In this document: positions 1 through 55,419 of the stretch, in pieces
How the letters are laid out: every line of letters begins with the position of its first letter
Numbering within the stretch: position 1 is the first letter of the stretch
IMG/VR virus record: IMGVR_UViG_3300010397_000014
Coordinates: 1 to 55,419 of that record
Reading direction: 5' to 3' (one strand)
DNA length: 55,419 bases
DNA from: a virus
Notes under the pieces: model-generated
Told to the model about the DNA's origin: nothing
Database searches by the model: none
What the model saw: the letters and a program-made list of their open reading frames with translations, nothing else
Made by a program: the position numbers and the translations under genes

Positions 1-123
1 ATCGGCCACGGGCAACAGCGGTGCTGCATCGGCCACGGGCAACAGCGGTGCTGCATCGGCCACGGGCAACAGCGGTGCTGCATCGGCCACGGGCAACAGC
101 GGTGCTGCATCGGCCACGGGCAA
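1..123 (+). repeat. 27-bp tandem repeat array, left part
   Basis: Perfect 27-bp units start at 1, 28, 55 and 82, with a fifth unit from 109 that diverges after about 15 bases. Each unit encodes nine residues, so the array keeps the reading frame and can change copy number without breaking the protein. It continues at the other end of the window (55293-55419). Confidence 0.97.
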
Positions 124-316
124 GCATGGCGCCGCGATGGCTGCAGGCTATGCCGGTCGCGCGATGGGCGCCGATGGCTGCGCGCTGTTCCTCGTGGAAC
201 GTGACAGCAACTGGACCATCGTCGCCGTGTGGGCCGGGATCGCCGGGCGCGACGGCATCAAGCCGAACACCTTCTACACCTTGGAAGGCGGGAAGCCCGT
301 AGAAGCCACCGCTTAA
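2..316 (+). CDS. Repeat-stalk early protein, C-terminal part (continues from 54862-55419)
   Basis: Open from the window edge with no start codon. It reads about four and a half copies of a nine-residue repeat (A-T-G-N-S-G-A-A-S) and then a non-repeat tail of about 63 residues (GKHGAAMAAGYAGRAMG, a W-T-I-V-A-V-W strand-like stretch, end at KPVEATA). The same repeat ends the gene that starts at 54862, so these are two halves of one protein cut by the linearisation. The join lacks eight bases of a repeat unit, so the copy number is unknown. Function unknown. The gly/ala/ser-rich repeat suggests an extended stalk between two folded ends (inference). Confidence 0.85.
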   Translation, partial: SATGNSGAASATGNSGAASATGNSGAASATGNSGAASATGKHGAAMAAGYAGRAMGADGCALFLVERDSNWTIVAVWAGIAGRDGIKPNTFYTLEGGKPVEATA

Positions 317-346
317 CCCACACACACAACCCACAGGAGAGATCAG

Positions 347-646
347 ATGGCCTACCAGCAAGCAACCCAAGCAAAGATGCTCGCCGCGTTGGATCACGCG
401 ATGGCAGTTGGCATTCCGATGGCCGACTACGTTGCGCCAAGCGTGACGGCAGCGCGTCCGGTGAAAGCGCCAGAGCCGCAATGCGTCTGGGTTGGCGGGC
501 GGGAGTACACGGTCAGCTTTGGCGACGACGGGCACCCGTCATGCGTGCAAGTCCACGTCAAGAGTCACGGCTACTGCATTGCACTTCGCCGCTTGCCGCT
601 GAACGGCGACATCGCTCGCGCAGCCATCGCCAAGGCAACCGCCTAA
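347..646 (+). CDS. Hypothetical early protein, 99 aa
   Basis: Start chosen from a strong ribosome site (AGGAGAG) seven bases upstream, the same pattern as the gene at 54862. Residues 44-99 form a compact basic domain with a VWVGGREYTVSFGDDG beta-like stretch and a C-terminal helix (GDIARAAIAKATA). I recognise no family. It lies second in the rightward early operon, where small host-takeover proteins are common, but nothing in the sequence assigns a role. Confidence 0.75.
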   Translation: MAYQQATQAKMLAALDHAMAVGIPMADYVAPSVTAARPVKAPEPQCVWVGGREYTVSFGDDGHPSCVQVHVKSHGYCIALRRLPLNGDIARAAIAKATA

Positions 647-688
647 CTATCCATACCGCCGATACGGCACCACCAAAGGGGAAGACAG

Positions 689-874
689 ATGCGAATTAGT
701 TTCGAGTGCGTCGAACATAAAGCGACAAAGCGCTGGACCGACGCGAGCGGCAAGAAGCGCCAGCAGACGATGAAGTTCTTTCAAACGCTCAACCCGTTCA
801 ACAAGGGCGCGGACGGCTTCCCCAAGTCGCGCGAGCAGATTTGGAAAGAGTTGAAAGCGCAGGCCGCTGAATAG
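689..874 (+). CDS. Hypothetical small basic protein, 61 aa
   Basis: Preceded by AAAGGGGAAG as ribosome site. Lysine-rich and compact (TKRWTDASGKKRQQTMKFFQTLNPFNKG), with an amphipathic C-terminal helix ending KELKAQAAE. It looks like a small nucleic-acid-binding or adaptor protein, but no family is recognised. Confidence 0.7.
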   Translation: MRISFECVEHKATKRWTDASGKKRQQTMKFFQTLNPFNKGADGFPKSREQIWKELKAQAAE

Positions 875-941
875 CTTGCACAGCCGCCAAACCGCCTGTG
901 AAGTCTCCCCCATCTCGGCACACCCAATACAGGAGAGAAGA

Positions 942-1448
942 ATGAAAGAACAAGCACGCATCATCACCACCCGCCAGCCGAGCATGGCCTCAACGCTGGT
1001 AGCCGCCGTCGCCGCATCAATGGGCGCTGCTGGTCTTGCCTTTGGCAACGGCGGCAGCCAGCCCCGCGCACGGCGCACGCACACGCCGACGATGGTCATC
1101 TCGCCTGCTGCGGAAATCGCCGCGTGGAATGCCAAGGTGGCAGCGCGCAGCGACAGGCTCGACCGCGTTGCACTTCGCCGCCGTGATCGGATCATGGACC
1201 GCACATGGGCGGACAACGGCCAGCACCCGCAGTTCCCGAAGGCGCGCGTTCACAAGCAGGCCAAGCATCCGCAGCGCGACAAGCACGGCGCCTACACCTG
1301 CGTCGGCCCGGTCGTTCACTTCGAGCCGGGCTTCGATGGCGTCCCCGTTGATGACGCTGGCTATCGCGTCATGGGCGGCTCCAGTGAAGGCGACTGGTAC
1401 GGCCGCCGCATCTGGCTCGCCGGCATCAGCGCTCAGCGCGGGTATTGA
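942..1448 (+). CDS. Hypothetical protein, 168 aa
   Basis: The frame is open from 876, but the ATG at 942 follows AGGAGAG at the right distance and is preferred. Residues 15-38 are ala/gly-rich and mildly hydrophobic (STLVAAVAASMGAAGLAFGNGG), possibly a weak membrane or signal segment. An arg/his-rich middle follows, then an aromatic C-terminus (EGDWYGRRIWLAG). No family recognised. Confidence 0.7.
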   Translation: MKEQARIITTRQPSMASTLVAAVAASMGAAGLAFGNGGSQPRARRTHTPTMVISPAAEIAAWNAKVAARSDRLDRVALRRRDRIMDRTWADNGQHPQFPKARVHKQAKHPQRDKHGAYTCVGPVVHFEPGFDGVPVDDAGYRVMGGSSEGDWYGRRIWLAGISAQRGY

Positions 1449-1477
1449 GCACACCCAATAGAACACTAGGAGCAGAA

Positions 1478-1687
1478 ATGAAAGAACAACAGCAGTCCGA
1501 TTTGACCATTGCTGGTCAGAGTGAGGCTCCTATGGCGGGTGAGGCCGAAGACCTGCTCGCCGAGATTGCATCCATCACCGCACGCCTGAAGGGCTACGGC
1601 CTGTCGCAGTCGGAGCGCCTTGTACTGAATAGTGAGCGCCATGAATTGCGCGCCCGCTACAACCTGATCACCGGAGCGCCATCGTGA
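1478..1687 (+). CDS. Hypothetical protein, 69 aa
   Basis: ATG at 1478 follows AGGAGCAG. It starts MKEQ like the preceding gene, with a helical C-terminal half (LLAEIASITARLKGYGLSQSERLVLNSERHELRARYNLI) that could form a coiled coil. Its stop overlaps the next start (GTGA at 1684), so the two are translationally coupled. Confidence 0.7.
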   Translation: MKEQQQSDLTIAGQSEAPMAGEAEDLLAEIASITARLKGYGLSQSERLVLNSERHELRARYNLITGAPS

Positions 1688-1914
1688 ACGCCCACGGCAT
1701 CACGCATGTTGCTCTTGCACACGTAGAGGGGGAGCACCTGAGCGAAGCGCCCAACGCGCCAACGTTCGCAGCAATCGAAGCTGAGGCTAACGAATCTGCA
1801 CGCGAGATTGTTGCTCAACCGACAGCGGCCGAGATGCGCAGGGAACATCAACAGCTTGAGCGGCAAGTTCAGGCGAACCGACAAGACCCATTGCTGAAAG
1901 GCTTGTATGAGTGA
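1684..1914 (+). CDS. Hypothetical protein, 76 aa, GTG start
   Basis: GTG overlaps the upstream TGA (GTGA), and the stop overlaps the next ATG by eight bases, which supports it as one link in a coupled chain. Acidic and alpha-helical (EAEANESAREIVAQPTAAEMRREHQQLERQ); probable coiled coil at residues 40-66. No family recognised. Confidence 0.65.
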   Translation: MNAHGITHVALAHVEGEHLSEAPNAPTFAAIEAEANESAREIVAQPTAAEMRREHQQLERQVQANRQDPLLKGLYE

Positions 1915-2455
1915 CCATCTGACCGCGCCTGTACAGAGTGGAGCTTCTACACCGGCTCTGGATGAGCGCTACAGCGAGCGCATTCAATGCAAGTCCTGCG
2001 GCGGTACTGGCAGTCAAGGCGAGCATGGTTGCACCGACTGCCTTGGCAGTGGGATTGACCCTGGTGCGTTTATCGGCGGGATTGATGCGGCCCTAAACGA
2101 AGCATACGCCGAGGGGCGGAAAGACGAGCGCGAGGATTGGGCAAGGTCAGTGCATGACGTTCTGGCCGAGCGTCAGCGCCAAGTAGAGGCGTTGGGCTAC
2201 ACACCGGAGCACGACGACGAAGAGCACGCATCGTTCCACACCTACAAGCCCAGCGGCGAATACTTCGTTCCGGTGTGCGAGCACACCATTGAAGTTGACA
2301 TTGATGACAGCTTCGACCCGCGCCCCATTGCGGCGGCTGCTATCGACAAGAAGATCGAAGAGACGCGCGCCGAGCTGACCAAGACCATCACCGATCTGCT
2401 GGAGCGCAAGGCGCAGTTGCTGGCGCTGGAAAACAAACCCACGGTGGACGCATGA
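1907..2455 (+). CDS. DnaJ-type zinc-finger protein, 182 aa
   Basis: Residues 28-50 carry CKSCGGTGSQGEHGCTDCLGSG, two CxxCxGxG-like modules that make one DnaJ-type zinc-binding hairpin. There is no J domain. The middle is acidic and the C-terminus (residues 140-175) is a long helix, likely a coiled coil. Residues 5-18 are encoded by one copy of the dispersed hairpin repeat (1918-1958). Zinc-finger adaptor is the safe reading; the partner is unknown. Overlaps the next start by four bases. Confidence 0.75.
   Translation: MSDHLTAPVQSGASTPALDERYSERIQCKSCGGTGSQGEHGCTDCLGSGIDPGAFIGGIDAALNEAYAEGRKDEREDWARSVHDVLAERQRQVEALGYTPEHDDEEHASFHTYKPSGEYFVPVCEHTIEVDIDDSFDPRPIAAAAIDKKIEETRAELTKTITDLLERKAQLLALENKPTVDA
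1918..1958 (+). repeat. Dispersed hairpin repeat, copy A
   Basis: Shares the 16-base string GCTTCTACACCGGCTC (1943-1958) exactly with copy B (6221-6236), and the GACCGC start. Lies inside a coding region. Confidence 0.6.
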
Positions 2456-2637
2456 GCGCCCTGGACATTCTCGCGCTCCACCATCGCCAGATGGCCCGCA
2501 GAACCTACCAGAGCCCGACAGAGCAAGCGCAATGGCTGTACTGCTACCGCCGTCCGACCCACTGGAAGACATGGGCGCTCAAGACGGCGGCTCTGGTCCT
2601 GCTGATCGCCGCTGTTTTCGTGGGTTGCCAATCATGA
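2452..2637 (+). CDS. Small membrane protein, 61 aa
   Basis: ATG overlaps the upstream TGA (ATGA). The C-terminal 20 residues (WALKTAALVLLIAAVFVGCQS) form one transmembrane segment that ends in a lipobox-like VGC. A lipobox at the C-terminus rather than the N-terminus argues against a normal lipoprotein, so a tail-anchored membrane peptide is more likely. Function unknown. Confidence 0.7.
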   Translation: MSALDILALHHRQMARRTYQSPTEQAQWLYCYRRPTHWKTWALKTAALVLLIAAVFVGCQS

Positions 2638-3002
2638 GCGAGAGCAAGAAATTCCGCGCCGGCCCGCTCTATGCCGCGATGACCGACGATGGCCGCGACG
2701 AATACATCCCGCCCTCGCGCCTCAAGCGCTGGATTGACAAGCATTTCCCCGCTCCTGCCAGCCCTTGCGGACGTGGCGGCATGTGCCTGAAGCGCCCCGA
2801 TTGTTCTGATCCGTATTGCCCTGGCAAGGCCGAGTCTTCGTACCTGCACATGCAGGAACCGCAAGAGCCGCCCATTCCAACCGCCGAGCAGGCGCAAAAC
2901 GCCATCTACGCCTGGCTCGTTCGTATTGCGGTATTCGTCTTTGCCGGGTTCCTCGCGTTCGCGCTTTTGAATCTGGAATGGCCGGCGTACCTGTTCGAGT
3001 GA
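2634..3002 (+). CDS. Membrane protein with cys-rich domain, 122 aa
   Basis: Start at 2634 overlaps the previous stop (ATGA). Residues 45-63 hold four cysteines (CGRGG-CLKRPDC-DPYC) that could bind a metal. Residues 92-115 (AIYAWLVRIAVFVFAGFLAFALL) form a transmembrane helix. With the gene before it, this makes a pair of small membrane proteins early in the operon, a place often used for superinfection exclusion; that role is only a guess. Confidence 0.7.
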   Translation: MSESKKFRAGPLYAAMTDDGRDEYIPPSRLKRWIDKHFPAPASPCGRGGMCLKRPDCSDPYCPGKAESSYLHMQEPQEPPIPTAEQAQNAIYAWLVRIAVFVFAGFLAFALLNLEWPAYLFE

Positions 3003-3100
3003 AGCGATGAGTCATCAACAGTGGCAAGCAACGGTTGGCGACCGCGAACAATGGGAAGCCGGGTACGCACATTCAACACAGACCAACACAAGGAACACAA

Positions 3101-3766
3101 ATGTCAATCGCAACAATGATTCTAGGACAGAGCGGAACGGGCAAGACGGCGAGCCTGCGCAATTTCAACCCGGAAGAAGTCCTGCTGATTCAGGCCGTCA
3201 AGAAGCCGCTCCCGTTCCGTTCTAAGGACTGGCGTCCCTGCACCAAGGCCGACCCGAAAGGCTCGATTCTTGTCACCGACAGCGCTCCGGTAATCGTCGG
3301 CGCGATGGAGCGTACCAAGAAGCCGATCATCGTCATTGACGACTTCCAGTACATCCTGGCCAACGAATTCATGCGCCGGATTCTCGACCAGGAAACCGGC
3401 AACGCGGCGTTCGCCAAGTACAACGAAATTGCCCGGCACGCATGGGACATTCTCATGGCCGCAGGCAAACTGAGCGCCGGTACGCGCGTCTACATCCTTG
3501 CGCACACCCAGCAAGACGAAAGCGGCTTTGTCAAGGTGAAGACCATCGGCAAGCTGCTGGATGAAAAGATCACGATGGAAGGGCTGCTCACGATCGTGCT
3601 GCGCACCGCCGTCATCAATGGACAGTACGTGTTCTCCACGCAGAACAACGGACTGGACACCGTAAAGAGTCCCATGGATATGTTCGCTGACGACCATATC
3701 CCCAACGACCTCGCAGCTGTGGACAAGGCAATCTGCGAGTTCTACAACCTGACGGCTCCCGCCTAA
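3101..3766 (+). CDS. Sak4-like RecA-fold ATPase (single-strand annealing recombinase)
   Basis: Walker A GQSGTGKT at residues 9-16 and Walker B KPIIVIDDF at about 74-82 mark a small RecA/KaiC-type ATPase of 221 residues. Phage proteins of this size next to an SSB gene are usually Sak4-type annealing proteins, which load on ssDNA and work with the phage SSB in homologous recombination. The SSB-like gene follows 20 bases later, which fits. Ribosome site AAGGAAC before the ATG. A general phage AAA ATPase with another role cannot be excluded. Confidence 0.8.
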   Translation: MSIATMILGQSGTGKTASLRNFNPEEVLLIQAVKKPLPFRSKDWRPCTKADPKGSILVTDSAPVIVGAMERTKKPIIVIDDFQYILANEFMRRILDQETGNAAFAKYNEIARHAWDILMAAGKLSAGTRVYILAHTQQDESGFVKVKTIGKLLDEKITMEGLLTIVLRTAVINGQYVFSTQNNGLDTVKSPMDMFADDHIPNDLAAVDKAICEFYNLTAPA

Positions 3767-3786
3767 ACCTCAACACAGGAAACACT

Positions 3787-4410
3787 ATGTACAACCTCGA
3801 CACCACAGCAGCGCGCAAAGCCGACCAAACCGGCAATCGCATCAATGAAATCGGCAAGTACATCGGCACCTTCACCCAAGCCGAAGACATCACGGCGCAG
3901 ACCGGGACAAAGGGCGTTGCCCTGCGTTTCGAGAGCAACGGGCAGACCGCTAACCTGTCGCTCTACACCACCAAGGCCAACGGCGAACAGATCATGGGCT
4001 ATCAGGCCCTGATGGCAATCATGACCTGCATGAGCCTGCGCAGCATCACGCCCAAGCCCGGCACCGTGAAGTATTGGGACAACGACGCCAAGGTTGACGC
4101 AACACGACAAGGTCAGATTTTCCCGGAACTGTGCAACAAGCCCATCGGCCTGCTGCTGGAAACGGAAGACTATCCGAAGAATGACGGCGGTGTCGGCGTG
4201 CGCATGGTCATCGCCGGGATGTTCCAGGCGGCAACGGAGCTGACGGCCAGCGAGATTCTGGACAAGAAGACAAAGCCGGAACAGCTCGCCAAGATGGTCG
4301 CACGGCTGCACCACCGCCCGGCGCGTGCGGCGAAGGGCCAACCGGCAAGCCATGCGCCAGCCGGATCGTCCAGCGGGTTTGATGACATGCCCGACGATAT
4401 CCCTTTCTAG
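3787..4410 (+). CDS. Single-stranded DNA-binding protein (DUF669-like)
   Basis: 207 residues. The body resembles phage DUF669-type proteins, and the last nine residues (DDMPDDIPF) are the acidic tip used by SSB proteins to recruit partners. A basic, ala/gly/pro-rich linker (RPARAAKGQPASHAPAGSSSG) joins body and tip, as in SSBs. Works with the Sak4-like ATPase just upstream on ssDNA during recombination or replication. Confidence 0.82.
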   Translation: MYNLDTTAARKADQTGNRINEIGKYIGTFTQAEDITAQTGTKGVALRFESNGQTANLSLYTTKANGEQIMGYQALMAIMTCMSLRSITPKPGTVKYWDNDAKVDATRQGQIFPELCNKPIGLLLETEDYPKNDGGVGVRMVIAGMFQAATELTASEILDKKTKPEQLAKMVARLHHRPARAAKGQPASHAPAGSSSGFDDMPDDIPF

Positions 4411-4418
4411 GTCGCAAG

Positions 4419-4868
4419 ATGTACTGCAAGCACTGCGCCCAAGACAAGCCCGCCGAGGGCTTCTACAAGAGCAGCCCGACCAAGTGCAAGGAATGCACGA
4501 AGGCCGCTGTGAAACAGCATCGTCAGGCCAACCTTGAGCGCGTGCGCAGTTACGACAGGATGCGCAGTTCGCAAGCTCACCGCATTGCAGCGCGAGCCGA
4601 ATATGCCAAGACATTGGCCTATTCCGAAAGCCACGAGGCCGCGGCGCAACGCTGGGCGGCGAAACACCCAGAACGGCGCAAAGCAAGCATAGCCGTGGGT
4701 AACGCCATCCGTGACGGCAAGCTCATTCCCTGGCCCGTTTGTGCTGTGCCTGAATGCGACAGCAAGCCACAAGGGCACCACCCAGATTACACGCGCCCGC
4801 TGGACGTGGTATGGCTGTGCCCGCCCCATCACAAAAGCGCGCACGCTTTGGCAGAACAGCAGGCTTAG
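4419..4868 (+). CDS. HNH-type endonuclease, zinc-ribbon N-terminus
   Basis: The N-terminus is a zinc ribbon (CKHC at residues 3-6, CKEC at about 24-27). The C-terminus has the HNH-like core GHHPDYTRPLDVVWLCPPHH, with paired histidines at the metal-binding positions and CxxxxC spacing upstream. Phage proteins of this type occur beside recombination genes. Nicking or cutting activity is inferred from family only. Confidence 0.72.
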   Translation: MYCKHCAQDKPAEGFYKSSPTKCKECTKAAVKQHRQANLERVRSYDRMRSSQAHRIAARAEYAKTLAYSESHEAAAQRWAAKHPERRKASIAVGNAIRDGKLIPWPVCAVPECDSKPQGHHPDYTRPLDVVWLCPPHHKSAHALAEQQA

Positions 4869-4870
4869 CC

Positions 4871-5068
4871 ATGTACGCCGACTACAAGACCCATCTAGCG
4901 GCGAACCGCGCCTATGCCAAGACCGAAGCAGGCAAGGCGGCTAAGGCGCGGTCACATGCCAAGTATCTGGCAAAGCGCAAAGAGCTGAGCGCGTCGAACA
5001 GCTGGACGCCTGCCAGCAGCGCAGTCAAGCCGCTGGCCGAAGTTCTTTCATCTTGGAGCAGAACATGA
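4871..5068 (+). CDS. Hypothetical lysine-rich protein, 65 aa
   Basis: Begins two bases after the previous stop and overlaps the next start (ATGA at 5065). Basic and helical (YAKTEAGKAAKARSHAKYLAKRKE). The composition resembles the arginine/lysine-rich middle of the preceding HNH protein, so it may be a related truncated paralogue. No family assigned. Confidence 0.6.
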   Translation: MYADYKTHLAANRAYAKTEAGKAAKARSHAKYLAKRKELSASNSWTPASSAVKPLAEVLSSWSRT

Positions 5069-5565
5069 AGACATCCCTCTACGAAATCGCCCTAGCCTAC
5101 CGCGCCGATGCGGAAAAGCTGTCCGACATGGACATGGACGAAACCACCCTGGCCGACACGCTCGAAGGCATGTCCGGCGAGCTGGAAGTGAAGGCGCAGA
5201 ACACGGCCTACGTGCTGAGGAATCTCGAATCCAGCGCCCAAGCCATCAAGGACGCCGAGGCCCAGATGACGGCAAGGCGCAAGGCCATCGAAAACAGAGC
5301 CTCCCGGATCAAGGATTACCTGCTCACCAGCATGCTGGTCGCTGGCGTGCAGAAGATCGAATGTCCGCACTTCAAACTTGCCGTGCGCGAGAACCCGCCG
5401 GCCGTCGAAGTGTACGAGCCGGGACTGATCCCGTCCGAGTTCATGCGCCAGCCACCAATCCCTGAACCAGTGCCGGACAAAAAGGCCATCGCTGAAGCGA
5501 TTAAGGGCGGACAGGATGTGCCCGGCTGCAAGGCTACTCGCAGCACCAGGCTCGAAATCAAATGA
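5065..5565 (+). CDS. Siphovirus Gp157 family protein
   Basis: 166 residues matching the Gp157 pattern: starts with SLYEIALAYRADAEKL, long helical middle (KAQNTAYVLRNLESSAQAIKDAEAQMTARRKAIENRASRIKDYL), then a beta-rich end with FKLAVRENPPAVEVYEPGLIPSEFM and VPGCKATRSTRLEIK. Family members sit in early and recombination operons; one was linked to phage resistance in Streptococcus, but the biochemical role is not settled. Coupled to both neighbours by overlaps. Confidence 0.88.
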   Translation: MKTSLYEIALAYRADAEKLSDMDMDETTLADTLEGMSGELEVKAQNTAYVLRNLESSAQAIKDAEAQMTARRKAIENRASRIKDYLLTSMLVAGVQKIECPHFKLAVRENPPAVEVYEPGLIPSEFMRQPPIPEPVPDKKAIAEAIKGGQDVPGCKATRSTRLEIK

Positions 5566-5774
5566 AAGAGCCGCGCACTCTGACGGAATCAGCCACTGCA
5601 GGGGCCGAGGATGTCGGGTGCGCCGCTCCTATGAATACGGGGGAAAGCGAGCAGCGCATGACTGGAAGCCCGAGCGTTATGAACGAGTCGGCGGCAGACG
5701 GATCGATGCGGCGCGGAAATCGTCACAGCGGCGAAATCGGCCAAGTGAAGCAGCCCGAAAAATGCAGAAGGTAG
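5562..5774 (+). CDS. Possible small protein, 70 aa
   Basis: ATG overlaps the Gp157 stop (ATGA), the main support for this frame. The protein is low-complexity and polar (TLTESATAGAEDVGCAAPMNTGESEQ) with a basic end and no family. A second open frame covers the same stretch but lacks a coupled start. Treat as plausible, not certain. Confidence 0.4.
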   Translation: MKEPRTLTESATAGAEDVGCAAPMNTGESEQRMTGSPSVMNESAADGSMRRGNRHSGEIGQVKQPEKCRR

Positions 5775-5813
5775 CCCGCTGAGCGCAAGTACCCCACCAA
5801 CACGAAAGAAATC

Positions 5814-6146
5814 ATGACCGATTTTGAACAAGCCGTGAAGACCGCCGCAGAAAAGGCGGTGCTGAAGTTCGTACATGACGGCCAATGGCTGATGCCGAAT
5901 TACGAAAGCCGCCTCAAGGTGCCCGCCGACTGGATCGCAGACTGCTGGCGCTTGGTGGATTCCGACAAGCTGAAGCGGCAGGTTGCGGAAAGGCTGGAAA
6001 GCGAACTTGCCGACCGCATGGTGAACCACATGGCCGCGGAACTGGCTACCGACATCAAGCAAATTCTCAGCGTGAAAGAGCGCCGGGAAATGCTGCGGTC
6101 ACTGGCTCGCGACCACATGGACGCAATTATGAGGGCGGGAACATGA
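5814..6146 (+). CDS. Hypothetical helical protein, 110 aa
   Basis: Entirely helical in appearance, with alternating charge (DFEQAVKTAAEKAVLKFVHDG, then RLESELADRMVNHMAAELATDIKQIL). ATG overlaps nothing upstream; AAAGAAATC precedes it. Its stop overlaps the next start (ATGA at 6143). No family recognised. Confidence 0.7.
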   Translation: MTDFEQAVKTAAEKAVLKFVHDGQWLMPNYESRLKVPADWIADCWRLVDSDKLKRQVAERLESELADRMVNHMAAELATDIKQILSVKERREMLRSLARDHMDAIMRAGT

Positions 6147-6511
6147 AACATGCATTAGAGCGAATCCGCGATCTAGCCGCGCTTGCAGGCTCCCCCGATT
6201 TGACCGCCCGCGCCGGTAAGGCTTCTACACCGGCTCGGCCTTTGGCTGACGTGCTGTGGGAAGCAGCGAATCATGGCTTGCTTGTCGAGACGTACTCGTG
6301 CCACGCAACAGCGCTGGCTGTGTATGGGAAGCGCTGGCGGCATCGCCCGTGGCATACGTGCTCGGCGCTGCGGTTCTTGGCCTCTCTCGGGTGTGACCAA
6401 GAGAAAGCGGGCTTCAATTACTACACCGACGAAGACGAAGAACGCGGCGCGCGATACATGTGGCTCCTGCTGGCCGCGTGCGTTGCCGAAGATGAAGGAG
6501 TGACGCTGTAG
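6143..6511 (+). CDS. Hypothetical protein, 122 aa
   Basis: Coupled to the gene before. Residues 17-31 (SPDLTARAGKASTPA) are encoded by copy B of the dispersed repeat, so this segment looks inserted. The rest is tryptophan- and histidine-rich (YGKRWRHRPWHTCSALRFLASLGCD) followed by an acidic NYYTDEDEE loop and a hydrophobic helix. No family recognised. Confidence 0.65.
   Translation: MKHALERIRDLAALAGSPDLTARAGKASTPARPLADVLWEAANHGLLVETYSCHATALAVYGKRWRHRPWHTCSALRFLASLGCDQEKAGFNYYTDEDEERGARYMWLLLAACVAEDEGVTL
6197..6236 (+). repeat. Dispersed hairpin repeat, copy B
   Basis: Contains GCCGGT-N11-ACCGGC, a six-base stem around a loop with GCTTCTA. Matches copy E (38653-38674) at 21 of 22 positions and shares 16 exact bases with copy A. 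Confidence 0.7.
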
Positions 6512-6550
6512 AAGCCGAGCCGACCGCGAAAACCAAATGAAAGGACTTCC

Positions 6551-7210
6551 ATGACATCCCCAACACAAGCAGCGCAGGCAGCTCCAGCGATGACAGATGA
6601 ACGGGCGGTGCTGGCCGAACTGGTGCGATTGCGGGATTGCGACATCAGCATGCGCCGCACACTTTGGCTTGATCAAAATAGAGCTGCGTGGGACCGTGCC
6701 CGCGACATTCTTGCTTCCCAGGTAGCGCCAGCACCAGCAATGGATTCATGGCTGAAAGAGGCCGAGCGGCTGATCGGCGGGTTGCAAGCTGCCGTCGAGG
6801 CCGTCGAGTACACGATGGGCGACGAAGTTACGCCAGCTCGCTCCGCCCTTCTCGCCCATCTGCGAACCGTTCCGGTAGCTGCCCAGGTAGCGCCGCAAGA
6901 GCCGGTAGCGACGGTACATCGCGGCGGTACGGATGTGTTTGGCAGGGCCACGGCTCTGGTGCGATGGGAACTCGGCTCCGAGCAGTTGACCGATGGCGAA
7001 CACAAGCTCTACGCCGTTCCTGTGCCTGCCGCCCCACCCGATACCGAGCAAAAATGCCTGACGCCTCAGTTCTCTCACCTGCCTTGTGTTGCACACCTAT
7101 GCAATCGGGAGCAGCGATGCTTTCGCTTTGAGAATGACACTGTGCTTGCGCAGTCTGCCGCCCCACCCGAGGGGCAAGAACCAAACCCTGCTAACGGAGG
7201 CGAGCTGTGA
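6551..7210 (+). CDS. Hypothetical protein, 219 aa
   Basis: Modular phage early protein. It has a helical N-terminal half (residues 15-95), then pro/ala-rich linkers (VPVAAQVAPQEP; VPVPAAPPDTEQK; QSAAPPEGQEP) between short folded pieces such as PVATVHRGGTDVFGRATALVRWELGSEQLTDGEHKLYAVPV. That segment resembles small repeats found in many Burkholderiales and Pseudomonas phage early proteins. Stop overlaps the next GTG start. Confidence 0.65.
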   Translation: MTSPTQAAQAAPAMTDERAVLAELVRLRDCDISMRRTLWLDQNRAAWDRARDILASQVAPAPAMDSWLKEAERLIGGLQAAVEAVEYTMGDEVTPARSALLAHLRTVPVAAQVAPQEPVATVHRGGTDVFGRATALVRWELGSEQLTDGEHKLYAVPVPAAPPDTEQKCLTPQFSHLPCVAHLCNREQRCFRFENDTVLAQSAAPPEGQEPNPANGGEL

Positions 7211-7383
7211 GGCCCGTTGCTGGCCGCATGTATTGGTGGCGGCAAAAAGGTGCGCTGGAGTGGCGCTTCGGGTATTGCAGTTCCGAATCAGCCGGACTTG
7301 TGCGTATGGGGCGGTGGAACGGCGATACATCAGGTGGGGTTGTCGTTGACCCGTCAGACATTGAATGGAAGGATTACCGATGA
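7207..7383 (+). CDS. Small protein, 58 aa, GTG start
   Basis: Found from the junctions: GTGA at 7207 overlaps the upstream stop, and its own TGA overlaps the next ATG (ATGATG at 7380). The product has four tryptophans and an arg-rich body (MYWWRQKGALEWRFGYCSSESAGLVRMGRWNG), ending in VVVDPSDIEWKDYR. It reads as a genuine compact beta-rich phage protein of unknown role. Confidence 0.65.
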   Translation: MRPVAGRMYWWRQKGALEWRFGYCSSESAGLVRMGRWNGDTSGGVVVDPSDIEWKDYR

Positions 7384-7850
7384 TGCAAGACGAAGTGTTG
7401 GAACAGAAATTCATTGACGCCGCCTTAAACCTTGCGGAGTTAACCATGGCGCACGGATTCACTATTCCGGTGCCAAACACCACGCCGCCTCTGTTCGTTT
7501 CATTGCACGAAGGTCCAGTGCAATTGGGAGCGCCAACCTCTGCCGCCCCACCCGACAAGCAGGAACTGAGCGATGCAGCGCGCGATGTGCTGGCCGAACT
7601 GGCAAAGGCAACGAAAAAGTTCCCGACATGGCCCACCGATCCGCTTCATGCGCTGGCCGTGCTCGGCGAAGAGTTCGGCGAGTTGACCAAGGACATGCTG
7701 CAACTGACCTACGAGCCGCACAAGACCAGCGCAGCCAATGTCCGCAAGGAGGCCGTCCAGACCGCTGCGATGGCGCTGCGCCTCTACATGAGCCTTGATC
7801 GCTACCAGTATCGGCAGTGCGAGCAACACGAACAGGAAGGCCAGCCATGA
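7380..7850 (+). CDS. MazG-like nucleotide pyrophosphohydrolase
   Basis: Residues 62-145 carry the all-alpha NTP pyrophosphatase pattern: KFPTWPTDPLHALAVLGEEFGEL (metal-binding EExxE at 97-101) and then a second acidic helix with RKEAVQTAAMALRLY. Such enzymes hydrolyse (d)NTPs to monophosphate and pyrophosphate; phage versions may clean dUTP-type nucleotides or affect ppGpp. Residues 1-60 are an unrelated extension ending in a PTSAAPPDK linker like those in neighbouring genes. ATG chosen by overlap with the stop of the preceding small gene. Confidence 0.8.
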   Translation: MMQDEVLEQKFIDAALNLAELTMAHGFTIPVPNTTPPLFVSLHEGPVQLGAPTSAAPPDKQELSDAARDVLAELAKATKKFPTWPTDPLHALAVLGEEFGELTKDMLQLTYEPHKTSAANVRKEAVQTAAMALRLYMSLDRYQYRQCEQHEQEGQP

Positions 7851-8083
7851 CCAGAGAACTACTACAGCAGGCGCTGAAGGTGCTGGAGGCGATTCGCGCA
7901 GACGAGGACGACACCGGAAGCTATACGGTACTGGACGACGATATCCGCCCAGATGCAGACGCCGCCATCGCCGCCCTTCGCGCCGCGCTCCAGGCAGATC
8001 AAGCCGAGCAGAACCAAACACAGAAGGCAGATTTGACCTGTGCCTCCAGTGTCTGCGCTTCTAAGACGGCTCTACCCGAATGA
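7847..8083 (+). CDS. Hypothetical protein, 78 aa
   Basis: Coupled at both ends by ATGA overlaps. The first 55 residues form an acidic helical domain (LLQQALKVLEAIRADEDD, then DADAAIAALRAALQA) seen in many phage early proteins. The last 18 residues are encoded by copy C of the dispersed repeat (DLTCASSVCASKTALPE), so the C-terminus has probably been replaced by the repeat. Confidence 0.65.
   Translation: MTRELLQQALKVLEAIRADEDDTGSYTVLDDDIRPDADAAIAALRAALQADQAEQNQTQKADLTCASSVCASKTALPE
8030..8072 (+). repeat. Dispersed hairpin repeat, copy C
   Basis: Shares GTGTCTGCGCTTCTA exactly with copy D (42568-42582) and ends CGGCTC like copies A and B. Encodes the C-terminus of the 78-aa gene. Confidence 0.55.
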
Positions 8084-8571
8084 CACTCGAAGTGGTCCCG
8101 CTCACGCTGCGCGAGGCGCAAGAGTTTGTGCAACTCCACCATCGCCACAACAAGCCGCCGCATGGCTGCAAGTTCGCGCTGGGCGTGCGTAACGGGCATG
8201 GGCTTGCCGGTGTTGCCGTGGCTGGCCGTCCGGTCGCGCGATCCTTTGATGATGGGCTGACGCTGGAAGTGAACCGGACCTGCACCGATGGCACCCCGCA
8301 CGCCAATTCGATGCTCTACGGGGCCGTGTGGCGCGCTGCGCGGGCGATGGGCTACCGGCGCTGCATCACGTACACGCAGGCCGACGAAAGCGGGACAAGC
8401 CTGCGCGCAGCTGGTTGGATCAAGGTTAAGGAACTAGAGCCGCGTGGCGACTGGGCGCAGTCCAGCGTGAAACTGAAGGCGTTGCGCGAACCAGCGCAGC
8501 AGACGTTCATTGACGACGAGCGCCGCAAGACAGGCGGTGTGGCTCGCGTACTTTGGGAGATTCGCAGATGA
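8080..8571 (+). CDS. XF1762-type GNAT-like acetyltransferase
   Basis: 163 residues. The pattern LTLREAQEFVQLHHRHNKPPHGCKFALGV followed by GLAGVAVAGRPVARSFDDGLTLEVNRTC and NSMLYGAVWRAARAMGYRRCITYT matches the XF1762 family of phage and plasmid proteins with a GNAT-like fold. The acetyl acceptor is unknown; phage members could modify a host or phage protein. Overlaps both neighbours by four bases. Confidence 0.82.
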   Translation: MTLEVVPLTLREAQEFVQLHHRHNKPPHGCKFALGVRNGHGLAGVAVAGRPVARSFDDGLTLEVNRTCTDGTPHANSMLYGAVWRAARAMGYRRCITYTQADESGTSLRAAGWIKVKELEPRGDWAQSSVKLKALREPAQQTFIDDERRKTGGVARVLWEIRR

Positions 8572-9008
8572 CATTGGAAAAAACGCCCACAGCATGGATG
8601 TGGCAGCACGGCGAAACCGGCATGACCGGGTTTTTAGAGGATTCGCCGCCCGACGAACTGGCGCGATGGGAGCGCATGAACAAGCCGCGCAAGATCATTT
8701 GCCCCCTGTACCGGGCCGCGTGTGCTGTCGCAGACACGGAACCGGCGCGGTCAAATGAACTGAACCCGGTATCTGCCTCCCCCGCGCTATCCCCGCAAGC
8801 ACCAGCAGGCTTCGTTCTTGCCAAGCTGGTACTTGATTACTGTCATGCGCTGGCAATGCGCAAGATGGCTGAGGTACACCCCGTCACGCAGTGGAACAAC
8901 ACCCAGTTGCCAAGGGCCAAGATGCGGGAGGAGATGGCACTTAAAGCTATGCACGACGCGGCGCTCGCCTCCCCACCTCCACCATCCCAGACACAAGGGA
9001 AGGAATGA
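8568..9008 (+). CDS. Hypothetical protein, 146 aa
   Basis: Start at 8568 overlaps the previous stop (ATGA). The N-terminus TPTAWMWQHGETGMTGF resembles short modules found in phage early proteins. A pro/ala linker follows (NPVSASPALSPQAPAG), then a helical C-terminal part (AKLVLDYCHALAMRKMAEVH) and a PPPPSQTQGKE tail. No enzyme motif seen. Confidence 0.65.
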   Translation: MTLEKTPTAWMWQHGETGMTGFLEDSPPDELARWERMNKPRKIICPLYRAACAVADTEPARSNELNPVSASPALSPQAPAGFVLAKLVLDYCHALAMRKMAEVHPVTQWNNTQLPRAKMREEMALKAMHDAALASPPPPSQTQGKE

Positions 9009-9009
9009 A

Positions 9010-9141
9010 ATGAGCGAAGCACAAGCCAAGATTTACTGCGACCTTGTAGCGCGCGGCGACTTCATGGCAGCAGATATTTTCCTGTCCGAATGCCGCAGGC
9101 GCTGGAACGTACTTCGGCGGCTGGCTGGGGAGAAGACATGA
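9010..9141 (+). CDS. Small basic protein, 43 aa
   Basis: ATG follows AAGGAATGAA; stop overlaps the next ATG (ATGA at 9138). Helical with an RRRWNVLRRL basic patch and two cysteines. Too short to assign. Confidence 0.6.
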   Translation: MSEAQAKIYCDLVARGDFMAADIFLSECRRRWNVLRRLAGEKT

Positions 9142-9371
9142 ACGACCATCCCGAAAAGTACAGCAACCGGCCGAACCGGATTGAGGCCATGCGCGCGTGG
9201 CGTGATGCCGCGATTGCCGATGGCTGGACCGCTGAGCCGACCTACGAATACGTAGCCTATCGAAAGCGCGGCGAGGCTGCGGCGCGACGGGCTGCTGGCG
9301 ATGGTGTTCACGCGCGACCGGGGGCCAGTGGAAACGCGCGACCCGCGAGAAAAGGGGTACGTCCGCTATGA
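9138..9371 (+). pseudogene. N-terminal fragment of a frameshifted phage protein
   Basis: Starts well (MNDHPEKYSNRPNRIEAMRAWRDAAIADGWTAEPTYEY), but after about residue 40 it becomes an ala/arg run that ends at 9371. If the frame moves by one base near 9261, the sequence continues as ESAARLRRDGLLAMVFTRDRG into the next open frame, which ends in a proper zinc-binding domain. One intact gene of about 149 codons (9138-9585) was therefore probably split by a single-base change, by a sequencing error, or by programmed +1 frameshifting. Confidence 0.6.
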
Positions 9372-9585
9372 GGCCGACGTGAGCGTGTGGGGGCCTGACG
9401 ATCTGGCAATCCACAAAGTACCGGACGTTTACAGCTGGGATGCGCTACAAGCCGGGCTGCGCACATGCGGGTACTGCGGTGCCGCCGACGTTGACACAAG
9501 CCGCGTCGGCTTCGCTGGCCGGTGCTGCGCGGCCTGCATGCCCAAGGTTCGTCCACGCGTCGAGTTCCCAGGGTGGGCCGAATGA
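9262..9585 (+). pseudogene. C-terminal part of the frameshifted protein (zinc-binding)
   Basis: The frame is open from just after a stop at 9253-9255. An independent ATG exists at 9301, but the conserved-looking text begins before it (ESAARLRRDGLLA). It ends with CGYCGAADVDTSRVGFAGRCCAACMPK, a four-cysteine zinc site at roughly the last 45 residues. The stop overlaps the next ATG (ATGA at 9582), so translation of this part is expected to matter for coupling. Confidence 0.6.
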
Positions 9586-9782
9586 CCACCGACGCCTTTG
9601 CCGCCCTGGTCGGCCCCACTGCGAAAGCGATGGCCGAAGCATTCAAGCTGGCCACCGCCGGCCAGAAGGAAGGCACCTTCCCGTGCCCGCGCTGCCGCTC
9701 CGTCGTGCACTTCACGGCGCCGACACCGCATCAGTCCAGCGGCCGGTGCGCGGCCGCGGGCTGCATCCGCTGGCCACTCTGA
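9582..9782 (+). CDS. Small zinc-ribbon protein, 66 aa
   Basis: Coupled to the gene before. The first 28 residues are a hydrophobic helix-rich stretch (DAFAALVGPTAKAMAEAFKLA). The C-terminal half holds CPRC at about 39-42 and CAAAGC at about 58-63, a four-cysteine zinc ribbon. No enzymatic motif; probably a DNA- or protein-binding adaptor. Confidence 0.65.
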   Translation: MTTDAFAALVGPTAKAMAEAFKLATAGQKEGTFPCPRCRSVVHFTAPTPHQSSGRCAAAGCIRWPL

Positions 9783-9796
9783 AAAAAGAAGAAAAG

Positions 9797-10417
9797 ATGA
9801 CCGCTGAAGCCTATCCACTGCAATGGCCCGCCGGCCGCAAGCGCACGGAGCGCTGGCACCGCGAGGCTGCCAAGTTCGATGTAACGTTCTCCCGCGCGCG
9901 CGACAACATCGTCGCCGAGGTCGGGCGTTTGGCTGGACGTTATCCGGACCCGCAGATTGTGATCAGCACCAACATCGCCTTGCGCCGGGACGGCCTGCCG
10001 CTGGCTGGCCAGCGTGCCCCGGATGATCCCGGCGTGGCCGTGTACTTCCTCTACAAGAAGCGGCAGATGTCATTTGCCTGCGACAGATGGCACAAGATCG
10101 AGCACAACATGCAGGCGATCGCCAAGACGATCGAGGCGCTGCGCGGAATAGCCCGATGGGGCACCGGGGACATGCTCGAAGCTGCTTTCACCGGATTCAC
10201 CGCGCTGCCGCCACCGGGAGCGAACGGGCCAGCCCAGCAGCCTGCGACCAAGCGCACTTGGCGCGACGTGTTCGGAACTGGCGTGCGCACCCGCGCCGAG
10301 CTGAGCGACGTGTATCGCCGAATGGCCGGCGCCTTCCATCCCGACCGAGGCGGAGACCCGGCCAAGATGGCCGAGCTGAACACGGCGCGCGACGAGGCGC
10401 TCAAGGAGATCGGCTGA
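9797..10417 (+). CDS. J-domain co-chaperone-like protein, 206 aa
   Basis: Residues 155-205 form a J domain: a helix with LSDVYRRMAGAF, the invariant HPD motif at 181-183 and then DRGGDPAKMAELNTARDEAL. The J domain is C-terminal, the reverse of DnaJ. Residues 1-120 are a separate domain (KFDVTFSRARDNIVAEVGRL; PGVAVYFLYKKRQMSFACDRW) linked by a gly/pro-rich stretch. J domains stimulate DnaK ATPase, so this protein may recruit host DnaK to a phage or host client held by its N-terminal domain. ATG follows AAGAAGAAAAG. Confidence 0.8.
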   Translation: MTAEAYPLQWPAGRKRTERWHREAAKFDVTFSRARDNIVAEVGRLAGRYPDPQIVISTNIALRRDGLPLAGQRAPDDPGVAVYFLYKKRQMSFACDRWHKIEHNMQAIAKTIEALRGIARWGTGDMLEAAFTGFTALPPPGANGPAQQPATKRTWRDVFGTGVRTRAELSDVYRRMAGAFHPDRGGDPAKMAELNTARDEALKEIG

Positions 10418-10419
10418 CC

Positions 10420-10638
10420 ATGAACGGCGAAAGCCTCTTCCTCGACGATTCCGACTTGGTGCGACTCACTGACCGGAAGCGCAAAAGCAAGCAGATCGAA
10501 TGGCTGAGGCAGAATGGCATTCCCTTCCGGGTCAACGCGACCGGCCATCCTGTGGTCACCCGGGCCTCGATATTGGGCCACCAGAACCAGCAGGAAGCCC
10601 CGGCGCGCGGCTGGACACCGAGGGTGATCGGAGCATGA
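10420..10638 (+). CDS. DUF4224 protein
   Basis: 72 residues with the family text LFLDDSDLVRLTDRKRKSKQIEWLRQNGIPF followed by VNATGHPVVTR. DUF4224 proteins sit directly upstream of phage integrases, as here (ATGA overlap with int). An excisionase-like or integrase-accessory role is commonly suggested from that position, without proof. Confidence 0.88.
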   Translation: MNGESLFLDDSDLVRLTDRKRKSKQIEWLRQNGIPFRVNATGHPVVTRASILGHQNQQEAPARGWTPRVIGA

Positions 10639-11768
10639 GAACGATGGGACGAAAGCCGAGCCGCTGGAGCAACCTGCCCAAGGGTATGCGCGCTCGGCCG
10701 CGTGGCAACATGGTGCACTACTACCTGGACACCGGGGCCAAGCCGCGCAAGGAGATCCCGCTGGGCAGCGACTACGTGCGGGCGGTCCAAAAGTGGGCAG
10801 AACTGACCAGTAGGCCAGCGCCGGCAGCGGCCGTCCTGACGTGGCCGGATGCCGTGAAGGCATACCGCAAGGATGTGCTGCCCGGCAAGGCGCCGCGCTC
10901 GCAGAGCGACAATGAAACCCAATTCGAGTGGCTGGCCAAGTTCTTCGGGGATCCGCCGGCGCCGCTGGACAGTATCGAGCCGGTGCACATCCGGCAGTAC
11001 ATGAAGTGGCGCGTGCAGCAGGCCCGCATCCTGGCCGAGGCCAAGAATGAGGAATGCAGGCGTGCTGACAGGCCGTTGCAGCCCATCGCGGACGACATCG
11101 GCCACGTGCGCGCCAACCGCGAGAAAGCTCTGTTCTCGCACGTGTGGAACTATGCCCGCGGCGAGGGCATGACCAGCAAGCCCAACCCCTGCGCCGGTAT
11201 CCACGGATACACCGAGGAAGGCCGCGACGCCGCGCCGGACGCCGAGCTGGTGCAACTGGTACTGGACAAAGCCGACAAGCCCCTGGAGTTCGCCATGCGC
11301 CTGGCCGACATCATCGGGCAGCGTCCTGCCGATGTGCTGCGCGTGAGCGAGAAACACATCAGGGGAGAAATTCCGGGAGGCATCCTGGAGGTGCAGCAGG
11401 GCAAGACGAAGGCCAAGCTGCGCATCGTGATCGAAGGGCTGCTGGCATCCCTGCTCCTGGAAATAAAGGCATGGAAGAAAACGCTTGAGCAGGAGCACAA
11501 GGTTTACTCGATGGCGCTGCTGGTCAACGAAAGCGGCAAGGCGCTGTCCAAACACATGCTGCGCGATCGCTTCGACGATGCCCGCGCTCGGGCCGGCGTC
11601 AAGAAGGATCTGTTCCAGTTCCGGGACTTCCGCGCGAAGGTGGCCACCGAGACAGACGAGGCCGAAGGAACGCGCGCCGCACAAGCAATCCTTGGGCATA
11701 CCACAGAGGGAATGACCGCCGATTACATCCGCCACAAGGTCGGGAAAAAGGTGAGGCCGATCAGGTGA
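10635..11768 (+). CDS. int: Tyrosine integrase
   Basis: 377 residues. The N-terminal arm-type DNA-binding domain covers about 1-60 (MGRKPSRWSNLPKGMRAR, then HYYLDTG and PLGSDYVRAVQKWAEL). The core-binding domain covers about 65-185. In the catalytic domain are Arg230 (IIGQRPADVL), Lys257 (QQGKTKAK), the FRDFRAK motif at 329-335 (Arg333; His of the usual HxLR is absent), Gly-His at 354-355 and the nucleophile Tyr364 (MTADYIRH). It recombines attP at about 12.4 kb with the host tRNA-Lys gene. Start at 10635 overlaps the DUF4224 stop; Met4 is an alternative start. Confidence 0.93.
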   Translation: MRTMGRKPSRWSNLPKGMRARPRGNMVHYYLDTGAKPRKEIPLGSDYVRAVQKWAELTSRPAPAAAVLTWPDAVKAYRKDVLPGKAPRSQSDNETQFEWLAKFFGDPPAPLDSIEPVHIRQYMKWRVQQARILAEAKNEECRRADRPLQPIADDIGHVRANREKALFSHVWNYARGEGMTSKPNPCAGIHGYTEEGRDAAPDAELVQLVLDKADKPLEFAMRLADIIGQRPADVLRVSEKHIRGEIPGGILEVQQGKTKAKLRIVIEGLLASLLLEIKAWKKTLEQEHKVYSMALLVNESGKALSKHMLRDRFDDARARAGVKKDLFQFRDFRAKVATETDEAEGTRAAQAILGHTTEGMTADYIRHKVGKKVRPIR

Positions 11769-11771
11769 CCT

Positions 11772-12335
11772 ATGGGACGAGCACGAACTGAATCCAATGC
11801 GAACTTGCCGCCCGGCATGCTGGCCAGGAAGCGCGGCAGTGGCGTTTACTACTATCTAAGTCGCAGCGACGGCAATAGGCGCGTTGAAGTTCCACTTGGC
11901 AACGCGCTGGCGCAGGCGCTAACCGAATACCACTTGGTCACGCATCACACGAAGCGGCCGATCATAGACATCGTAGCGACCGCCGGAGAACTCTACCGTA
12001 GAGCCCGCAAAGGTGCGCGGCAGCGCGCTATCCAATTCGACCTGACTCTTGCCGATGTGGAGCGCCTACTCGTCCAATCTGACAAGCGATGCATGCTCAC
12101 CGGGATACCTTTCGACCTTGCGCGCACGGACGGAGTGCGCCGGAGGCTTTGGGCGCCGAGCATAGACAGGATCAAGTGCGATCTCGGCTATGCAGTTGGC
12201 AACGTGCGGGTGATCGCAGTCGCGGTGAACGTTGCAATGAGCGATTTCGGCGAGGAATTTCTGCTGCGAATCGCGCACGCGTTGGTGGTTCGGCAGCGCA
12301 CTTCAAGGCAGGGAATTGCGGAAGTCGCGGAATAG
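11772..12335 (+). CDS. Integrase arm-domain fused to HNH-like nuclease
   Basis: 187 residues. Residues 1-55 copy the arm-binding domain of the adjacent integrase: MGR, NLPPGMLARKRG, VYYYL, RRVEVPLG. They are followed not by a recombinase but by a helical linker (70-105) and a His-poor HNH-like nuclease core at 105-165: CMLTG at 107-111, APSIDRI at 128-134, GY at 139-140, GNVRVI and AVNVAMSDFG. The gene lies between int and the attP core, and its last codons contain repeated GCGGAA motifs that look like arm sites. It may bind attP arms and cut or nick there or at the host site. Catalytic activity is inferred. Confidence 0.8.
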   Translation: MGRARTESNANLPPGMLARKRGSGVYYYLSRSDGNRRVEVPLGNALAQALTEYHLVTHHTKRPIIDIVATAGELYRRARKGARQRAIQFDLTLADVERLLVQSDKRCMLTGIPFDLARTDGVRRRLWAPSIDRIKCDLGYAVGNVRVIAVAVNVAMSDFGEEFLLRIAHALVVRQRTSRQGIAEVAE

Positions 12336-12340
12336 CGGAA
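12318..12340 (+). repeat. Candidate integrase arm-type sites, left (P) arm
   Basis: Three direct copies of GCGGAA at 12318, 12327 and 12335, spaced nine and eight bases, overlapping the stop codon of the arm::HNH gene and 40-65 bases from the attP core. Their repetition on both sides of the core is what suggests integrase arm binding. Confidence 0.5.
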
Positions 12341-12381
12341 GTAATTAGTCAGTGTGCGCTATCGCTAAAAACAGCGCCAAT

Positions 12382-12426
12382 TGGTAGGACGTACAAGATT
12401 CGAACTTGTGACCAACGGATTAAAAG
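12382..12426 (-). other. attP core: 3' part of tRNA-Lys(TTT)
   Basis: Read on the minus strand, the 45 bases give the anticodon loop CTTTTAA, the variable and T arms with GTTCGAATC, the 3' acceptor strand and a terminal CCA. The 5' half of a tRNA is absent on the other side, so this is not a gene but the crossover core that restores the host tRNA end on integration. It lies just downstream of int, as expected. Confidence 0.88.
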
Positions 12427-12471
12427 GCCACCGGGAACCGAGCCGAAATCAAGCACTTAGGCCGCGATCTG

Positions 12472-12543
12472 TTCCGCAATTATTGCAAATTGCCCATCGG
12501 CAGAGCGAGCAGTGGCGCGGCCCTTTTGAGTTTTGCGGAATAG
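12472..12543 (+). repeat. Candidate arm-type sites, right (P') arm
   Basis: One inverted copy (TTCCGC, 12472-12477) and one direct copy of GCGGAATAG (12535-12543), the latter identical to 12327-12335 on the other side of the core. Supports an attP of about 230 bp. Confidence 0.45.
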
Positions 12544-12573
12544 AAAAAACGCCCCGACCGTGAGGCCGAGGCG
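12543..12573 (-). terminator. Intrinsic terminator of the late operon
   Basis: On the minus strand CGCCTCGGCC-TCAC-GGTCGGGGCG forms a ten-pair stem (wobbles included) followed by TTTTTT. It lies about 40 bases after the last leftward gene and stops late transcription before it enters attP and int. Confidence 0.8.
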
Positions 12574-12611
12574 CTGAAGGGCTTTCGCCCGAGGAGACAG
12601 CCATCGGCTGT

Positions 12612-12845
12612 TCAGGACCCGACCGGCTCTCCGTCGCCGTGCCAGGTGAATTGATTGACCGGCAGGCGCCGGCCGCACAGGAGGCAATAGCAGTCCGTCT
12701 TGCTGGCCGGGTCGAGCGCCATGCTCACCGCATCGGTCAGGCGCATCATCGAAACGAAACCGCAGAAGGTGTGCCGCACGCGAGTACGCATCGGACGCTT
12801 GAACCCCTGCTCCAGGTCATAGGCGGATAGCTCGGCAACCATCAT
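12612..12845 (-). CDS. Hypothetical zinc-binding protein, 77 aa
   Basis: Last gene of the late operon. ATG overlaps the DUF1353 stop (ATGA). The C-terminal half has TDCYCLLCGRRLPVNQFTWHGDGE, a possible CxC...CxxC/H metal site. The N-terminus (MMVAELSAYDLEQGFKRPMRTRV) is amphipathic. No family recognised; position suggests a lysis-cassette accessory or late moron. Confidence 0.65.
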   Translation of the reverse strand: MMVAELSAYDLEQGFKRPMRTRVRHTFCGFVSMMRLTDAVSMALDPASKTDCYCLLCGRRLPVNQFTWHGDGEPVGS

Positions 12846-13279
12846 GCTTTCCCCTGCAGCAAAGCGGCCATGACTTCGGGCGTCTGAGGGACGTTGACCA
12901 GATCCCAATGCTTCTGGCCCCCGACGCGCACGCCGAAATAGAAATCGTCAGCCAGGGCTTCGTCGTAGCCCATCGCAATGACCATCTCCCGGAGGATCCG
13001 GTCGCAGACGTCGCGCGGGTAACGCTGGCTCGTGTAGAGCCCGTCGTGGATGTACCCGGCCTCGTCCGCTTTGCCGCCTGCGAGTAAAAAGATCAGCGGC
13101 GCGCGCGGGATGCTGCAGCCGTCAGTCACGAACCCCGCGGGCGAGCCGACCCAATCGTTGACGACCAGCGAATAAAACCAGATCGGCGCCAGCAGCTTCT
13201 TCAGGATGACCGGGCGTTCCTGAATTTTCAGCACCGGAACGAAGGGCACCTCGAAGTGAGGGACGAGAATGGCGCTCAC
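12842..13279 (-). CDS. DUF1353 family protein
   Basis: 145 residues with the family core WVGSPAGFVTDGCSIPRAPLIFLLAGGKADEAGYIHDGLY, rich in conserved Asp, His and Gly, and a C-terminal helix region. DUF1353 genes occur near phage lysis or tail-end genes; the conserved DGxS-P and AGxIHDxLY motifs look enzymatic, but the reaction is unknown. Confidence 0.85.
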   Translation of the reverse strand: MSAILVPHFEVPFVPVLKIQERPVILKKLLAPIWFYSLVVNDWVGSPAGFVTDGCSIPRAPLIFLLAGGKADEAGYIHDGLYTSQRYPRDVCDRILREMVIAMGYDEALADDFYFGVRVGGQKHWDLVNVPQTPEVMAALLQGKA

Positions 13280-13306
13280 GTCAATTTCCCGTTCGTGATA
13301 AAGGCC

Positions 13307-13543
13307 TCACGGCTCAATCCTCTTCACGTAGACGCGCGGCTCGCGCAACTCGGACTCGGACGTGTAGAACCGATGCACCTGTACGACCTCGAACTTCTGG
13401 TGCAGAACTTTCGAGAAGTCGTTGAGTTCCAGCAGGTCGCCGACACGCGGCACCTCGCTGCCGCGCAGCGTGCCCCAGAACTGGCGCTCGCGCACGGGCT
13501 TGTCGGCGTCGTACAGGTACAGGTCGAACCTGTCGTTCATCAC
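13307..13543 (-). CDS. Hypothetical protein, 78 aa
   Basis: Coupled to the upstream gene by ATGATG overlap at 13540-13543. Small beta-rich protein (DLYLYDADKPVRERQFWGTL; VGDLLELND; KFEVVQVHRFY; YVKRIEP) of the kind often annotated as phage protein only. No motif. Confidence 0.65.
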   Translation of the reverse strand: MMNDRFDLYLYDADKPVRERQFWGTLRGSEVPRVGDLLELNDFSKVLHQKFEVVQVHRFYTSESELREPRVYVKRIEP

Positions 13544-13782
13544 ATGCCGACGGGACGCTTGTCCAGTCCCTTTTCCGCCAGCACGACGGCCACATCATCG
13601 ATGTGCAGGCAGTCGCACATGCAGGCATAGTCCGAGGCGGGTTGAATCACCGCGATGCTGCCGTTGCAGTAATCGTTGCCCGGAACCGCGCTGTGCAGCA
13701 CGCCGTAAGCGACAACCTTGCCGCCTTCCAGTTTGACGATCTTGTCGCCGTTCCTGGCCTCGCGGCCGTTTCTGTAGTGCAT
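13540..13782 (-). CDS. Hypothetical protein, 80 aa
   Basis: Start at 13782 is preceded by GAAAGGAAA; the longer upstream frame lacks a ribosome site. N-terminal SH3-like strand pattern (MHYRNGREARNGDKIVKLEGGKVVAYGVLHSAVPGNDYCNGSIAVI), then a Cys-rich DYACMCDCLHIDD stretch. Resembles small phage proteins with a KOW/SH3-type barrel. Function unknown. Confidence 0.7.
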   Translation of the reverse strand: MHYRNGREARNGDKIVKLEGGKVVAYGVLHSAVPGNDYCNGSIAVIQPASDYACMCDCLHIDDVAVVLAEKGLDKRPVGM

Positions 13783-13890
13783 GATTTTCCTTTCGGTGGT
13801 TGAGAGAAATTGAGAGTTGGCGGCCGGCTTACAGCACGACGCCCCAAGCCGCCCAGACAGCGAGCCAATAGGCATCAGCGGCGAGCAGGC

Positions 13891-14490
13891 TCATGGCTTC
13901 ACGTCCAGCGTTGCCGGCCCTGGAGGCAGCAGGACGGGCGCGAAGCTCGGAAGCAGACTCAGCGCCTTTCCCGCGATCGCCTGCCCCTGGAATGCCGTGC
14001 TGGCGCCCTCGGTCACTTCGAGCGTGAAGCCGCCGTCGATGAGACTCGCCTTGATGACGCGGGCGCTGTATTCCTTGCCGTCCGCGGCGGTGAACTTGTA
14101 GGCCGTCTTGCCGTCAATGACCACGGGCTCAAAGGCGTAGGACGAATGGCCCGCATCGCTCAGGGATGTGCACCCGGAAACCGCTCCCGCCAGCGCCACA
14201 ATCCCGGCGATCAGGACCAGCAACGGCCATTCAGCAAATCCGCCCTCCGCGGGCTTGACAGGCGAGGCTCCAGCAGCCGCGGCGGGCTGGGCTGGTACTG
14301 GTGTGGCGTCAGCAGGCTTCGGAGCGTCTGCGGGGCCGCTGGCGACGTGGAATATCCCGAGCGCCGTCAGCACGGCGAAACACGCCCCGACAATGGCCCC
14401 GGTGTCCAGATCAGGCCAGAAGTGTTTGCCGATGATCGCGGCAACCCAGATGATTGCGGCGAGAGTGCCGATGTATATTTTCGTGCCCAT
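13891..14490 (-). CDS. Multi-pass membrane protein of the lysis region, 199 aa
   Basis: ATG at 14490 follows AAAGGACGGAA. Two N-terminal transmembrane segments (IYIGTLAAIIWVAAII, 4-19; GAIVGACFAVLTALGIFHV, about 28-46), an ala/pro linker, then a third hydrophobic segment ending in a lipobox-like VSGC at about 98-101 and a soluble beta-rich C-terminus. It looks like a holin-type N-terminus joined to a lipoprotein-like C-terminus. With the endolysin just upstream it is a candidate holin or outer spanin; which one is not decided by sequence. Confidence 0.65.
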   Translation of the reverse strand: MGTKIYIGTLAAIIWVAAIIGKHFWPDLDTGAIVGACFAVLTALGIFHVASGPADAPKPADATPVPAQPAAAAGASPVKPAEGGFAEWPLLVLIAGIVALAGAVSGCTSLSDAGHSSYAFEPVVIDGKTAYKFTAADGKEYSARVIKASLIDGGFTLEVTEGASTAFQGQAIAGKALSLLPSFAPVLLPPGPATLDVKP

Positions 14491-14503
14491 GATTTCCGTC
14501 CTT

Positions 14504-14986
14504 TCAGTTGTCTTGTGCGGCCCACCGCAGGTTTTTCGCATCGCGCCTGATCCAGCCGCGCCCGAACGTGTCGAACTTCCTGAGCATCGCGTAAAACTCC
14601 AGGCGCTCGGCATGGAACAGCAGCACCAGGTCTGCCGGGTTGACGCGTCCGATCGCGGCCAGCGTGACCGGCCCGATCTCGCCGTCATCGGCAACACCAG
14701 CAGCGCGCTGCATCCATCGCACGGCGTTTTCGATGCCGTGGTTTACTGCTGCGTCGAGGGCCTGGAATGCGAAGCAACGCGGCAGCTCGTCGCCGCTTAC
14801 TCGGTCCCAAAAGTCCGTGCGGTAGATCGCAATCGCGCCGTCGCGCGTCAGGGCCTTGATGTCCAGGTCCGGGTAGCTGCGCTTGGAAATGCCGAAGTTC
14901 GTTTCCCCACCGGGGTCGTCTTTGTTCCAGACATAGCCGCCCTCGTTGGCCAGCACGCGGCCGATCAGGTCGTCAAAGGTGCTCAC
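14504..14986 (-). CDS. Endolysin, GH108-type muramidase
   Basis: 160 residues. The catalytic glutamate is Glu15 in the ExGGY motif (LANEGGYVWNKDDPGGETNFGISKRSY). The N-terminal half is the glycosyl hydrolase 108 fold, and the rest (residues 75-160: AALDAAVNHGIENAVRWMQRAAGVADDGEIGPVT) is the PG_binding_3 domain found with it. It cleaves peptidoglycan glycan strands. No signal peptide, so export needs a holin. Overlaps the next upstream gene by four bases. Confidence 0.92.
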   Translation of the reverse strand: MSTFDDLIGRVLANEGGYVWNKDDPGGETNFGISKRSYPDLDIKALTRDGAIAIYRTDFWDRVSGDELPRCFAFQALDAAVNHGIENAVRWMQRAAGVADDGEIGPVTLAAIGRVNPADLVLLFHAERLEFYAMLRKFDTFGRGWIRRDAKNLRWAAQDN

Positions 14987-15330
14987 TCCCGGCCATCCCT
15001 CGGCTTGTTGTACTGGGTTGGTCCCGTCGTCAGCATCTTGGCGTGGTCGGCCTCCACTTTCTCCATGCGAAACTTCATGATCGCCAGCTCTCCCGTGTTC
15101 GCGATGGTCTGGTTATTGCCGGTCTGCACCGCAATCTTCAGTTCGGCCATGCCCTGCAAAATCTGCTGCTGCTGCATCTGCATGGTGATCAGCCAGTAGG
15201 CAATGGCTCCGAGTCCGGCGAGCACGCCAACCAGCGGTATCTTGAAATCAATCGAGCGGGCAATCGCTACCGCGGCAAGCGGCATGCGCCCGCTGTCGCG
15301 TGGCTCGTCTTCGTTTCTCGGCGGTGTCAT
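14983..15330 (-). CDS. Single-pass membrane protein, holin or inner-spanin candidate
   Basis: 115 residues; ATG at 15330 follows GAAGGACGGAA. One transmembrane helix at about 32-49 (IPLVGVLAGLGAIAYWLI), then a glutamine-rich coiled-coil stretch (TMQMQQQQILQGMAELKIAVQ) and a charged C-terminus. N-terminal anchor plus periplasmic coiled coil fits an Rz-like inner spanin or a single-pass holin. It sits directly upstream of the endolysin. Confidence 0.65.
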   Translation of the reverse strand: MTPPRNEDEPRDSGRMPLAAVAIARSIDFKIPLVGVLAGLGAIAYWLITMQMQQQQILQGMAELKIAVQTGNNQTIANTGELAIMKFRMEKVEADHAKMLTTGPTQYNKPRDGRE

Positions 15331-15440
15331 GTCTTCCGTCCTTCTGGCCGCTGTGCAGCCTCGTCGTCCTCGTGGGGGGTCATGCTCTATCCCTTTGGAA
15401 ATGGCTTGCACCAGTTGCCCGGCTTCTGGGCTGTTCCGGT

Positions 15441-15446
15441 CATAAT
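15441..15446 (+). promoter_or_regulatory. Possible -10 element of the antisense-oriented gene
   Basis: CATAAT lies seven bases before the ATG at 15454, which would give a leaderless or nearly leaderless transcript; no ribosome site precedes this ATG. A -35 match (TTGCCC at 15415-15420) exists only with a 20-base spacer, so the promoter is weakly supported. Confidence 0.3.
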
Positions 15447-15453
15447 TGACGCC

Positions 15454-15666
15454 ATGAGCGCGGAAGCAACTCTTGAAATCAAGGTCATCACGGCGCACGC
15501 CGACTTGATGCGCGAATTGCTGGCAGAGCATCCCGTGCGCTTCACCGACGACGGGCGCTGGGTCGAGCGGACTTTCACCGCCACAGGCTCGGCCAGCGCC
15601 ATTGCGGCCCTAGAAGTCGCAGTCGAGCGCTTTAGATTCAAGCGCTTACAGGAAGACGCTTGGTAG
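15454..15666 (+). CDS. Lone plus-strand gene inside the late operon, 70 aa
   Basis: Reads MSAEATLEIKVITAHADLMRELLAEHPVRFTDDGRW and ends FRFKRLQEDAW, a plausible alpha/beta mini-protein with normal composition. It is the only plus-strand gene I accept between 12.4 and 53.8 kb and ends one base before the stop of the minus-strand gene at 15668. Separate orientation suggests a moron expressed in the lysogen. No family recognised. Confidence 0.5.
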   Translation: MSAEATLEIKVITAHADLMRELLAEHPVRFTDDGRWVERTFTATGSASAIAALEVAVERFRFKRLQEDAW

Positions 15667-15667
15667 G

Positions 15668-17155
15668 TCATAACAGCGGGCCAATGGCGGCAGCCCAATA
15701 CGGCGCGATGATGGCCGTACAGGCGACATTCGGGTGTATGCCGTCCGGGTAGTACCCTGCGCTGTATGTGCCCACCGTCGGATCAGAGGTGATGTCGATC
15801 AGATGCCAGCCAAGGCCCGCCGCGTTCGCCTGGAGCCAGGAAACATAGGTCGCACGCTCAGTGGCAGGTCCCGCCCCAAGCCCGGCCGGGGTCGTGACAG
15901 CCACCACAAAAACAGCCCCTGTGCCGGTAACGGCGTTACCCACGGTCTGGATGTCCGCAATGAGTTGCGCCCCGGTGCGGCTGCCTATGTTGATGTCGTT
16001 GATGCTGCGCTGTTCGACCACCACGCAATTCGCCCCACCGTACCGGGTCAGGAGCGCGCCGATAGTGCTGGCGTAATTGGTGACGGTGTTCTGTAGCTGG
16101 AATCCGCTTTGCGAGATGTTGTAGATTCGGCACTCGGGCATCGAGCGGCGCGCCTGCGGCACGATCCCGTAATAGTTCAAGGCCGCCGTGTAGCTGCCCG
16201 CGATGCTGTCCCCGTCGATGATCAGGCGCTTCCTGCTCGGTGCGGGCGTGATCCCGAACATGCTAGCCATCTTCTGCTTGAGGGCGGTCGCGGTTGCGGC
16301 GTCCTGTCGTGCGTTGTAGAACAGCGCACATCCGAAGAAGAAGTAGCCCTTGTAGAGCCCGCTGGTAGCCGTGCTGCCTAGCTGCCCGCCGGTGAAGGCG
16401 ACATTCGTAGAGCTTTCGACCGTAGCCAGAGTTTCGTCGTTCTGATAAAAGAATAAACCGCCCTGCGCCGTCGTGCCCATGTGGTACTCGTACACGCTGG
16501 GACGGCAGTCAGGAGAAACGGTCTGCGTGACGCTGCCGGGATTTGCGCGCACCCATCCCAGGTATGTCGTATTCGGGAGTTGCAAAGTCCCCTGACTGGC
16601 GACGGTGGCAGAAGTCCCCATCTGGAACAGCACGTTGTCAACGCCAAAACTCAGCGGCGTCTCAGCCACAGCGAAACCATGCGCATTGCGCGTGCTGGCG
16701 CTAATCGCTCCTGCCGGAAGCGTCATGAACTGATTGGCGAACGTCGGAACAAAACCACCATTGATCGCAACAGACAGATTCGCCACTGGCCGGCTTGCGC
16801 CGGTAGTTTGTGTGGCGTGATTTCCGCCTCCGGTCTGGTCGTAGATCAGGTCCACGGCGCCTGTCGTACCCGACAGAAACGAGGTCAATCCCGCCAGGTT
16901 CGCAGTTCCATCGGCTTGATACGCCACGTCATAGGTGGCCGAGTCGGACGCCCTCACCACGCGGAACAAGGCCCCCGTCCAGTCGCCAGTCAGCCGACGC
17001 GAGCCATAGGCCGACGCGGGCCGATTGCTGGCGTTAAACAGGTAATTGGTCCTGCGACTGCCCAACACAATCCTGCGCACTGCCGGAGACATAGCCCCAC
17101 ACTGCGCCGCAATCCCCCCTCCTGCCGCGCCGATCAACAGATCCCTGCGTCTCAC
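15668..17155 (-). CDS. Tail-associated SGNH hydrolase with arabinofuranosidase-B-like N-domain
   Basis: 495 residues. Residues 1-20 (MRRRDLLIGAAGGGIAAQCG) look like a twin-arginine signal. Residues about 45-300 have the text of arabinofuranosidase-B-type lectin-like domains (VRRASDSATYDV-type strand, DLIYDQTGGGNHATQTT). The C-terminal 190 residues are an SGNH/GDSL esterase: GDS at 315-317 (Ser317), Gly351, Asn386 in SIND, and Asp471/His474 in DGIHPN. Probably binds and deacylates a surface polysaccharide during adsorption. It follows the tailspike cluster. The signal peptide is odd for a virion protein. Confidence 0.75.
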   Translation of the reverse strand: MRRRDLLIGAAGGGIAAQCGAMSPAVRRIVLGSRRTNYLFNASNRPASAYGSRRLTGDWTGALFRVVRASDSATYDVAYQADGTANLAGLTSFLSGTTGAVDLIYDQTGGGNHATQTTGASRPVANLSVAINGGFVPTFANQFMTLPAGAISASTRNAHGFAVAETPLSFGVDNVLFQMGTSATVASQGTLQLPNTTYLGWVRANPGSVTQTVSPDCRPSVYEYHMGTTAQGGLFFYQNDETLATVESSTNVAFTGGQLGSTATSGLYKGYFFFGCALFYNARQDAATATALKQKMASMFGITPAPSRKRLIIDGDSIAGSYTAALNYYGIVPQARRSMPECRIYNISQSGFQLQNTVTNYASTIGALLTRYGGANCVVVEQRSINDINIGSRTGAQLIADIQTVGNAVTGTGAVFVVAVTTPAGLGAGPATERATYVSWLQANAAGLGWHLIDITSDPTVGTYSAGYYPDGIHPNVACTAIIAPYWAAAIGPLL

Positions 17156-17733
17156 AGGACAACCCCGGATAGAGTGATGATCTTGACCGCACCCGACGTA
17201 GCGATGTATCCCCCGTTCGTGACGAGATACGCGAACACCCCCGTCCCGGCCAGCTTGATCTGCCGGTTGATCTGGTCGGCCTGCACGAACAGCGTTGAGC
17301 CCAGATCGGCAGGAGAACCAAGGTCGATATAGCCAAGGTATGAAGCCCTGTCACCGGATGGAAGATCCCACGCGGCGTCATCGGCAAGGGCGCTCGGAGG
17401 CGTGACCGAGTACAGGTACAGCCTGAAACTCGTCATCCCCGATGGAATCGAAGTAACGTCGATTTCCAGGGACGCCGATGTGATCAGAACACTGGAGCCG
17501 CTCGGAGCGAGGCTTGCAAGACTGATCACCGCCGTAGGCGAGCCACCGATCACGTCGTTTGCCGTGTAGGTCGTCGTGTTGGCCGGTCGGGTCACTGTGG
17601 CTGTAACGCTGAACGCCGTCGTTGCCCCCACCGCAGGAAGCCCGGTCATTCCCGGATTGGTGACGACCTGCCCGAACGCCAGCAATGGAGCCAGCATCAG
17701 GGCGAAAAGGAAAAGCGAGAGTTTGCGAATCAT
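17152..17733 (-). CDS. Exported or virion-associated protein with Sec signal, 193 aa
   Basis: Clear Sec signal at 1-21 (MIRKLSLFLFALMLAPLLAFGQ, cleavage near AFG-Q). The mature part is a beta-rich fold (SVTATVTRPANTTTYTANDVIGG; VLITSASLEIDVTSIPSGMTSFRLYLYS) that I associate with phage structural proteins. Its stop overlaps the SGNH gene start. Either a secreted protein carried in the tail operon or a virion protein with a cleavable leader; the sequence alone does not decide. Confidence 0.65.
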   Translation of the reverse strand: MIRKLSLFLFALMLAPLLAFGQVVTNPGMTGLPAVGATTAFSVTATVTRPANTTTYTANDVIGGSPTAVISLASLAPSGSSVLITSASLEIDVTSIPSGMTSFRLYLYSVTPPSALADDAAWDLPSGDRASYLGYIDLGSPADLGSTLFVQADQINRQIKLAGTGVFAYLVTNGGYIATSGAVKIITLSGVVL

Positions 17734-17750
17734 GGTGTGCTCCGGTGAAG

Positions 17751-19775
17751 TTAGGCGGCGGTCATCGCCGTGGTGAATCTGTGATGCGCCCGTACCACGG
17801 CCCTGATCGGGCTGGCGTTGCGGTCGCTGGGCGCCGGGTGGGTGATCGTCAACGTGAAGGTGGGCACCATCTCGCCGGCACTCCCGGCCCAGGTCCAGCC
17901 GCCGATCGCCACACTGATCCCGGGGGAGGCGTCAGCCACCTCCGACACCAGAACGGCGGAGTGAATCGCCGCGGAGCTTGATTGCTTGCGGGTCCATGAC
18001 GCGAAGAACGTGCCCTTGTACAGGTCGAAGTCGTTGAACGAGTTGGAAACGCAGCGCATCTCCAGATCGATCTCTATGTCGGACCCGGCGTTCTGCTGCA
18101 CCGGAACAGTGATCGTGACGGTGAAGTTGGTCGTCGTCCCGCTGTTGGGCAGGGCGTTGACTATCAGTTCATTGGGCGCCGGCCCGGCGGCGTGCGTGGA
18201 CAGCATGACGCTCTGGCGGCCGTCCAACATGCCGCCGACGCCATGCCCGTAATGCCGGTCGCACTCCACCACGCCGGCCCAGAAGTCGCCGCCCCAGACA
18301 ATCGGGGTGGCGCTCTCGCTTGACCCGCCTTCAACGATGATGGTCTTGGTGGCGCTGTTGTTGTTGTGGACGATCCTGGCCGTGCCTTCCAGGGTCGGCT
18401 CGACGATGCGCAGCACCGAAGCGCCGGCTTCCCCGAAGTTGCAGATGATGTCGCCGCGGTGCCGGTTGCTTCCAAGCACCGGGTACGCCGCCGAGGCGTT
18501 CAGGCTGGCGATGATCACCGCATCCTCGAAATACCCGCCGTCGATGACAGCGCCGAAACCGTAGCCCTGCAAGTACAGCCCCGCCGTGCCGTTGCTGTAG
18601 GTGTGCGGCGCCGGGTCCATCTGCAAGCCGGCGCACGTCGCCGGGTTGATCCCGTAGCGCCCGTTGTTGTGGTAGTAGCCGCCCTCGATCTGGATGTCGG
18701 TCGGCTTGACGCCTTCGGTGCGGACACCGTCGCGGCCGTTGTGGTGCCCGGCGCACTGCACCATGCGGGTGTTCGGCATGGTGTTGCTGATGGTGCTACC
18801 TGCTTTGTTGGCGCCAGTTGGAACAAAACCGTCGTTGGTCCCGCCCATCCACTCCACGTATTCAAACGTTGAGTTCCAGCTCATGTGCTTGTGCACGTCG
18901 GCGCAGACCCCATTGCCGTCGAACACGATGTTGCGCATGTGCACCGGGTTGCCGACATAGCCGGCGTTGTTCACCCAGTTGTCGCTGGCCACCCCGTAGG
19001 AGGCGTCTCCGCCCGCGATGCACTTGAGCGTGGCCCGCCCGCCTGGGCATTCGAGGGTCCAGTCCGCCGTGTTCGGGAACGTCAGGTTCGTGAAGCAGTA
19101 GGTCCTGCCCGCCGTCAGGATGACGTGATTTGAGGCATCGAACGTGGCCTGAAGCGCCGCAGTGTCGTTCGCTATTCCATTGGCAACAGCGCCAGCCGAC
19201 TCAGGCTGCGAGCCTATCCTCAGCAGCGCATCGGCAACAGTCCCAGAGCCATAACCGACTGTTGCCGCTCCTCCAGAGGACGAGAGCGCGGTCAACGATG
19301 CTTTTTCGCTGTCCAGTTCGTTAAGGGCGGCCTGGACGGTTGTCGCAGCGATGTTTCCGGCCGGCTGGTTTCCAATCAGGGCCGCCCCGCCTGAAGCGGC
19401 GTACGTCACCTCTGATGGGGCCTTGGCATTGATCTGAGCCTGAATATTGGAAGTCACCCCAACGAGCTTGTTCATCTCGCCCGCCGAGGCGTTGACCGGG
19501 CTGGTCACGTTCGGGAAGGTGTCAACGATGCTGAAAAGCTCGATGGCCTGCGTGAACCCGGGGCAGCTCAGCGTATAGACGCCGTTGGCCGCGTAGAAAT
19601 CCACCCCCCCGCGAGCGTCAGTGGTCAGCGGGTTGGCCTTGGGTGTAATCCCATTGTCGGAATAGAGCGATGCGACCGGCCCGCCTGGAGTCGCCCCGCG
19701 CGTGACCAGCACTACCAGCCCAACCAGCACTTCGCCGTGCACGTCCTGAAATGGGGTTGAATAGTAGTGCTGCAT
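17751..19775 (-). CDS. Tailspike, right-handed beta-helix
   Basis: 674 residues. The N-terminus (MQHYYSTPFQDVHGEVLVGLVVLVTRGATPGGPVASLYSDNG) is the head- or tail-binding module common in podovirus tailspikes, followed by a hinge with GNQPAGNIAATTVQAALNELDSEKA. Residues about 200-540 are pectate-lyase-like beta-helix rungs (WTLECPGGRATLKCIAGGDASYGV; MRNIVFDGNGVC; IQIEGGYYHNNGRYGINPATCAGLQ; VIDGGYFEDAVI). The C-terminus is a beta-sandwich. It recognises and likely degrades host surface polysaccharide; the catalytic residues cannot be picked out by eye. Confidence 0.85.
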   Translation of the reverse strand: MQHYYSTPFQDVHGEVLVGLVVLVTRGATPGGPVASLYSDNGITPKANPLTTDARGGVDFYAANGVYTLSCPGFTQAIELFSIVDTFPNVTSPVNASAGEMNKLVGVTSNIQAQINAKAPSEVTYAASGGAALIGNQPAGNIAATTVQAALNELDSEKASLTALSSSGGAATVGYGSGTVADALLRIGSQPESAGAVANGIANDTAALQATFDASNHVILTAGRTYCFTNLTFPNTADWTLECPGGRATLKCIAGGDASYGVASDNWVNNAGYVGNPVHMRNIVFDGNGVCADVHKHMSWNSTFEYVEWMGGTNDGFVPTGANKAGSTISNTMPNTRMVQCAGHHNGRDGVRTEGVKPTDIQIEGGYYHNNGRYGINPATCAGLQMDPAPHTYSNGTAGLYLQGYGFGAVIDGGYFEDAVIIASLNASAAYPVLGSNRHRGDIICNFGEAGASVLRIVEPTLEGTARIVHNNNSATKTIIVEGGSSESATPIVWGGDFWAGVVECDRHYGHGVGGMLDGRQSVMLSTHAAGPAPNELIVNALPNSGTTTNFTVTITVPVQQNAGSDIEIDLEMRCVSNSFNDFDLYKGTFFASWTRKQSSSAAIHSAVLVSEVADASPGISVAIGGWTWAGSAGEMVPTFTLTITHPAPSDRNASPIRAVVRAHHRFTTAMTAA

Positions 19776-19784
19776 GGCGGCTCG

Positions 19785-20171
19785 TCAGAATCCTGCGGTC
19801 AGGGAAACGCTGGCTCCGGTCCCACTGATCGAAGTCACGTTGCCGCGTAGATGCAGGTACTTGTCCTGGCTGGTGCAGCCGTTGCTCGCCGTGGTCGTGG
19901 AAAGCGACAGCGTGACGGAACAAATCGGCGGGGAATCCCAGCTCAAGCCGCTATTCATCGAGCCTTCAATGCTGACGACAGCCGTCCCTGTGCCGGCGGT
20001 GGTGCTGCCCCAGACCGAATAGGTCTTGGCGCCGGCCGTGCGGTTGGCTGAGACGATCGCGCCTGCCGCAACCGAGTTGGCCCCGTTCAGGATCGCTACC
20101 TGCGCCAGGGCGAGCTGCGCAACAATGAGGCTGGCCGCGAACGCCAGGGGGATTAGAAAGCGACGGCTCAT
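19785..20171 (-). CDS. Secreted or virion protein with Sec signal, 128 aa
   Basis: Sec signal at 1-23 (SRRFLIPLAFAASLIVAQLALA, cleavage near ALA-Q). The mature part is beta-rich (VSANRTAGAKTYSVWGSTTAGTGTAVVSIEGSMNSG) with two cysteines (PPICSVTLS; NGCTSQDKYLHLRG), suggesting a disulphide formed after export. Resembles small carbohydrate-binding or tail decoration proteins. It starts 30 bases beyond a terminator hairpin. Confidence 0.65.
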   Translation of the reverse strand: MSRRFLIPLAFAASLIVAQLALAQVAILNGANSVAAGAIVSANRTAGAKTYSVWGSTTAGTGTAVVSIEGSMNSGLSWDSPPICSVTLSLSTTTASNGCTSQDKYLHLRGNVTSISGTGASVSLTAGF

Positions 20172-20200
20172 AGTGGAGTGCTCCTGAGGTGGTGGAAATG

Positions 20201-20222
20201 AAAAAGCCGCGCAAAGGCGGCT
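20201..20222 (-). terminator. Intrinsic terminator after the ejection-protein genes
   Basis: On the minus strand AGCCGC-CTTTGC-GCGGCT is a perfect six-pair stem followed by TTTTTC. It separates the ejection proteins from the tailspike and lysis genes, so the latter need readthrough, antitermination or their own promoter. Confidence 0.65.
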
Positions 20223-20307
20223 TAGAATCTGAAAAATGGAAGACGGGTCGTTCTTGCGGTCTATCGCTGGCGCAGTTGGCGTTCTCTTCTGGGTCTGGGT
20301 CTGGGCG

Positions 20308-22512
20308 CTATCTGACCGAATAGCCGAGCGCCGTGCCCGCCGATTGGGGCACCGGCCCCATGATCCGAGCCAGGCGATTTACCGTCTGGGGGTCAAGCTG
20401 GGCCGCCGTTTCGGGAAGCTGCGCCGCAAGCGCGTTCTTTACCTGCCCCCGCTCCTGAAATGACGCGATCGGCTTCACGATGATGTCGTGGATGTAGGGC
20501 GAGCCCTTCACTTTGCCGACGATCTTGGACAGCATGTTCGCCACTGCGGCCCCGGTGTTGGATTCGTTCACCGCAGATCCCGCCGGCCGCTGCTGGATGT
20601 AGGCCATCACCCGCCCGATCGCGAACAGGTCGTCCGTCTGTTGCGGGCCGAGAATGGCCTCCAGCTTGTTCTTGCCGATGCTGGTCAATTCGTCATTTAA
20701 CGATGCTTGCTTCCCGGACCCATCGCCTGCGGCATTGGCGCCGAATGCTTTCTTTTGCAGGTAGGACATCATCTGCTGCTGCATGGTCTTCTGCCCGTCG
20801 GCCCCAAGCAGTTCGGCCATCTTGTTCAACTCGCGCACCTTGCCGTTGATGACGTATTTGCGCACGAAGTCATCCGGTTCCGCCGAGTTGATTGCCGCTT
20901 TCAGTGCCGGCGCGCTGTCGATTGCCGAGAATCGCTCGCTCGCCTTGCCGCGGGCGAAGTTGGCAAGGGTCGCCGCTTCCATGCCAGCGCCGGTATCGGT
21001 CGCCCCGATGATGGCGTTCTGCACGTGGCCGCGCAGTTCGTCCAGCGCCTTGGCCTGCGCCTGATCGGCCGGGTTGTAGTTTTTGTTGATGGTCTTGATC
21101 AGGCGCTCGGCGTCATCGATGGATAGCGTGCGCACTACTGGCGCAGCAGCTTCCTCATAGCCTCGATAGGCCAGTTGGCGCGCTGTCTCTGGCGCCGAAG
21201 TGGCTCCGTGCGAATGAGGAACTTTCGGCCCGCTTAGGATTTCATCGAATTGCTTGCGAACGGCGCTCGGGATGGTGTCGCCAAAGTCCTTGAGAGTGGC
21301 CGCGTAGCCCTCTTTCATTGGGTCGAGCGGGACCGGAAGCTCTTTGCCAGTAGAGTCCCTGAATGCTTGGTAAGCCGCCCGCACATCGCCGGCCATCTCC
21401 TTGTCCTTGCTCTGGAGCTGGGCTACCAGCGATTGCCCGGCTTCGTAGGGGTTTTTCGCGCCGGCCGCGCCCTGGCGGAACTTCGACGCGATGACGCCTT
21501 GCTGTTCATTCAGGCGGTTCGCGATCGGCTCGCCGACTCCCTGAATCCCGCGCAGGTCCAGCTCCCGCGCGTACTGCGTCGGGTTGCGCGTAACCTGGCC
21601 CAACAGCGGCTGCACGCCTACGCGATCGAAGTCCATTTTGCGCAGCAGCGACGGCGCATCGATCTCCCGGCCAGAGGAAAGCGCCTGTTGCGCCTCGGCG
21701 GTCATCTTGTCCAGAACGATCTTGGGGATTTGACCGATATCGATGTCGTCTTGCGCCAGCGATGCCTTCAGCTCCAGCTGGATCGCCTCCGGCGTCTTGT
21801 TGATAGCGCCATTGCGCATCTTGTCGGTGACGTAGCGCGCGACCGATTCAGATGCCTTGGTCAGTGCCGGGGTCAGCAAAGCGCCAGTCAGCGCACCAAC
21901 GCCTGCCTGCTTGGCTTTGTCGGTCCAGAAGTCATCCGTCATGACCGGCTGCGTCACAGCGCCTGCGGCGCCGGCCGTCGCGCCCTTCAGGGCTAGTTTC
22001 GGGATGCTGTTGCCGATGGCCGGTACCGGCAGCACTCGGCCCACTGCGGCATTGACCGGGCTCACCACGTTTCCCGCTAGGCGCACCAGATCGGTCCCGG
22101 TCTGCCCCGTGGCTTTGCGTGCGGCCTCATACTCCTGATTCGAGCCGCGGATATCGGCGGTCAGCTGGTCGGGGCTGGCGCCTTTGATGCCGAGAACGTC
22201 TCCGGTAAACGTTCCTTCGCCACCGATGGCGTTCGCAGCGCTGTTGACGGCATTCACAAGCCGGTCAGGCAAGACCCGCTGCACCAACTGCGCTGCGGCA
22301 TCGATCGGGTCTTTCATGCCCTTGGCAAGGCGCATCGGGACGCTGGCCAGCAGGTTCTGGCGATCCGTCGGAGCGGCCGGCGGGGCGCTGGCGTCCAGCC
22401 ACTCGGAAGGAACGGCCATGCCGTTGCCTTTGAGCTTCGTCACCAGATCGGCCTTGGTCGTGCCGTCCGGGACGTTTTGGATCACTGTCCCGTCGGGTAG
22501 GCGAACGTCCAT
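20308..22512 (-). CDS. Large ejection-type internal virion protein, 734 aa
   Basis: Starts MDVRLPDGTVIQNVPDGTTKADLVTKLKGNGM, a short module typical of the largest ejection protein in P22-like and related podoviruses. A long alpha-helical body follows (residues 150-720) with a hydrophobic, gly/ala-rich region at about 150-215 (LVRLAGNVVSPVNAAVGRVL; GATAGAAGAVTQ; GALTGALLTPAL) that could insert in a membrane. It is third in a run of three such genes and probably travels with the DNA to build a conduit across the envelope. Confidence 0.78.
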   Translation of the reverse strand: MDVRLPDGTVIQNVPDGTTKADLVTKLKGNGMAVPSEWLDASAPPAAPTDRQNLLASVPMRLAKGMKDPIDAAAQLVQRVLPDRLVNAVNSAANAIGGEGTFTGDVLGIKGASPDQLTADIRGSNQEYEAARKATGQTGTDLVRLAGNVVSPVNAAVGRVLPVPAIGNSIPKLALKGATAGAAGAVTQPVMTDDFWTDKAKQAGVGALTGALLTPALTKASESVARYVTDKMRNGAINKTPEAIQLELKASLAQDDIDIGQIPKIVLDKMTAEAQQALSSGREIDAPSLLRKMDFDRVGVQPLLGQVTRNPTQYARELDLRGIQGVGEPIANRLNEQQGVIASKFRQGAAGAKNPYEAGQSLVAQLQSKDKEMAGDVRAAYQAFRDSTGKELPVPLDPMKEGYAATLKDFGDTIPSAVRKQFDEILSGPKVPHSHGATSAPETARQLAYRGYEEAAAPVVRTLSIDDAERLIKTINKNYNPADQAQAKALDELRGHVQNAIIGATDTGAGMEAATLANFARGKASERFSAIDSAPALKAAINSAEPDDFVRKYVINGKVRELNKMAELLGADGQKTMQQQMMSYLQKKAFGANAAGDGSGKQASLNDELTSIGKNKLEAILGPQQTDDLFAIGRVMAYIQQRPAGSAVNESNTGAAVANMLSKIVGKVKGSPYIHDIIVKPIASFQERGQVKNALAAQLPETAAQLDPQTVNRLARIMGPVPQSAGTALGYSVR

Positions 22513-22513
22513 T

Positions 22514-23923
22514 TTATTTCAGGCTCCGAAAGTCAACGACACCGGGGGTTGCCGGGGGCGTAGCAGTCGCCCGGCTGTAGTTCGGCAGCGTCGAATCCGG
22601 CAGGCCCGCCGCCCTGCGCTGTTCCATCAGGTTCGTCGCCTGCGCCCCCATCACCATCCGGTAATGCTGAATCGCGCCCTTCAGTTGCGCCGGAGAACTG
22701 GCACTGCTGAAAATCTTGGCCGCTTCGTCGCGCTCGGCCATGCTGCCACCGCCGGCAACGATCGCCTTCACCACTTCCTGCCCGACGATGTTCTTGATCG
22801 CGTCGAAGTTCGTCACGTTCGGGGAGCCGGTTTGCGTGGCGAAGTAGTTCTGGACCTTGTTGACGACTTGCATGTTGCCGTTGTTCATCGCATCGGCCAA
22901 TTCCCCCAGCTGGTCCAAGTGGGCGTTGGCGGTGGATACCGAGCGCAGCGCGTTCCCGAGCGGGCCACTGGTGAATGCCGTCGCCGCGGCTTTCTTGGCC
23001 GTCACGGTGGTCGCGTCGTACTGCGGGTTGATTTCCATCACCCGGCCGAGCAGGCGCTGATTCTTGGGGTTGAGCAGGGCGATTCCGGTTGGCGCCGGAA
23101 GTTGTCCGCTGGCGATGGCCTGCGCGGTGCGCTCGCTGTTCTCGTCCATCGTGCCACCCTGCCCGATGCCGGCCACCTGCAAGTCCTTGGCGATGTTGGC
23201 CGCATTGTTCGCCCGCGAAGTGCTGGCCTGAAGCTGCGCGTCCGGGCTTTGCGTGTTCTTGACGCTGGACACAACCTGCGCCGCGCCACCCATCCCCGGA
23301 ATGGTGAGCACGTCGGTGCTACCTCCGGTGTTGCGGACCTGCACGTTGGGCTTGTTCAGCTCCGTGAACTTGGTCGCGCCGAGTGCGAATTGCTGCTTCC
23401 ACGCTGGAATCTGCGCAGCGTCCTGAGGAATCTCAGCGAGCCATTGAGCAAGCGGAACCCGGCTGATGGCCGAGTCTTTGAGCAATGGGTCGCTGTGCAT
23501 GGCCGTCACCAGCGCGGCGGCGCCTTGCGGGTCGGTGATGTTTTGCGACTGATCGCGGTATTGGGAAATCCGTTGATGCCCAGCTTCGCCGAGAGCCTTG
23601 GTCGCCTTCGCCGCCGCATCCTGCGTTTGCGCTTCCGTGAGTTTTTGCTTGAGCTGAGTCTCGATCATCCCCGGCGCGCTCAGCGGGGCAACCTTGAACG
23701 CCGCAGCCCGACCCTCTGGCGTGCTCAAGTCTCCGCCGCTGGACAAGTGCTGCATCAGCGCATTCATGTCCGCGTCGGTGCGCTGGGCCTTGCTCAGCGA
23801 ATACTGCGCCAGATCGTTCTGGTTCTGCGCCCCTTTGATCTGCATGACCTGGGCCATCATGTTCAGCGGCGATTCGATCTGCATGGGCTTGACGCCCAGG
23901 GCAATGCTGGAATCAATCGGCAT
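22514..23923 (-). CDS. Ejection-type virion protein, 469 aa
   Basis: Gln/Ala/Asn-rich helical protein. The N-terminus (PMQIESPLNMMAQVMQIKGAQNQNDLAQYSLSKAQRTD) is characteristic of one of the P22-like pilot proteins, and a helical body reaches about residue 440. One base separates its stop from the next gene start. Expected to be ejected with the genome. No enzymatic domain seen. Confidence 0.78.
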   Translation of the reverse strand: MPIDSSIALGVKPMQIESPLNMMAQVMQIKGAQNQNDLAQYSLSKAQRTDADMNALMQHLSSGGDLSTPEGRAAAFKVAPLSAPGMIETQLKQKLTEAQTQDAAAKATKALGEAGHQRISQYRDQSQNITDPQGAAALVTAMHSDPLLKDSAISRVPLAQWLAEIPQDAAQIPAWKQQFALGATKFTELNKPNVQVRNTGGSTDVLTIPGMGGAAQVVSSVKNTQSPDAQLQASTSRANNAANIAKDLQVAGIGQGGTMDENSERTAQAIASGQLPAPTGIALLNPKNQRLLGRVMEINPQYDATTVTAKKAAATAFTSGPLGNALRSVSTANAHLDQLGELADAMNNGNMQVVNKVQNYFATQTGSPNVTNFDAIKNIVGQEVVKAIVAGGGSMAERDEAAKIFSSASSPAQLKGAIQHYRMVMGAQATNLMEQRRAAGLPDSTLPNYSRATATPPATPGVVDFRSLK

Positions 23924-23932
23924 GGTCGCTCC

Positions 23933-25462
23933 TTAATAGCCGTAGCCGCCGCCGGGCCGTTGCAGCATGTTCATGAGGTTGTTGTTTTGGTACATGCCGT
24001 ACCCCTGCCCGATCGCGTTGGTGACCGCATTGGCGCCGCCGACGATGCCCGCGGCTTTCGCGTTCCCGGCCCCGGTAATGTTGCCGCCCGCCGTGGCGCC
24101 GTAGTTGCCGGCGTCGGCGTTGACCTGCCCCGTCGCGGTCTGCCCGGCGCCCATGACGGACTGCAAGGCATTGAGCTTGTTGCTGCGATTGGTCTGGTAG
24201 CGGTTATAGGCTCCGCCGTATTCCTGGCTGGCCTGCCCCTGTGTGTAGGCGGTCATGTCCTTGGCCGCACGTCCCGCCAGGAGGCCACCGCGCGCCGCAG
24301 CGGTGTTGTCCAGCGCCTTCTGGCCCTCGGACAGCCGGAACGCATAGCCCGGATCAGCCTGATAGTCGGCCATGCTGAAATCTTTCATCAGCGAGCCGTA
24401 TGCCGGGTCAGTGGGGTCGCCCTGCGCTTGGCCTCCCGCTACCGGCTTTCCGTCCAGGCTGGTTGCCGCCGGCCCAGGGGTCAGCCCAAGCAGCGTCATC
24501 ATGCGGTTTTGCGCGCCCAGCCCGGCTTGACGGTAGGGGTCATTGAGTTCGATCTGCTTGTTGAGAACGTCGCGCGCGAGCTGGTTCGCATCCGCTGCGG
24601 ATTTAACCTGCGCATCGGCGGCGTCCTTCGCCGCGCCGGCACCCATGACGCCACCGACAACCGCCGCCGCCGGGCCGGCGTACTTCGCAACGGTGTCCCA
24701 GATGCCGCCGCCACCTCCAGCACCGCCGCCCGCCCCCGCCGCAGCAGTGGCGCCAAGGCCAGCAGGGGCCGTCATTCCGGCCGAAGTACCTTCCAGGATG
24801 CCAGTTCCGGCTCCAGCGGCTCCGGTGCCTGCGCCCAAGCCTGCCGGCGCGGCCATACCAGCGGATGAGCCTTGAAGCGCGCCGCCCGCCGCCGTAGTGC
24901 CGCCAGCCGCCCCTGTACCGCCTGCGGCGCTCAGCGGAGCCAGATCAGTCCCCGCGGCACCGCCTACCGACATTGGCCCGCCCACAACAGCTCCAGCGCC
25001 GCCGCCCGCAGCTCCCGCCCCCATGACCGGGTTCGTGCCGAAACTCAGCGCCGCATTGATCCCAGGCGAAACACCAGCAGCAAACCCGGGCGCCATCATC
25101 GCCGCAGCCGTCAGGAACTGCTGCATGGTCGTGTCCGGCGGGATCACGCCATCCTTGATGTACTGACCGTAGAGGTCATACATTTCCTGCGTGTCGCCGA
25201 CGCTGTTGTGCCCGGCGATCTTGTCGCGCAGGTAGCCGGTGGGTGTCCACTGCGCACCGATCCCGCCGCCGCCTTCGGCGCCCATCCCGCCATTGAGTTG
25301 GTCATAGCTGGTGTGGAAGGTGTCGCCGTTGTCCGCAGTCTGGTTCAGATCCCGCGCGCCGAAGGCTTGGCCCGGTGCGACTGCTCCCGAGCCTGAAGTG
25401 GCCGTGCGGTACAGCTTGTTGCGCATCCATGCGAGCTGGTCAGGAGAGAGGTTTGCTGCCAT
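23933..25462 (-). CDS. Ejection-type virion protein, gly/ala-rich, 509 aa
   Basis: Residues about 135-270 are almost only Gly, Ala, Pro and Ser (GAGAAGGGAGAVVGG and similar), a flexible hydrophobic stretch. After it comes the conserved text DPYRQAGLGAQNRMMTLLG, DPGYAFRLSEGQKALDNTAAARGGLLAGRAAKDM and QEYGGAYNRYQTNRSNKLN, which recurs in podovirus DNA-transfer proteins. First of the three ejection genes to be transcribed. Confidence 0.8.
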   Translation of the reverse strand: MAANLSPDQLAWMRNKLYRTATSGSGAVAPGQAFGARDLNQTADNGDTFHTSYDQLNGGMGAEGGGGIGAQWTPTGYLRDKIAGHNSVGDTQEMYDLYGQYIKDGVIPPDTTMQQFLTAAAMMAPGFAAGVSPGINAALSFGTNPVMGAGAAGGGAGAVVGGPMSVGGAAGTDLAPLSAAGGTGAAGGTTAAGGALQGSSAGMAAPAGLGAGTGAAGAGTGILEGTSAGMTAPAGLGATAAAGAGGGAGGGGGIWDTVAKYAGPAAAVVGGVMGAGAAKDAADAQVKSAADANQLARDVLNKQIELNDPYRQAGLGAQNRMMTLLGLTPGPAATSLDGKPVAGGQAQGDPTDPAYGSLMKDFSMADYQADPGYAFRLSEGQKALDNTAAARGGLLAGRAAKDMTAYTQGQASQEYGGAYNRYQTNRSNKLNALQSVMGAGQTATGQVNADAGNYGATAGGNITGAGNAKAAGIVGGANAVTNAIGQGYGMYQNNNLMNMLQRPGGGYGY

Positions 25463-25478
25463 GTGCGTCCTTCAGTGT

Positions 25479-25643
25479 TCAGTTCGATCCGGCTTCACGC
25501 TGCGCCTTGCGCTTGCGCAGTTCGCTCAATAGGTGGCTCGGCGTTGCAAAGTGGTCGTTGGGCTGACTCGGAACTTTTGCGATCAGTTCGCGCAGTTCCT
25601 CCGCGTCTTTCTCGCTCAGGCCGCTGGTGTCGGGCTCGTTCAT
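25479..25643 (-). CDS. Small acidic protein, 54 aa
   Basis: Starts at an ATG that shares one base with the stop of the fibre gene (TGATG at 25641-25645), so it is translationally coupled. Sequence MNEPDTSGLSEKDAEELREL then IAKVPSQPNDHFATPSHLLSELRKRKAQREAGSN: an acidic helix, a pro-rich turn and a basic helix. Probably a small late accessory or assembly protein. Confidence 0.65.
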   Translation of the reverse strand: MNEPDTSGLSEKDAEELRELIAKVPSQPNDHFATPSHLLSELRKRKAQREAGSN

Positions 25644-27730
25644 CAGCTGATCTTTCGCGCGTTGTTGTCGGCCACAAGGCCGGAAATCATTGCGTAGGCC
25701 GAGATCAGGACCAGCTCAATTACTTGCCCGACATTGGCTCCGCCGGCCAGTGCCGCATTGACGGTGTTCGCAATGTTGTTGGCCGTGCAGTAGGTTTCCA
25801 GGTTCTGCGCCGCCGTGGTCAGCGCCGTCGCATTGGCCCCGCCGACGTTGTTCAGCCCGGTCAGGCGGGTCGAGGCCTGCCCTATCGTTTGCGAAGCCCC
25901 CGAGATCGTCAGGCCAGTTCCGTCCACGATATGCGTCGTCGCCCCAATGACAAGATGCAGCGGAGGCGTACCCCCTCCATTCACCCCAAGCGTCGTCAGT
26001 TCCGCATTCGCCCCATTCATCCCCAGGGATGCATAGCCGTAGGCGCCGGCTTGGGACTGGGCGTTCGTCGCGATGAAATTCGCCGCGGTCGCCGCCCCAT
26101 CGGGAACCGCAAGGACCGACGTGTTGCCGTTTGCAGATGAAGTCTTGAAGCGGGTCCAGTTCCCCGCCGAGGCGCCGCCGCTCGCGTTGTTCAGCAGGAC
26201 ATTCAGGGTATTGCCAGAGAACAGCAGATCCTTGAGCAGCGTCTGCTTTGTCGCATCGAATGCGGCAACCTGCGTGCCGCCGATCGACACATTGATGGGA
26301 GGATTCGCCCCGCCATTGATCCCGTAGGTGGTCAATTCGGCGTTCGCGCCATTCATGCCCCAAGAGGCGTATCCATACGCGCCTGACAGAGTGGGCGTGT
26401 TGGTCGCAAGGAAGTTCGAGGCCGTCGCCGTCCCGTTGGGCACGACAACTACGGTGCTGTTTCCATTTGTCGTGTCGGACTGGAAGCGTGTCCAGGTACC
26501 GGCCGAACCACCCCCGCCGGCATTGTTGATCAGGATACCCCTGGTGCCGCCGGCCGTGTCGAATGTGGCAATGGTCGTCGTGCCGATCTTGACATCCAGC
26601 GGTGGCGGTGCCGGCACAGTTCCCAGGTTCAGCGTCGTCAGTTCCGCCCTGGCACCGTTCATGCCCAGGCTGGCATAGCTGAAATTGACCGGGCTCGAGT
26701 TGTTCGCCGCGATCAGCGCCGAGGCCGTTGCCGAGCCCTCCGGGATCGCCCCGACGTAGGTGGCGGTATTCGCCGTCTGCGACTGGAACAGTGTCCAATT
26801 TGGCACCGTGGCGCCGTTGCAGACGATCTTGATGCGCCGGCCGTTGCCGATAAAGTTTACATTCCCCTCGAAGTCCGACCCGTAGCGGCTGACCCTTGCC
26901 GTGGCGTCGGTGACAACATCAGGCGCGTCCGACCAAGTGACGGTCATGTCGCCCCAATCGATGCTCCACGGCACCAGGTTGTCCTCGAACACCGAAGCGA
27001 AAACCAGCCCCTGCTGGGTCATGTCCAGATAGGTGTTCGGGTCCAGCACATCCCCGGTATCGACCAGGATGTCATAGACCTTATCGCCTGCGGCCGAGAC
27101 CGCCGCGTTGTGCACCGACAGCACAAAGCGCACCGTTCTGCGGTCGCTGGCCACCAGCTTGGATTGGATCAGCAGGTCGTACTCGATGCCATCCAGGATC
27201 GTCCTGCTCTGCGGGCTCCAGGCGTTGGGCACCAGCATGCGCAAGGCACCCCCCGGATCCAGGCCCGTTGCCCGGGATTCAATCTGCATCGCCGGCCAGT
27301 GCGGGCAGCCCTCGGCAGCTCCCGACAGGTTCCCGCAGGCGATGCCATGAAAGCGCGGCTGTACCGCAATGACAGCGGTGTCAACCCGCAGGCCGACCAC
27401 GAAATGCGCGCTTGGGTTGGCCGCGAAATAGCTGTTGCAGGTGAACTTCCCTTTGAAGGTCATCATCCCGGAACGGGTGTTCCATGTGTTCGGGTTGGTC
27501 GCCGCGTACTCCCACCTGCGCGATACCGGCCCGCCCGAGGCCACCGGGAGCATGCTGAAGGATGGGACCAGCAGGCCGCTCACGGCCGGGTCAACGCCCG
27601 CACTGGCGGGCTCGGTGCCGGTCACCACCCGGCCGAGCGTGCCGAGGGCGCGCAGGAACTCCGGCGTGCCGGTACCGTCCTTGTTCACGATCGGCACCCG
27701 CGAGGGGAACAGCTGGAGATCAGTCGCCAT
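25643..27730 (-). CDS. Tail fibre or side-tail protein with three internal repeats
   Basis: 695 residues. The N-terminus (MATDLQLFPSRVPIVNKDGTGTPEFLRALGTLGR) is a podovirus virion-attachment type module, followed by a lectin-like domain (about 55-290). Residues about 311-605 hold three imperfect repeats of about 90-110 residues, each starting NWT/TWT-xF and passing through G-x-A-T-A-x-x and the signature (Y)ASxGMNGAxAELTT. The C-terminus (605-695) is helical and may trimerise. Repetition and position between gp10-like and ejection proteins fit an adsorption fibre. Confidence 0.75.
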   Translation of the reverse strand: MATDLQLFPSRVPIVNKDGTGTPEFLRALGTLGRVVTGTEPASAGVDPAVSGLLVPSFSMLPVASGGPVSRRWEYAATNPNTWNTRSGMMTFKGKFTCNSYFAANPSAHFVVGLRVDTAVIAVQPRFHGIACGNLSGAAEGCPHWPAMQIESRATGLDPGGALRMLVPNAWSPQSRTILDGIEYDLLIQSKLVASDRRTVRFVLSVHNAAVSAAGDKVYDILVDTGDVLDPNTYLDMTQQGLVFASVFEDNLVPWSIDWGDMTVTWSDAPDVVTDATARVSRYGSDFEGNVNFIGNGRRIKIVCNGATVPNWTLFQSQTANTATYVGAIPEGSATASALIAANNSSPVNFSYASLGMNGARAELTTLNLGTVPAPPPLDVKIGTTTIATFDTAGGTRGILINNAGGGGSAGTWTRFQSDTTNGNSTVVVVPNGTATASNFLATNTPTLSGAYGYASWGMNGANAELTTYGINGGANPPINVSIGGTQVAAFDATKQTLLKDLLFSGNTLNVLLNNASGGASAGNWTRFKTSSANGNTSVLAVPDGAATAANFIATNAQSQAGAYGYASLGMNGANAELTTLGVNGGGTPPLHLVIGATTHIVDGTGLTISGASQTIGQASTRLTGLNNVGGANATALTTAAQNLETYCTANNIANTVNAALAGGANVGQVIELVLISAYAMISGLVADNNARKIS

Positions 27731-29133
27731 CAGGACAGCCCTGCTTCCACGTCAGCCACGGCACCGAACACGGCGAACTTGGCATCGGAAATCGTTGAAA
27801 TCTCCCAAGTCCGGTTGCGCCCGCTGCCGAGGTTCTTGAAGATCACGCGCGCATCTTGGGTCGAGCCCATGGAGGCGGTCTTGGCGCTGGACCAGCTGTG
27901 CCCGCCGTCGTTGGAGTAGCGCAGCGAAAGTGTTCCGCCGTTGCCGGTTTCCATATCCACCTGAAGCGACGGAAAAAACAGGCGCTTCTGCTCCTTTTCC
28001 ATGGTCTGCGTCGTGCGCAACCGCTTGATCGGGTTGCCTTGGTCCAGGTTGGAGCCCAGTTCCAGCTTGTAGAAGTTCCCGACCTGATAATCGCCGACGA
28101 GGTGGTCGAAGTTCCAGAACACATGACAGGCCGCGCGCCACATGTGATCGGTGCCAAATGTCGGCTCCCGCCAGGACCGCTCATGCCACTGGTCCGTGGT
28201 GGAATCGTAGACCCATGTCCTGTCGGCGGTCGGGAAGTTCAGCACGTAGAAGGCGTGCCCCTCCTGCTGATAAGTGAAGGCCCGCGCATCGGACACCGTG
28301 GTGTAACTTTGCAGCGCCTTTTCGACGCCATGAGTTGACACCCGAACCGGCGTGTAGCCCTGGGCCTTCCACACCACACCGCCGCCGCGGTCATCGGTGC
28401 CGAGCCAGAACATCGTGTTTTCCAGCTTGGCAACGGAATCAGCCGCAGCGCAGCCGTGCTCGATGAAGGTGTTTCCCGAGCGCTCGAACGGGAAACTCGC
28501 ATTCCCGGTGTTGACCCACAGTTCAACCGAGCTGTCCCCGAACAGCCAGAGTTCGCGGTGATCGGACAGGACATTGATAGTCTTGTCGGGGGATCCTTCC
28601 GCCGAGGCGAAGTCCAGGCCGTTCCAGGCCATGCCGTTGTACGGTGACTCGTTTTTGTAGAACTTCTGGGTGCCGTCACCGGTGACCAGAAACCAGCCAT
28701 CCTGAAAGGCCGCGCGGGTCACGCCGGTCGGGAAGTCCACATCGGCGATCACCGTCATGATGTTGGTCGCCGTGGTGACAATCCAGCCGGCGGTACCGTC
28801 CACGATCAGCACTTCCGGGCCGCTGGAGGCAATGCCGATGGGGCCGGTTGCCGTGCCGACATCGCCGCGCTTGGTGGCGACATAGCCGACGGTGAAAACG
28901 ACGCTGTAGACCTCGGAGCCGGAAACGACGTAGGTGGTCTGGCCCTCGCGCAGCATGGCGCGTATCGGCCCGCTGCCGATGGCCCCGAGGAAGGTCATCC
29001 CGGGCGTGCCGTACATGGCGATCACTGCGCGCGGCGAGTTGTTGTCCATCTCGGGGTAGCAGTTCAGCGAGCGCTGGGTGTCAGCGTTCAGCGAGCGCGC
29101 TGTGTACGACGGTCCGCAGAAAGGCACGCGCAT
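27730..29133 (-). CDS. gp10-like packaged DNA stabilisation (tail accessory) protein
   Basis: 467 residues matching the P22 gp10 family: start MRVPFCGPSYTARSLNADTQRSLNCYPEM, then repeated beta-propeller-like segments (GWFLVTGDGTQKFYKNESPYNGMAWNGLDFASAEGSPDKTINVLSDHRELWLFGDSSVELW; NTFIEHGCAAADSVAKLENTMFWLGTDDRGGGVVWK). Gp10 plugs the portal-tail channel together with gp4 after packaging; the gp4-like gene is the immediate upstream neighbour, as in P22. Confidence 0.9.
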   Translation of the reverse strand: MRVPFCGPSYTARSLNADTQRSLNCYPEMDNNSPRAVIAMYGTPGMTFLGAIGSGPIRAMLREGQTTYVVSGSEVYSVVFTVGYVATKRGDVGTATGPIGIASSGPEVLIVDGTAGWIVTTATNIMTVIADVDFPTGVTRAAFQDGWFLVTGDGTQKFYKNESPYNGMAWNGLDFASAEGSPDKTINVLSDHRELWLFGDSSVELWVNTGNASFPFERSGNTFIEHGCAAADSVAKLENTMFWLGTDDRGGGVVWKAQGYTPVRVSTHGVEKALQSYTTVSDARAFTYQQEGHAFYVLNFPTADRTWVYDSTTDQWHERSWREPTFGTDHMWRAACHVFWNFDHLVGDYQVGNFYKLELGSNLDQGNPIKRLRTTQTMEKEQKRLFFPSLQVDMETGNGGTLSLRYSNDGGHSWSSAKTASMGSTQDARVIFKNLGSGRNRTWEISTISDAKFAVFGAVADVEAGLS

Positions 29134-29134
29134 G

Positions 29135-29851
29135 TCAGAGGCCCGCGATGAAAGCCGCTTTCGGGCTCATGCTGCCGCCGGCACTGAGCGACTGGTCCAG
29201 CGGCTGGACGTTGACGCGCTTGATGGCCCGGCGCGCCGCGGCGGCGATGCGGATGACGCTGGCGGGAAGATCGCGCTTGCCAGCGGCCAATTCCTCGGCC
29301 AGGCTGTATTGCAGCGCCTTGCGGTAGCCCGGCGCCAGGTTGTACGAGGTCGTTCCGAAGTCCGCGAACTGCGTCAGCTGGGTCTGCACCTGAAGATGCA
29401 ATTCAACCGGTGTGCTCGGGTACGGCCACAGGTACAGTGAGCCCACCGGCACCGCCTGCTGGTAGTAGCCGGAATAGGACAGCACTCCAGGAACGCCCTT
29501 CACGGCGAGCGCGTTGTAGGCGTCCTGGGAAATCCAATGGATGGGGTAGTCCACTCCGTTGGAGCGGATGAACGAGCCGTCCTCCAGCTGGATCGGGCGC
29601 ACGATGCTGATGGTGGCACCGGGGCCAATGGTGATCGGCAGGCCGGAGACCGTCTGCACCACTTCGCCGACATTGACGATATACAGCCGCTGGGTGTTCC
29701 AGTGGTCCAGCATGTCGTTCAGAACGGCCAGGAAAGCTGTCTGCTCCCCTGCGCTCAGCGTTTCGGTCGCATCCTTGTACCCGAACAGGTCGCAGGCACG
29801 ATTGATGATGTCGCTGGCCTTGGTGGTCGGCGCAGTGAGGATGACGGGCAT
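29135..29851 (-). CDS. gp4-like head-tail adaptor (tail accessory factor)
   Basis: 238 residues from the ATG at 29851. The frame is open to a TTG further up, but that would overlap the gene before and has no good ribosome site. The text MPVILTAPTTKASDIINRACDLFGYKDATETLSAGEQTAFLAVLNDMLDHWNTQRLYI and the later LWPYPSTPVELHLQVQTQLTQFADFGTTSYNLAPGYRKALQYSLAEELA fit the P22 gp4-type adaptor that binds under the portal. Stands directly before the gp10-like gene. Confidence 0.85.
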   Translation of the reverse strand: MPVILTAPTTKASDIINRACDLFGYKDATETLSAGEQTAFLAVLNDMLDHWNTQRLYIVNVGEVVQTVSGLPITIGPGATISIVRPIQLEDGSFIRSNGVDYPIHWISQDAYNALAVKGVPGVLSYSGYYQQAVPVGSLYLWPYPSTPVELHLQVQTQLTQFADFGTTSYNLAPGYRKALQYSLAEELAAGKRDLPASVIRIAAAARRAIKRVNVQPLDQSLSAGGSMSPKAAFIAGL

Positions 29852-29861
29852 GGATTCAGCC

Positions 29862-30347
29862 TCAGGTCGTGGCGATTCCGTTGGCAACCAGGGCGGCGCG
29901 CATGGCGATCACCTGGTTGAGCAGCGCCGTCATGTCGGCATCGCTGGACAAACCGTGCGTGCCGGCGGCGAAGGTATTCAGCGCGGCGCCCACTGTCGCC
30001 TTGGTCTGCGCGGCCGCGCCGTTTGCGCCGAACGCCCCGGAGGCCGCCAGCGTGGTGAAGGCGCCGCTTGCCGGCGTCACGGCGCCGATGGTCGCGCCGT
30101 TGATCGTCCCCCCGGTAATTGCCGCCGTCAGTTCGGCGAACGGGATCACGGCCCCGGTGACCTGATCCAGCACGCCAAGCACGCCGTTTGCATCGCGCAC
30201 AAGCATCAGCGGGATCATGCCCACGGTGTCCGTCACAGCCGCCACCGCGCGGCCCTGTGCGATCAGGGCGGCCTCGGTATCGTCTGGCAAAGTGACGGTC
30301 GCGCCTGAGGCAAAACCGGCGTACGGGCGGCTGAGGGTGACGGACAT
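29862..30347 (-). CDS. Head or tail decoration-type protein, 161 aa
   Basis: Residues 1-38 (MSVTLSRPYAGFASGATVTLPDDTEAALIAQGRAV) repeat the N-terminus of the gene at 30694-31386 almost exactly. The rest has fibre-like text (GGTINGATIGAVTPASGAFTTLAASGAFG) and a helical end (ADMTALLNQVIAMRAALVANGI). Probably a virion decoration protein attached by the shared N-terminal module. Confidence 0.65.
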   Translation of the reverse strand: MSVTLSRPYAGFASGATVTLPDDTEAALIAQGRAVAAVTDTVGMIPLMLVRDANGVLGVLDQVTGAVIPFAELTAAITGGTINGATIGAVTPASGAFTTLAASGAFGANGAAAQTKATVGAALNTFAAGTHGLSSDADMTALLNQVIAMRAALVANGIATT

Positions 30348-30362
30348 GGCGCTCTCCTTGGG

Positions 30363-30632
30363 TTACTTAGGCAGCAGGGCCTTGAGCTTTTCCAGCCCGA
30401 GGCGCTTGTCGTAGGCGATGCCGGCAGCGTCCAGAGCAGTGCGCAGCGTCTCGACGGTGTGCTGTTCTTCCGGCGATTGGTCGGGCAGCGGTGCCAGGCC
30501 GGTAGCCATCGAGCCATCGGCATAGGTTTTCGTTTCGGAGGCACGGGCGGCGTGCTCTTCCGCGTCCTTGACGATGAAGCCTTTCGCCACATCGCCATCC
30601 GGGTAAATCCACTTCGGATATTCCTGCTTCAT
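30363..30632 (-). CDS. HeH/LEM-domain small protein, 89 aa
   Basis: The C-terminal 35 residues (HTVETLRTALDAAGIAYDKRLGLEKLKALLPK) fit the HeH helix-extended-helix motif often found in phage head-completion or decoration proteins. The N-terminus is short and charged (MKQEYPKWIYPDGDVAKGFIVKDAEEHAARA). Lies between two genes that share a decoration module and downstream of the coat gene. Confidence 0.72.
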   Translation of the reverse strand: MKQEYPKWIYPDGDVAKGFIVKDAEEHAARASETKTYADGSMATGLAPLPDQSPEEQHTVETLRTALDAAGIAYDKRLGLEKLKALLPK

Positions 30633-30645
30633 TCTTCAATCTCCC

Positions 30646-30679
30646 AAAAGAAAAGGAGCCCCCGTGAAGAGGCCCCTTT
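30646..30679 (-). terminator. Intrinsic terminator after the coat/decoration genes
   Basis: On the minus strand AAAGGGGCC and GGCTCCTTTT pair around a ten-base loop (one GU pair), followed by a T-rich tract CTTTT. It lies between the stop at 30694 and the next start at 30632, and would boost coat-gene transcript relative to downstream tail genes. Confidence 0.6.
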
Positions 30680-30693
30680 CCATGCTCACATCG

Positions 30694-31386
30694 TCAGATG
30701 TACAGGTAGCCGATGGGCCCGGCCACATCCACAAACGCCGTTGGCACCGTCACCGTTGCCGGGATAGTCCCGAAAGCTCCCGTGCTCGAGCGGGTCAACA
30801 CGTTGGGCGAGTCCGCGGCCTTCATCTTGCGGGTCTTGTCCGTGGTGCCGTTCATCTGGTTGCCGATGAAGTACCGCCCCGGCGCCAGCGTCACAGGCGA
30901 CGTGAAGGCGAGTTGCTGGAACGAGTCGGCCCCGGACGTGGTAACACCAGCCACTGCCGAATTGGCCACAAGGGCACCATTCGTGTCGTACAGCGCGACC
31001 AGATGCTTGTTGGTCCCCACCGTTGACCCGTTCAGCACCCCGATGCCCGTGAAGGTGCCCCGGGCCGGAACACGAACCTCGCTCAGGTACAACGTGCCGG
31101 CCACGCAGACACCATCGGTGCCCGCCGAAGCGAACGCCGTCAGTGGAATGGTCGGGATGATGCTGGGCCCGTTCGGGGTCGTGGTCGTGGTCTGCCCTGC
31201 GTTCGGCATCAGCGCTTCGTTGCCGAATTGAGTCATCAGGCTCAGTGAGTTGGCGGGTGCCGTGGAGCTGGTCGGGCCGGCCGAAGCCAGCCCTTGCGCG
31301 ATCAGCGCCGTTTCCGTGGAATCCGGCAGCGTGACGACGGCACCGGATGCGAATGCGCCATAGGCGCGTTTGAGGGTAACGGTCAT
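30694..31386 (-). CDS. Capsid decoration-type protein, 230 aa
   Basis: ATG at 31386 follows GGGGAAC; the longer frame is not used. Residues 1-38 (MTVTLKRAYGAFASGAVVTLPDSTETALIAQGLAS) are the shared module. Residues 70-230 are a beta-sandwich-like domain (TAFASAGTDGVCVAGTLYLSEVRVPARGTFTGIGVLNGSTVGTNKHLVALYDTNGALVANSAV) resembling head-decoration or carbohydrate-binding folds. Directly downstream of the major capsid gene, so a capsid-bound decoration is likely. Confidence 0.7.
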   Translation of the reverse strand: MTVTLKRAYGAFASGAVVTLPDSTETALIAQGLASAGPTSSTAPANSLSLMTQFGNEALMPNAGQTTTTTPNGPSIIPTIPLTAFASAGTDGVCVAGTLYLSEVRVPARGTFTGIGVLNGSTVGTNKHLVALYDTNGALVANSAVAGVTTSGADSFQQLAFTSPVTLAPGRYFIGNQMNGTTDKTRKMKAADSPNVLTRSSTGAFGTIPATVTVPTAFVDVAGPIGYLYI

Positions 31387-31397
31387 GGTCGTTCCCC

Positions 31398-32618
31398 TTA
31401 CACCACGATCAGCTTGGTGGACAGTTCCGGGTACGGAGCGCACCAGCCGAACAGCACGTCCAGACGCATGATGCTGGCGTCGTTGGTGCCGTCGTAGAAC
31501 TCCGTGACCTTCACACGGAAGCCCTTGTGCTCTTCCTGCGCGACATCGATCACGCCCTTACCGCCCGGGGGCGCCCACATCGGCACCATCGCCAGCGTGA
31601 AGGCATCCTCATGAAAGCCGACGTTACAGGCGTAGGCGGTCGAGGCGGTGCCCTTGATGGCGATCGTGGCGTTGTCGGCTGGCAGCGCCGTCACGTTCTG
31701 GAACGCGCCGGTAGCCACCATCGTCGGGCTGATCTTCAGGGTGGCAACGCCGCCCGCGAAGTCTTCCGTCACAACGAAGTCCATCAGCACGCCGGTCGAG
31801 ACACGGCTTTGCGGGTTCACCGCGAAGACGCCGCCGATGTTGATGACGGATCCGCGCGGGATGGTGCCAGTCACGACAGCTGCGTCCACCGTCAGGTTCG
31901 GGCCGGTCTGGTTCGCCCCGTCCACGGAGTTGACCGTTGCCGCCACGGCCTGGGTGCCGTTGGTGTGCGTGTCAACGTTCTGGTCCATCGCGTAGGCCAG
32001 GCCCAGCGAATCGACCATCATCCCGGAGTCGTACTGCTTGCCGATCTTGGCCGCGTTGTTGAACAGGCCGCCGAAACCCTGGATCAGCGCACCGTTCATG
32101 GCTGGGTTCATGATCAGGCAGCGGTTGCGGTCGCGCGGGGCGGCCATCTCGTCCAAGCGCTGGTTCACGCCGGCAATCGCGGCGAACGCGAGCGCTTGCG
32201 TGTTCGGGTTGGCCGTTGTGATCGTGTTGTAGGTCGCGTAGTGCGCCATCGCCAGCCCTTGCCGGTCGATTTCGTTGGCAACCGGGGCCATCGCCGCGGC
32301 GATCTTCTTTTCCAGCTTGTTCACCGACAGCGTGCGCTCGGCCGAGGTGAAACTGATGTCGCAGCCGCCCTGGGAGAGCGTCAGCGGCACAGTGCCTTCA
32401 GTGGTCGATTGCGGCACCGCAACCCGGCCAGCACGGTACGTGTAGCGCGGGGGTTTCTTGATGTTGATGGTCTGCCCCGGCGTGTAGCCCGCGGACATGG
32501 CGTTGGTGAATTCCGCCTCCCAGTCCCGGTTCACGTTCTGGGAGAACCCCAGCATGTTTTCGAGCACCGCCAGAGATTCCTTGGCGACGATCGAACAGGT
32601 GGCAAAAGTATTGCTCAT
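31398..32618 (-). CDS. Major capsid protein, P22 coat (gp5) family
   Basis: 406 residues. Start MSNTFATCSIVAKESLAVLENMLGFSQNVNRDWEAEF and the strand text GQTINIKKPPRYTYRAGRVA and QGGCDISFTSAERTLSVNKLEKKIAAAMAPVANEIDRQ match P22-type coat proteins. The end (HKGFRVKVTEFYDGTNDASIMRLDVLFGWCAPYPELSTKLIV) is also typical. Forms the HK97-fold icosahedral shell on the scaffold encoded just upstream. Confidence 0.92.
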   Translation of the reverse strand: MSNTFATCSIVAKESLAVLENMLGFSQNVNRDWEAEFTNAMSAGYTPGQTINIKKPPRYTYRAGRVAVPQSTTEGTVPLTLSQGGCDISFTSAERTLSVNKLEKKIAAAMAPVANEIDRQGLAMAHYATYNTITTANPNTQALAFAAIAGVNQRLDEMAAPRDRNRCLIMNPAMNGALIQGFGGLFNNAAKIGKQYDSGMMVDSLGLAYAMDQNVDTHTNGTQAVAATVNSVDGANQTGPNLTVDAAVVTGTIPRGSVINIGGVFAVNPQSRVSTGVLMDFVVTEDFAGGVATLKISPTMVATGAFQNVTALPADNATIAIKGTASTAYACNVGFHEDAFTLAMVPMWAPPGGKGVIDVAQEEHKGFRVKVTEFYDGTNDASIMRLDVLFGWCAPYPELSTKLIVV

Positions 32619-32637
32619 TGCGATCTTTCAAAAGTGG

Positions 32638-33444
32638 CTATCGAGCCCAGCGCGCCCCCTGCTTTTTCCGCTCGGCGATGTAGGTGTCCATGTCGGCGGT
32701 CTGCAAGGAATGCACGGGCGTTTTCCCGCTGCCAATCGGGGTGATCGGGTCGGGGGCTTTGGAGGTCTTCACCGGGGGAGTGGCGGCAATCTTTGCCTCC
32801 AGCTTTCCCAGTTCGGCGGCTTGCCGGCCGGCGCTCAAGCCTGCGATGCGAGCAACTTCATCGGGGTGGCCGGCCATGTACGCCATCAGCTGGGGCGCCT
32901 GGTCGGATTCAACCAAGGCCTCCACGATGGGTTTGGTCAGCGGCAGTTCGTCAAAGGCTTCGCGGTCGAACCCTGGCAGCTTTGCCGCTTTCGCGTAAAT
33001 CTGGTCCGTGGTCTGGGCGAGCCTGTCGCTCTGCTCCTTCTGCCGTTGCTGGGCGGATGCTTGCTCGCGCTGGGCCAACTTCCAGTCCACCTTGGCGTCC
33101 AGGTATTCCTCGTCGCTCGCGTATTGATCGCGGCGCGGCGCGGCGTTTGCTGGCGGCTCGGTCGGGGCTGCTCTCTGGCCTTGCGGTTGCGGAATTACCC
33201 GCTCCAAGGTTCGCAGGACACGGCGCTCTGCCTTGGCTTCCGCCTTGGCAACTCGCTTCTGCACGATGTCATCCAGCTCGGCTTGAGTGAACGTCTTTTC
33301 GGCAGCCTGGCCTTGCTGTTCGCCACCTTCAGCGGAGCCAGTGCCCGCCTCGGTCGTCGCTGCATTGGTCTGCGCAGCTACAGTGGTTGTCGCTTCGGTG
33401 GCTACACCGGCCGCGGCTTGGCCTGCCTCTGTTTCGAGAGTCAT
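32638..33444 (-). CDS. Scaffolding protein
   Basis: 268 residues from the ATG at 33444 (AGAAGGAAA upstream). Acidic, gln-rich and helical (FTQAELDDIVQKRVAKAEAKAERRVLRTLERVI; EYLDAKVDWKLAQREQASAQQRQKEQSDRLAQTTDQIY), ending in a basic coat-binding tail (TYIAERKKQGARWAR). Location between portal and coat genes is the P22 order. Guides shell assembly and leaves before packaging. Confidence 0.85.
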   Translation of the reverse strand: MTLETEAGQAAAGVATEATTTVAAQTNAATTEAGTGSAEGGEQQGQAAEKTFTQAELDDIVQKRVAKAEAKAERRVLRTLERVIPQPQGQRAAPTEPPANAAPRRDQYASDEEYLDAKVDWKLAQREQASAQQRQKEQSDRLAQTTDQIYAKAAKLPGFDREAFDELPLTKPIVEALVESDQAPQLMAYMAGHPDEVARIAGLSAGRQAAELGKLEAKIAATPPVKTSKAPDPITPIGSGKTPVHSLQTADMDTYIAERKKQGARWAR

Positions 33445-33472
33445 TTGGATTTCCTTCTGGAAAGGATTGGCG

Positions 33473-35785
33473 TTAGCCAAGACCCGGATGCGCTCCGGTA
33501 GCGGCCATTGCTGGCGGGAACTGCGCCGCGCCCTCATCGGGCAACAAAAAACCCGCCGAAGCGGGTTCTTGTGGTTCTGCGAATTGATCGGGAGGCGGTC
33601 CAGGCGGCTGCGCTCCGCCATCCATCGGCGGTGGCTGAGGCCCTTGCGGTGCCTGCAACTGCGGCATCCCGCCGTCGTCCAAATCCGGCCCTTGTTCGCC
33701 TTGCATCGGGTCGGGCCGCTCCATCGCCTCGGCAATGGTCTGCTGCACCAGCTGCATGACCATGTCTGGAGTCATGGCGCCACCAAGAGCCGTAATGCGG
33801 TCGGTTTCGGCCGCGTACGCCTTCACCAGCACCTCGTTGAACTTCATCGTCTGGTCGCCCTTGAGCTTCGCCAGCTCGCCCGAGGCCCCGTCCAGCGCTT
33901 GCCCGAGTTGCAAAATCTGCTGGTGCATCTGGTCCATCATCGCCTTGGCCTGCGGCGGGATTGGCTGCTGGCCGTTATCGTCCATGAGCTTCGGATCGAT
34001 GGTCTTCCTGAAGCGCTCGGCCAGCTCTTCGGAGAACGGGAAGTCGTAGGTACGCATCACGATGTCCCCGGCAATCTGCATCATCGCCGGGTTGCGTGTC
34101 GCCAGTTCCGTCATCGCCGCGGAGGCTTCCTGCCTTTGCGTCTGGTAGCTCGGGCCGGTGTCGATCACGACGTTGAAGCTGCCGATATTCGGGTTGAATA
34201 TCTTTTCGACATCCGCCCCGGTAATCTCGCCGTAGCTGTTCTCATGATCCGGGTCGAGCGTGGCCTGCTCTTCCTTGCCGTCCACCCCTAGAATCTGCAC
34301 GACACGGCGCGTGTCATAGACCTTGGGAATCAGGTTGATCAGCACGACAACTTCATCATGCAGCCCGCGCGCCAGGTTGTCGGGGAAATGGAACGTCGCC
34401 GTTTCGCCCTGGACCTTCAGGCGCTGAATGCCGACGCCTGAAGCGGCTTCGCTCCTGATGCCGAAATTGGCGTTCTGCTGGCCGCTGGCCGCGCGCATCT
34501 GCTCCACCGCCAGTTGCAGCATGGACAGTTGTGCCTGCGGCATGACGGCGGGCTGCTGGCGTTCTGGCCTTGGGATCGCGTTGCCGTTGTCGTCGAACGC
34601 ATTGAAGTTCAGGACGCTGGCCGTGCTCTGGTTCGCGTTCTTCCACTGGTCCTCGTAACCCTCGATCGCCTCGGCCGCCGCGATATAGGGAATCTTGTTC
34701 TGCAACGCTACAGTTTCGATAGCGCCCGAGAACGAGTAATTGACGATGCGCGCCGGGTCTTTCAAGTCGCGCACAACACCCTTGCGCACGATCTCGCCGT
34801 TGACATTCAGCTCTTTGCCGATGACCGCGATGATCGGCAGGTAGTCACCGGCCCAGTCCTTCTCATCGACCGGTTTGTCGTGCCCGCCGATCAGCTTGCA
34901 GTATTTCCACTTCGGCGTTGATGTGGCGCGGCTGGTCTTGCCGCCCTGCGCGTCTTGCAGTTGCCGGGCCAGCGCCTTGACCGTGGCAACGGCCTTGTCG
35001 CCGCCTTGGGCCTTGGCTTCGCTTTCCAGCACCGTCGTGCCGTCGGGCAGCAGGTACAGCGTGTCGGGCTCGTTGACGCAGTAGTAGTAGTCGGCGATGC
35101 GAACGGTGGTGTCAGTGACCCAGCCGCCCTTGGTATCGGCATTCCAGCTCGCCGGCTCAACGTCGTACTGGCGCCGGCATTCCTCCTTGGTTATATCCTC
35201 AAAGACAAACCCCCATTGGCGCTTGAGCGGGTCGCCATCGGGTGGGAATGGGTCAACATAGACCAGCTGCGGGTTGGCGATCGGGCGGATGACCGCCTTT
35301 TGGCTGAAACTCTTGGGGCTTTCGTACTCGGTGCAGATGCGCCAGTAGCCCTCGCCGCCGTAAATGGCGTGTTCGGCCGCAGTGTCGTGCGCCACATCGG
35401 CGTTGCTGGCGGACTGGATTTTGCGCACCATCCCGCCCAGAATCTCGGCGGTCTTCTTGCTGGCCTCCGCATCCCCGGGAGATACCTTGCACTGCGGTCG
35501 GTTCTGCCGGATGGCATTGATGATCTGGTTGCAGTGCTGGGCGGTGACGTTGACCGTCAGACAGGGACGCTGATCGTTGTTCGCCTTGCGGGCAGCGATG
35601 ATCTCGGCGGGCCACTGCCACTTGTTGTCCGAGTCACCCATGACGAACTTGGTGTCTTCGACCGCCTTGGTCCGGTTGGCGCTGTAGGCAGTCTTGGCGC
35701 GCTCGAAACGTACCTTCGCTTCGCTCACGACCGTATCGGCCCCGCCGTCGCGCTTGCTGCCTAGCTTGTCGGGTTCGTCTGCCAT
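33473..35785 (-). CDS. Portal protein, P22 type
   Basis: 770 residues, within the range of P22-like portals. N-terminal RFERAKTAYSANRTKAVEDTKFVMGDSDNKWQWP, NDQRPCLTVNVTAQHCNQIINAIRQNRPQCKVSPGD and HAIYGGEGYWRICTEYES identify the family. The C-terminal part has a helical barrel-like stretch and ends in a pro/gln-rich tail. That tail reads through a canonical terminator hairpin (33546-33567). Forms the dodecameric ring for DNA entry and exit. Confidence 0.92.
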   Translation of the reverse strand: MADEPDKLGSKRDGGADTVVSEAKVRFERAKTAYSANRTKAVEDTKFVMGDSDNKWQWPAEIIAARKANNDQRPCLTVNVTAQHCNQIINAIRQNRPQCKVSPGDAEASKKTAEILGGMVRKIQSASNADVAHDTAAEHAIYGGEGYWRICTEYESPKSFSQKAVIRPIANPQLVYVDPFPPDGDPLKRQWGFVFEDITKEECRRQYDVEPASWNADTKGGWVTDTTVRIADYYYCVNEPDTLYLLPDGTTVLESEAKAQGGDKAVATVKALARQLQDAQGGKTSRATSTPKWKYCKLIGGHDKPVDEKDWAGDYLPIIAVIGKELNVNGEIVRKGVVRDLKDPARIVNYSFSGAIETVALQNKIPYIAAAEAIEGYEDQWKNANQSTASVLNFNAFDDNGNAIPRPERQQPAVMPQAQLSMLQLAVEQMRAASGQQNANFGIRSEAASGVGIQRLKVQGETATFHFPDNLARGLHDEVVVLINLIPKVYDTRRVVQILGVDGKEEQATLDPDHENSYGEITGADVEKIFNPNIGSFNVVIDTGPSYQTQRQEASAAMTELATRNPAMMQIAGDIVMRTYDFPFSEELAERFRKTIDPKLMDDNGQQPIPPQAKAMMDQMHQQILQLGQALDGASGELAKLKGDQTMKFNEVLVKAYAAETDRITALGGAMTPDMVMQLVQQTIAEAMERPDPMQGEQGPDLDDGGMPQLQAPQGPQPPPMDGGAQPPGPPPDQFAEPQEPASAGFLLPDEGAAQFPPAMAATGAHPGLG
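33546..33567 (-). terminator. Terminator-like hairpin inside the portal coding region
   Basis: On the minus strand AACCCGC-TTCG-GCGGGTT is a perfect seven-pair stem with a stable TTCG loop followed by TTTTTT overlapping the stem end. It encodes E-P-A-S-A-G-F-L-L of the portal C-terminus, about 75 bases before the portal stop. Confidence 0.75.
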
Positions 35786-36169
35786 CTATTGCACCATGTT
35801 CGCCGCGGCCATCGAAAAGGCCAGCGGCTTGGGGGTGAAGCGTTCGGGCGCGCCGGCTTGCCGCGCCATCAGGACGGGCCGAAGCTGGATCAGCTCGAAC
35901 CCGAAGCGGCCATACCATTCCTGCAATTGGTCCGCGTCCATGCCGATCACGTCATAGGGCTTTGGCATGATCAGCAGCACCTTGCCCGCGGCATCGGCCT
36001 CCGCGCAGACCTTTTGCATCAGCATCGAGGCATAGCCCTGCCGGCGGTGCTGTTCCGGGACGATCAGGTGCGACAACTCCAGCAGCCCGCCGCGCATGTG
36101 CGCCGGGATCGTCGTGTTGAACGACAGCCGCAGGGACGCGGGGCCGTGCATTCTGGTGCCGGGTTTCAT
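35786..36169 (-). CDS. GNAT family acetyltransferase
   Basis: 127 residues from the ATG at 36169, which overlaps the terminase stop (ATGA) and follows AAGGATGG. The GNAT acetyl-CoA site is LSHLIVPEQHRRQGYASMLMQKVCAEADAAGK (RRxGYA at about 48-53), and the C-terminal strand region has WYGRFGFEL. Placed between terminase and portal, so made late; the substrate is unknown, possibly a capsid or host protein. Confidence 0.82.
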   Translation of the reverse strand: MKPGTRMHGPASLRLSFNTTIPAHMRGGLLELSHLIVPEQHRRQGYASMLMQKVCAEADAAGKVLLIMPKPYDVIGMDADQLQEWYGRFGFELIQLRPVLMARQAGAPERFTPKPLAFSMAAANMVQ

Positions 36170-37488
36170 GCCATCCATCCTTGGTCTCCCAGATAGCCGC
36201 CATCGTTGGCCGACTGCTTCGGCTTCTTGACAGTCGGCTCTTCGTAGGCCACACACATCAGCCCGAATGCATCGGCGCCGTGGCTGGACCAGTCATGCTC
36301 GGGACCGAGCCCGATATTCCGGGTCTCGTCCTTTTTCTCGTGATACCAGCCCAGTGCCGAGCGCCCGGCTTCGGTGCTTTCGGCGTCGAACCAGATGCTC
36401 GGGAACATGCGCCGGCCAGCCTCAATACGGGCCTTGGCGGCGCCTTTGCCCTGGTTCGGGACAACCTTGACTTTGTAGCCGACCGCCTTCAGCGCCGATT
36501 CGTAGGACACCGCGAACACCTTGTCCTGCGTGGCGCCGTCATGCGGGAGCCAGAACTGAGCCCGATCGGGCGTGTAGCCCTTGTCGCGCAGCCAACGCAA
36601 ATGCGCCTCCAGCGGCTGCCCAACGGCCTCGTAATAGTCCCGGGTCCGAATTTCCTTGCCGATAAACTGCGCCGGCCACATCGAAAACGCATCCGCTCTG
36701 GCGCCGGTCCCGCCGATGTCCACGAACAGCCGGATCGTCATCAGCGGATCGAATGGAACGCGGGAAATGCGCCCTTCAGCCTTGGCCTTGGTCAGGCTCG
36801 CCGCGTAGTAGGCGCCCTCAACGACCGTGAGGTAAGCGCCTTCCCAGATGTACTCGTAGCTGTCGGGCCGCTCGGCCAGGTCTTTCTGCCGCAGGCGCTC
36901 GAGGATGGCCGGGAACCAGGGGTTATCCCGCCAGTTCATCTCCACGACCTTGTAGCGCGGGTCGTTAGCGGCCTTGAAGCGCTTATCGGTGGCGCTGCCC
37001 TTGCGCTTCGGGTTCCACGTCACCCACAGCTCGCTGTCCTCTTCACGCAGCGACGGCAGCAGGATCGCCCAAGCATCCTCGGTAACCGGCTCGCCCTCAT
37101 CCACCCAGCACAGCAGGATCCGGCTCTTGGACTTGATGCTTTCGATACTGCGGTCCAGGCCCGCAAAGGAGTACGAAATCCGCCCGTCCTTGGTGCGGAT
37201 GTACTTCTCGCCGATGTCGAAGTGCTCGGCCAGCCATGGCTCCGATCGGATTGCCGCCTTGACCTCCTCCAGGCTGGAGTCCTCCAGCGAATTCATGAAC
37301 TGCCGGCCGCACAGGATGATCCCCTCGCGTCCCGCCTTGCTCCAGATATAGGCGCGAACCGCCGTCATCTTGGCGAAGCTGCGCGTCTTGGCAGATCCGC
37401 GCCCGCCGTAGGCCCCCCTTACATCCGCCTCCCCGTCAAAAACAGGGATCAGCTTGGGTGGGAGTTCAAGCCGTACTGTCGCAGCCAT
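36166..37488 (-). CDS. terL: Terminase large subunit
   Basis: 440 residues, PBSX-like (Terminase_3) type. Walker A GGRGSAKT at 28-35, Walker B ILLCWVDEGE with Asp130/Glu131, ATP-coupling WVTWNP at about 155-160. The RNase H-like nuclease domain begins at about 250 with LFVDIGGTGARADAF (Asp257, Asp266) and later HD in WLPHDGATQDK. Packages DNA through the portal. P22-like phages use headful packaging, which agrees with the circularly permuted look of this sequence. Confidence 0.92.
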   Translation of the reverse strand: MAATVRLELPPKLIPVFDGEADVRGAYGGRGSAKTRSFAKMTAVRAYIWSKAGREGIILCGRQFMNSLEDSSLEEVKAAIRSEPWLAEHFDIGEKYIRTKDGRISYSFAGLDRSIESIKSKSRILLCWVDEGEPVTEDAWAILLPSLREEDSELWVTWNPKRKGSATDKRFKAANDPRYKVVEMNWRDNPWFPAILERLRQKDLAERPDSYEYIWEGAYLTVVEGAYYAASLTKAKAEGRISRVPFDPLMTIRLFVDIGGTGARADAFSMWPAQFIGKEIRTRDYYEAVGQPLEAHLRWLRDKGYTPDRAQFWLPHDGATQDKVFAVSYESALKAVGYKVKVVPNQGKGAAKARIEAGRRMFPSIWFDAESTEAGRSALGWYHEKKDETRNIGLGPEHDWSSHGADAFGLMCVAYEEPTVKKPKQSANDGGYLGDQGWMA

Positions 37489-37851
37489 TCAATGCGGCGC
37501 GACGAGCTCAATGCGGCTCACGGTCTCGACTGGCCCGCCGCCCGGTCCTGTGTGCTCAATGGCGTTCAGGCGCGGATGCATGTACGGCGCCGCATCCTTG
37601 GCCACGTCGGCGGCCTGGGCCATCAGCCGCAGTTTAAGCCCGGCGTCCTTTTCCTTTTTCGCCTGCTTGGCGAATGCCCACATCGAAGCCAGCATGATCT
37701 CCAGGGGAGTGACGCCGGTTGCGGCGGCCCGATCTGCGATCTCGCGAGTCTTCTTGGTGGCAGAGCCTACTTTTCGCCCAGCATTGGCACGCTTTCCGCC
37801 GCGCCCGTTTGATTTCTTTGATTGCGATTGATTCTTTTCGATTGAGGCCAT
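37489..37851 (-). CDS. Terminase small subunit candidate
   Basis: 120 residues, immediately before terL. Basic N-terminus (KSNGRGGKRANAGRKVGSATKKTREIADRAAATGVTPLEIML) is the DNA-binding type seen in many small subunits, followed by a helical oligomerisation region (WAFAKQAKKEKDAGLKLRLMAQAADVAKDAAPYMHPRLNAIEHTG). The identification rests on position and this pattern. It would recognise the pac site. Confidence 0.72.
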   Translation of the reverse strand: MASIEKNQSQSKKSNGRGGKRANAGRKVGSATKKTREIADRAAATGVTPLEIMLASMWAFAKQAKKEKDAGLKLRLMAQAADVAKDAAPYMHPRLNAIEHTGPGGGPVETVSRIELVAPH

Positions 37852-37925
37852 GTCAGTCCTCGCTCACTTATCACTGCACCTTGCGGCGCGACACCGGAGA
37901 ACTGCCGGCTCAGTTTGTGGGGGAA

Positions 37926-38159
37926 TTACCCCGGAGTGCCGCGCTGCTGCATCTGCTGGAATTGCTCCGGCGACAGCGGCTGTTGGCCCATTGCCTGCGC
38001 TTCCTGCACGTGCAGCTTGTAGGCCCGCCCGTTGATGTCCGCGGCGGCGTTGGAGGCCATGCCGGAGCCCAGGAGGGCGAGCCGGTTCTGCGGCAGCAGG
38101 CGCCCAATCAGGGCCTGCATCAAGCCGTTGGGCAGCGTCGGTTGGATCGGGTCGGCCAT
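37926..38159 (-). CDS. Hypothetical late protein, 77 aa
   Basis: Coupled to the upstream gene (shared bases at 38159). Pro/Gln-rich ends (QPTLPNGLMQ; QQPLSPEQFQQMQQRGTPG) around a short helical core. Looks like a small late structural or packaging accessory protein; no family recognised. Confidence 0.65.
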   Translation of the reverse strand: MADPIQPTLPNGLMQALIGRLLPQNRLALLGSGMASNAAADINGRAYKLHVQEAQAMGQQPLSPEQFQQMQQRGTPG

Positions 38160-38449
38160 TACTGCCCGCTGTAGCTGTTGAAAAGCTTCACCGCCAGCGG
38201 CTTGGCGATCTGGGCGTTGAAACGGTCCAGCGCCCAGGTCAGGGCCTCGGCCGGGAAATCCACCTCGGCGCGGCGCTTGCCGGCGTACTGCACTTCCAGG
38301 TGCTTGGGATCGTCCCCGGTCAGGGTCATCTGGAACCGGTCGTCCAGCGCGGAGGGTTTGTGCTTGGCGGTGGAGGGACGCCCGATCGAAGCCACTTCGG
38401 CGAACTCGCGCAGGACTTCGGCGCGGATCATGGCTTCGGTGATTTCCAT
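38159..38449 (-). CDS. Hypothetical protein, 96 aa
   Basis: ATG at 38449 follows GAAGGAAGC; the longer frame is rejected. Mixed alpha/beta (MEITEAMIRAEVLREFAEVASIGRPSTAKHK; FQMTLTGDDPKHLEVQYAGKRRAEVDFPAEALTWALDRF). No recognised motif. It is preceded by a non-coding leader of about 210 bases (38450-38660) holding a GC-rich hairpin near 38480-38510. Confidence 0.65.
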   Translation of the reverse strand: MEITEAMIRAEVLREFAEVASIGRPSTAKHKPSALDDRFQMTLTGDDPKHLEVQYAGKRRAEVDFPAEALTWALDRFNAQIAKPLAVKLFNSYSGQ

Positions 38450-38640
38450 TCGGCTTCCTTCAAAATTGGTCCGGCTCGGCGCCCAGCCGCCCGGAGGGAG
38501 ATACGGGCTGGTGCTGGGCGTCGTCCGGTGGCTGAAGGTTTGCCCACCTAACAGCTGGGGGCCGCCTTGCCTTCGCGGAACCATTGCGGCCGGCGTTAGT
38601 TGTTTGGCGGGTTTAGTGGTAATTCAGAGAAATTCAGCCT

Positions 38641-38680
38641 ATTTGGCTACTGCGCGCCGGTTAGGCTTCTACACGCGGCT
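38641..38680 (+). repeat. Dispersed hairpin repeat, copy E
   Basis: Matches copy B at 21 of 22 positions (38653-38674 against 6209-6230). It covers the stop codon of a minus-strand gene, so it runs opposite to transcription here. Confidence 0.7.
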
Positions 38681-39110
38681 GCGCTTGCTGCATCACCGCC
38701 AGCGGCGGCAGGCCAAGTGGCTGCCAGCAGCCTGCTGGCGTTACTTCTGCCCGAGCCTTGGCGATCGGATCGGTCAGCTCGCGGGCGAAGATGCGGAACT
38801 CCACGCCAAAGTGATCCATCAGCTCGCGGCAGTACGCCTCAGCCTGCTCGCGCTCGTTGGCGTAATAGACCTTCACATCAACATCGAAGCTGCGCTGCAC
38901 AATGGCGTACTTCATCGGCTTGGGCAGCGCGTTGCGCAGCGCTGCGGCCATTTGCTCGGCCTGCGCCTCGTTGTCAAACTCGCCCAGCGTCTCAAGGCTG
39001 CTGCGCGGGCCGTCAGCGTATTTCTGGCCGACTGGCAGCGTTTGGCGCTCCGTGTGGCGCGTGACGATATGACGGACCACCGGGCGCACCCGGATCTCAA
39101 CTTTTTCCAT
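38661..39110 (-). CDS. Hypothetical protein, 149 aa
   Basis: ATG at 39110 follows GAGAAAGG. N-terminal strand pairs (EKVEIRVRPVVRHIVTRHTERQ) and helices (LGEFDNEAQAEQMAAALRNALPKP; YYANEREQAEAYCRELMDHFG). Its last five codons lie in copy E of the dispersed repeat. The 39111-39360 interval upstream has only small GC-rich hairpins (for example 39330-39350) and no gene I can support. Confidence 0.65.
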   Translation of the reverse strand: MEKVEIRVRPVVRHIVTRHTERQTLPVGQKYADGPRSSLETLGEFDNEAQAEQMAAALRNALPKPMKYAIVQRSFDVDVKVYYANEREQAEAYCRELMDHFGVEFRIFARELTDPIAKARAEVTPAGCWQPLGLPPLAVMQQAQPRVEA

Positions 39111-39360
39111 GATTGCCTTTCTCTGCCGCCTCAGCGGCATTCCCGGCAAAGGGTTGCACAACCATCCGGGCCGGGGCCAGGTGGTCACGCTTTGGGCTGA
39201 ATGCCCTTTAGGGTCCGGCGGCCGGCAAGTACCGGGGCAGCGGGCGATTGACCGGAAATGTCGCAAACCTGCAACTGCGCATTGAGCGCGCCGGTTTCGT
39301 TCCGCTGGCGTTTCGCGCCGAATGGGGGTGCGGCCTTGCGGGGCCGCGAATGGGGTGGAA

Positions 39361-40137
39361 TTAGGGCGCTCTGTGTTCTGTCCAGGCCGCCGAAAATGAC
39401 GATGCGCGCTCGGCGCGAGCTTCTCTTTCCTCGAAGTCGGCTATTTGCAAGCCAAGACGGCGGGAAACGTCTTCAATCTTAGGGCGGTCCCTTGTTTCGA
39501 CCGCATGAACTGGCCGCGCGGGGAAACTCAGATTGACCAAAATCCCCTTGCCGCCCGCCTCAAACTTTGTGCCGAAGAAGTAGATCAGCTTCGACTCGAT
39601 TTCCAGGGCTTCGCGCTCAGTCAGGTTTTCGCGCACCAAGCAGACGATTTCGCTGGCGGCAACGCCTTGGCGCTTCAAGTGCCTTAGCTGGACGCCGTGC
39701 CCTTCGTTTCGGTTCAAGTCCCAGGCGCGGTCCCCACAGCCCTTGCCGATGTAAAACGGCGTACCCGGCATATGGAGCTGATAGCCGCCGATTTTCTTGA
39801 TGGGCGCCTTCTTGGGGTCGACATGGGCGTAGACGTAAAAGCGTCGATCTTCACTTCCAGCAGGAAAGAGATCGCTCCAGTCCTGCTCCATCAAGGCGTC
39901 CAACTCACGGAGACGAAAGCGCCAGCCCTTGGCCTCCTTCAGTTCCTTGTTACGCCTCCCAAACAAGCCGCCCCCAATTTCGCGGGTATCCGGCCCAACG
40001 CCCACATGACCGCGGCGGTCCAATTCCTTGCAGATTTGGTCGCGCATCAAAAGGAGGATTTCGGTCGGCAGGCTCTTACAGGGGAGCTTGCCAAATTCGG
40101 AAAAGCTCACTTGAGCCTCCGTTTCTTGTAGAGACAC
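39361..40137 (-). CDS. GIY-YIG endonuclease (LEM-3-like), GTG start
   Basis: 258 residues. GIY-YIG core: YVYAHVDP at 101-108, GTPFYIGKGCGDRAWD at 125-140 (YIGKG 129-133, Arg137), then CLVRENLTEREALEIESKLIYFFG with the catalytic Glu probably at 175 or 181. The N-terminal 95 residues are helical, possibly DNA-binding. It is free-standing between the Q-position gene and the late genes, preceded by its own promoter-like element, which fits a homing-type nuclease. The GTG at 40137 has a poor ribosome site, so the start is uncertain. Confidence 0.82.
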   Translation of the reverse strand: MSLQETEAQVSFSEFGKLPCKSLPTEILLLMRDQICKELDRRGHVGVGPDTREIGGGLFGRRNKELKEAKGWRFRLRELDALMEQDWSDLFPAGSEDRRFYVYAHVDPKKAPIKKIGGYQLHMPGTPFYIGKGCGDRAWDLNRNEGHGVQLRHLKRQGVAASEIVCLVRENLTEREALEIESKLIYFFGTKFEAGGKGILVNLSFPARPVHAVETRDRPKIEDVSRRLGLQIADFEEREARAERASSFSAAWTEHRAP

Positions 40138-40191
40138 CCATCCAACTCTGGTTGGGCCCGACTTTGTCTTGTAACCGGCTCACCCGGCCTA

Positions 40192-40221
40192 TATACAGGT
40201 GCAGCGGTTGTAACACATCAA
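40192..40221 (-). promoter_or_regulatory. Leftward promoter candidate, late-promoter position
   Basis: Minus strand TTGATG, 18-base spacer, TGTATA, inside a locally AT-rich stretch. It lies between the stop of the Q-position gene and the first late gene, where lambda-like phages have PR'. It could instead belong only to the GIY-YIG gene. Confidence 0.5.
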
Positions 40222-40255
40222 TGCTATCAAGTCCATAGCGCCAATTTGATCTTCG

Positions 40256-40852
40256 TCAAATGTCCAACTTGGGCGCCAGCGCTTTCATCGCCGCGGCCCC
40301 TGCAACCGATGAAGCCTTTTCCATCTCGGCCACCATCCACCGCGCCAGATCGCGCCGCCCGGGGCTGTCGTTGTCCGGGTCTATCGCGTCCTCAAGCGAC
40401 ACCTTGCCGAGCCCCTGGCAAGGCTTGCAGACGCGATCTCCCAGCGTCGGTGTGCCGGGTATCAGCTCATAGCCATGACCGCCGCAAACCGGGCAGGCCG
40501 AGTCCCGGTGCCACTGTAGGCAGATCCAAGCCATATCCCATGTTTCCAGCCGCGTAACCTTCAGCTTGATCTTCCAGCTGCGGTCAAACGCCAAGTCGGC
40601 CAGCAATCCGACGATCTGGCGCACCGCCGACTCATCCCCGGCGAACAGGCGCTCAAGCGGTACGGCCAGCGGAACCGGGCGAATCGGCGTACTCTCACCG
40701 CGCGCCGTGGGAATGAACCCCTGCTCCAGCCTGCGCGCCGCGAGTCCGTAGGCCCCGAGAACATCGCTGTCGCTCATCGTGGTTCGCTCGTCCACCGCGA
40801 GGCTGCGCGCGTTCACCGCCGATGAATATCGCTCCGTCAAAATCGTTGCCAT
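40256..40852 (-). CDS. Zinc-binding protein in the Q position
   Basis: 198 residues from the ATG at 40852 (GGAG eight bases upstream; Met26 is a later alternative). Residues about 129-160 hold CPVCGGHGY and CKPCQGLG, a DnaJ-type zinc pair also found in phage antitermination Q-like proteins. The N-terminal 120 residues are helical and include LADLAFDRSWKIKLKVTRLETWDMAWICLQW. Last gene before the promoter-like region and late operon, hence a candidate late antiterminator; not proven by sequence. Confidence 0.6.
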   Translation of the reverse strand: MATILTERYSSAVNARSLAVDERTTMSDSDVLGAYGLAARRLEQGFIPTARGESTPIRPVPLAVPLERLFAGDESAVRQIVGLLADLAFDRSWKIKLKVTRLETWDMAWICLQWHRDSACPVCGGHGYELIPGTPTLGDRVCKPCQGLGKVSLEDAIDPDNDSPGRRDLARWMVAEMEKASSVAGAAAMKALAPKLDI

Positions 40853-40859
40853 TGTTGTG

Positions 40860-40909
40860 CTCCAGATTGATAATCCCAACTGTTCGAGGGTTGGGGCAGT
40901 AATCTGGAG
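40860..40909 (-). promoter_or_regulatory. Nested hairpin covering the ribosome site of the Q-position gene
   Basis: Outer arms CTCCAGATT / AATCTGGAG (nine pairs, perfect) and inner arms CCCAAC / GTTGGG (six pairs, perfect) with short internal loops. In the leftward transcript the GGAG ribosome site of the gene at 40852 is inside the outer stem. No T-run follows, so it is not a plain terminator. Confidence 0.7.
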
Positions 40910-40945
40910 CGGGCTGGCGTTGGTAGCGCTGGCCCGTTTCGCTTT

Positions 40946-41284
40946 TCAGACTTCCAGCCGGCGATTCAGGCTCGACAAGCGGGCGCCAATAGTTGCGGCA
41001 TGGCTGGCGAATTGCTGCATCTGCGTGCCCATGCCCGTCTGCGCTGCCGCGGTAACCGCACAATCTTTCCCGGGTGACGGCGGATCGGCGCTGGTAAACC
41101 CAGACAGCTTGTTTTCCAGCATGTTGAGTAGTTCGCTGCACATGCCGAGGTTCTTTTCCAGCTCCTCCATGTAGCGCGGGATTTCCGGCCGGCGAACCTG
41201 TTCCGTTTGGGCGTACTGGCCCTTTGCCGCGTAGTCGTTTGCGAATCCGCCGGCCGCGCCGATCATTTGTCCACCGTTGTTCAT
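40946..41284 (-). CDS. Hypothetical protein, 112 aa
   Basis: Starts after AGGAGAAAG. Gly-rich N-terminus (MNNGGQMIGAAGGF) followed by helices (RRPEIPRYMEELEKNLGMCSELLNMLENKLSGF; TQMQQFASHAATIGARLSSLNRRLEV), probably a coiled-coil oligomer. Family not recognised. Confidence 0.68.
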   Translation of the reverse strand: MNNGGQMIGAAGGFANDYAAKGQYAQTEQVRRPEIPRYMEELEKNLGMCSELLNMLENKLSGFTSADPPSPGKDCAVTAAAQTGMGTQMQQFASHAATIGARLSSLNRRLEV

Positions 41285-41299
41285 CGTCTTTCTCCTAAC

Positions 41300-41566
41300 C
41301 TAAGTTGATTGCAGCCATGCGGGCTGCGCGCTTTCGATTTCAGCTTTTCTCTCGTAGCGATCCCACATCAGAGCGGAGAGCACGCGGTTAGACTGGCCCA
41401 TGCGCTTTCGAGCAGATGCCAGCTCACTCTCAATGGTGGTCAACAGCAGCCCGGTTTCTGCGGCGATCCTCTTGTTGCAGCCGTGCCTCACCAGAGCGGA
41501 CATGACGCGGCGCTCAGAGGGACGCAGGTTCCAGGGGTCGGCGGGGATTGGCGGGTTGGTGGTCAT
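41300..41566 (-). CDS. LuxR/GerE-type HTH protein, 88 aa
   Basis: Start at 41566 overlaps the previous stop (ATGA). The body LRPSERRVMSALVRHGCNKRIAAETGLLLTTIESELASARKRMGQSNRVLSALMWDRY follows the LuxR_C pattern (LTxREREVLxLxAxGxSNKEIAxxLxxSxxTVExHxxxIxxKLG), so it should bind DNA. No receiver or ligand domain. Probably a phage regulator acting on late or middle promoters. Confidence 0.78.
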   Translation of the reverse strand: MTTNPPIPADPWNLRPSERRVMSALVRHGCNKRIAAETGLLLTTIESELASARKRMGQSNRVLSALMWDRYERKAEIESAQPAWLQST

Positions 41567-41853
41567 GCTCTTAATGCCCATTCCAGCGTGTTTGCAAACC
41601 CTCTCTCAGGTCTTTCAGGGATGACCCACACCTGCACCGGAAGCGGCTGCGAGCACCATGCTTCGATCAGCGCTTTACCGCGCTCGGTTGTTTCGTAAGA
41701 CGAGGTGTATTTGCTTTCTTCCAGCCGCTGGCGAAGTAGGCCGTTCTCCAGAAACCAGCGAATGCCATCGGCCACCGCTGGCGCCTCTATCCGCTCGTGC
41801 TGGTCGACGCAGCAGTGGTAGTGAATCAAGACTTCGATGTCGCTTGGGCTCAT
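41563..41853 (-). CDS. Hypothetical winged-helix-like protein, 96 aa
   Basis: Coupled to both neighbours. The order VLIHYHCCVDQHERIEAPAVADGIRWFLENGLLRQ then SSYETTERGKALIEAWCSQPLPVQVW fits a winged helix (helix, recognition helix, then TxxG wing), a common small phage fold. C-terminus ERPERGFANTLEWALRA. Function unknown. Confidence 0.7.
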   Translation of the reverse strand: MSPSDIEVLIHYHCCVDQHERIEAPAVADGIRWFLENGLLRQRLEESKYTSSYETTERGKALIEAWCSQPLPVQVWVIPERPERGFANTLEWALRA

Positions 41854-42392
41854 GCTGTCTCTCCTACGGGTGTAGCGTTAAGCTGGTCGAGCGCCCAGCG
41901 CGCGGCGCGCACCTTCCAGAGCTTTTCGGTTCTGCTGCCGGCGATCTCGCGCAAGCGCTCGCGGGTGCGCATCTGCGCCAATCGCATCACGGCAACGCGC
42001 TGCTCCTGCGTTGACTTCGATCCGTCACGCCCGTCCACGTAGTCATGGCACTCGCGCCCAAGGAATGCTCCAGAACTGTCGTTTGCCTTGTAGCCCAGCC
42101 CTTTGTTCTGCGCGCCCTCGTTGGAATGCGCCCAGACCGTCGTATCGGGCTGGCAGCGGCAATTCACCCCGGCGCAGGATTCGCCCTTGGCAAGATCGCG
42201 CAGGGCCTGCAATCGGTCGGCTGGGCGCTTCGGCTGCGCTTGCCCCGCCCCTGTTACTGCATAGGTTCCCCGTGAAACAGTTGGAGCCACATGCGCCGTT
42301 GGCCGATCCTCGCGCGGCACTGCGGGTTCGTGCTTCGCGCGGATTCGGCGGAAGGCTGTCCGCTTCATCGGCTTGCGCTGCTTCAGAGCCAT
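41850..42392 (-). CDS. YbcO/DUF1364-type nuclease
   Basis: 180 residues from the ATG at 42392. The central part ESCAGVNCRCQPDTTVWAHSNEGAQNKGLGYKANDSSGAFLGRECHDYVDGRDG matches the DUF1364 family, where YbcO is a zinc-stabilised HNH-like DNA nuclease (metal Cys/His residues visible). The N-terminus (MALKQRKPMKRTAFRRIR) is basic. In lambdoid phages the same family sits in the nin region and takes part in recombination, as the context here suggests. Confidence 0.85.
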   Translation of the reverse strand: MALKQRKPMKRTAFRRIRAKHEPAVPREDRPTAHVAPTVSRGTYAVTGAGQAQPKRPADRLQALRDLAKGESCAGVNCRCQPDTTVWAHSNEGAQNKGLGYKANDSSGAFLGRECHDYVDGRDGSKSTQEQRVAVMRLAQMRTRERLREIAGSRTEKLWKVRAARWALDQLNATPVGETA

Positions 42393-42550
42393 CCCATTCC
42401 CCTGATGACGCGCTCGACCACCAGATACCACGCATAGGGCGGGAAAAACACGGCAGCAGTGGTCAGCCAGAAACCAGAGGCAAACACCAGCCCGGCAAGC
42501 CAGGATGTGGCCGCGACAATCGTTAGGAGCGCTTCAGCTAAGTATTTCAT
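42383..42550 (-). CDS. Small membrane protein, 55 aa
   Basis: ATG at 42550; its stop lies ten bases inside the next gene. Reads MKYLAEALLTIVAATSWLAG, then LVFASGFWLTTAAVFFPPYAWYLVV, two hydrophobic segments in hairpin form, and a short basic end. Membrane protein of the nin region; role unknown. Confidence 0.65.
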   Translation of the reverse strand: MKYLAEALLTIVAATSWLAGLVFASGFWLTTAAVFFPPYAWYLVVERVIRGMGWL

Positions 42551-42591
42551 TTGGGCATTGCCGTTCGGTGTCTGCGCTTCTACGGCGGCTC
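42550..42591 (+). repeat. Dispersed hairpin repeat, copy D
   Basis: Contains GCCGT-N-ACGGC arms around a loop with GCTTCTA, and shares 15 exact bases with copy C. It lies in the gap between a minus-strand stop (42590) and the next start. Confidence 0.55.
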
Positions 42592-43465
42592 AGGCTCGCG
42601 CCAATTCATGCTCGCGCGGGACACGGAATCCGGCCGCCCGCGCGTGGCCGCCCCCGCCGTACGCCTTAGCGATCTCGCTCACGTCCAGGCCTTCAGGCGA
42701 CGAGCGCAGCCCGAAGATGCGATGCTCTGCGGTGTCCCAGTAGCAGGCTGAGAACTTCTCGCCTTGCGCCATCGCGTGACCCGCATCGCTGCCCATCGTG
42801 TAGGGCATGGACGCGGCCGGTACATCATGCCCGCCGATCACCATTCGGCGCTGGCAGACCTTCAGCAGTTCGGCAATGTCCTTGTGGTGCTTGCGCTCAA
42901 TTGCCGCTCCTGCCACGGTCATTTGCAGCAGCTCTACTTGCCCCGCCGACATGAGCTTGTCCCACAGCTCGAAGCTGTATTCGTAGCTGAAGATGTTGGC
43001 TTGAATCTCGCGCGTGTTCGGCAGCTTGAATCGCCACAGGTCGCGGTCCTCTATGTGGCCCAGCAACAGCGGACGCGGCTCGCCGGGAAACAAGAAGTCC
43101 CATGCCAGCGTTGCCCCAGAGCGCTCCAAGTCGGTGAAGGTGCTGAACTTCTCGCTCTCAATGCCAGCGAGGTCTTCCAGCGCGGTTTTGTGGTGGTCGA
43201 TCAGACAGACGTGTGTTGCCTTTTCCAGCATGTCGAGCACGACGGCACGCTTGTAGCTGAAGTCCACCAGATACACGCAGCGGCCGGTCACGTCCGGCGG
43301 GGCATCACTGTAAACGCCTGGGTGGAATTCGACCGAATCGCCGTACTTGTGCCAGAAGCACCATGCGGCGCTGAAACCGTCCGCGCAGTTGCCGTGATAG
43401 ATCACGACGGGTCGAGCCGATATAGCGCCCTCACCCGGACCCGCCGTGGTCAAATGAGCATTCAT
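42590..43465 (-). CDS. DHH-family phosphoesterase
   Basis: 291 residues. N-terminal DHH domain motifs: YHGNCADGF (His24, Asp29), LVDFSY (Asp68) and the signature IDHHKTA with Asp90-His91-His92. C-terminal DHHA1 domain ends with GGGGHARAAGF at 270-280, the substrate-binding glycine motif. Such enzymes hydrolyse short oligoribonucleotides or cyclic dinucleotides using two Mn ions. In a phage it could recycle nano-RNA or remove a defence second messenger. Overlaps the next small gene by four bases. Confidence 0.88.
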   Translation of the reverse strand: MNAHLTTAGPGEGAISARPVVIYHGNCADGFSAAWCFWHKYGDSVEFHPGVYSDAPPDVTGRCVYLVDFSYKRAVVLDMLEKATHVCLIDHHKTALEDLAGIESEKFSTFTDLERSGATLAWDFLFPGEPRPLLLGHIEDRDLWRFKLPNTREIQANIFSYEYSFELWDKLMSAGQVELLQMTVAGAAIERKHHKDIAELLKVCQRRMVIGGHDVPAASMPYTMGSDAGHAMAQGEKFSACYWDTAEHRIFGLRSSPEGLDVSEIAKAYGGGGHARAAGFRVPREHELARA

Positions 43466-43611
43466 TTCTTTCCTTTCTTCGCCTTCTTGGCTGGTTTCTT
43501 CGGTGCCGGCACTTCCGGTTTTGCCTTGGCCGCTTTGGCGCTTTGGTTTGAACCATTCCCATCCACGATTCGCCAGTAATCGGGCTTGCGGGAAGGTTGG
43601 ACGGTTGCCAT
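43462..43611 (-). CDS. Small lysine-rich protein, 49 aa
   Basis: ATG at 43611 follows GAGGAC. The first 24 residues are polar and the end is a Lys/Ala/Pro run (KAAKAKPEVPAPKKPAKKAKKGKK) like histone tails, expected to bind nucleic acid non-specifically. Coupled to the DHH gene. Confidence 0.65.
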   Translation of the reverse strand: MATVQPSRKPDYWRIVDGNGSNQSAKAAKAKPEVPAPKKPAKKAKKGKK

Positions 43612-43612
43612 G

Positions 43613-44140
43613 TCAGTCCTCCTGATTGGGCAAAATCTCGCCCGTTTCCATGTCGATGGTGGTCTTCGCCACTGGCATCGCGCCGCGCCGCATCTCTTCT
43701 TCAACCCATGGCGGGACCGGGAATGTCACGCCGAAGGTGGTTGCCGCATGTGCCCTGATCTGTTCCATGTACTCGCGCATGGCCTTGTTTGACAGCTTCG
43801 TGGTGGACTTCAGCGCGCGGCGGATGCTGGGCCGCTTCTTGCCGGGCATGCGAACCTTGGTGAACTCGTAGCCGAGGAACATCAAGCGGTAGTAATCGTG
43901 CCAACCCTCAGCCGTCGCGCCCATGCCTTCGACCTGGGCCTGTTCGCTGATCGGGCGCAGGACAAAACCCCAATATTCCCGGTTGCGCTGCAAGTCGCGC
44001 GCCTCTTCCAGCGGCATGGCTTCCAGCCACATCGGCTGTCCGCTTTGCAATTCCGTCTTCAGCTCGGGCCACAGGGACACAAGCTGCCGATGCCCTTGCT
44101 CGGGCTCGTACAGGGCGACGGAATAGGTGTGTCCGTTCAC
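43613..44140 (-). CDS. ninB: NinB-like recombination protein
   Basis: 175 residues. EEARDLQRNREYWGFVLRPI, then AEGWHDYYRLMFLGYEF and RRALKSTTKLSNKAMREYMEQIRAHAATTFGVTFP fit the NinB (lambda Orf) family. Such proteins bind ssDNA and SSB and assist recombinase loading in phage recombination, joining the Sak4-like and SSB genes of the other operon. Confidence 0.88.
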   Translation of the reverse strand: MNGHTYSVALYEPEQGHRQLVSLWPELKTELQSGQPMWLEAMPLEEARDLQRNREYWGFVLRPISEQAQVEGMGATAEGWHDYYRLMFLGYEFTKVRMPGKKRPSIRRALKSTTKLSNKAMREYMEQIRAHAATTFGVTFPVPPWVEEEMRRGAMPVAKTTIDMETGEILPNQED

Positions 44141-44325
44141 GGCAGGAACCCCATGCGCGGCTTTTCCGGCACCTCTACATCCTTGCCGGTGATCTCCTTC
44201 ACCACGGCGTGCAGGCGCTTGATCAGGTCATCCTCGGCCTGCGGCGGCAGCACGCTAGCAGTGCCCGTGCTGTGCACCGGGTAGCTGAATTCGTCGTCAA
44301 GGGTGATCGGCTTGGCCTTGGTCAC
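44137..44325 (-). CDS. Hypothetical protein, 62 aa
   Basis: Coupled at both ends. Acidic N-terminus (MTKAKPITLDDEFSYPV), amphipathic helix (EDDLIKRLHAVVKEITGKDVEV) and pro-rich end. No family recognised. Confidence 0.65.
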   Translation of the reverse strand: MTKAKPITLDDEFSYPVHSTGTASVLPPQAEDDLIKRLHAVVKEITGKDVEVPEKPRMGFLP

Positions 44326-44738
44326 GCCGCCCTCCGCTCGGCGGCGAACCGCTCAAAGTAGAAAACGACGGGCCCTGTGTGCTCAGTGACAAGCCCGAAG
44401 CGCAGCGCGTGGCGATAGGTGGAGTGGTTGTTGCGCATCACCTCGATGGCGCGCTCCATGCCGGTGCGGAACGACTCCACCGACTCGCCGCCCTTGCGGA
44501 TGTTGCAAGGCACGCACGCGGGCATCATGTTGCCGATGTGGTCGCGCTCGGGATGCCACGCCTCGCCGGTCGTGCGCATCGTGGTCGGACGGCCCTCTTC
44601 GCGCACGAACTCAAGTTTTCGCACCACAGGCTCTACGTGGTCGGCGTGCCACTTGTCGCCAAGATCGTGCCCGCAATACGCGCAGCGGCCTCCGAACATT
44701 TCGCGCAATGTCGCGCGCTGAGCCTTGGTGAGTTTCAT
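44322..44738 (-). CDS. HNH endonuclease
   Basis: 138 residues with a complete HNH site: CAYCGHDLGDKWHADHVEPVV (CxxC, then His-His), NMMPACVPCNIRKG (CxxC and Asn/His position). Helices follow. Free-standing phage HNH nucleases act as nicking enzymes or in packaging and homing; this one sits among recombination genes. Confidence 0.9.
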   Translation of the reverse strand: MKLTKAQRATLREMFGGRCAYCGHDLGDKWHADHVEPVVRKLEFVREEGRPTTMRTTGEAWHPERDHIGNMMPACVPCNIRKGGESVESFRTGMERAIEVMRNNHSTYRHALRFGLVTEHTGPVVFYFERFAAERRAA

Positions 44739-44986
44739 GACCAGACGCCCAGCCTTCTGCGCGCCGCAGCCGCTGCATGCCTTATTCCCAGCATGGCCTC
44801 TACGGATAGCGATTCAATGTGAACCAGAACCCGCTCGCTGGCACTTTGGGCAGCTTGAGCCGTGTCGTAGCCGAACAGATCAACGTCTACCGCCGGGATG
44901 GGCTTTCCTGCCTTGGCAAAACACTTCGGCCCCATACCGTCCACTGCGGGATTCTTGAGGGTGCGATGACAGCGGATGCACCTCAC
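44735..44986 (-). CDS. DUF6011-like zinc protein, GTG start, 83 aa
   Basis: GTG at 44986 overlaps the stop of the preceding small gene (GTGA) and has AAAAGGTG before it, so this start beats the longer TTG frame. The zinc motif CIRCHRTLKNPAVDGMGPKCFAK (CxxC...C) resembles DUF6011. The C-terminal half is helical (ASERVLVHIESLSVEAMLGIRHAAAAARRRLG). Function unknown. Confidence 0.68.
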   Translation of the reverse strand: MRCIRCHRTLKNPAVDGMGPKCFAKAGKPIPAVDVDLFGYDTAQAAQSASERVLVHIESLSVEAMLGIRHAAAAARRRLGVWS

Positions 44987-45111
44987 GGCTGGCACCTTTT
45001 CCACAGGTCGAACGCGGCTTTTGGCGTGCGCGCTACAGCCCAAAACAGCGGCGGCTGGCCGATAACCCCGCACAGCCACATCCCGCGATTCATCTTCAGG
45101 TGCGGTTTCAT
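44983..45111 (-). CDS. Very small protein, 42 aa
   Basis: ATG at 45111 overlaps the RusA-like stop region (45108), and its TGA forms GTGA with the next start. Reads MKPHLKMNRGMWLCGVIGQP then PLFWAVARTPKAAFDLWKRC, a pattern (MKPHLK-x-W-xCG...TPxxAFxxW) I know from many phage nin-type regions. Unknown function. Confidence 0.7.
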   Translation of the reverse strand: MKPHLKMNRGMWLCGVIGQPPLFWAVARTPKAAFDLWKRCQP

Positions 45112-45440
45112 GCGATTTCCACCTCAACGGACCAGCCCTGCATGCACCGCCGCTGGTCGTACTTCCACGTCACCAGCTTGCAGCGGTCGTCAATCCCGAG
45201 CCATTTGGCGATCTGGTCCCGAACACCCTTGCACGATCCCGGCAAGTTGTCGTCATCCAGGCCGTTGGACGGGCCTACGCGCGTCAGGCTGATCGTGCAG
45301 GGCAATGGGGGCGGCTTCTTGCCAGCGAGCGTCCATGCGGTCGTTTCGCGCTCCTTACGCACCCTTGCCGCGCGGGCTCTCCAGTGCTCGCGGACATTCA
45401 GGCCGCTGACGGTGCGAATGGGGACGGTAACGTTAATCAA
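45108..45440 (-). CDS. RusA-like Holliday junction resolvase
   Basis: 110 residues from the TTG at 45440, which has GGGAGG just upstream and starts INVTVPIRTVSGLN as homologues do; an ATG at 45482 would add 14 residues. Acidic catalytic-type motif GLDDDNLPGSCKGVRDQIAKWLGIDDR holds the clustered aspartates of RusA-type resolvases. Residues 15-30 are basic (REHWRARAARVRKERE). Would cut recombination or replication junctions before packaging. Confidence 0.72.
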   Translation of the reverse strand: MINVTVPIRTVSGLNVREHWRARAARVRKERETTAWTLAGKKPPPLPCTISLTRVGPSNGLDDDNLPGSCKGVRDQIAKWLGIDDRCKLVTWKYDQRRCMQGWSVEVEIA

Positions 45441-45492
45441 GCCTCCCCCTCCCAAGCCAGCCCGCCCCGGCACTTCGCACATTGGCTAAAAG

Positions 45493-45744
45493 TCACCGGG
45501 AGCCCGCATGCTTGGCAAGCCTCTGCGCTTCCCACGCCAGCCGCTTTGCAACAGTGGCCGGGCTGGCTATTTGGTGCTGTAAGCAATGAAAGTACGGCGC
45601 CTTGAATTCCCAGCTCGGGCGGATCAGACACAGGCAGTACCCTTGCTCGGCCATCGGCCCCGAGGTGCTCACGCTCCACCGCACACACGTCAGGCAGGTT
45701 GAGCATTGCCCGGGTGGCGGTGAGGATTTTTCGGGTGAGGTCAT
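45493..45744 (-). CDS. Cys-rich small phage protein, 83 aa
   Basis: CSTCLTCVRW, MAEQGYCLCLIRPSWEFKAPYFHCLQH carry six or more cysteines in the order seen in conserved phage Cys-rich proteins (C-x2-C...GxCxC...C); C-terminal helix KRLAWEAQRLAKHAGS. A competing open frame covers the same bases in another register but has no such pattern. Overlaps the next HNH gene by four bases. Confidence 0.72.
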   Translation of the reverse strand: MTSPEKSSPPPGQCSTCLTCVRWSVSTSGPMAEQGYCLCLIRPSWEFKAPYFHCLQHQIASPATVAKRLAWEAQRLAKHAGSR

Positions 45745-46238
45745 TCATCGGACTTCGCGTGATAGCGCTCATGGCATGGACGGCACAGGGAAAGCAACTG
45801 GAACGCCAGTTCTGCGCCGAAGTTCTGATACGTGACGTGGTGGACTTCGGTCGCTTTTGCCGTCAGGCATCCCTGACACAGGTACTTGTCGCGCTCGAGC
45901 ACCTTGGTGCGCAGATCAGCCCATTCCTGGCTCGCCATGTAGCCGTGATAGCTGTCCCACCAGCGGGCGCTTTCTGCTTCCTGCGCGGCTAGGCGCACCG
46001 CCGTGCGGCGTTCCCGGTCCCGACGCGTCAGTTCCTCATCGAATGGGGCAACCGCGCCGAGTTGCTTGACAGGATTTCCAACCGACTCGCCGCAGTCAAG
46101 GCACTGACGCACAAACTGCTTTGATCCGCCGCGGATAGTTCGCTCGCGCACTTCGGTGCGCAGGCATTGGCACGGCGCCGGCATCGCATCAACGCCCGCC
46201 TGCCGGGCGGCTTGTTCGACCAGCTTCTTGAAGCTCAT
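45741..46238 (-). CDS. HNH endonuclease with zinc-finger N-terminus
   Basis: 165 residues; ATG at 46238 overlaps the DnaB stop (ATGA). N-terminal Cys pairs (CQCL...CLDC at about 25-55), helix-rich middle (RRDRERRTAVRLAAQEAESARWW), then an HNH domain: LERDKYLCQGCLTAKATEVHHVTYQNFGAELAFQLLSLCRPCHERYH (CxxC, His-His, CxxCH). Free-standing nuclease located directly downstream of the helicase gene. Confidence 0.88.
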   Translation of the reverse strand: MSFKKLVEQAARQAGVDAMPAPCQCLRTEVRERTIRGGSKQFVRQCLDCGESVGNPVKQLGAVAPFDEELTRRDRERRTAVRLAAQEAESARWWDSYHGYMASQEWADLRTKVLERDKYLCQGCLTAKATEVHHVTYQNFGAELAFQLLSLCRPCHERYHAKSDE

Positions 46239-47659
46239 GACTGCATCCCTTTGTGTTTCGTTTCGGCCTTCTGCTTCACTGGCGCCGGCCCAGCCCAGCT
46301 CGAGAATCGCGTCTGCTCGCCGATGTAGGACAGGTCCAGATACCCGCAGCGCCCCTGCCGGTTTTTGGCTACGCTGACCTTGGCGTAGTGCTTCCACTCG
46401 AGCCCAAGCTCCGGGTTCGCCATGACCGGGCGCTTGATGAAAATGATCACGTCCGCGTCCTGCTCGATTTCGCCGGAGTCGCGCAAATCGCTCATTTGCG
46501 GCATCTGGTCAACCCGTTCCTCGGCCTTGCGATTGAGTTGCGCCAAGCACAGGACGCAGATTTGCAGTTCCTTGGCCAGCGCCTTCAGGCCGCGGCTGAT
46601 CTCGCCAAGCTGGGTGTTGCGGTTGTCCTTCGGATTGAGCCCGGTCATTAGACCGATGTAGTCCAGAACCAGCACGTCCATCCCGGTCTTGCGCTTGGCG
46701 TTGCGCGCTTTGCTGCGGACCTGATTGATGGTCAGCGCGCCCTGGTCGGATACCTGCATGCGCAGGTACTTGGCTTTTTCGGTGCCATCGCAAACCCGCG
46801 TCCAGTCCAAGCCTTCGCCGCGCGCCGGCCGCTTGACCTCGGACAGCGAAACGCCGCCGAGCATGGCCGTCAGGCGGTCGTTAACCTCCATGTGGCTCAT
46901 TTCCATCGAAAGCACCGACACGGGCCGCTCTGCCGCCATGTTCACACCGATGGTCAGCCCAAGGGCAGTCTTCCCCATGCTCGGGCGGGCGCCGACGATG
47001 ACCAACTCCCCCGGGCGCAATCCGCCCTCGAGGTATTCGTCCAGGTCCGGGAGGTGGGTCGGCCAGGCGGTCAGTTCTCCGGCGTGCCGGCGCTCGAGGA
47101 TCTGGCTGTGATTGACCATGCCGTCATAGGCGCTTACCCAATCGTCATCCGCGCCCCGGTTTTGGCTCAGCCCGATCGCCAGAATCTTCCGCTCGGCCTC
47201 GTCCAGAACCTGCGCTATGGTGTTGCCTTCGGTGCTGAATGCCGCCGCAGCGATCTCGTCGCTGGCAGTCACCAGCTTGCGGAGAATGGCCCGCTCGCGC
47301 ACGATTTCGGCGTAGCGGCGGATGCTTCCCGTCCCGGACACAAACTGCGCCAGCGATGCGAGGTAGCCCAGACCTCCCGCCTCGTTGGCTTTCCCGGTCT
47401 TTTCCAGCTCATCGAACACCGTCACCACATCGGCGGGCTTGCCGGCGCCGATCATTCGGACAATCGCCGTGAAAATCAGCCGATGCTCGAGCCGGTAAAA
47501 ATCGCCTTCGGTCAACAGGTCGACAACCCGGTCCCATGCGCCGTTGTCCAGCAGCAGGGCTCCCAGCACGCTTGATTCCGACTCGATGGAGTGCGGCGGG
47601 ATGCGCAGTTGGGCAATGCCGTCCATGAAGCCTTCGGGCTCGAGCAGCACGGCGCTCAT
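46235..47659 (-). CDS. Replicative DNA helicase, DnaB family
   Basis: 474 residues, normal DnaB length. N-terminal DnaB domain PPHSIESESSVLGALLLDNGAWD (20-45). RecA-like C-terminal domain: Walker A GARPSMGKTALG at 223-234, Walker B VLVLDYIGLM with Asp333, then LNRKAEERVDQMPQMSDLRDSGEIEQDADVIIFIKRP. Unwinds DNA at the phage fork; the DUF1376 protein upstream is its likely partner for loading. No separate lambda P-like loader was seen. Confidence 0.93.
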   Translation of the reverse strand: MSAVLLEPEGFMDGIAQLRIPPHSIESESSVLGALLLDNGAWDRVVDLLTEGDFYRLEHRLIFTAIVRMIGAGKPADVVTVFDELEKTGKANEAGGLGYLASLAQFVSGTGSIRRYAEIVRERAILRKLVTASDEIAAAAFSTEGNTIAQVLDEAERKILAIGLSQNRGADDDWVSAYDGMVNHSQILERRHAGELTAWPTHLPDLDEYLEGGLRPGELVIVGARPSMGKTALGLTIGVNMAAERPVSVLSMEMSHMEVNDRLTAMLGGVSLSEVKRPARGEGLDWTRVCDGTEKAKYLRMQVSDQGALTINQVRSKARNAKRKTGMDVLVLDYIGLMTGLNPKDNRNTQLGEISRGLKALAKELQICVLCLAQLNRKAEERVDQMPQMSDLRDSGEIEQDADVIIFIKRPVMANPELGLEWKHYAKVSVAKNRQGRCGYLDLSYIGEQTRFSSWAGPAPVKQKAETKHKGMQS

Positions 47660-48468
47660 GCAGCCGCCTTGTTTTCGTAATTACCCTGGACGACCTTCTC
47701 AAAGTTCGCGGCCTTGACCAGCCATTGCAGCGAACAAGTGAAGTCCCCGCGCCGGCCCATCAGGAAATCACTCCCGGAGACGTAGGTGAAAAACCTGCGG
47801 AACCAGTCCACCCCCTCGTCTCGGCTTGTGGCGTACCTCGCCCCGCTTCGCTTCTTTGCCGTCAGCACCCATCGCCACCGTGCCCGCAAGTACTCGGCGC
47901 TCTTGCCGTCCCACATTTCTGGCTTCGGCTGCGGCAGCTCCGGCAGGACTTGCCCGAAAAGGTCGATCAATGCCACATGCGGGCAATCGGGCAAGGCCGA
48001 CTTGTCGGCCGCAGAAGGTACGTCAGTACCTTCTTGTGAATACTGGCTATTGGCTACTGGCTTATGGCTTGGGTTCGATTCGGTTTCCGCCGATGAAACT
48101 AACCGCAAACCGTTTGGGTTATCTGGAATAACCGAATCGGTTATTAGAGTTGGTCTACCTCCGAGCTTCCCAAGTTCTTGATTTGCTTGTCCTTTTTCCT
48201 GTTTTTTGGCTATCTCTTCATCACACCTAATTTGATGAAAACCGTTTTCGGCCAAGTGAAAAAATTCTTTGAGAATATTTGAGACTGCGTTTTTCTCCGC
48301 GAGTTTTGTTGCGCCGCACAAGCGAAAAACAGCAGAAAGATCAGCCGGCAAGGGCTTCTCTGAACCGTAGTAAACGTCAAGCAGCACGGCATAGACTCCA
48401 TGCTCGAGCAGGCTCAAATGGCGGGTTGCCGCGGCGTAGTCGCCGATGTGCCGTTTGTAGTAATTCAC
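47656..48468 (-). CDS. DUF1376 replication-initiation-type protein, GTG start
   Basis: 270 residues from the GTG at 48468, which overlaps the previous stop (GTGA) and follows GAGGCAGC. N-terminal DUF1376 domain: NYYKRHIGDYAAATRHLSLLEHGVYAVLLDVYYGSEKPLPADLSAVFRLCG, then a linker (residues about 105-175) and a second domain (MWDGKSAEYLRARWRWVLTAKK...WFRRFFTYVSGSDFLMG) like the C-terminal part of phage O-type proteins. Sits before dnaB, and its linker-coding part is AT-rich and repeat-rich, as in lambda O. Confidence 0.8.
   Translation of the reverse strand: MNYYKRHIGDYAAATRHLSLLEHGVYAVLLDVYYGSEKPLPADLSAVFRLCGATKLAEKNAVSNILKEFFHLAENGFHQIRCDEEIAKKQEKGQANQELGKLGGRPTLITDSVIPDNPNGLRLVSSAETESNPSHKPVANSQYSQEGTDVPSAADKSALPDCPHVALIDLFGQVLPELPQPKPEMWDGKSAEYLRARWRWVLTAKKRSGARYATSRDEGVDWFRRFFTYVSGSDFLMGRRGDFTCSLQWLVKAANFEKVVQGNYENKAAA
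48013..48310 (+). other. Probable replication origin inside the DUF1376 gene
   Basis: Holds a 9-bp-arm inverted repeat (AGAAGGTAC/GTACCTTCT, 48013-48034), four tandem seven-base units TGGCTAT/TGGCTAC/TGGCTTA/TGGCTTG (48044-48071), AACCGAATCG in both orientations (48076-48085 and 48130-48139), a 19-bp palindrome AATAACCGA-A-TCGGTTATT (48127-48145), and a markedly AT-rich stretch with A/T runs (about 48170-48310). Iterons plus an AT-rich unwinding region within the initiator gene is the lambda ori layout. Confidence 0.65.
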
Positions 48469-48656
48469 CCAAGCTGCCTCTTTCCCAACCGTTCCCGGAT
48501 TTCTTCGTTGAGGTAGTCCACCAGCCAGCCCCGATGCGCCGGCCATTTGTCGCCGTGCTTTTTCTCGAGGTGGGTCATTTGCCGGGCGAACCATGCGCGC
48601 GTCTGCGGCAGCAGGTCTGCCGGGATGCCGCGCTCGTCCAGCGTCGGAGTTGTCAT
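48465..48656 (-). CDS. Hypothetical protein, 63 aa
   Basis: Coupled both ways (GTGA and ATGA). Helical, with RAWFARQMTHLEKKHGDKWPAHRGWLVDYLNEEIRERLG, three tryptophans. Small proteins of this kind occur just before DUF1376 genes; the function is unknown. Confidence 0.68.
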   Translation of the reverse strand: MTTPTLDERGIPADLLPQTRAWFARQMTHLEKKHGDKWPAHRGWLVDYLNEEIRERLGKRQLG

Positions 48657-49021
48657 GCCATCCCCGAGATGCGCCGCCGCACCGCGGCCGGGTTGACTAC
48701 CGCATCGGTCCAGCGGCCGTCAAAGCAAAGCTCGTCCAGCTTCTCCGCGGCCTGGCGCTCGCGCTGGGCGTCCTGGCGGGCCTTGATGGCGTCGTTCATG
48801 GCGAACTGCCAGCGCAGGGCCTCGGCCTCGTCTGAGCGGCTATGCGAGCCCCTGTGACGGGCTCTGGCAAGCTGCATCAGCAGGCGGCAGGATTCGATGT
48901 GCTTGACGTGCTCGGCGTCTGTCAAGGGCTCGACGCTATCCAGTTCCCTGTGTTCGCAGGGTTTGCCGGGTGAAACCGTTTGCCGCTGAGCAGAGAGTCG
49001 GGGTGGGGTTTGGGTGTTCAT
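48653..49021 (-). CDS. Hypothetical protein, 122 aa
   Basis: ATGA-coupled to the next gene. Residues 30-120 are strongly helical and charged (TDAEHVKHIESCRLLMQLARARHR; LRWQFAMNDAIKARQDAQRERQAAEKLDEL), probable coiled coil. No recognised motif. Confidence 0.65.
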   Translation of the reverse strand: MNTQTPPRLSAQRQTVSPGKPCEHRELDSVEPLTDAEHVKHIESCRLLMQLARARHRGSHSRSDEAEALRWQFAMNDAIKARQDAQRERQAAEKLDELCFDGRWTDAVVNPAAVRRRISGMA

Positions 49022-49033
49022 GGCGTGCCCCGG

Positions 49034-50038
49034 TCAGATGTCGGCTTCGGCTGGTTCAAGCACCATTTCGAGGTTCTGCTTGTCGAACCGATAGCCGGCG
49101 GCGCCAGCCTCGACGTTCTTGACCGCTTGCCGGAAGTAGCTGGGTTTCAATTCCGCACCGACAGCCTTGCGCCCAAGCAGCACCGGGATATAGACCTCGG
49201 AGCCGACGCCAGCGAACGGGGAGAACACGACCTCACCGGGGTTGCTGCGCAGCATGACGAAGCGCTCGATTACGTCCAACTGCAGCGGGTGGACGTGTTT
49301 CTCGTCCTCGCTGTCGCGCGCCTCCCGATACGGCAGCACGCGATCAAACCGGATGTCATCCCACATCGAATCGGCGTACTGTCTCCAGATCCAATGCGAG
49401 AAGCGGTTTTCGATCTGGTTGCCGGTCCAGCCGCGATACCGGATCACATCTGCGGGCGGCATGCGCTCGCCGGCATACTCCAGCATTCCAATGGGGTGGC
49501 GCACCGGTACCGGGTTCTTTCCCTTGCGCCGGAACAGCAGCAGGTAGTCCCCTGAGGCAATGCCGCAGTCGATGGAGTCGGCCACAAGGGACGCATGCGC
49601 CAGGTTCTTTTGCATTGTGCGCAGGCGAACCTCAAGCGGCTCTTTCCAGATCATGTGCCGGCCGGCGTACTCGAAGCCTTCGCGCTCGTGCAACTTGATG
49701 ATGTCGCCTGGAAAGTCGATATAACTGTCGGTGCCGCTGTTGCTGCGCGGGATGTCCATGCAGTGCACCGCCGACAGGCGCCCCGGCATGGTGATGCGGG
49801 CCAGCTCGCGCACGATGAAGGTGTACTGCTTGAAAAAGCCTTCGTAGCTGTCGCAGTTGGACAGGTCGCGCGGGTCGCTGCTGTAGACGTACAGCCCGCC
49901 CACGCCAGCCGAGGCGAACGGGGGCGAGTAGATTGACGCATGCACGCTGCCCGTGGGCAGGCCGCCCATGACGCTCATGCAATCGGCGTTATAAAGCGCG
50001 TACTTCTCGGTGATGACTTGATCCGCTACCGTAGCCAT
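49034..50038 (-). CDS. DNA methyltransferase (SPPF type)
   Basis: 334 residues. Motif IV is SPPF at 38-41, and the SAM-binding motif I is FSPFAGVGSEVY at 272-283 near the C-terminus, so the order IV then I indicates an N4-cytosine/N6-adenine amino-methyltransferase of the beta class. Motif X-like KPSYF follows at about 298. The target recognition region lies between. ATG at 50038 has GGAG at eight bases; it overlaps the helicase gene by 13 bases. It could modify phage DNA against restriction, perhaps with the helicase. Confidence 0.88.
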   Translation of the reverse strand: MATVADQVITEKYALYNADCMSVMGGLPTGSVHASIYSPPFASAGVGGLYVYSSDPRDLSNCDSYEGFFKQYTFIVRELARITMPGRLSAVHCMDIPRSNSGTDSYIDFPGDIIKLHEREGFEYAGRHMIWKEPLEVRLRTMQKNLAHASLVADSIDCGIASGDYLLLFRRKGKNPVPVRHPIGMLEYAGERMPPADVIRYRGWTGNQIENRFSHWIWRQYADSMWDDIRFDRVLPYREARDSEDEKHVHPLQLDVIERFVMLRSNPGEVVFSPFAGVGSEVYIPVLLGRKAVGAELKPSYFRQAVKNVEAGAAGYRFDKQNLEMVLEPAEADI

Positions 50039-51396
50039 TGCGGGCACTCCATTGGATTTGTGTGGTGGTTGACGCGCGCAATTCCTTGGGCGTCGTTCAT
50101 GTGCTGGATCAGCCGCGAAAACATCTCGTCGGCCTGCTTGGCTTTGCGCTGCAGGTTCCTGATGATTTCCTGCTGCCCTTCGGTGGTCACGGTGTCAACG
50201 CGCACCGGTCGCTTTTGCCCGAAGCGCCAGCAACGGCGCACGCCCTGGTAGCGCTGCTCGAACGAGTGCGAGGGGAAGTCAACGATGTGCGCGCAGTGCT
50301 GAAAATTCAGGCCCCATGCGCCTATCTTTTTCTTTGTGACGAGAACGCGGGCCTTGCCGTCCACGAACGCCAGCAGCTTTTCTTCTTTTTCCTCTGCGCT
50401 GTCTGAACCGCTGACCTGGACGCAATCGGGAATCATCTGCTCCAGCTCGTCGCCCTCGTCATTCAGGTCGCACCAGACCAGCGCGGGCTGGCCGGTGGGG
50501 TTCACTAGCTTGGCGACGGCCTCGCAGCGTTCCTGCACGGTGCGGCGCCGCTCTTCGCGCTGCTCTTTCAGGCCCACGGCCGGCAGTTCAAACAGCATGC
50601 CTTCGGCCAGCGTATTGGCCTTGATCAGCGTTTCGCGTTCGATCAGTTCCGGCAGGATGAATGCACGGTCCTGAAACCCCATGTCTGAGGGCTTGCGAAT
50701 CGCGTGCATCCACGAGCAGACCCATTGCCAGAACGGAACCTCGGCGTGCCCCTTCAGGCGCCACTTGATCACTTCCCCGCGCATGCGGCCCGTCGCCGAG
50801 TTGTTCAGATCGTTCTTGAAGAAGCGATTGAGCATGTCCATGTGGCCCAGGTAGCCCAAGGCCTCGGACGAGGTTCCAAGCTCAACGTAATCGTTCGGCG
50901 CGGCCGTCGCCGTCTCCAGCAGGCGGTACTCCACCTTGCGCATGAACTGCGTCACTTCGCCGCGGGTAGCGCCAGCAAAGGATTTGATGATTGAGCTTTC
51001 GCCGCACACCACGCCGCCGAAGTCGCCGGGGGTGAACAGGTGCAGGCGCTCATAGTTGGTCACGATGATGTGGCCCTTGCTGGAGCCGTCGCGCGAGATG
51101 CGGGCCTCGACGCCGAACTTGTCGGCCTCACGCACGATCTGCGGGCCGACCGCGCAGGGATTGAGGTACAGCACGGGCTTGCCGGTCTTGCGCGCCACGT
51201 TGGACGCCCACACCAGCGACATTGGGGTCTTGCCCAGGCCGCAGTCAGCGATGTTCGCCGCGCGCCCCTTGCGGATGGCCCATTCGGTCTTGACCGCCTG
51301 AAAGTCAAAGAGGAAATCCGGCATCCACAGCGGCTCAAACCCGTCTTGCGCGCCGGCCTGCGACTTGGACGCAAGGAATGACTCGTAGGTGTTCAT
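50026..51396 (-). CDS. SNF2/DEAD-type helicase with altered Walker B
   Basis: 456 residues. Motif I is IADCGLGKT (Lys56), motif III-like TATAAPNDY at about 163-170, motif V-VI region KKKIGAWGLNFQHC and QRYQGVRRCWRFGQ (381-394), so it is an SF2 helicase. Motif II should read D-E-S-S but here reads C-G-E-S-S: residue 132 is Gly (codon GGC at 51001-51003). That Asp normally coordinates Mg-ATP, so ATP hydrolysis may be lost. Paired with the methyltransferase gene, as in many phages. Confidence 0.85.
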   Translation of the reverse strand: MNTYESFLASKSQAGAQDGFEPLWMPDFLFDFQAVKTEWAIRKGRAANIADCGLGKTPMSLVWASNVARKTGKPVLYLNPCAVGPQIVREADKFGVEARISRDGSSKGHIIVTNYERLHLFTPGDFGGVVCGESSIIKSFAGATRGEVTQFMRKVEYRLLETATAAPNDYVELGTSSEALGYLGHMDMLNRFFKNDLNNSATGRMRGEVIKWRLKGHAEVPFWQWVCSWMHAIRKPSDMGFQDRAFILPELIERETLIKANTLAEGMLFELPAVGLKEQREERRRTVQERCEAVAKLVNPTGQPALVWCDLNDEGDELEQMIPDCVQVSGSDSAEEKEEKLLAFVDGKARVLVTKKKIGAWGLNFQHCAHIVDFPSHSFEQRYQGVRRCWRFGQKRPVRVDTVTTEGQQEIIRNLQRKAKQADEMFSRLIQHMNDAQGIARVNHHTNPMECPQWLR

Positions 51397-51455
51397 CCCT
51401 GCCGTCCCCTGCGCCCCAGCCCCTTGAAGATGGCGCGGTCAGCGTTGTGCTTCAT
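51393..51455 (-). CDS. Possible micro-ORF, 20 aa
   Basis: ATG at 51455 overlaps the stop of the upstream gene (ATGA), and its TGA overlaps the helicase ATG (ATGA). Sequence MKHNADRAIFKGLGRRGRQG, strongly basic. The double overlap without any gap is the only support; it may serve for coupled translation of the helicase. Confidence 0.4.
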   Translation of the reverse strand: MKHNADRAIFKGLGRRGRQG

Positions 51456-51790
51456 GCGGTCAAGCTCCGGTATTGCTTATGGCTTTCCCCGCCCTCGCGT
51501 ATGTTCCAGCGCGTTCCGGTGTAGGGCTCGCGCATCGAAGCCGCGCAGATCAGCACCGCAGGCACGATCTGAGGCAGGCTGTCCAAGTAGCAGCGCCCGT
51601 CCTCGGTGATGGTGTACGGCTCCCGATGCGTTTGCGGCTCGGTGACGAAGCCTGCTTCTACGAAGTGATCCAGCCATCCATGCACGGTCGCCGGGGCGCA
51701 GCTTTCAAGGCCACCCGTCATGTCGTGCAGACGGCGCGGGGCGTGGGCGATTGAGCGCAGGAGTTCGAGCTGGCGCGTGTTGAGTTTCAC
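51452..51790 (-). CDS. Winged-helix-like protein, 112 aa
   Basis: Begins MKLNTRQLELLRSIAHAPRRLHDMTGGLESCAPATVHGWLDHFVEAGFVTEPQTHREPYTITEDGRCYLDSLPQ, the helix, recognition helix and TxxGRxYL wing of a winged-helix domain. The tail is a separate beta stretch with EPYTGTRWNIREGG and recurs in other phage proteins. Probably a DNA-binding regulator or replication accessory. Confidence 0.72.
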   Translation of the reverse strand: MKLNTRQLELLRSIAHAPRRLHDMTGGLESCAPATVHGWLDHFVEAGFVTEPQTHREPYTITEDGRCYLDSLPQIVPAVLICAASMREPYTGTRWNIREGGESHKQYRSLTA

Positions 51791-52122
51791 GGCATCGCCC
51801 TCCCGATTTCAGCGGCTGCGCGGACAATGGCGCGACGAGTGGCGGCTTCTTTCCCGCTGCCCTCATGCACTTCGATGCAATAGAGGATTCGATTCAGGAC
51901 CGCATAGCCAGCGTGGGCGCAAGACAACTCGTTGTTCACGCCCTGGTAAATCTCAAGGTCCAGCTTTACGGCCAGCCGCAAGGCGTCGGCATCGTTGTCC
52001 AGCGGGTTCCACAGCCTCGGGACGACTCCGCCTGTTTCAACGCCCATGCCAAGCGATGCGTACCACTCAGCGCCGTTCCCGGCCGCCTTTGCCGCCAGTT
52101 CAAGCAATTCGCGGTCGGTCAT
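51787..52122 (-). CDS. Hypothetical protein, 111 aa
   Basis: ATGA-coupled both sides. Contains WNPLDNDADALRLAVKLDLEI and YAVLNRILYCIEVHEGSGKEAATRRAIVRAAAEIGRAM, a pattern shared by numerous phage early proteins annotated only as hypothetical. Aromatic-rich front (AEWYASLGMG). No known activity. Confidence 0.7.
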   Translation of the reverse strand: MTDRELLELAAKAAGNGAEWYASLGMGVETGGVVPRLWNPLDNDADALRLAVKLDLEIYQGVNNELSCAHAGYAVLNRILYCIEVHEGSGKEAATRRAIVRAAAEIGRAMP

Positions 52123-52409
52123 ATCGCGCGCTCCACCGGAGAGGGAGCCGGCCGTTTCATGCCTTTGACGTTGCCCAATCTGGAGTTGGCAAGTTTCAGT
52201 TCGCGTCGGCAGTGATCCACGTATGTTTCCGCATCATCCAAAAGGTGTGCGTGCGCCTGCTCCCACGTGTCGAAATAGCAGCGCCATTCGGACTGCTTTT
52301 TGACTCTGCGACCGCCAATCCAAACGGAGTTGTCTGTCTCGCGCTCGACTGTCTCCATCGTGATTTGCAGCCTGTTGTAGCGCGCGATGTAGAACTTGGT
52401 CAGGCTCAT
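52119..52409 (-). CDS. Hypothetical protein, 96 aa
   Basis: Front half is a beta sheet with KFYIARYNRLQITMETVERETDNSVWIGGRRVKKQSEWRCYFDTWEQAHAHLL, then a helix (AETYVDHCRRELKLANSRLGNVKGM). Looks like a conserved phage early protein. Function unknown. Confidence 0.65.
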   Translation of the reverse strand: MSLTKFYIARYNRLQITMETVERETDNSVWIGGRRVKKQSEWRCYFDTWEQAHAHLLDDAETYVDHCRRELKLANSRLGNVKGMKRPAPSPVERAI

Positions 52410-52792
52410 GCAACACTCCTGATGCCACCGCGCGCCTTCAGGTGCTCGATTGCCTTCATAGCGCGTTCCATCGTGTTGGCCGCGCCGCTGATCACTTCGA
52501 CCAGCTTCACCGCTTCATCCTCTGGCGCCTTGCGATCCGGCCGCGCGTGCAGCGTTTCATCGCAGGCGTGCATCAGCGGGTCGTACTGCTCGCAGTAGTT
52601 CATCAGGCGGATGACTTGCCCGAACGTAAGGCGCTGGTCCCCGGTGGGGCTGCAACACGTCTTGAGCTTGGCGTAGGCGCTCTCGGCCTTCATGTCGGGA
52701 AACATGAACGAGGCCACGTCGCCAAACTTCTTTCCGCTCTCGCCTATGGCCGTTGCGATCGCATCGAATTCATCGTCGTAAAAAAGCTTCAC
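52406..52792 (-). CDS. CII-like HTH regulator candidate
   Basis: 128 residues. KKFGDVASFMFPDMKAESAYAKLKTCCSPTGDQRLTFGQVIRLMNYCEQYDPLMHACDE resembles CII/CP76-like phage regulators (KLxNP...LTxxExxxIxxxTGD). Its place after the tR1-like terminator and before replication genes is the cII position in lambda. Predicted to switch between lysis and lysogeny, or to help replication; not shown. The tail is helical. Confidence 0.6.
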   Translation of the reverse strand: MKLFYDDEFDAIATAIGESGKKFGDVASFMFPDMKAESAYAKLKTCCSPTGDQRLTFGQVIRLMNYCEQYDPLMHACDETLHARPDRKAPEDEAVKLVEVISGAANTMERAMKAIEHLKARGGIRSVA

Positions 52793-52840
52793 CTGATGCC
52801 TCCGTAATTTCTATGGGTGTTTAGGGGAGACTCGCGGGGC

Positions 52841-52871
52841 AAAAAAAGAGACAGTTCGTCGCATGACGAAC
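52841..52871 (-). other. Inverted repeat with A/T run
   Basis: GTTCGTC-GCAT-GACGAAC (52854-52871), perfect seven-base arms. On the minus strand it is followed by six bases and then TTTTTTT (52841-52847). It may be a weak second terminator or a protein-binding site ahead of the CII-like gene. Confidence 0.45.
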
Positions 52872-52879
52872 CACACGAA

Positions 52880-52913
52880 GAAAAACGCCCCGCGCTGCGT
52901 TGTCAGCGGGGGC
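52880..52913 (-). terminator. tR1-like intrinsic terminator
   Basis: Minus strand GCCCCCGCTG-acaacg-CAGCGCGGGGC, a ten-pair stem with one bulge, followed by GTTTTTC. Lies downstream of the GIY-YIG::HTH gene and upstream of the CII-like gene, so early leftward transcripts would stop here without antitermination. The 52793-53018 interval otherwise holds no gene I can support. Confidence 0.8.
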
Positions 52914-53018
52914 AAAGCACGCGCCTATTGCGGAGCGCGTGCGAGGAGAACTCATACGGGAGCTCGGCTGTACAAGCCGAACGAGACCGGGGGTATGTGC
53001 GGGGGTGGGCATGGCCGG

Positions 53019-53540
53019 TTAGGCCGAAGCCTGCGCAGTGATCGCGGGACCGTAGATTTCCTCGTACGTGACGAGGTGCCCGAGATCGGCGGCGTAGACG
53101 ATCAGTCTTTTCGCCGCGTCAGGAGGAATGGTCTGACCGCGCTCGTAGTGGCCCACGTTGCCTTGGGTGCAGCCCATGCCATCAGCCAATGCGGTTTGCG
53201 TGACGCCGAGGCGCTCGCGAATTACCCTGATACTGCTTATGGCGCTCGACGCCAGTTGCGTTGCGCACTGCTCGGCCCACTTGCAAACCTCATCGAAGTT
53301 GAGCCCGTCGAACCATTCGTTTTTGTTGCGACCCGATGCGGCAGCGGCGCACAACTCAATCAGCGCGGACTCAGCCGACAGGACGTGCGCGGCACATTCG
53401 ACCGTGTGCGATTCGTTCAGCAGGATTCCGAGACAGGAAACCCGCTCTTCGTGCTGCGCGATGCGCGAGGATGGGTCGCTGCTGCGGCCCACCTTCACGA
53501 AGCCATTGGAGAACCCGCAGACGTAGAGGAATTGGGGCAT
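53019..53540 (-). CDS. GIY-YIG (T5orf172-like) domain fused to Cro-type HTH
   Basis: 173 residues. Residues 1-85 are T5orf172/MUG113-like GIY-YIG: FLYVCGF (GIY part, Tyr6), GFVKVGRSSDPSSRIAQHE (YIG part VKVG 15-18, Arg26), SAESALIELC (Glu57) and NEWFDGL. Residues 104-160 are an HTH: IRVIRERLGVTQTALADGMGCTQGNVGHYERGQTIPPDAAKRLIVYAADLG (YdaS/XRE-like). This puts a nuclease-fold domain on a cro-like DNA-binding domain in the early regulator interval. Nuclease activity unproved. Confidence 0.85.
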   Translation of the reverse strand: MPQFLYVCGFSNGFVKVGRSSDPSSRIAQHEERVSCLGILLNESHTVECAAHVLSAESALIELCAAAASGRNKNEWFDGLNFDEVCKWAEQCATQLASSAISSIRVIRERLGVTQTALADGMGCTQGNVGHYERGQTIPPDAAKRLIVYAADLGHLVTYEEIYGPAITAQASA

Positions 53541-53546
53541 GGCGAC

Positions 53547-53819
53547 TCAGGCCGCTTTGCGATGTGCTTGTTTGCTGTCGGAAGCCGTGACGAGGCGAAG
53601 GTAGGCCCAGTCAACATCGGGGCGCATTTCCTCGCACTTCATCGCGCCCTCGAGCGCACGCTCAATGGAGGGGCAATACTCTGCGGGGATGCGGTTGCGC
53701 GTCCACGATTGAACCGTCTGGTAGCGGTCGATCTCGAGTTTGCGGGCCGCCTGTATTGGGCCGCCAAGCAGATTGACTGCATGCTGGGCGGCTTTGGCTG
53801 GGTCGAATTTGGCCGGCAT
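53547..53819 (-). CDS. Cro-like (YdaS-type) repressor
   Basis: 90 residues from the ATG at 53819 (AGAGGAAAC upstream). LLGGPIQAARKLEIDRYQTVQSWTRNRIPAEYCPSIERALEGAMKCEEMRPDVDWAYLR fits the YdaS/Cro family HTH (GGxxxAAxxLGVxxxTVQxWxxxxxIPAxxCxxIE). First gene of the leftward early operon, under the operator pair 53830-53862, the position of cro. Confidence 0.88.
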   Translation of the reverse strand: MPAKFDPAKAAQHAVNLLGGPIQAARKLEIDRYQTVQSWTRNRIPAEYCPSIERALEGAMKCEEMRPDVDWAYLRLVTASDSKQAHRKAA

Positions 53820-53829
53820 CGTTTCCTCT

Positions 53830-53862
53830 ACTAGATTTCCTAGTGATGCTAGACCATCTTGT
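53830..53862 (+). promoter_or_regulatory. Operator pair O1/O2 (15-bp palindromes)
   Basis: O1 is ACTAG-ATTTC-CTAGT (53830-53844); O2 is GCTAG-ACCAT-CTTGT (53848-53862). Their centres are 18 bp apart. O2 overlaps the -10 and spacer of the leftward promoter and O1 covers its start region. A weak rightward promoter for the repressor gene (TTTCCT at 53837, 17 bp, TGTATT at 53860) would overlap both. Confidence 0.8.
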
Positions 53863-53874
53863 ATTGGATTGCAA
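53846..53874 (-). promoter_or_regulatory. Leftward early promoter (PR-like)
   Basis: On the minus strand -35 TTGCAA (53869-53874), a 17-base spacer and -10 TAGCAT (53846-53851). It would start transcription near the YdaS/Cro-like gene at 53819, and it is overlapped by the operators. Confidence 0.78.
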
Positions 53875-53899
53875 GCCTCCGGGTGAAATATTCCTGGGG

Positions 53900-54394
53900 A
53901 TGCCAACCATTCACGACTTGATAAAGATCAAACGCAAGGCCAAAGGCTGGTCCATGGGCAAGCTCGCCAAGGAGGTGAGCGCGCGGGCCGGCGTTGACCC
54001 GCCCCTGGTGTGGCAGACCGTCCAACAATGGGAGGGCGGCGGCTCAGCCCCGAAGCGAAAGCTCTTGCCCATCGTGGCGCAACTGCTGGACACGAACGTC
54101 AATGACTTGCTCGAGGCCGCTCCTGCTGACGGCCCATCGGACATGGGTATTGAGCAGGCCGTTGAAGTGCTGGCCGAGGGCTTGATGGAGCTGCAGCAGA
54201 TTGATAGAGAAACCGCGGCAACCCTGCTCGGCGAGTTCGCCATAGCGCCAGAGGGAAAGTGGCGAGAGTGGCTGCTTGATCTACTGGCCGGCTCCAGTGC
54301 GCAGCCGCCACCGACAGAGCCTGACGCGATCATTTCGCGCATCATCCCGCGTCCAGATCAAGGAAAGCCGCACAAGCGCAAACCAAGGCGTTAG
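53900..54394 (+). CDS. CI-like repressor, HTH without peptidase domain
   Basis: 164 residues. Residues 1-72 are an XRE HTH: IHDLIKIKRKAKGWSMGKLAKEVSARAGVDPPLVWQTVQQWEGGGSAPKRKLLPIVAQLLDTNVNDL. Residues 80-130 are helical (IEQAVEVLAEGLMELQQIDRETAATLLGEF), perhaps for dimerisation. The end is pro/arg-rich. The S24/LexA autoprotease domain of lambda CI is absent. Divergent to the Cro-like gene and between two matching operator pairs. The ATG at 53900 has only GGGG close by; a longer frame opens at 53843. Confidence 0.8.
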   Translation: MPTIHDLIKIKRKAKGWSMGKLAKEVSARAGVDPPLVWQTVQQWEGGGSAPKRKLLPIVAQLLDTNVNDLLEAAPADGPSDMGIEQAVEVLAEGLMELQQIDRETAATLLGEFAIAPEGKWREWLLDLLAGSSAQPPPTEPDAIISRIIPRPDQGKPHKRKPRR

Positions 54395-54461
54395 GCATTC
54401 GCCCTCTGGCGTCGGCCCCTTCTTTATGTGCGAAATGACCAGCGCACAGAGGGAGAATTGC

Positions 54462-54701
54462 ATGACGGTGCTGTTTCTTGTCCCGCGCGCAGGTGACGCG
54501 GGCACGATCGCGGTTTTGCGCGCGCTGCTGCGCGAAGCGATCGCAGGCAAGGTAGTCGGCCTGGCGCTTTGCTACAGGGCGCGCAACGGGGCCGATGAAG
54601 CCATCTATACCGGCACGTACAAAGACCGGCCCGCCGATGCCGTGATGGCCGCAATGAAGATCAGCTGGCGACTGACCCAGCTCGCCGACTCCCCGCCGTA
54701 A
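54462..54701 (+). CDS. Lysogeny-region accessory protein, 79 aa
   Basis: ATG at 54462 follows AGAGGGAGAA. Alpha/beta: MTVLFLVPRAGDAGTIAVLRALLREAIAGKVVGLALCYRARNGADEAIYTGTYKDRPADAVMAAMKISWRL. It follows the repressor gene on the same strand and lies inside the two operator pairs, the rexAB position, so it may be expressed in the prophage. No family recognised; exclusion or immunity is a guess. Confidence 0.7.
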   Translation: MTVLFLVPRAGDAGTIAVLRALLREAIAGKVVGLALCYRARNGADEAIYTGTYKDRPADAVMAAMKISWRLTQLADSPP

Positions 54702-54720
54702 TCAACTGTCAGACCGACGC

Positions 54721-54738
54721 TACCTACAAACGTAGGTA
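54721..54738 (+). promoter_or_regulatory. Palindrome TACCTAC-AAAC-GTAGGTA
   Basis: Perfect seven-base arms just upstream of the rightward promoter/operators, without a following T-run. It does not match the RCTAG operators, so it may be the site of a second regulator. Confidence 0.5.
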
Positions 54739-54753
54739 ATCGCGGCTCGTCCT

Positions 54754-54793
54754 TTGACGCTAGTTTATCTTGTGTTACTAGTTTCTCTAGTAT
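54754..54793 (+). promoter_or_regulatory. Operator pair O3/O4 and rightward early promoter (PL-like)
   Basis: O3 is GCTAG-TTTAT-CTTGT (54759-54773); O4 is ACTAG-TTTCT-CTAGT (54777-54791). Centres are again 18 bp apart, in mirror order to O1/O2. Promoter options: TTGACG (54754) with 17 bp to ACTAGT, or TTTATC (54764) with 18 bp to TAGTAT (54788). Both are covered by the operators. It drives the gene at 54862 and the early operon beyond the window cut. Confidence 0.75.
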
Positions 54794-54861
54794 AGGATTC
54801 ATCCACATCAACAGCGAAGCCCGCCCACCCAAAGGGCATCGCAGCAACAACAGGAGATCAG

Positions 54862-55419
54862 ATGGCGAAGAAACAAGCGAAGGCGGAGTCGGTTCAATCA
54901 ACTGGGGCGGCGGCGGAGCCTGCTGCGGTCATCATGGCCTACAAGGGCTTCGACTCGCAACTGAAATGCCGCGACGTGCAGTACGCCGTGGGCCAGTCGT
55001 ACAGCATGGACGGCCACATTGCTGCATGCGAGCGCGGGTATCACGCCTGCGAGCATCCGCTGGACGTATTCAACTACTACCCCCCGGCAGGCAACCGTTT
55101 CGCGCTGGTTGAGCAATCCGGCGAGATCGCGCGCCATGACGGCGACACCAAGGTTGCCAGCTCGCGCATCCACATCAAGGCCGAGATCGACTTTGCTGGG
55201 CTGATCAAGGCGGCGGTTGATTACACCTTCAGCCGCGCCAAGCCGATTGATCCTGAGTCTCCGGCGCATGCCGCTGATGAATGCGGGCACGCCAGCGCCA
55301 CGGGCAACAGCGGTGCTGCATCGGCCACGGGCAACAGCGGTGCTGCATCGGCCACGGGCAACAGCGGTGCTGCATCGGCCACGGGCAACAGCGGTGCTGC
55401 ATCGGCCACGGGCAACAGC
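54862..55419 (+). CDS. Repeat-stalk early protein, N-terminal part (continues at 2-316)
   Basis: ATG follows AGGAGATC. The first 25 residues are Ala/Lys/Gln-rich. Residues 26-135 (AYKGFDSQLKCRDVQYAVGQSY, ACERGYHACEHPLDVFNYYPP, RFALVEQSGEI, SSRIHIKAEIDFAGLIKAAVDYTF) match the phage DUF7666 type domain. After DECGHAS it enters the nine-residue repeat A-T-G-N-S-G-A-A-S, still open at the window end. First gene of the rightward early operon. Function unknown. Confidence 0.85.
   Translation, partial: MAKKQAKAESVQSTGAAAEPAAVIMAYKGFDSQLKCRDVQYAVGQSYSMDGHIAACERGYHACEHPLDVFNYYPPAGNRFALVEQSGEIARHDGDTKVASSRIHIKAEIDFAGLIKAAVDYTFSRAKPIDPESPAHAADECGHASATGNSGAASATGNSGAASATGNSGAASATGNSGAASATGNS
55293..55419 (+). 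repeat. 27-bp tandem repeat array, right part
   Basis: Units start at 55293 (slightly diverged at its first codon), 55320, 55347, 55374 and 55401 (19 bases to the edge). Identical in sequence and frame to the array at 1-123. Confidence 0.97.

Follow-up and report, generated by a model that had tools for sequence, protein, structure and literature searches.

What does a protein that joins a nuclease-type domain to a Cro-type repressor do in the immunity region of a phage? Such a protein is encoded near one end of IMG/VR virus record IMGVR_UViG_3300010397_000014, whose complete 55,419 nt constitute the window that we analysed. The 173-aa product consists of a T5orf172 domain (GIY-YIG superfamily) and an in-frame Cro/XRE helix-turn-helix (HTH), and its gene begins 6 nt 3′ of the gene for the phage's own YdaS-type Cro (Table 1). 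The initial annotation had correctly placed it right behind a Cro-like gene and had suggested either a new type of lysis–lysogeny switch or a weapon against prophages with matching operators. The analysis partly supports this proposal, in that it favours the weapon and speaks against the switch.

Table 1 Features of the immunity region, in window coordinates
Feature	Position	Strand	Basis
T5orf172–Cro chimeric gene	53019..53540	-	ORF with ATG start, 173 aa; Pfam; codon-position divergence
T5orf172 (GIY-YIG superfamily) domain, residues 4–91; Tyr6, Lys16, Arg26, His30, Glu57, Glu75	53268..53531	-	Pfam, alignment; AlphaFold2 (AF2) order b-b-a-b-a-b-b
Complete Cro/XRE HTH, residues 101–173	53022..53240	-	Pfam, relatives, conserved residues
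Former cro start codon, ATG to ATA (Ile101)	53238..53240	-	Codon comparison with L014; stand-alone relatives start here
CII-like gene of the foreign cro–cII module	52406..52792	-	55% identical to L042 protein
YdaS-type Cro of the phage	53547..53819 (ATG at 53819)	-	YdaS_toxin 9.4e-18 (Pfam); phrog_35; same-place genes in nearly all 59 CI relatives
CI-like repressor, divergent	53900..54394	+	Pfam, PHROG; 59 viral relatives
Own OR array, CTAG/CTTG half-sites every 9 bp	53829..53862	.	Sequence inspection, CI relatives
Own OL array, same CTAG/CTTG half-sites every 9 bp	54759..54791	.	Sequence inspection, motif scoring

Two conserved domains in one reading frame

Both halves of the product exceeded the curated Pfam cut-offs (20 bits for T5orf172, 27 for HTH_31 and 23 for HTH_3): T5orf172 (PF10544) matched residues 4–91 at 24.4 bits, HTH_31 residues 105–146 at 32.3 bits and HTH_3 residues 104–140 at 29.5 bits. 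AlphaFold2 modelled two confident domains with a long helix between them (mean pLDDT 92.3 overall, 94.5 in the N-terminal domain). PHROG matches were to CII-like and repressor families, phrog_8130, a family of unknown function, aligned over both domains, and PADLOC returned matches to the HTH only. Because third codon positions carry most of the divergence in both halves, and because two relatives keep the T5orf172 half behind a cro gene, we judge that the chimeric gene is not a chance ORF.

The residues that characterize T5orf172 domains, namely the first Tyr, the Arg of helix 1 and the Glu of helix 2, are present as Tyr6, Arg26 and Glu57, at the positions that had been named from the initial reading. 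Tyr6, Lys16, Arg26, His30, Glu57, Glu75, Trp76 and Phe77 are invariant among close relatives of this half. Lys16 replaces the second Tyr of GIY-YIG, as does a Lys in all 30 of the other T5orf172 proteins that we aligned. A MAFFT alignment with distant T5orf172 proteins put the family Glu at Glu48, a candidate that we rejected in favour of Glu57 because Glu48 is not conserved in close relatives and sits in a predicted strand; Glu57 lies inside a predicted helix (residues 53–67). Foldseek matched the structure of this half to predicted viral T5orf172/GIY-YIG proteins and gave no significant match to any solved structure in the PDB, those of GIY-YIG proteins included. T4 endonuclease II headed a profile search with this half, weakly (E 0.78). 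We regard the domain as a putative cutter and infer cleavage from these features.

In Pseudomonas-type phages, the early region encodes unfused relatives of the nuclease half that are about 250–290 aa long, and the isolated phages searched contained one unfused relative. Among unfused T5orf172 proteins, those of L001 (L001:3773-4525), L004–L009 and L011 have a conserved C-terminal half of unknown function.

A Cro of another immunity type

The HTH half resembles stand-alone Cro proteins of other phages and not the phage's own Cro. About 50 viral contigs encode relatives of this half, with identities of up to 75%, as Cro proteins that stand alone; solved repressors matched it in Foldseek, and a divergent CI-like gene lies near, as in the Cro/XRE family. 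The stand-alone relatives inspected start at the codon that corresponds to residue 101 or a few codons from it. The cro DNA of phages L014 and L012 is 72–74% identical to this half, and similarity to the L014 gene starts 3 nt 5′ of its ATG, where the chimera reads GCC ATA AGC AGT ATC and L014 reads GCC ATG AGC AAT ATC. A comparison of 13 family members showed that the fused HTH keeps 22 of 23 family-invariant residues, the only loss being the initiator Met; the recognition helix (TQGNVGHYE) is the same in the chimera and L012. By its sequence, this half is an entire Cro and belongs to a different immunity type, that of L012. The fused HTH had originally been called YdaS/XRE, of which the XRE part holds, as Pfam gives an XRE/Cro type; the YdaS identity was rejected, since YdaS is the neighbouring gene.

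The phage's own operator arrays, OR and OL, lie on either side of cI. The CI family comprises 59 relatives on viral contigs (L103–L161), which have the same kind of CTAG/CTTG arrays, with half-sites every 9 bp flanking cI; neither the T5orf172 half nor the fused HTH was found within 3 kb in any of the 59. As these relatives combine arrays and, in nearly all cases, YdaS without the chimera, we assign the CTAG/CTTG operators to the CI/YdaS module and consider the chimera an accessory gene of the immunity region. The reading of overlapping 9-bp arrays by CI and YdaS proteins looks undescribed. Elsewhere in the window, an N6/N4 DNA methylase gene adjoins a phage-type helicase gene in the early operon (49034–51396), and a DUF7666 gene (phrog_4433) is followed by collagen-like SATGNSGAA repeats (54862–55419). 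An identical 27-bp tandem array occurs at both ends of the record (1–123 and 55297–55419; 100% matches, 4.6 copies each), inside the SATGNSGAA-repeat gene, and assembly of this array may therefore have created what looks like a terminal repeat.

At the DNA level the region is a mosaic, with best identities that are mostly 64–83% and extend over separate pieces. Positions 53606–54057 are of the CI/YdaS type (L106 and L107), 53275–53533 match the T5orf172 sequence of L092, 53050–53243 match L012/L014-type cro, whose start codon marks the junction, and 52510–52635 match the cII gene of the L042/L043 type. L042 and L043 are themselves phages that carry a Cro of the fused-HTH type, in L042 as a stand-alone protein. 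The T5orf172 domain sits exactly at the joint of the CI/YdaS module and a foreign cro–cII module. Two related readings fit this mosaic, capture of the Cro as a guide, on the pattern of RepA in Odn, and module replacement of the homing type; each presupposes a nuclease directed at operators of the L012 type.

Predicted targets lie in other phages

The DNA upstream of stand-alone cro genes in the fused-HTH family contains as many as three palindromes of 17 bp, at about −75, −50 and −25, that conform approximately to TAnTAGCGssCGCTAnTA (86 sites from 30 phage loci). We learned this motif with a score threshold and scored all sites leave-one-out. Over the 30 phages, the best site per phage had a median of 16.1 bits and the three top sites summed to a median of 42.4. 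The window's own operators, in which this Cro would be expected to find its cognate sites, scored 4.7, −2.1 and −9.5 bits in OR and 9.7, 2.1 and −0.6 bits in OL, and the 95th percentile of random 110-mers was 7.1 bits. Measured against relatives and random sequence, the own OR lacks the motif, and the only match among the own operator sites, a weak one, is in OL (54776–54792), where self-binding is thus possible. The best matches in the whole window were eight copies of a 12.2-bit site in the SATGNSGAA repeats, spread over both ends; about 0.5 such copies are expected by chance, and they are probably a coincidence.

A switch acting on the phage's own operators had at first seemed likely, since these share CTAG arms with the fused-HTH family; we rejected it once leave-one-out scoring with the 30-phage motif left the own OR without the family sequence. 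The idea of a weapon fits these results: the Cro is foreign, its motif is clear in other phages and missing from the own OR, and ICP1 Odn provides a precedent (PMC8263062).

The layout recurs with different HTHs

A T5orf172 domain directly behind cro, with a divergent CI-like gene, was also found in L010 (a Dechloromonas MAG) and L092 (a viral contig), where the T5orf172 half is 45–58% identical to that of the chimera. The HTH fused in L010 is of a different type and matches phrog_6831/6223, the family of the stand-alone Cro in L092, and the own Cro of L010 groups with the window's YdaS type (phrog_8008, phrog_409 and phrog_35). The L092 contig ends inside an apparent YdaS-like HTH, tentatively assigned and probably a third type. 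The layout is thus known from three examples, that of L092 incomplete, across which the catalytic residues are conserved and the HTH type changes. Too few relatives of the L010 HTH type were found to derive its operators.

The search for this architecture, as proposed at the outset, yielded L010 and L092 with the same layout and no case in the isolated phages searched. The architecture is rare: fused members occurred in 1 of 399 genomes of the order and 1 of 349 of the family sampled, both being the L010 genome. PF10544 itself was present in 47 of 369 genomes, and a Cro-type HTH was seen in none of 30 PF10544 proteins inspected by eye. Genome searches for hosts common to the two phage types found L012-type Cro in 3 of 399 genomes and the CI type in none. 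The literature that we searched describes no T5orf172–Cro fusion. The model of the chimera has structural matches among uncultured-phage entries with the names HTH_XRE or MUG113, which could include further cases.

Discussion

The reading that we favour, to which we give about even credence, is that the chimera is an early-expressed, site-specific endonuclease that resembles ICP1 Odn and is directed against phages of another immunity type. The early operon of the phage would express it after the YdaS-type Cro, and it would use the C-terminal L012-type Cro as the aiming part and the N-terminal T5orf172 domain as the cutter. The predicted binding sites are the three 17-bp operators, about 25 bp apart, upstream of cro in L012-type phages and prophages, where a nick or cut would remove the rival's control region. 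The phage's own genome would be spared, because its OR lacks the L012-type motif. Binding, cleavage, self-sparing and a benefit to the phage are all inferred.

The main competing account, which we consider unlikely but serious, is a homing-type nuclease at a module boundary. Such an enzyme would cut L012-type operators, and repair from the phage that bears the nuclease would put the CI–YdaS–T5orf172 module in place of the cI/operator region of the L012-type phage, up to the cro start codon, so that the target is lost; spread and exchange of immunity, not killing, would be the selected effect, and the cro fusion would mark the exchange point. The DNA mosaic, joined at the start codon of cro, the disappearance from the own OR of the L012-type operators expected upstream of the foreign cro, and the description of T5orf172 genes as homing endonuclease genes at exchange boundaries (PMC10448857) all agree with this. 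Moreover, as the CII-like gene also derives from a phage with an L012-type Cro, the HTH may have been left behind by the replacement of a module instead of being captured under selection. However, homing needs flanking homology on both sides, and DNA comparison found no phage with the same two flanks and no insert. The layout also recurs behind unrelated cro genes, which argues against a single replacement scar. Because it recurs with different HTHs at the same position, we slightly favour capture of the Cro as a guide.

Less probable still is a DNA-binding regulator, a second Cro or a CII, that tunes lysis and lysogeny through the own OL and OR with a T5orf172 domain that is inactive or serves binding or dimerization. 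Its position in the immunity region, the CII-like and repressor PHROG matches and the weak OL site would suit such a role, as would the example of I-TevI, a GIY-YIG enzyme that is also an autorepressor (PMC2988022). Yet in a regulator one would expect recognition of the phage's own operators to be preserved, whereas the three phages share the catalytic residues and differ in HTH type. The switch at O1–O4 that the initial annotation envisaged finds little support: these sites belong to the CI/YdaS module, score 2–10 bits against a median of 16 for the best real site per phage and lack the motif in OR, and the gene is missing from all 59 CI relatives. The protein may in addition regulate through OL in a secondary role, given that I-TevI represses at a site that it does not cut. 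Finally, a chance in-frame fusion from recombination that has no present function, or an assembly error, is very improbable, for although the junction falls exactly at the module boundary, the frame is intact, divergence in both halves is third-position-biased, every invariant HTH residue except Met is kept and the layout recurs in two further records.

If the favoured reading of an operator-directed nuclease is extended to all three phages, they could represent a recurrent class, a suggestion that we put forward tentatively and with less than even confidence. In it, temperate phages would keep a T5orf172 cutter joined to Cro proteins of other immunity types behind cro, destroying rival operators and driving the replacement of immunity modules, with Cro as an exchangeable guide in phage–phage conflict. 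Temperate phages are known to exchange their mosaic immunity types, for reasons that are not settled. A nuclease guided by a rival's Cro, at the joint of two immunity modules, would be a concrete agent for it, and the target sequence of this putative nuclease is predicted in advance.

Comparison with known systems

The HTH half is 38–39% identical to ST64T Cro and is in this respect like the Cro repressors of lambdoid phages, of which Salmonella phage L / ST64T is an example; the chimera differs from them in its fusion to a nuclease domain, the loss of the start codon and its presence as a second Cro beside the phage's own YdaS-type protein. With the T5orf172 homing endonuclease genes of phages it shares the domain family, modular DNA-binding parts and a position at an exchange boundary (PMC10448857). 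In that survey, 87% carry CapR, DUF723 or DUF4397 zinc-finger binding domains, and we did not find a Cro HTH described there. I-TevI is similar in having a GIY-YIG-type N-terminal domain, a linker and a C-terminal DNA-binding part with an HTH, and as a homing endonuclease and autorepressor it is a binder that can cut or repress; it differs in being intron-encoded, with a zinc finger and canonical GIY-YIG motifs, whereas the chimera combines the T5orf172 subtype with a whole Cro (PMC2988022).

The closest parallel is the origin-directed nuclease Odn (gp88) of ICP1, a demonstrated T5orf172 nuclease aimed by the DNA-binding domain of a rival (PMC8263062). Both proteins combine a T5orf172 domain with a DNA-binding domain that has its relative in a rival element. 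Odn, which is active as a nuclease, keeps the Arg and Glu and lacks the helix-1 His/Tyr; its binding domain, the RepA_N of the PLE satellite, is N-terminal, and it cuts a replication origin (PMC8263062). The chimera has a C-terminal Cro, a predicted operator target, a putative activity and a carrier that is probably a temperate phage. If our reading is true, the Odn principle, seen once, between a lytic phage and its satellite, would apply also where temperate phages compete with one another.

Follow-up and report, generated by a model that had tools for sequence, protein, structure and literature searches.

The DNA analysed here, called the window throughout, is the whole of a 55,419-bp IMG/VR virus record (IMGVR_UViG_3300010397_000014) for which a DNA similarity search against known phages gave no match. 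Close to one end of it, a gene for a YdaS/Cro-family regulator and a gene for a CI-like repressor diverge from a pair of 15-bp dyads, and a second pair of dyads lies behind the repressor gene (Table 1). Leftward of the T5orf172::HTH gene are genes matching DNA helicase, DNA methyltransferase and primosomal/replication-initiation families, and at the opposite end of the record are genes matching Sak4-like annealing protein, SSB and Gam-like families. The gene order resembles that of lambda, and the small ORF behind the repressor gene stands where lambda has its rex genes. The first and last 100 bases of the record are identical; because they lie inside a tandem repeat, however, this identity is not necessarily a sign of circularity, and the joining of the ends is uncertain. 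The repeat is common to positions 1-120 and 55280-55419, where it encodes a collagen-like stretch.

Table 1. Genes, candidate operators and candidate early promoters of the window.
Feature	Position	Strand	Description
Tyrosine-integrase domain	11271-11738		
T5orf172 (GIY-YIG-like)::HTH fusion gene	53019-53540	-	Second in the PR operon, at the cII position; Pfam HTH_31, 1e-7
YdaS/Cro-family regulator, 90 aa	53547-53819	-	Helix YQTVQSW; Pfam YdaS_toxin 8e-18, P22_Cro 1e-3
OR1, Cro-proximal	53830-53844		ACTAGATTTCCTAGT, ACTAG-N5-CTAGT; spans the predicted PR start point; matrix 19.74 bits, rank 2
PR, candidate	53846-53874	-	-35 TTGCAA (53874-53869), 17-bp spacer, -10 TAGCAT (53851-53846)
OR2, repressor-proximal	53848-53862		GCTAGACCATCTTGT, GCTAG-N5-CTTGT; within the candidate PR spacer and 4 bp into the -10; matrix 17.65 bits, rank 4
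CI-like repressor, 164 aa	53900-54394	+	Helix WQTVQQW; Pfam HTH_3 1.7e-3, under the curated cut-off; no S24 match
Small ORF, 79 aa	54462-54701	+	Between repressor and PL; no Pfam match; PHROGs marginal, 0.48
OL site 1	54759-54773		GCTAGTTTATCTTGT, GCTAG-N5-CTTGT; 4 bp into the candidate PL -35; matrix 21.19 bits, rank 1
PL, candidate	54770-54798	+	-35 TTGTGT (54770-54775), 17-bp spacer, -10 TAGGAT (54793-54798)
OL site 2	54777-54791		ACTAGTTTCTCTAGT, ACTAG-N5-CTAGT; within the candidate PL spacer; matrix 19.09 bits, rank 3
DUF7666 + collagen-like repeat gene	54862-55419	+	First gene behind PL; Pfam DUF7666 3e-35; PHROG 4433; runs off the record end

A preliminary description of this DNA had reported the four dyads, and both a reading of the sequence and a pattern search find them where it placed them. 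The genome search that it had proposed, with RCTAG-N5-CTWGT, returned exact matches at these four places only in the 55,419 bp (six strand-hits, two of the sites being palindromes), while dinucleotide shuffles gave 0.14 +/- 0.38 exact hits and none of 100 reached six. The looser pattern RCWAG-N5-CTWGY added a single place, at 47991 within the ORF 47656-48594. With two mismatches allowed there were 98 matches in the window against 62.7 +/- 8.5 in shuffles, and meaning is therefore restricted to exact and near-exact sites. The tetranucleotide CTAG itself is scarce, with 23 occurrences in the window where a second-order model predicts about 63, and 6 of the 23 fall within the two pairs. Each pair has its dyad centres 18 bp apart and a half-site every 9 bp, in the order CTAG, CTAG, CTAG, CTTG at OR and CTAG, CTTG, CTAG, CTAG at OL; 929 bp separate OR from OL. 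The two pairs had been described as lying in mirror order, with mirror-image spacing. Their site order is indeed mirrored, with the palindrome outermost in both, but true mirror symmetry is rejected because the asymmetric site reads GCTAG-N5-CTTGT along the + strand at OR and at OL alike; the 33-bp cores match at 20 of 33 positions when inverted and at 21 of 33 when compared directly.

Relatives were gathered through the CI protein alone, the operators and Cro having no part in the choice of loci. The search used peptide patterns that included WQTVQQWE, so that invariance of the CI helix among the relatives is by selection, and it yielded 59 loci in viral records and 14 in genome records, whose titles place them in the Burkholderiales. 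With the window these made 74 sequences, which were reduced by shared 12-mers to 50 non-redundant loci, window included. In 48 of the 50, the 250 bp upstream of CI contain RCWAG-N5-CTWGY, the exceptions being L034 and L045, which have no strict site there; the same pattern with a spacer of 1-4 or 6-9 bp was found upstream of CI in none of the 50. A downstream CTAG-containing copy, 0.2-5 kb from CI, accompanies the repressor gene in 45 of 50 loci, against 0-2 of 50 for other spacers, and is absent from the remaining five, some loci being short. A weight matrix built without the window, on 82 OR sites taken from the remaining loci, placed the four sites of the window at ranks 1-4 (17.65-21.19 bits; next 15-mer in the window, 9.55), with the proviso that its training sites fit the strict pattern and such sites are favoured by construction. 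In 30 second-order Markov sequences no score came up to that of the lowest of the four sites, and the highest was 17.36. Judged by their sequence, the four sites look like genuine operators of a lambda-style switch and not a chance repeat.

A CTAG-operator family is defined here by RCWAG-N5-CTWGY at both operators, a WQTVQQW helix in CI and a YQxxQxW helix in Cro, all of which are found in the window. Four named phage loci were inspected for the sites: they are present in IFTN2 and absent from Ab31 and PBR31, and MD8 has a single one at a distance from its CI. A blind scan of viral contigs for double sites returned at least 119 stretches; among those listed, 9 have a WQTVQ.W-like HTH, 110 are without one, and 78 have a single double-site place, so that the scan is not a clean converse test of the pairing between operator and HTH.

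The description of two sites per operator holds for the window and needs widening for the family, where OR often has a third. In the window, offsets of 39 and 51 bp from OR1 carry 8 and 6 mismatches, and no further site was found among the matrix hits near OL except an overlapping one at 54768. Of the 43 of 50 loci that could be anchored on OR1, 17 have an exact third dyad nearer the repressor start, at an offset of 38-39 bp; a dyad 51 bp from OR1 is exact in one and has one mismatch in eight. In the 34 loci measured, OR and OL stand 563-4771 bp apart, with no fixed geometry.

The early promoters were located by the same comparison, an automatic promoter scan requiring at least 9 of 12 matches having found none in 52500-55419. 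The claim that each operator pair covers an early promoter is borne out by the loci compared, the register of PL relative to the dyads being conserved in all that were scored and that of PR in most of the window's clade. A strict OL pair with centres 17 or 18 bp apart occurs in 36 of 50 loci, 35 of which were scored (L054 ends too early), and TTG-N17-xAxxxT is found around the pair in all 35. Where the OL spacing is 18 bp, a TTG closes the first dyad and a hexamer with A2 and T6 follows exactly 17 bp on (21/21); where the spacing is 17 bp, the hexamer has moved by one base and the 17-bp promoter spacer is restored (14/14). Eleven other registers, scored as a control, give 0-2 loci. The T and G of the -35 TTG also belong to the operator pattern, and the independent evidence for PL is therefore mainly the -10 hexamer and its shift. 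This register puts a predicted PL at 54770-54798 in the window. For the predicted PR, 9 of the 12 anchored members of the window's clade have TTG-N17-TAGYAT between the dyads, against none of the 31 others. The corresponding transcripts would start at about 53839 (leftward, from PR) and about 54805 (rightward, from PL). A -10-like hexamer just past OR1 is present in 28 of the 43 anchored loci, a weaker test as two offsets were allowed, and 6 of the 43 have neither register.

For the promoter of the repressor gene, PRM, inspection by eye gave at best a weak candidate, TTGGAT-N17-AATATT, in 53863-53900; it would make a nearly leaderless repressor message, of the kind reported for paaR2 and lambda cI (PMC8630535).

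The repressor of the window is predicted to begin with a confident HTH domain (residues 1-70, AlphaFold pLDDT 94-98 by block) whose recognition helix, residues 38-46, reads WQTVQQWEG; for the C-terminal half, with blocks at 41-76, no fold is claimed. In a Foldseek search against the PDB the top rows were DdrO, SinR and P22 c2, followed below by the 434 repressor, with no match at E <= 0.001, and the modelled HTH resembles the P22 c2 and 434 repressor structures. A phmmer search of CI against the PDB returned mainly designed alpha-repeat proteins (best E 4.6e-4, residues 51-113), which were judged spurious. Pfam finds only the HTH in this CI, and the S24 domain of a RecA-inducible repressor gave no match in the window; among the 50 CIs of the family, 29 have S24, and the window's and 20 others are without it. 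In thirteen of the 50, which form the window's clade, HTH helix 2 is separated from the recognition helix by 7-10 more residues than in, for example, L018 and L024. A turn of this length is unusual for a phage repressor.

The window's Cro has PDB 3bd1, a Cro protein, as its nearest solved sequence (4e-8), and AlphaFold places its recognition helix at residues 33-41, YQTVQSWTR. This helix has residues in common with that of the repressor (YQTVQSW, WQTVQQW). Although Cro was not used for finding the loci, YQxxQxW is present in Cro at 48 of 50 of them, the exceptions being L059, with YRVVQQW, and L010, where no Cro was recognised. The invariant columns of the Cro alignment (49 rows) prove nothing, the rows having been chosen by the helix pattern itself.

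The OR/OL-like placement put forward in the preliminary description, with OR between divergent cro and cI and OL behind cI, is upheld by the comparison of loci. On the sequence evidence the four dyads very probably serve as operators in the lambda-type immunity region of a temperate phage, where the repressor would sit on the dyads and shut the early promoters, with Cro most likely in competition. Beside the observed sites, their conservation, the promoter geometry and the common helix residues, we infer CI binding, repression and Cro competition as follows. In the lysogen, the CI-like repressor would bind each 15-bp RCWAG-N5-CTWGY dyad, presumably as a dimer. At OR it would cover the -10, spacer and start of PR, the promoter of cro, the CII-like gene and the replication genes, and at OL the -35 and spacer of PL, the promoter of the DUF7666 gene; if the record closes on itself, PL would also serve the Sak4-like, SSB, Gam-like and integrase genes. 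Both early promoters would thereby be closed to RNA polymerase. Once the phage has infected a cell or has been induced, its YdaS-family Cro, with a recognition helix like the repressor's, would most likely compete for the repressor's dyads, and the two proteins probably bind common operators. Looping between OR and OL across the repressor region, which in lambda involves repressor octamers, is no more than a possibility; since the repressor has no S24 self-cleavage domain, neither induction nor looping need follow lambda.

A second family of loci allows the pairing of helix and operator to be examined from another side. As a control, a piece of CI from Pseudomonas phage Ab31 (HG798806; helix PQAVQKW) led to 71 loci (L202-L272), 48 of them non-redundant, the helix being again selected for. 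As in the window's family, Cro and CI diverge around an operator, and the CI and Cro helices of Ab31 are alike (PQAVQKW and PQAVQKM), but the operator is of the form TACAA-N7-TTGTA. Such sites, with up to two mismatches, are found in 43 of 48 loci and are exact in 36. The loci without them (L244, L265 and L269-L271) have CI helices other than the PQAVQKW type. RCWAG-N5-CTWGY was found upstream in 2 of 48 (L226 and L227) despite their PQAVQKW helices, and there it coincides with a TACAA-type site whose -3 base is G. The Cro helix, recognised in 26 of 48 loci, is of the PQAVQ type with small variants. Both operator types keep one dyad register, with C at -6 and A at -4, and they differ at -5 (A in the TACAA type, A or T in the CTAG type) and at -3 (mostly C against G). 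Three loci reached through the window's Cro (L062-L064) contain no RCWAG-N5-CTWGY site in about 10 kb each; in two of them the Cro helix could be read, and it is of another type.

A tentative reading, to which we give somewhat less than an even chance, is that two sister immunity families are split by a small code common to CI and Cro. In one, both proteins would mostly carry (W/Y)-Q-(T/V)-V-Q-(Q/S)-W and read YRCWAG half-sites; in the other, both would carry helices of the P-Q-A-V-Q-K-(W/M) type and read TRCAAC half-sites, the dyad register being common to the two families. The specificities of CI and Cro would thus have moved together, and the window's clade would also have re-registered its operators against PR along with the 7-10-residue CI insertion. 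Three sites upstream of CI are often seen in the sister family.

Set beside lambda, the window likewise has cI and cro diverging from an operator, a second operator behind cI over the predicted PL, operators that overlap both predicted early promoters, and a PR that leads into replication genes. Lambda has three sites per operator with dyad centres about 23-24 bp apart; the window differs in having two sites at each of OR and OL, 15-bp RCWAG-N5-CTWGY dyads with centres 18 bp apart, 0.93 kb between OR and OL, a repressor without S24 and a YdaS-family Cro. A tested precedent for a switch made of a CI-like protein and YdaS is the PaaR2/YdaS/YdaT region of CP-933P in E. coli O157:H7, which likewise has a short CI-like regulator (PaaR2, 15,081 Da with its tag) and YdaS in the role of Cro; there the PaaR2 and YdaS footprints overlap at PR/PRM, and PL is repressed by both (PMC8630535). 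CP-933P differs in its repeat consensus, GTTTAGTAA, which occurs in four 18-bp inverted repeats, in the three OR and three OL operators named, in the toxin-antitoxin pair behind the repressor, and in its second gene, YdaT instead of a GIY-YIG::HTH fusion (PMC8630535). The window and CP-933P have a YdaS-family Cro in common, and the published repeat consensus differs from the window's sites.

In N15 and phiKO2 the prophage repressor is also without self-cleavage residues, OL has two operators, and OR lies between repressor and cro; different from the window are the 16-bp TA-N10-TA sites, three of them at OR, the position of OL upstream of repA, and a Cro that binds OR3 alone (PMC4997575). The immB pattern was not found in the window, whose 15-bp dyads are without TA-N10-TA and number two at OR. 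Cro and CB of phiKO2 have no operators in common, and a similar layout consequently does not prove common sites (PMC4997575). The window's sites might likewise be operators of CI alone, with Cro binding just one of them or another site. The reported difference in binding specificity between phiKO2 CB and Cro (PMC4997575) fits this, as do the helices themselves, in which position 1 is Y in Cro for W in CI and positions 3 and 6 often differ. Set against it are the YQxxQxW helix in 48 of 50 Cros beside a WQTVQQW CI, the parallel pairing of PQAVQ-type CI and Cro helices in 26 of 48 sister loci, and the overlapping PaaR2 and YdaS footprints of CP-933P (PMC8630535), and we regard the CI-only arrangement as unlikely.

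It is less probable still that an oligomer reads a continuous array of half-sites in 9-bp phase instead of discrete 15-bp dyads. Both arrays of the window do have a half-site every 9 bp, and among the 43 anchored loci an offset of 9 bp shows 3 exact and 5 one-mismatch sites. The inner 5-bp spacer is nonetheless invariant (48 of 50 loci, against none for other spacers), the linker between the OL dyads is 2 or 3 bp with the -10 shifting in compensation, and the third OR sites stand at offsets of 38-39 or 51 bp, which are not multiples of 9. That the T5orf172 (GIY-YIG)::HTH protein is the main binder is very improbable: it has a good HTH and lies in the PR operon, but its sequence contains no QTVQxW-like helix, and the T5orf172 domain was found in none of the 10 records of operator-bearing relatives that were searched, some of them fragments. 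A chance or unrelated repeat, such as CTAG-rich intergenic DNA, to which the 98 two-mismatch matches and the 110 listed blind-scan stretches without the HTH might be referred, can practically be dismissed in view of the matrix ranking, the promoter register and, most strongly, the spacer control.

Taken as a lambda-type immunity region, the locus looks like a switch of a familiar kind with an operator code of its own. Among the papers listed by searches of the open-access literature with the operator letters, the helix motifs and broader topics, none reported these operators. RCWAG-N5-CTWGY together with TTG-N17-xAxxxT provides a rule for locating OR, OL, PL and often PR in CTAG-operator temperate phages, and such a rule could help to predict immunity groups. 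The sister families, with their parallel CI and Cro helices, offer a natural experiment on the joint change of repressor and Cro specificity; work by Hall et al. in 2005 on the Cro recognition code reportedly addressed the same question of changing repressor and Cro specificity.

A named phage with these operators and almost the same helices is Bordetella avium phage vB_BaM-IFTN2 (OM293951), which has the CI helix WQTVQQW and the Cro helix YQTVQQW; ahead of its CI HTH lie GCAAGAAAAACTAGT and ACAAGATAACCTTGT, and downstream, 17 bp apart, ACTAGTTTTTCTTGC / GCTAGTTTTTCTTGT. It differs from the window in a repressor annotated as 369 aa and in the roughly 2.6 kb between its operators. Four sister IFTN phages give the same repressor match, the operators having been examined in IFTN2 only. 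Lysogens of the IFTN phages are reported to be open to superinfection by the same phages, with no stable immunity (PMC10269795); this counts against the proposed switch, as a working repressor and operator would not predict superinfection. The same report describes antirepressor genes, which might bear on the missing immunity, in all IFTN phages except IFTN2, and the word "operator" is absent from the available portion of its main text (PMC10269795). The annotated IFTN2 repressor CDS (L198:3923-5032) begins upstream of the phage's own operators (3931-3984), and its start is probably annotated too far upstream.
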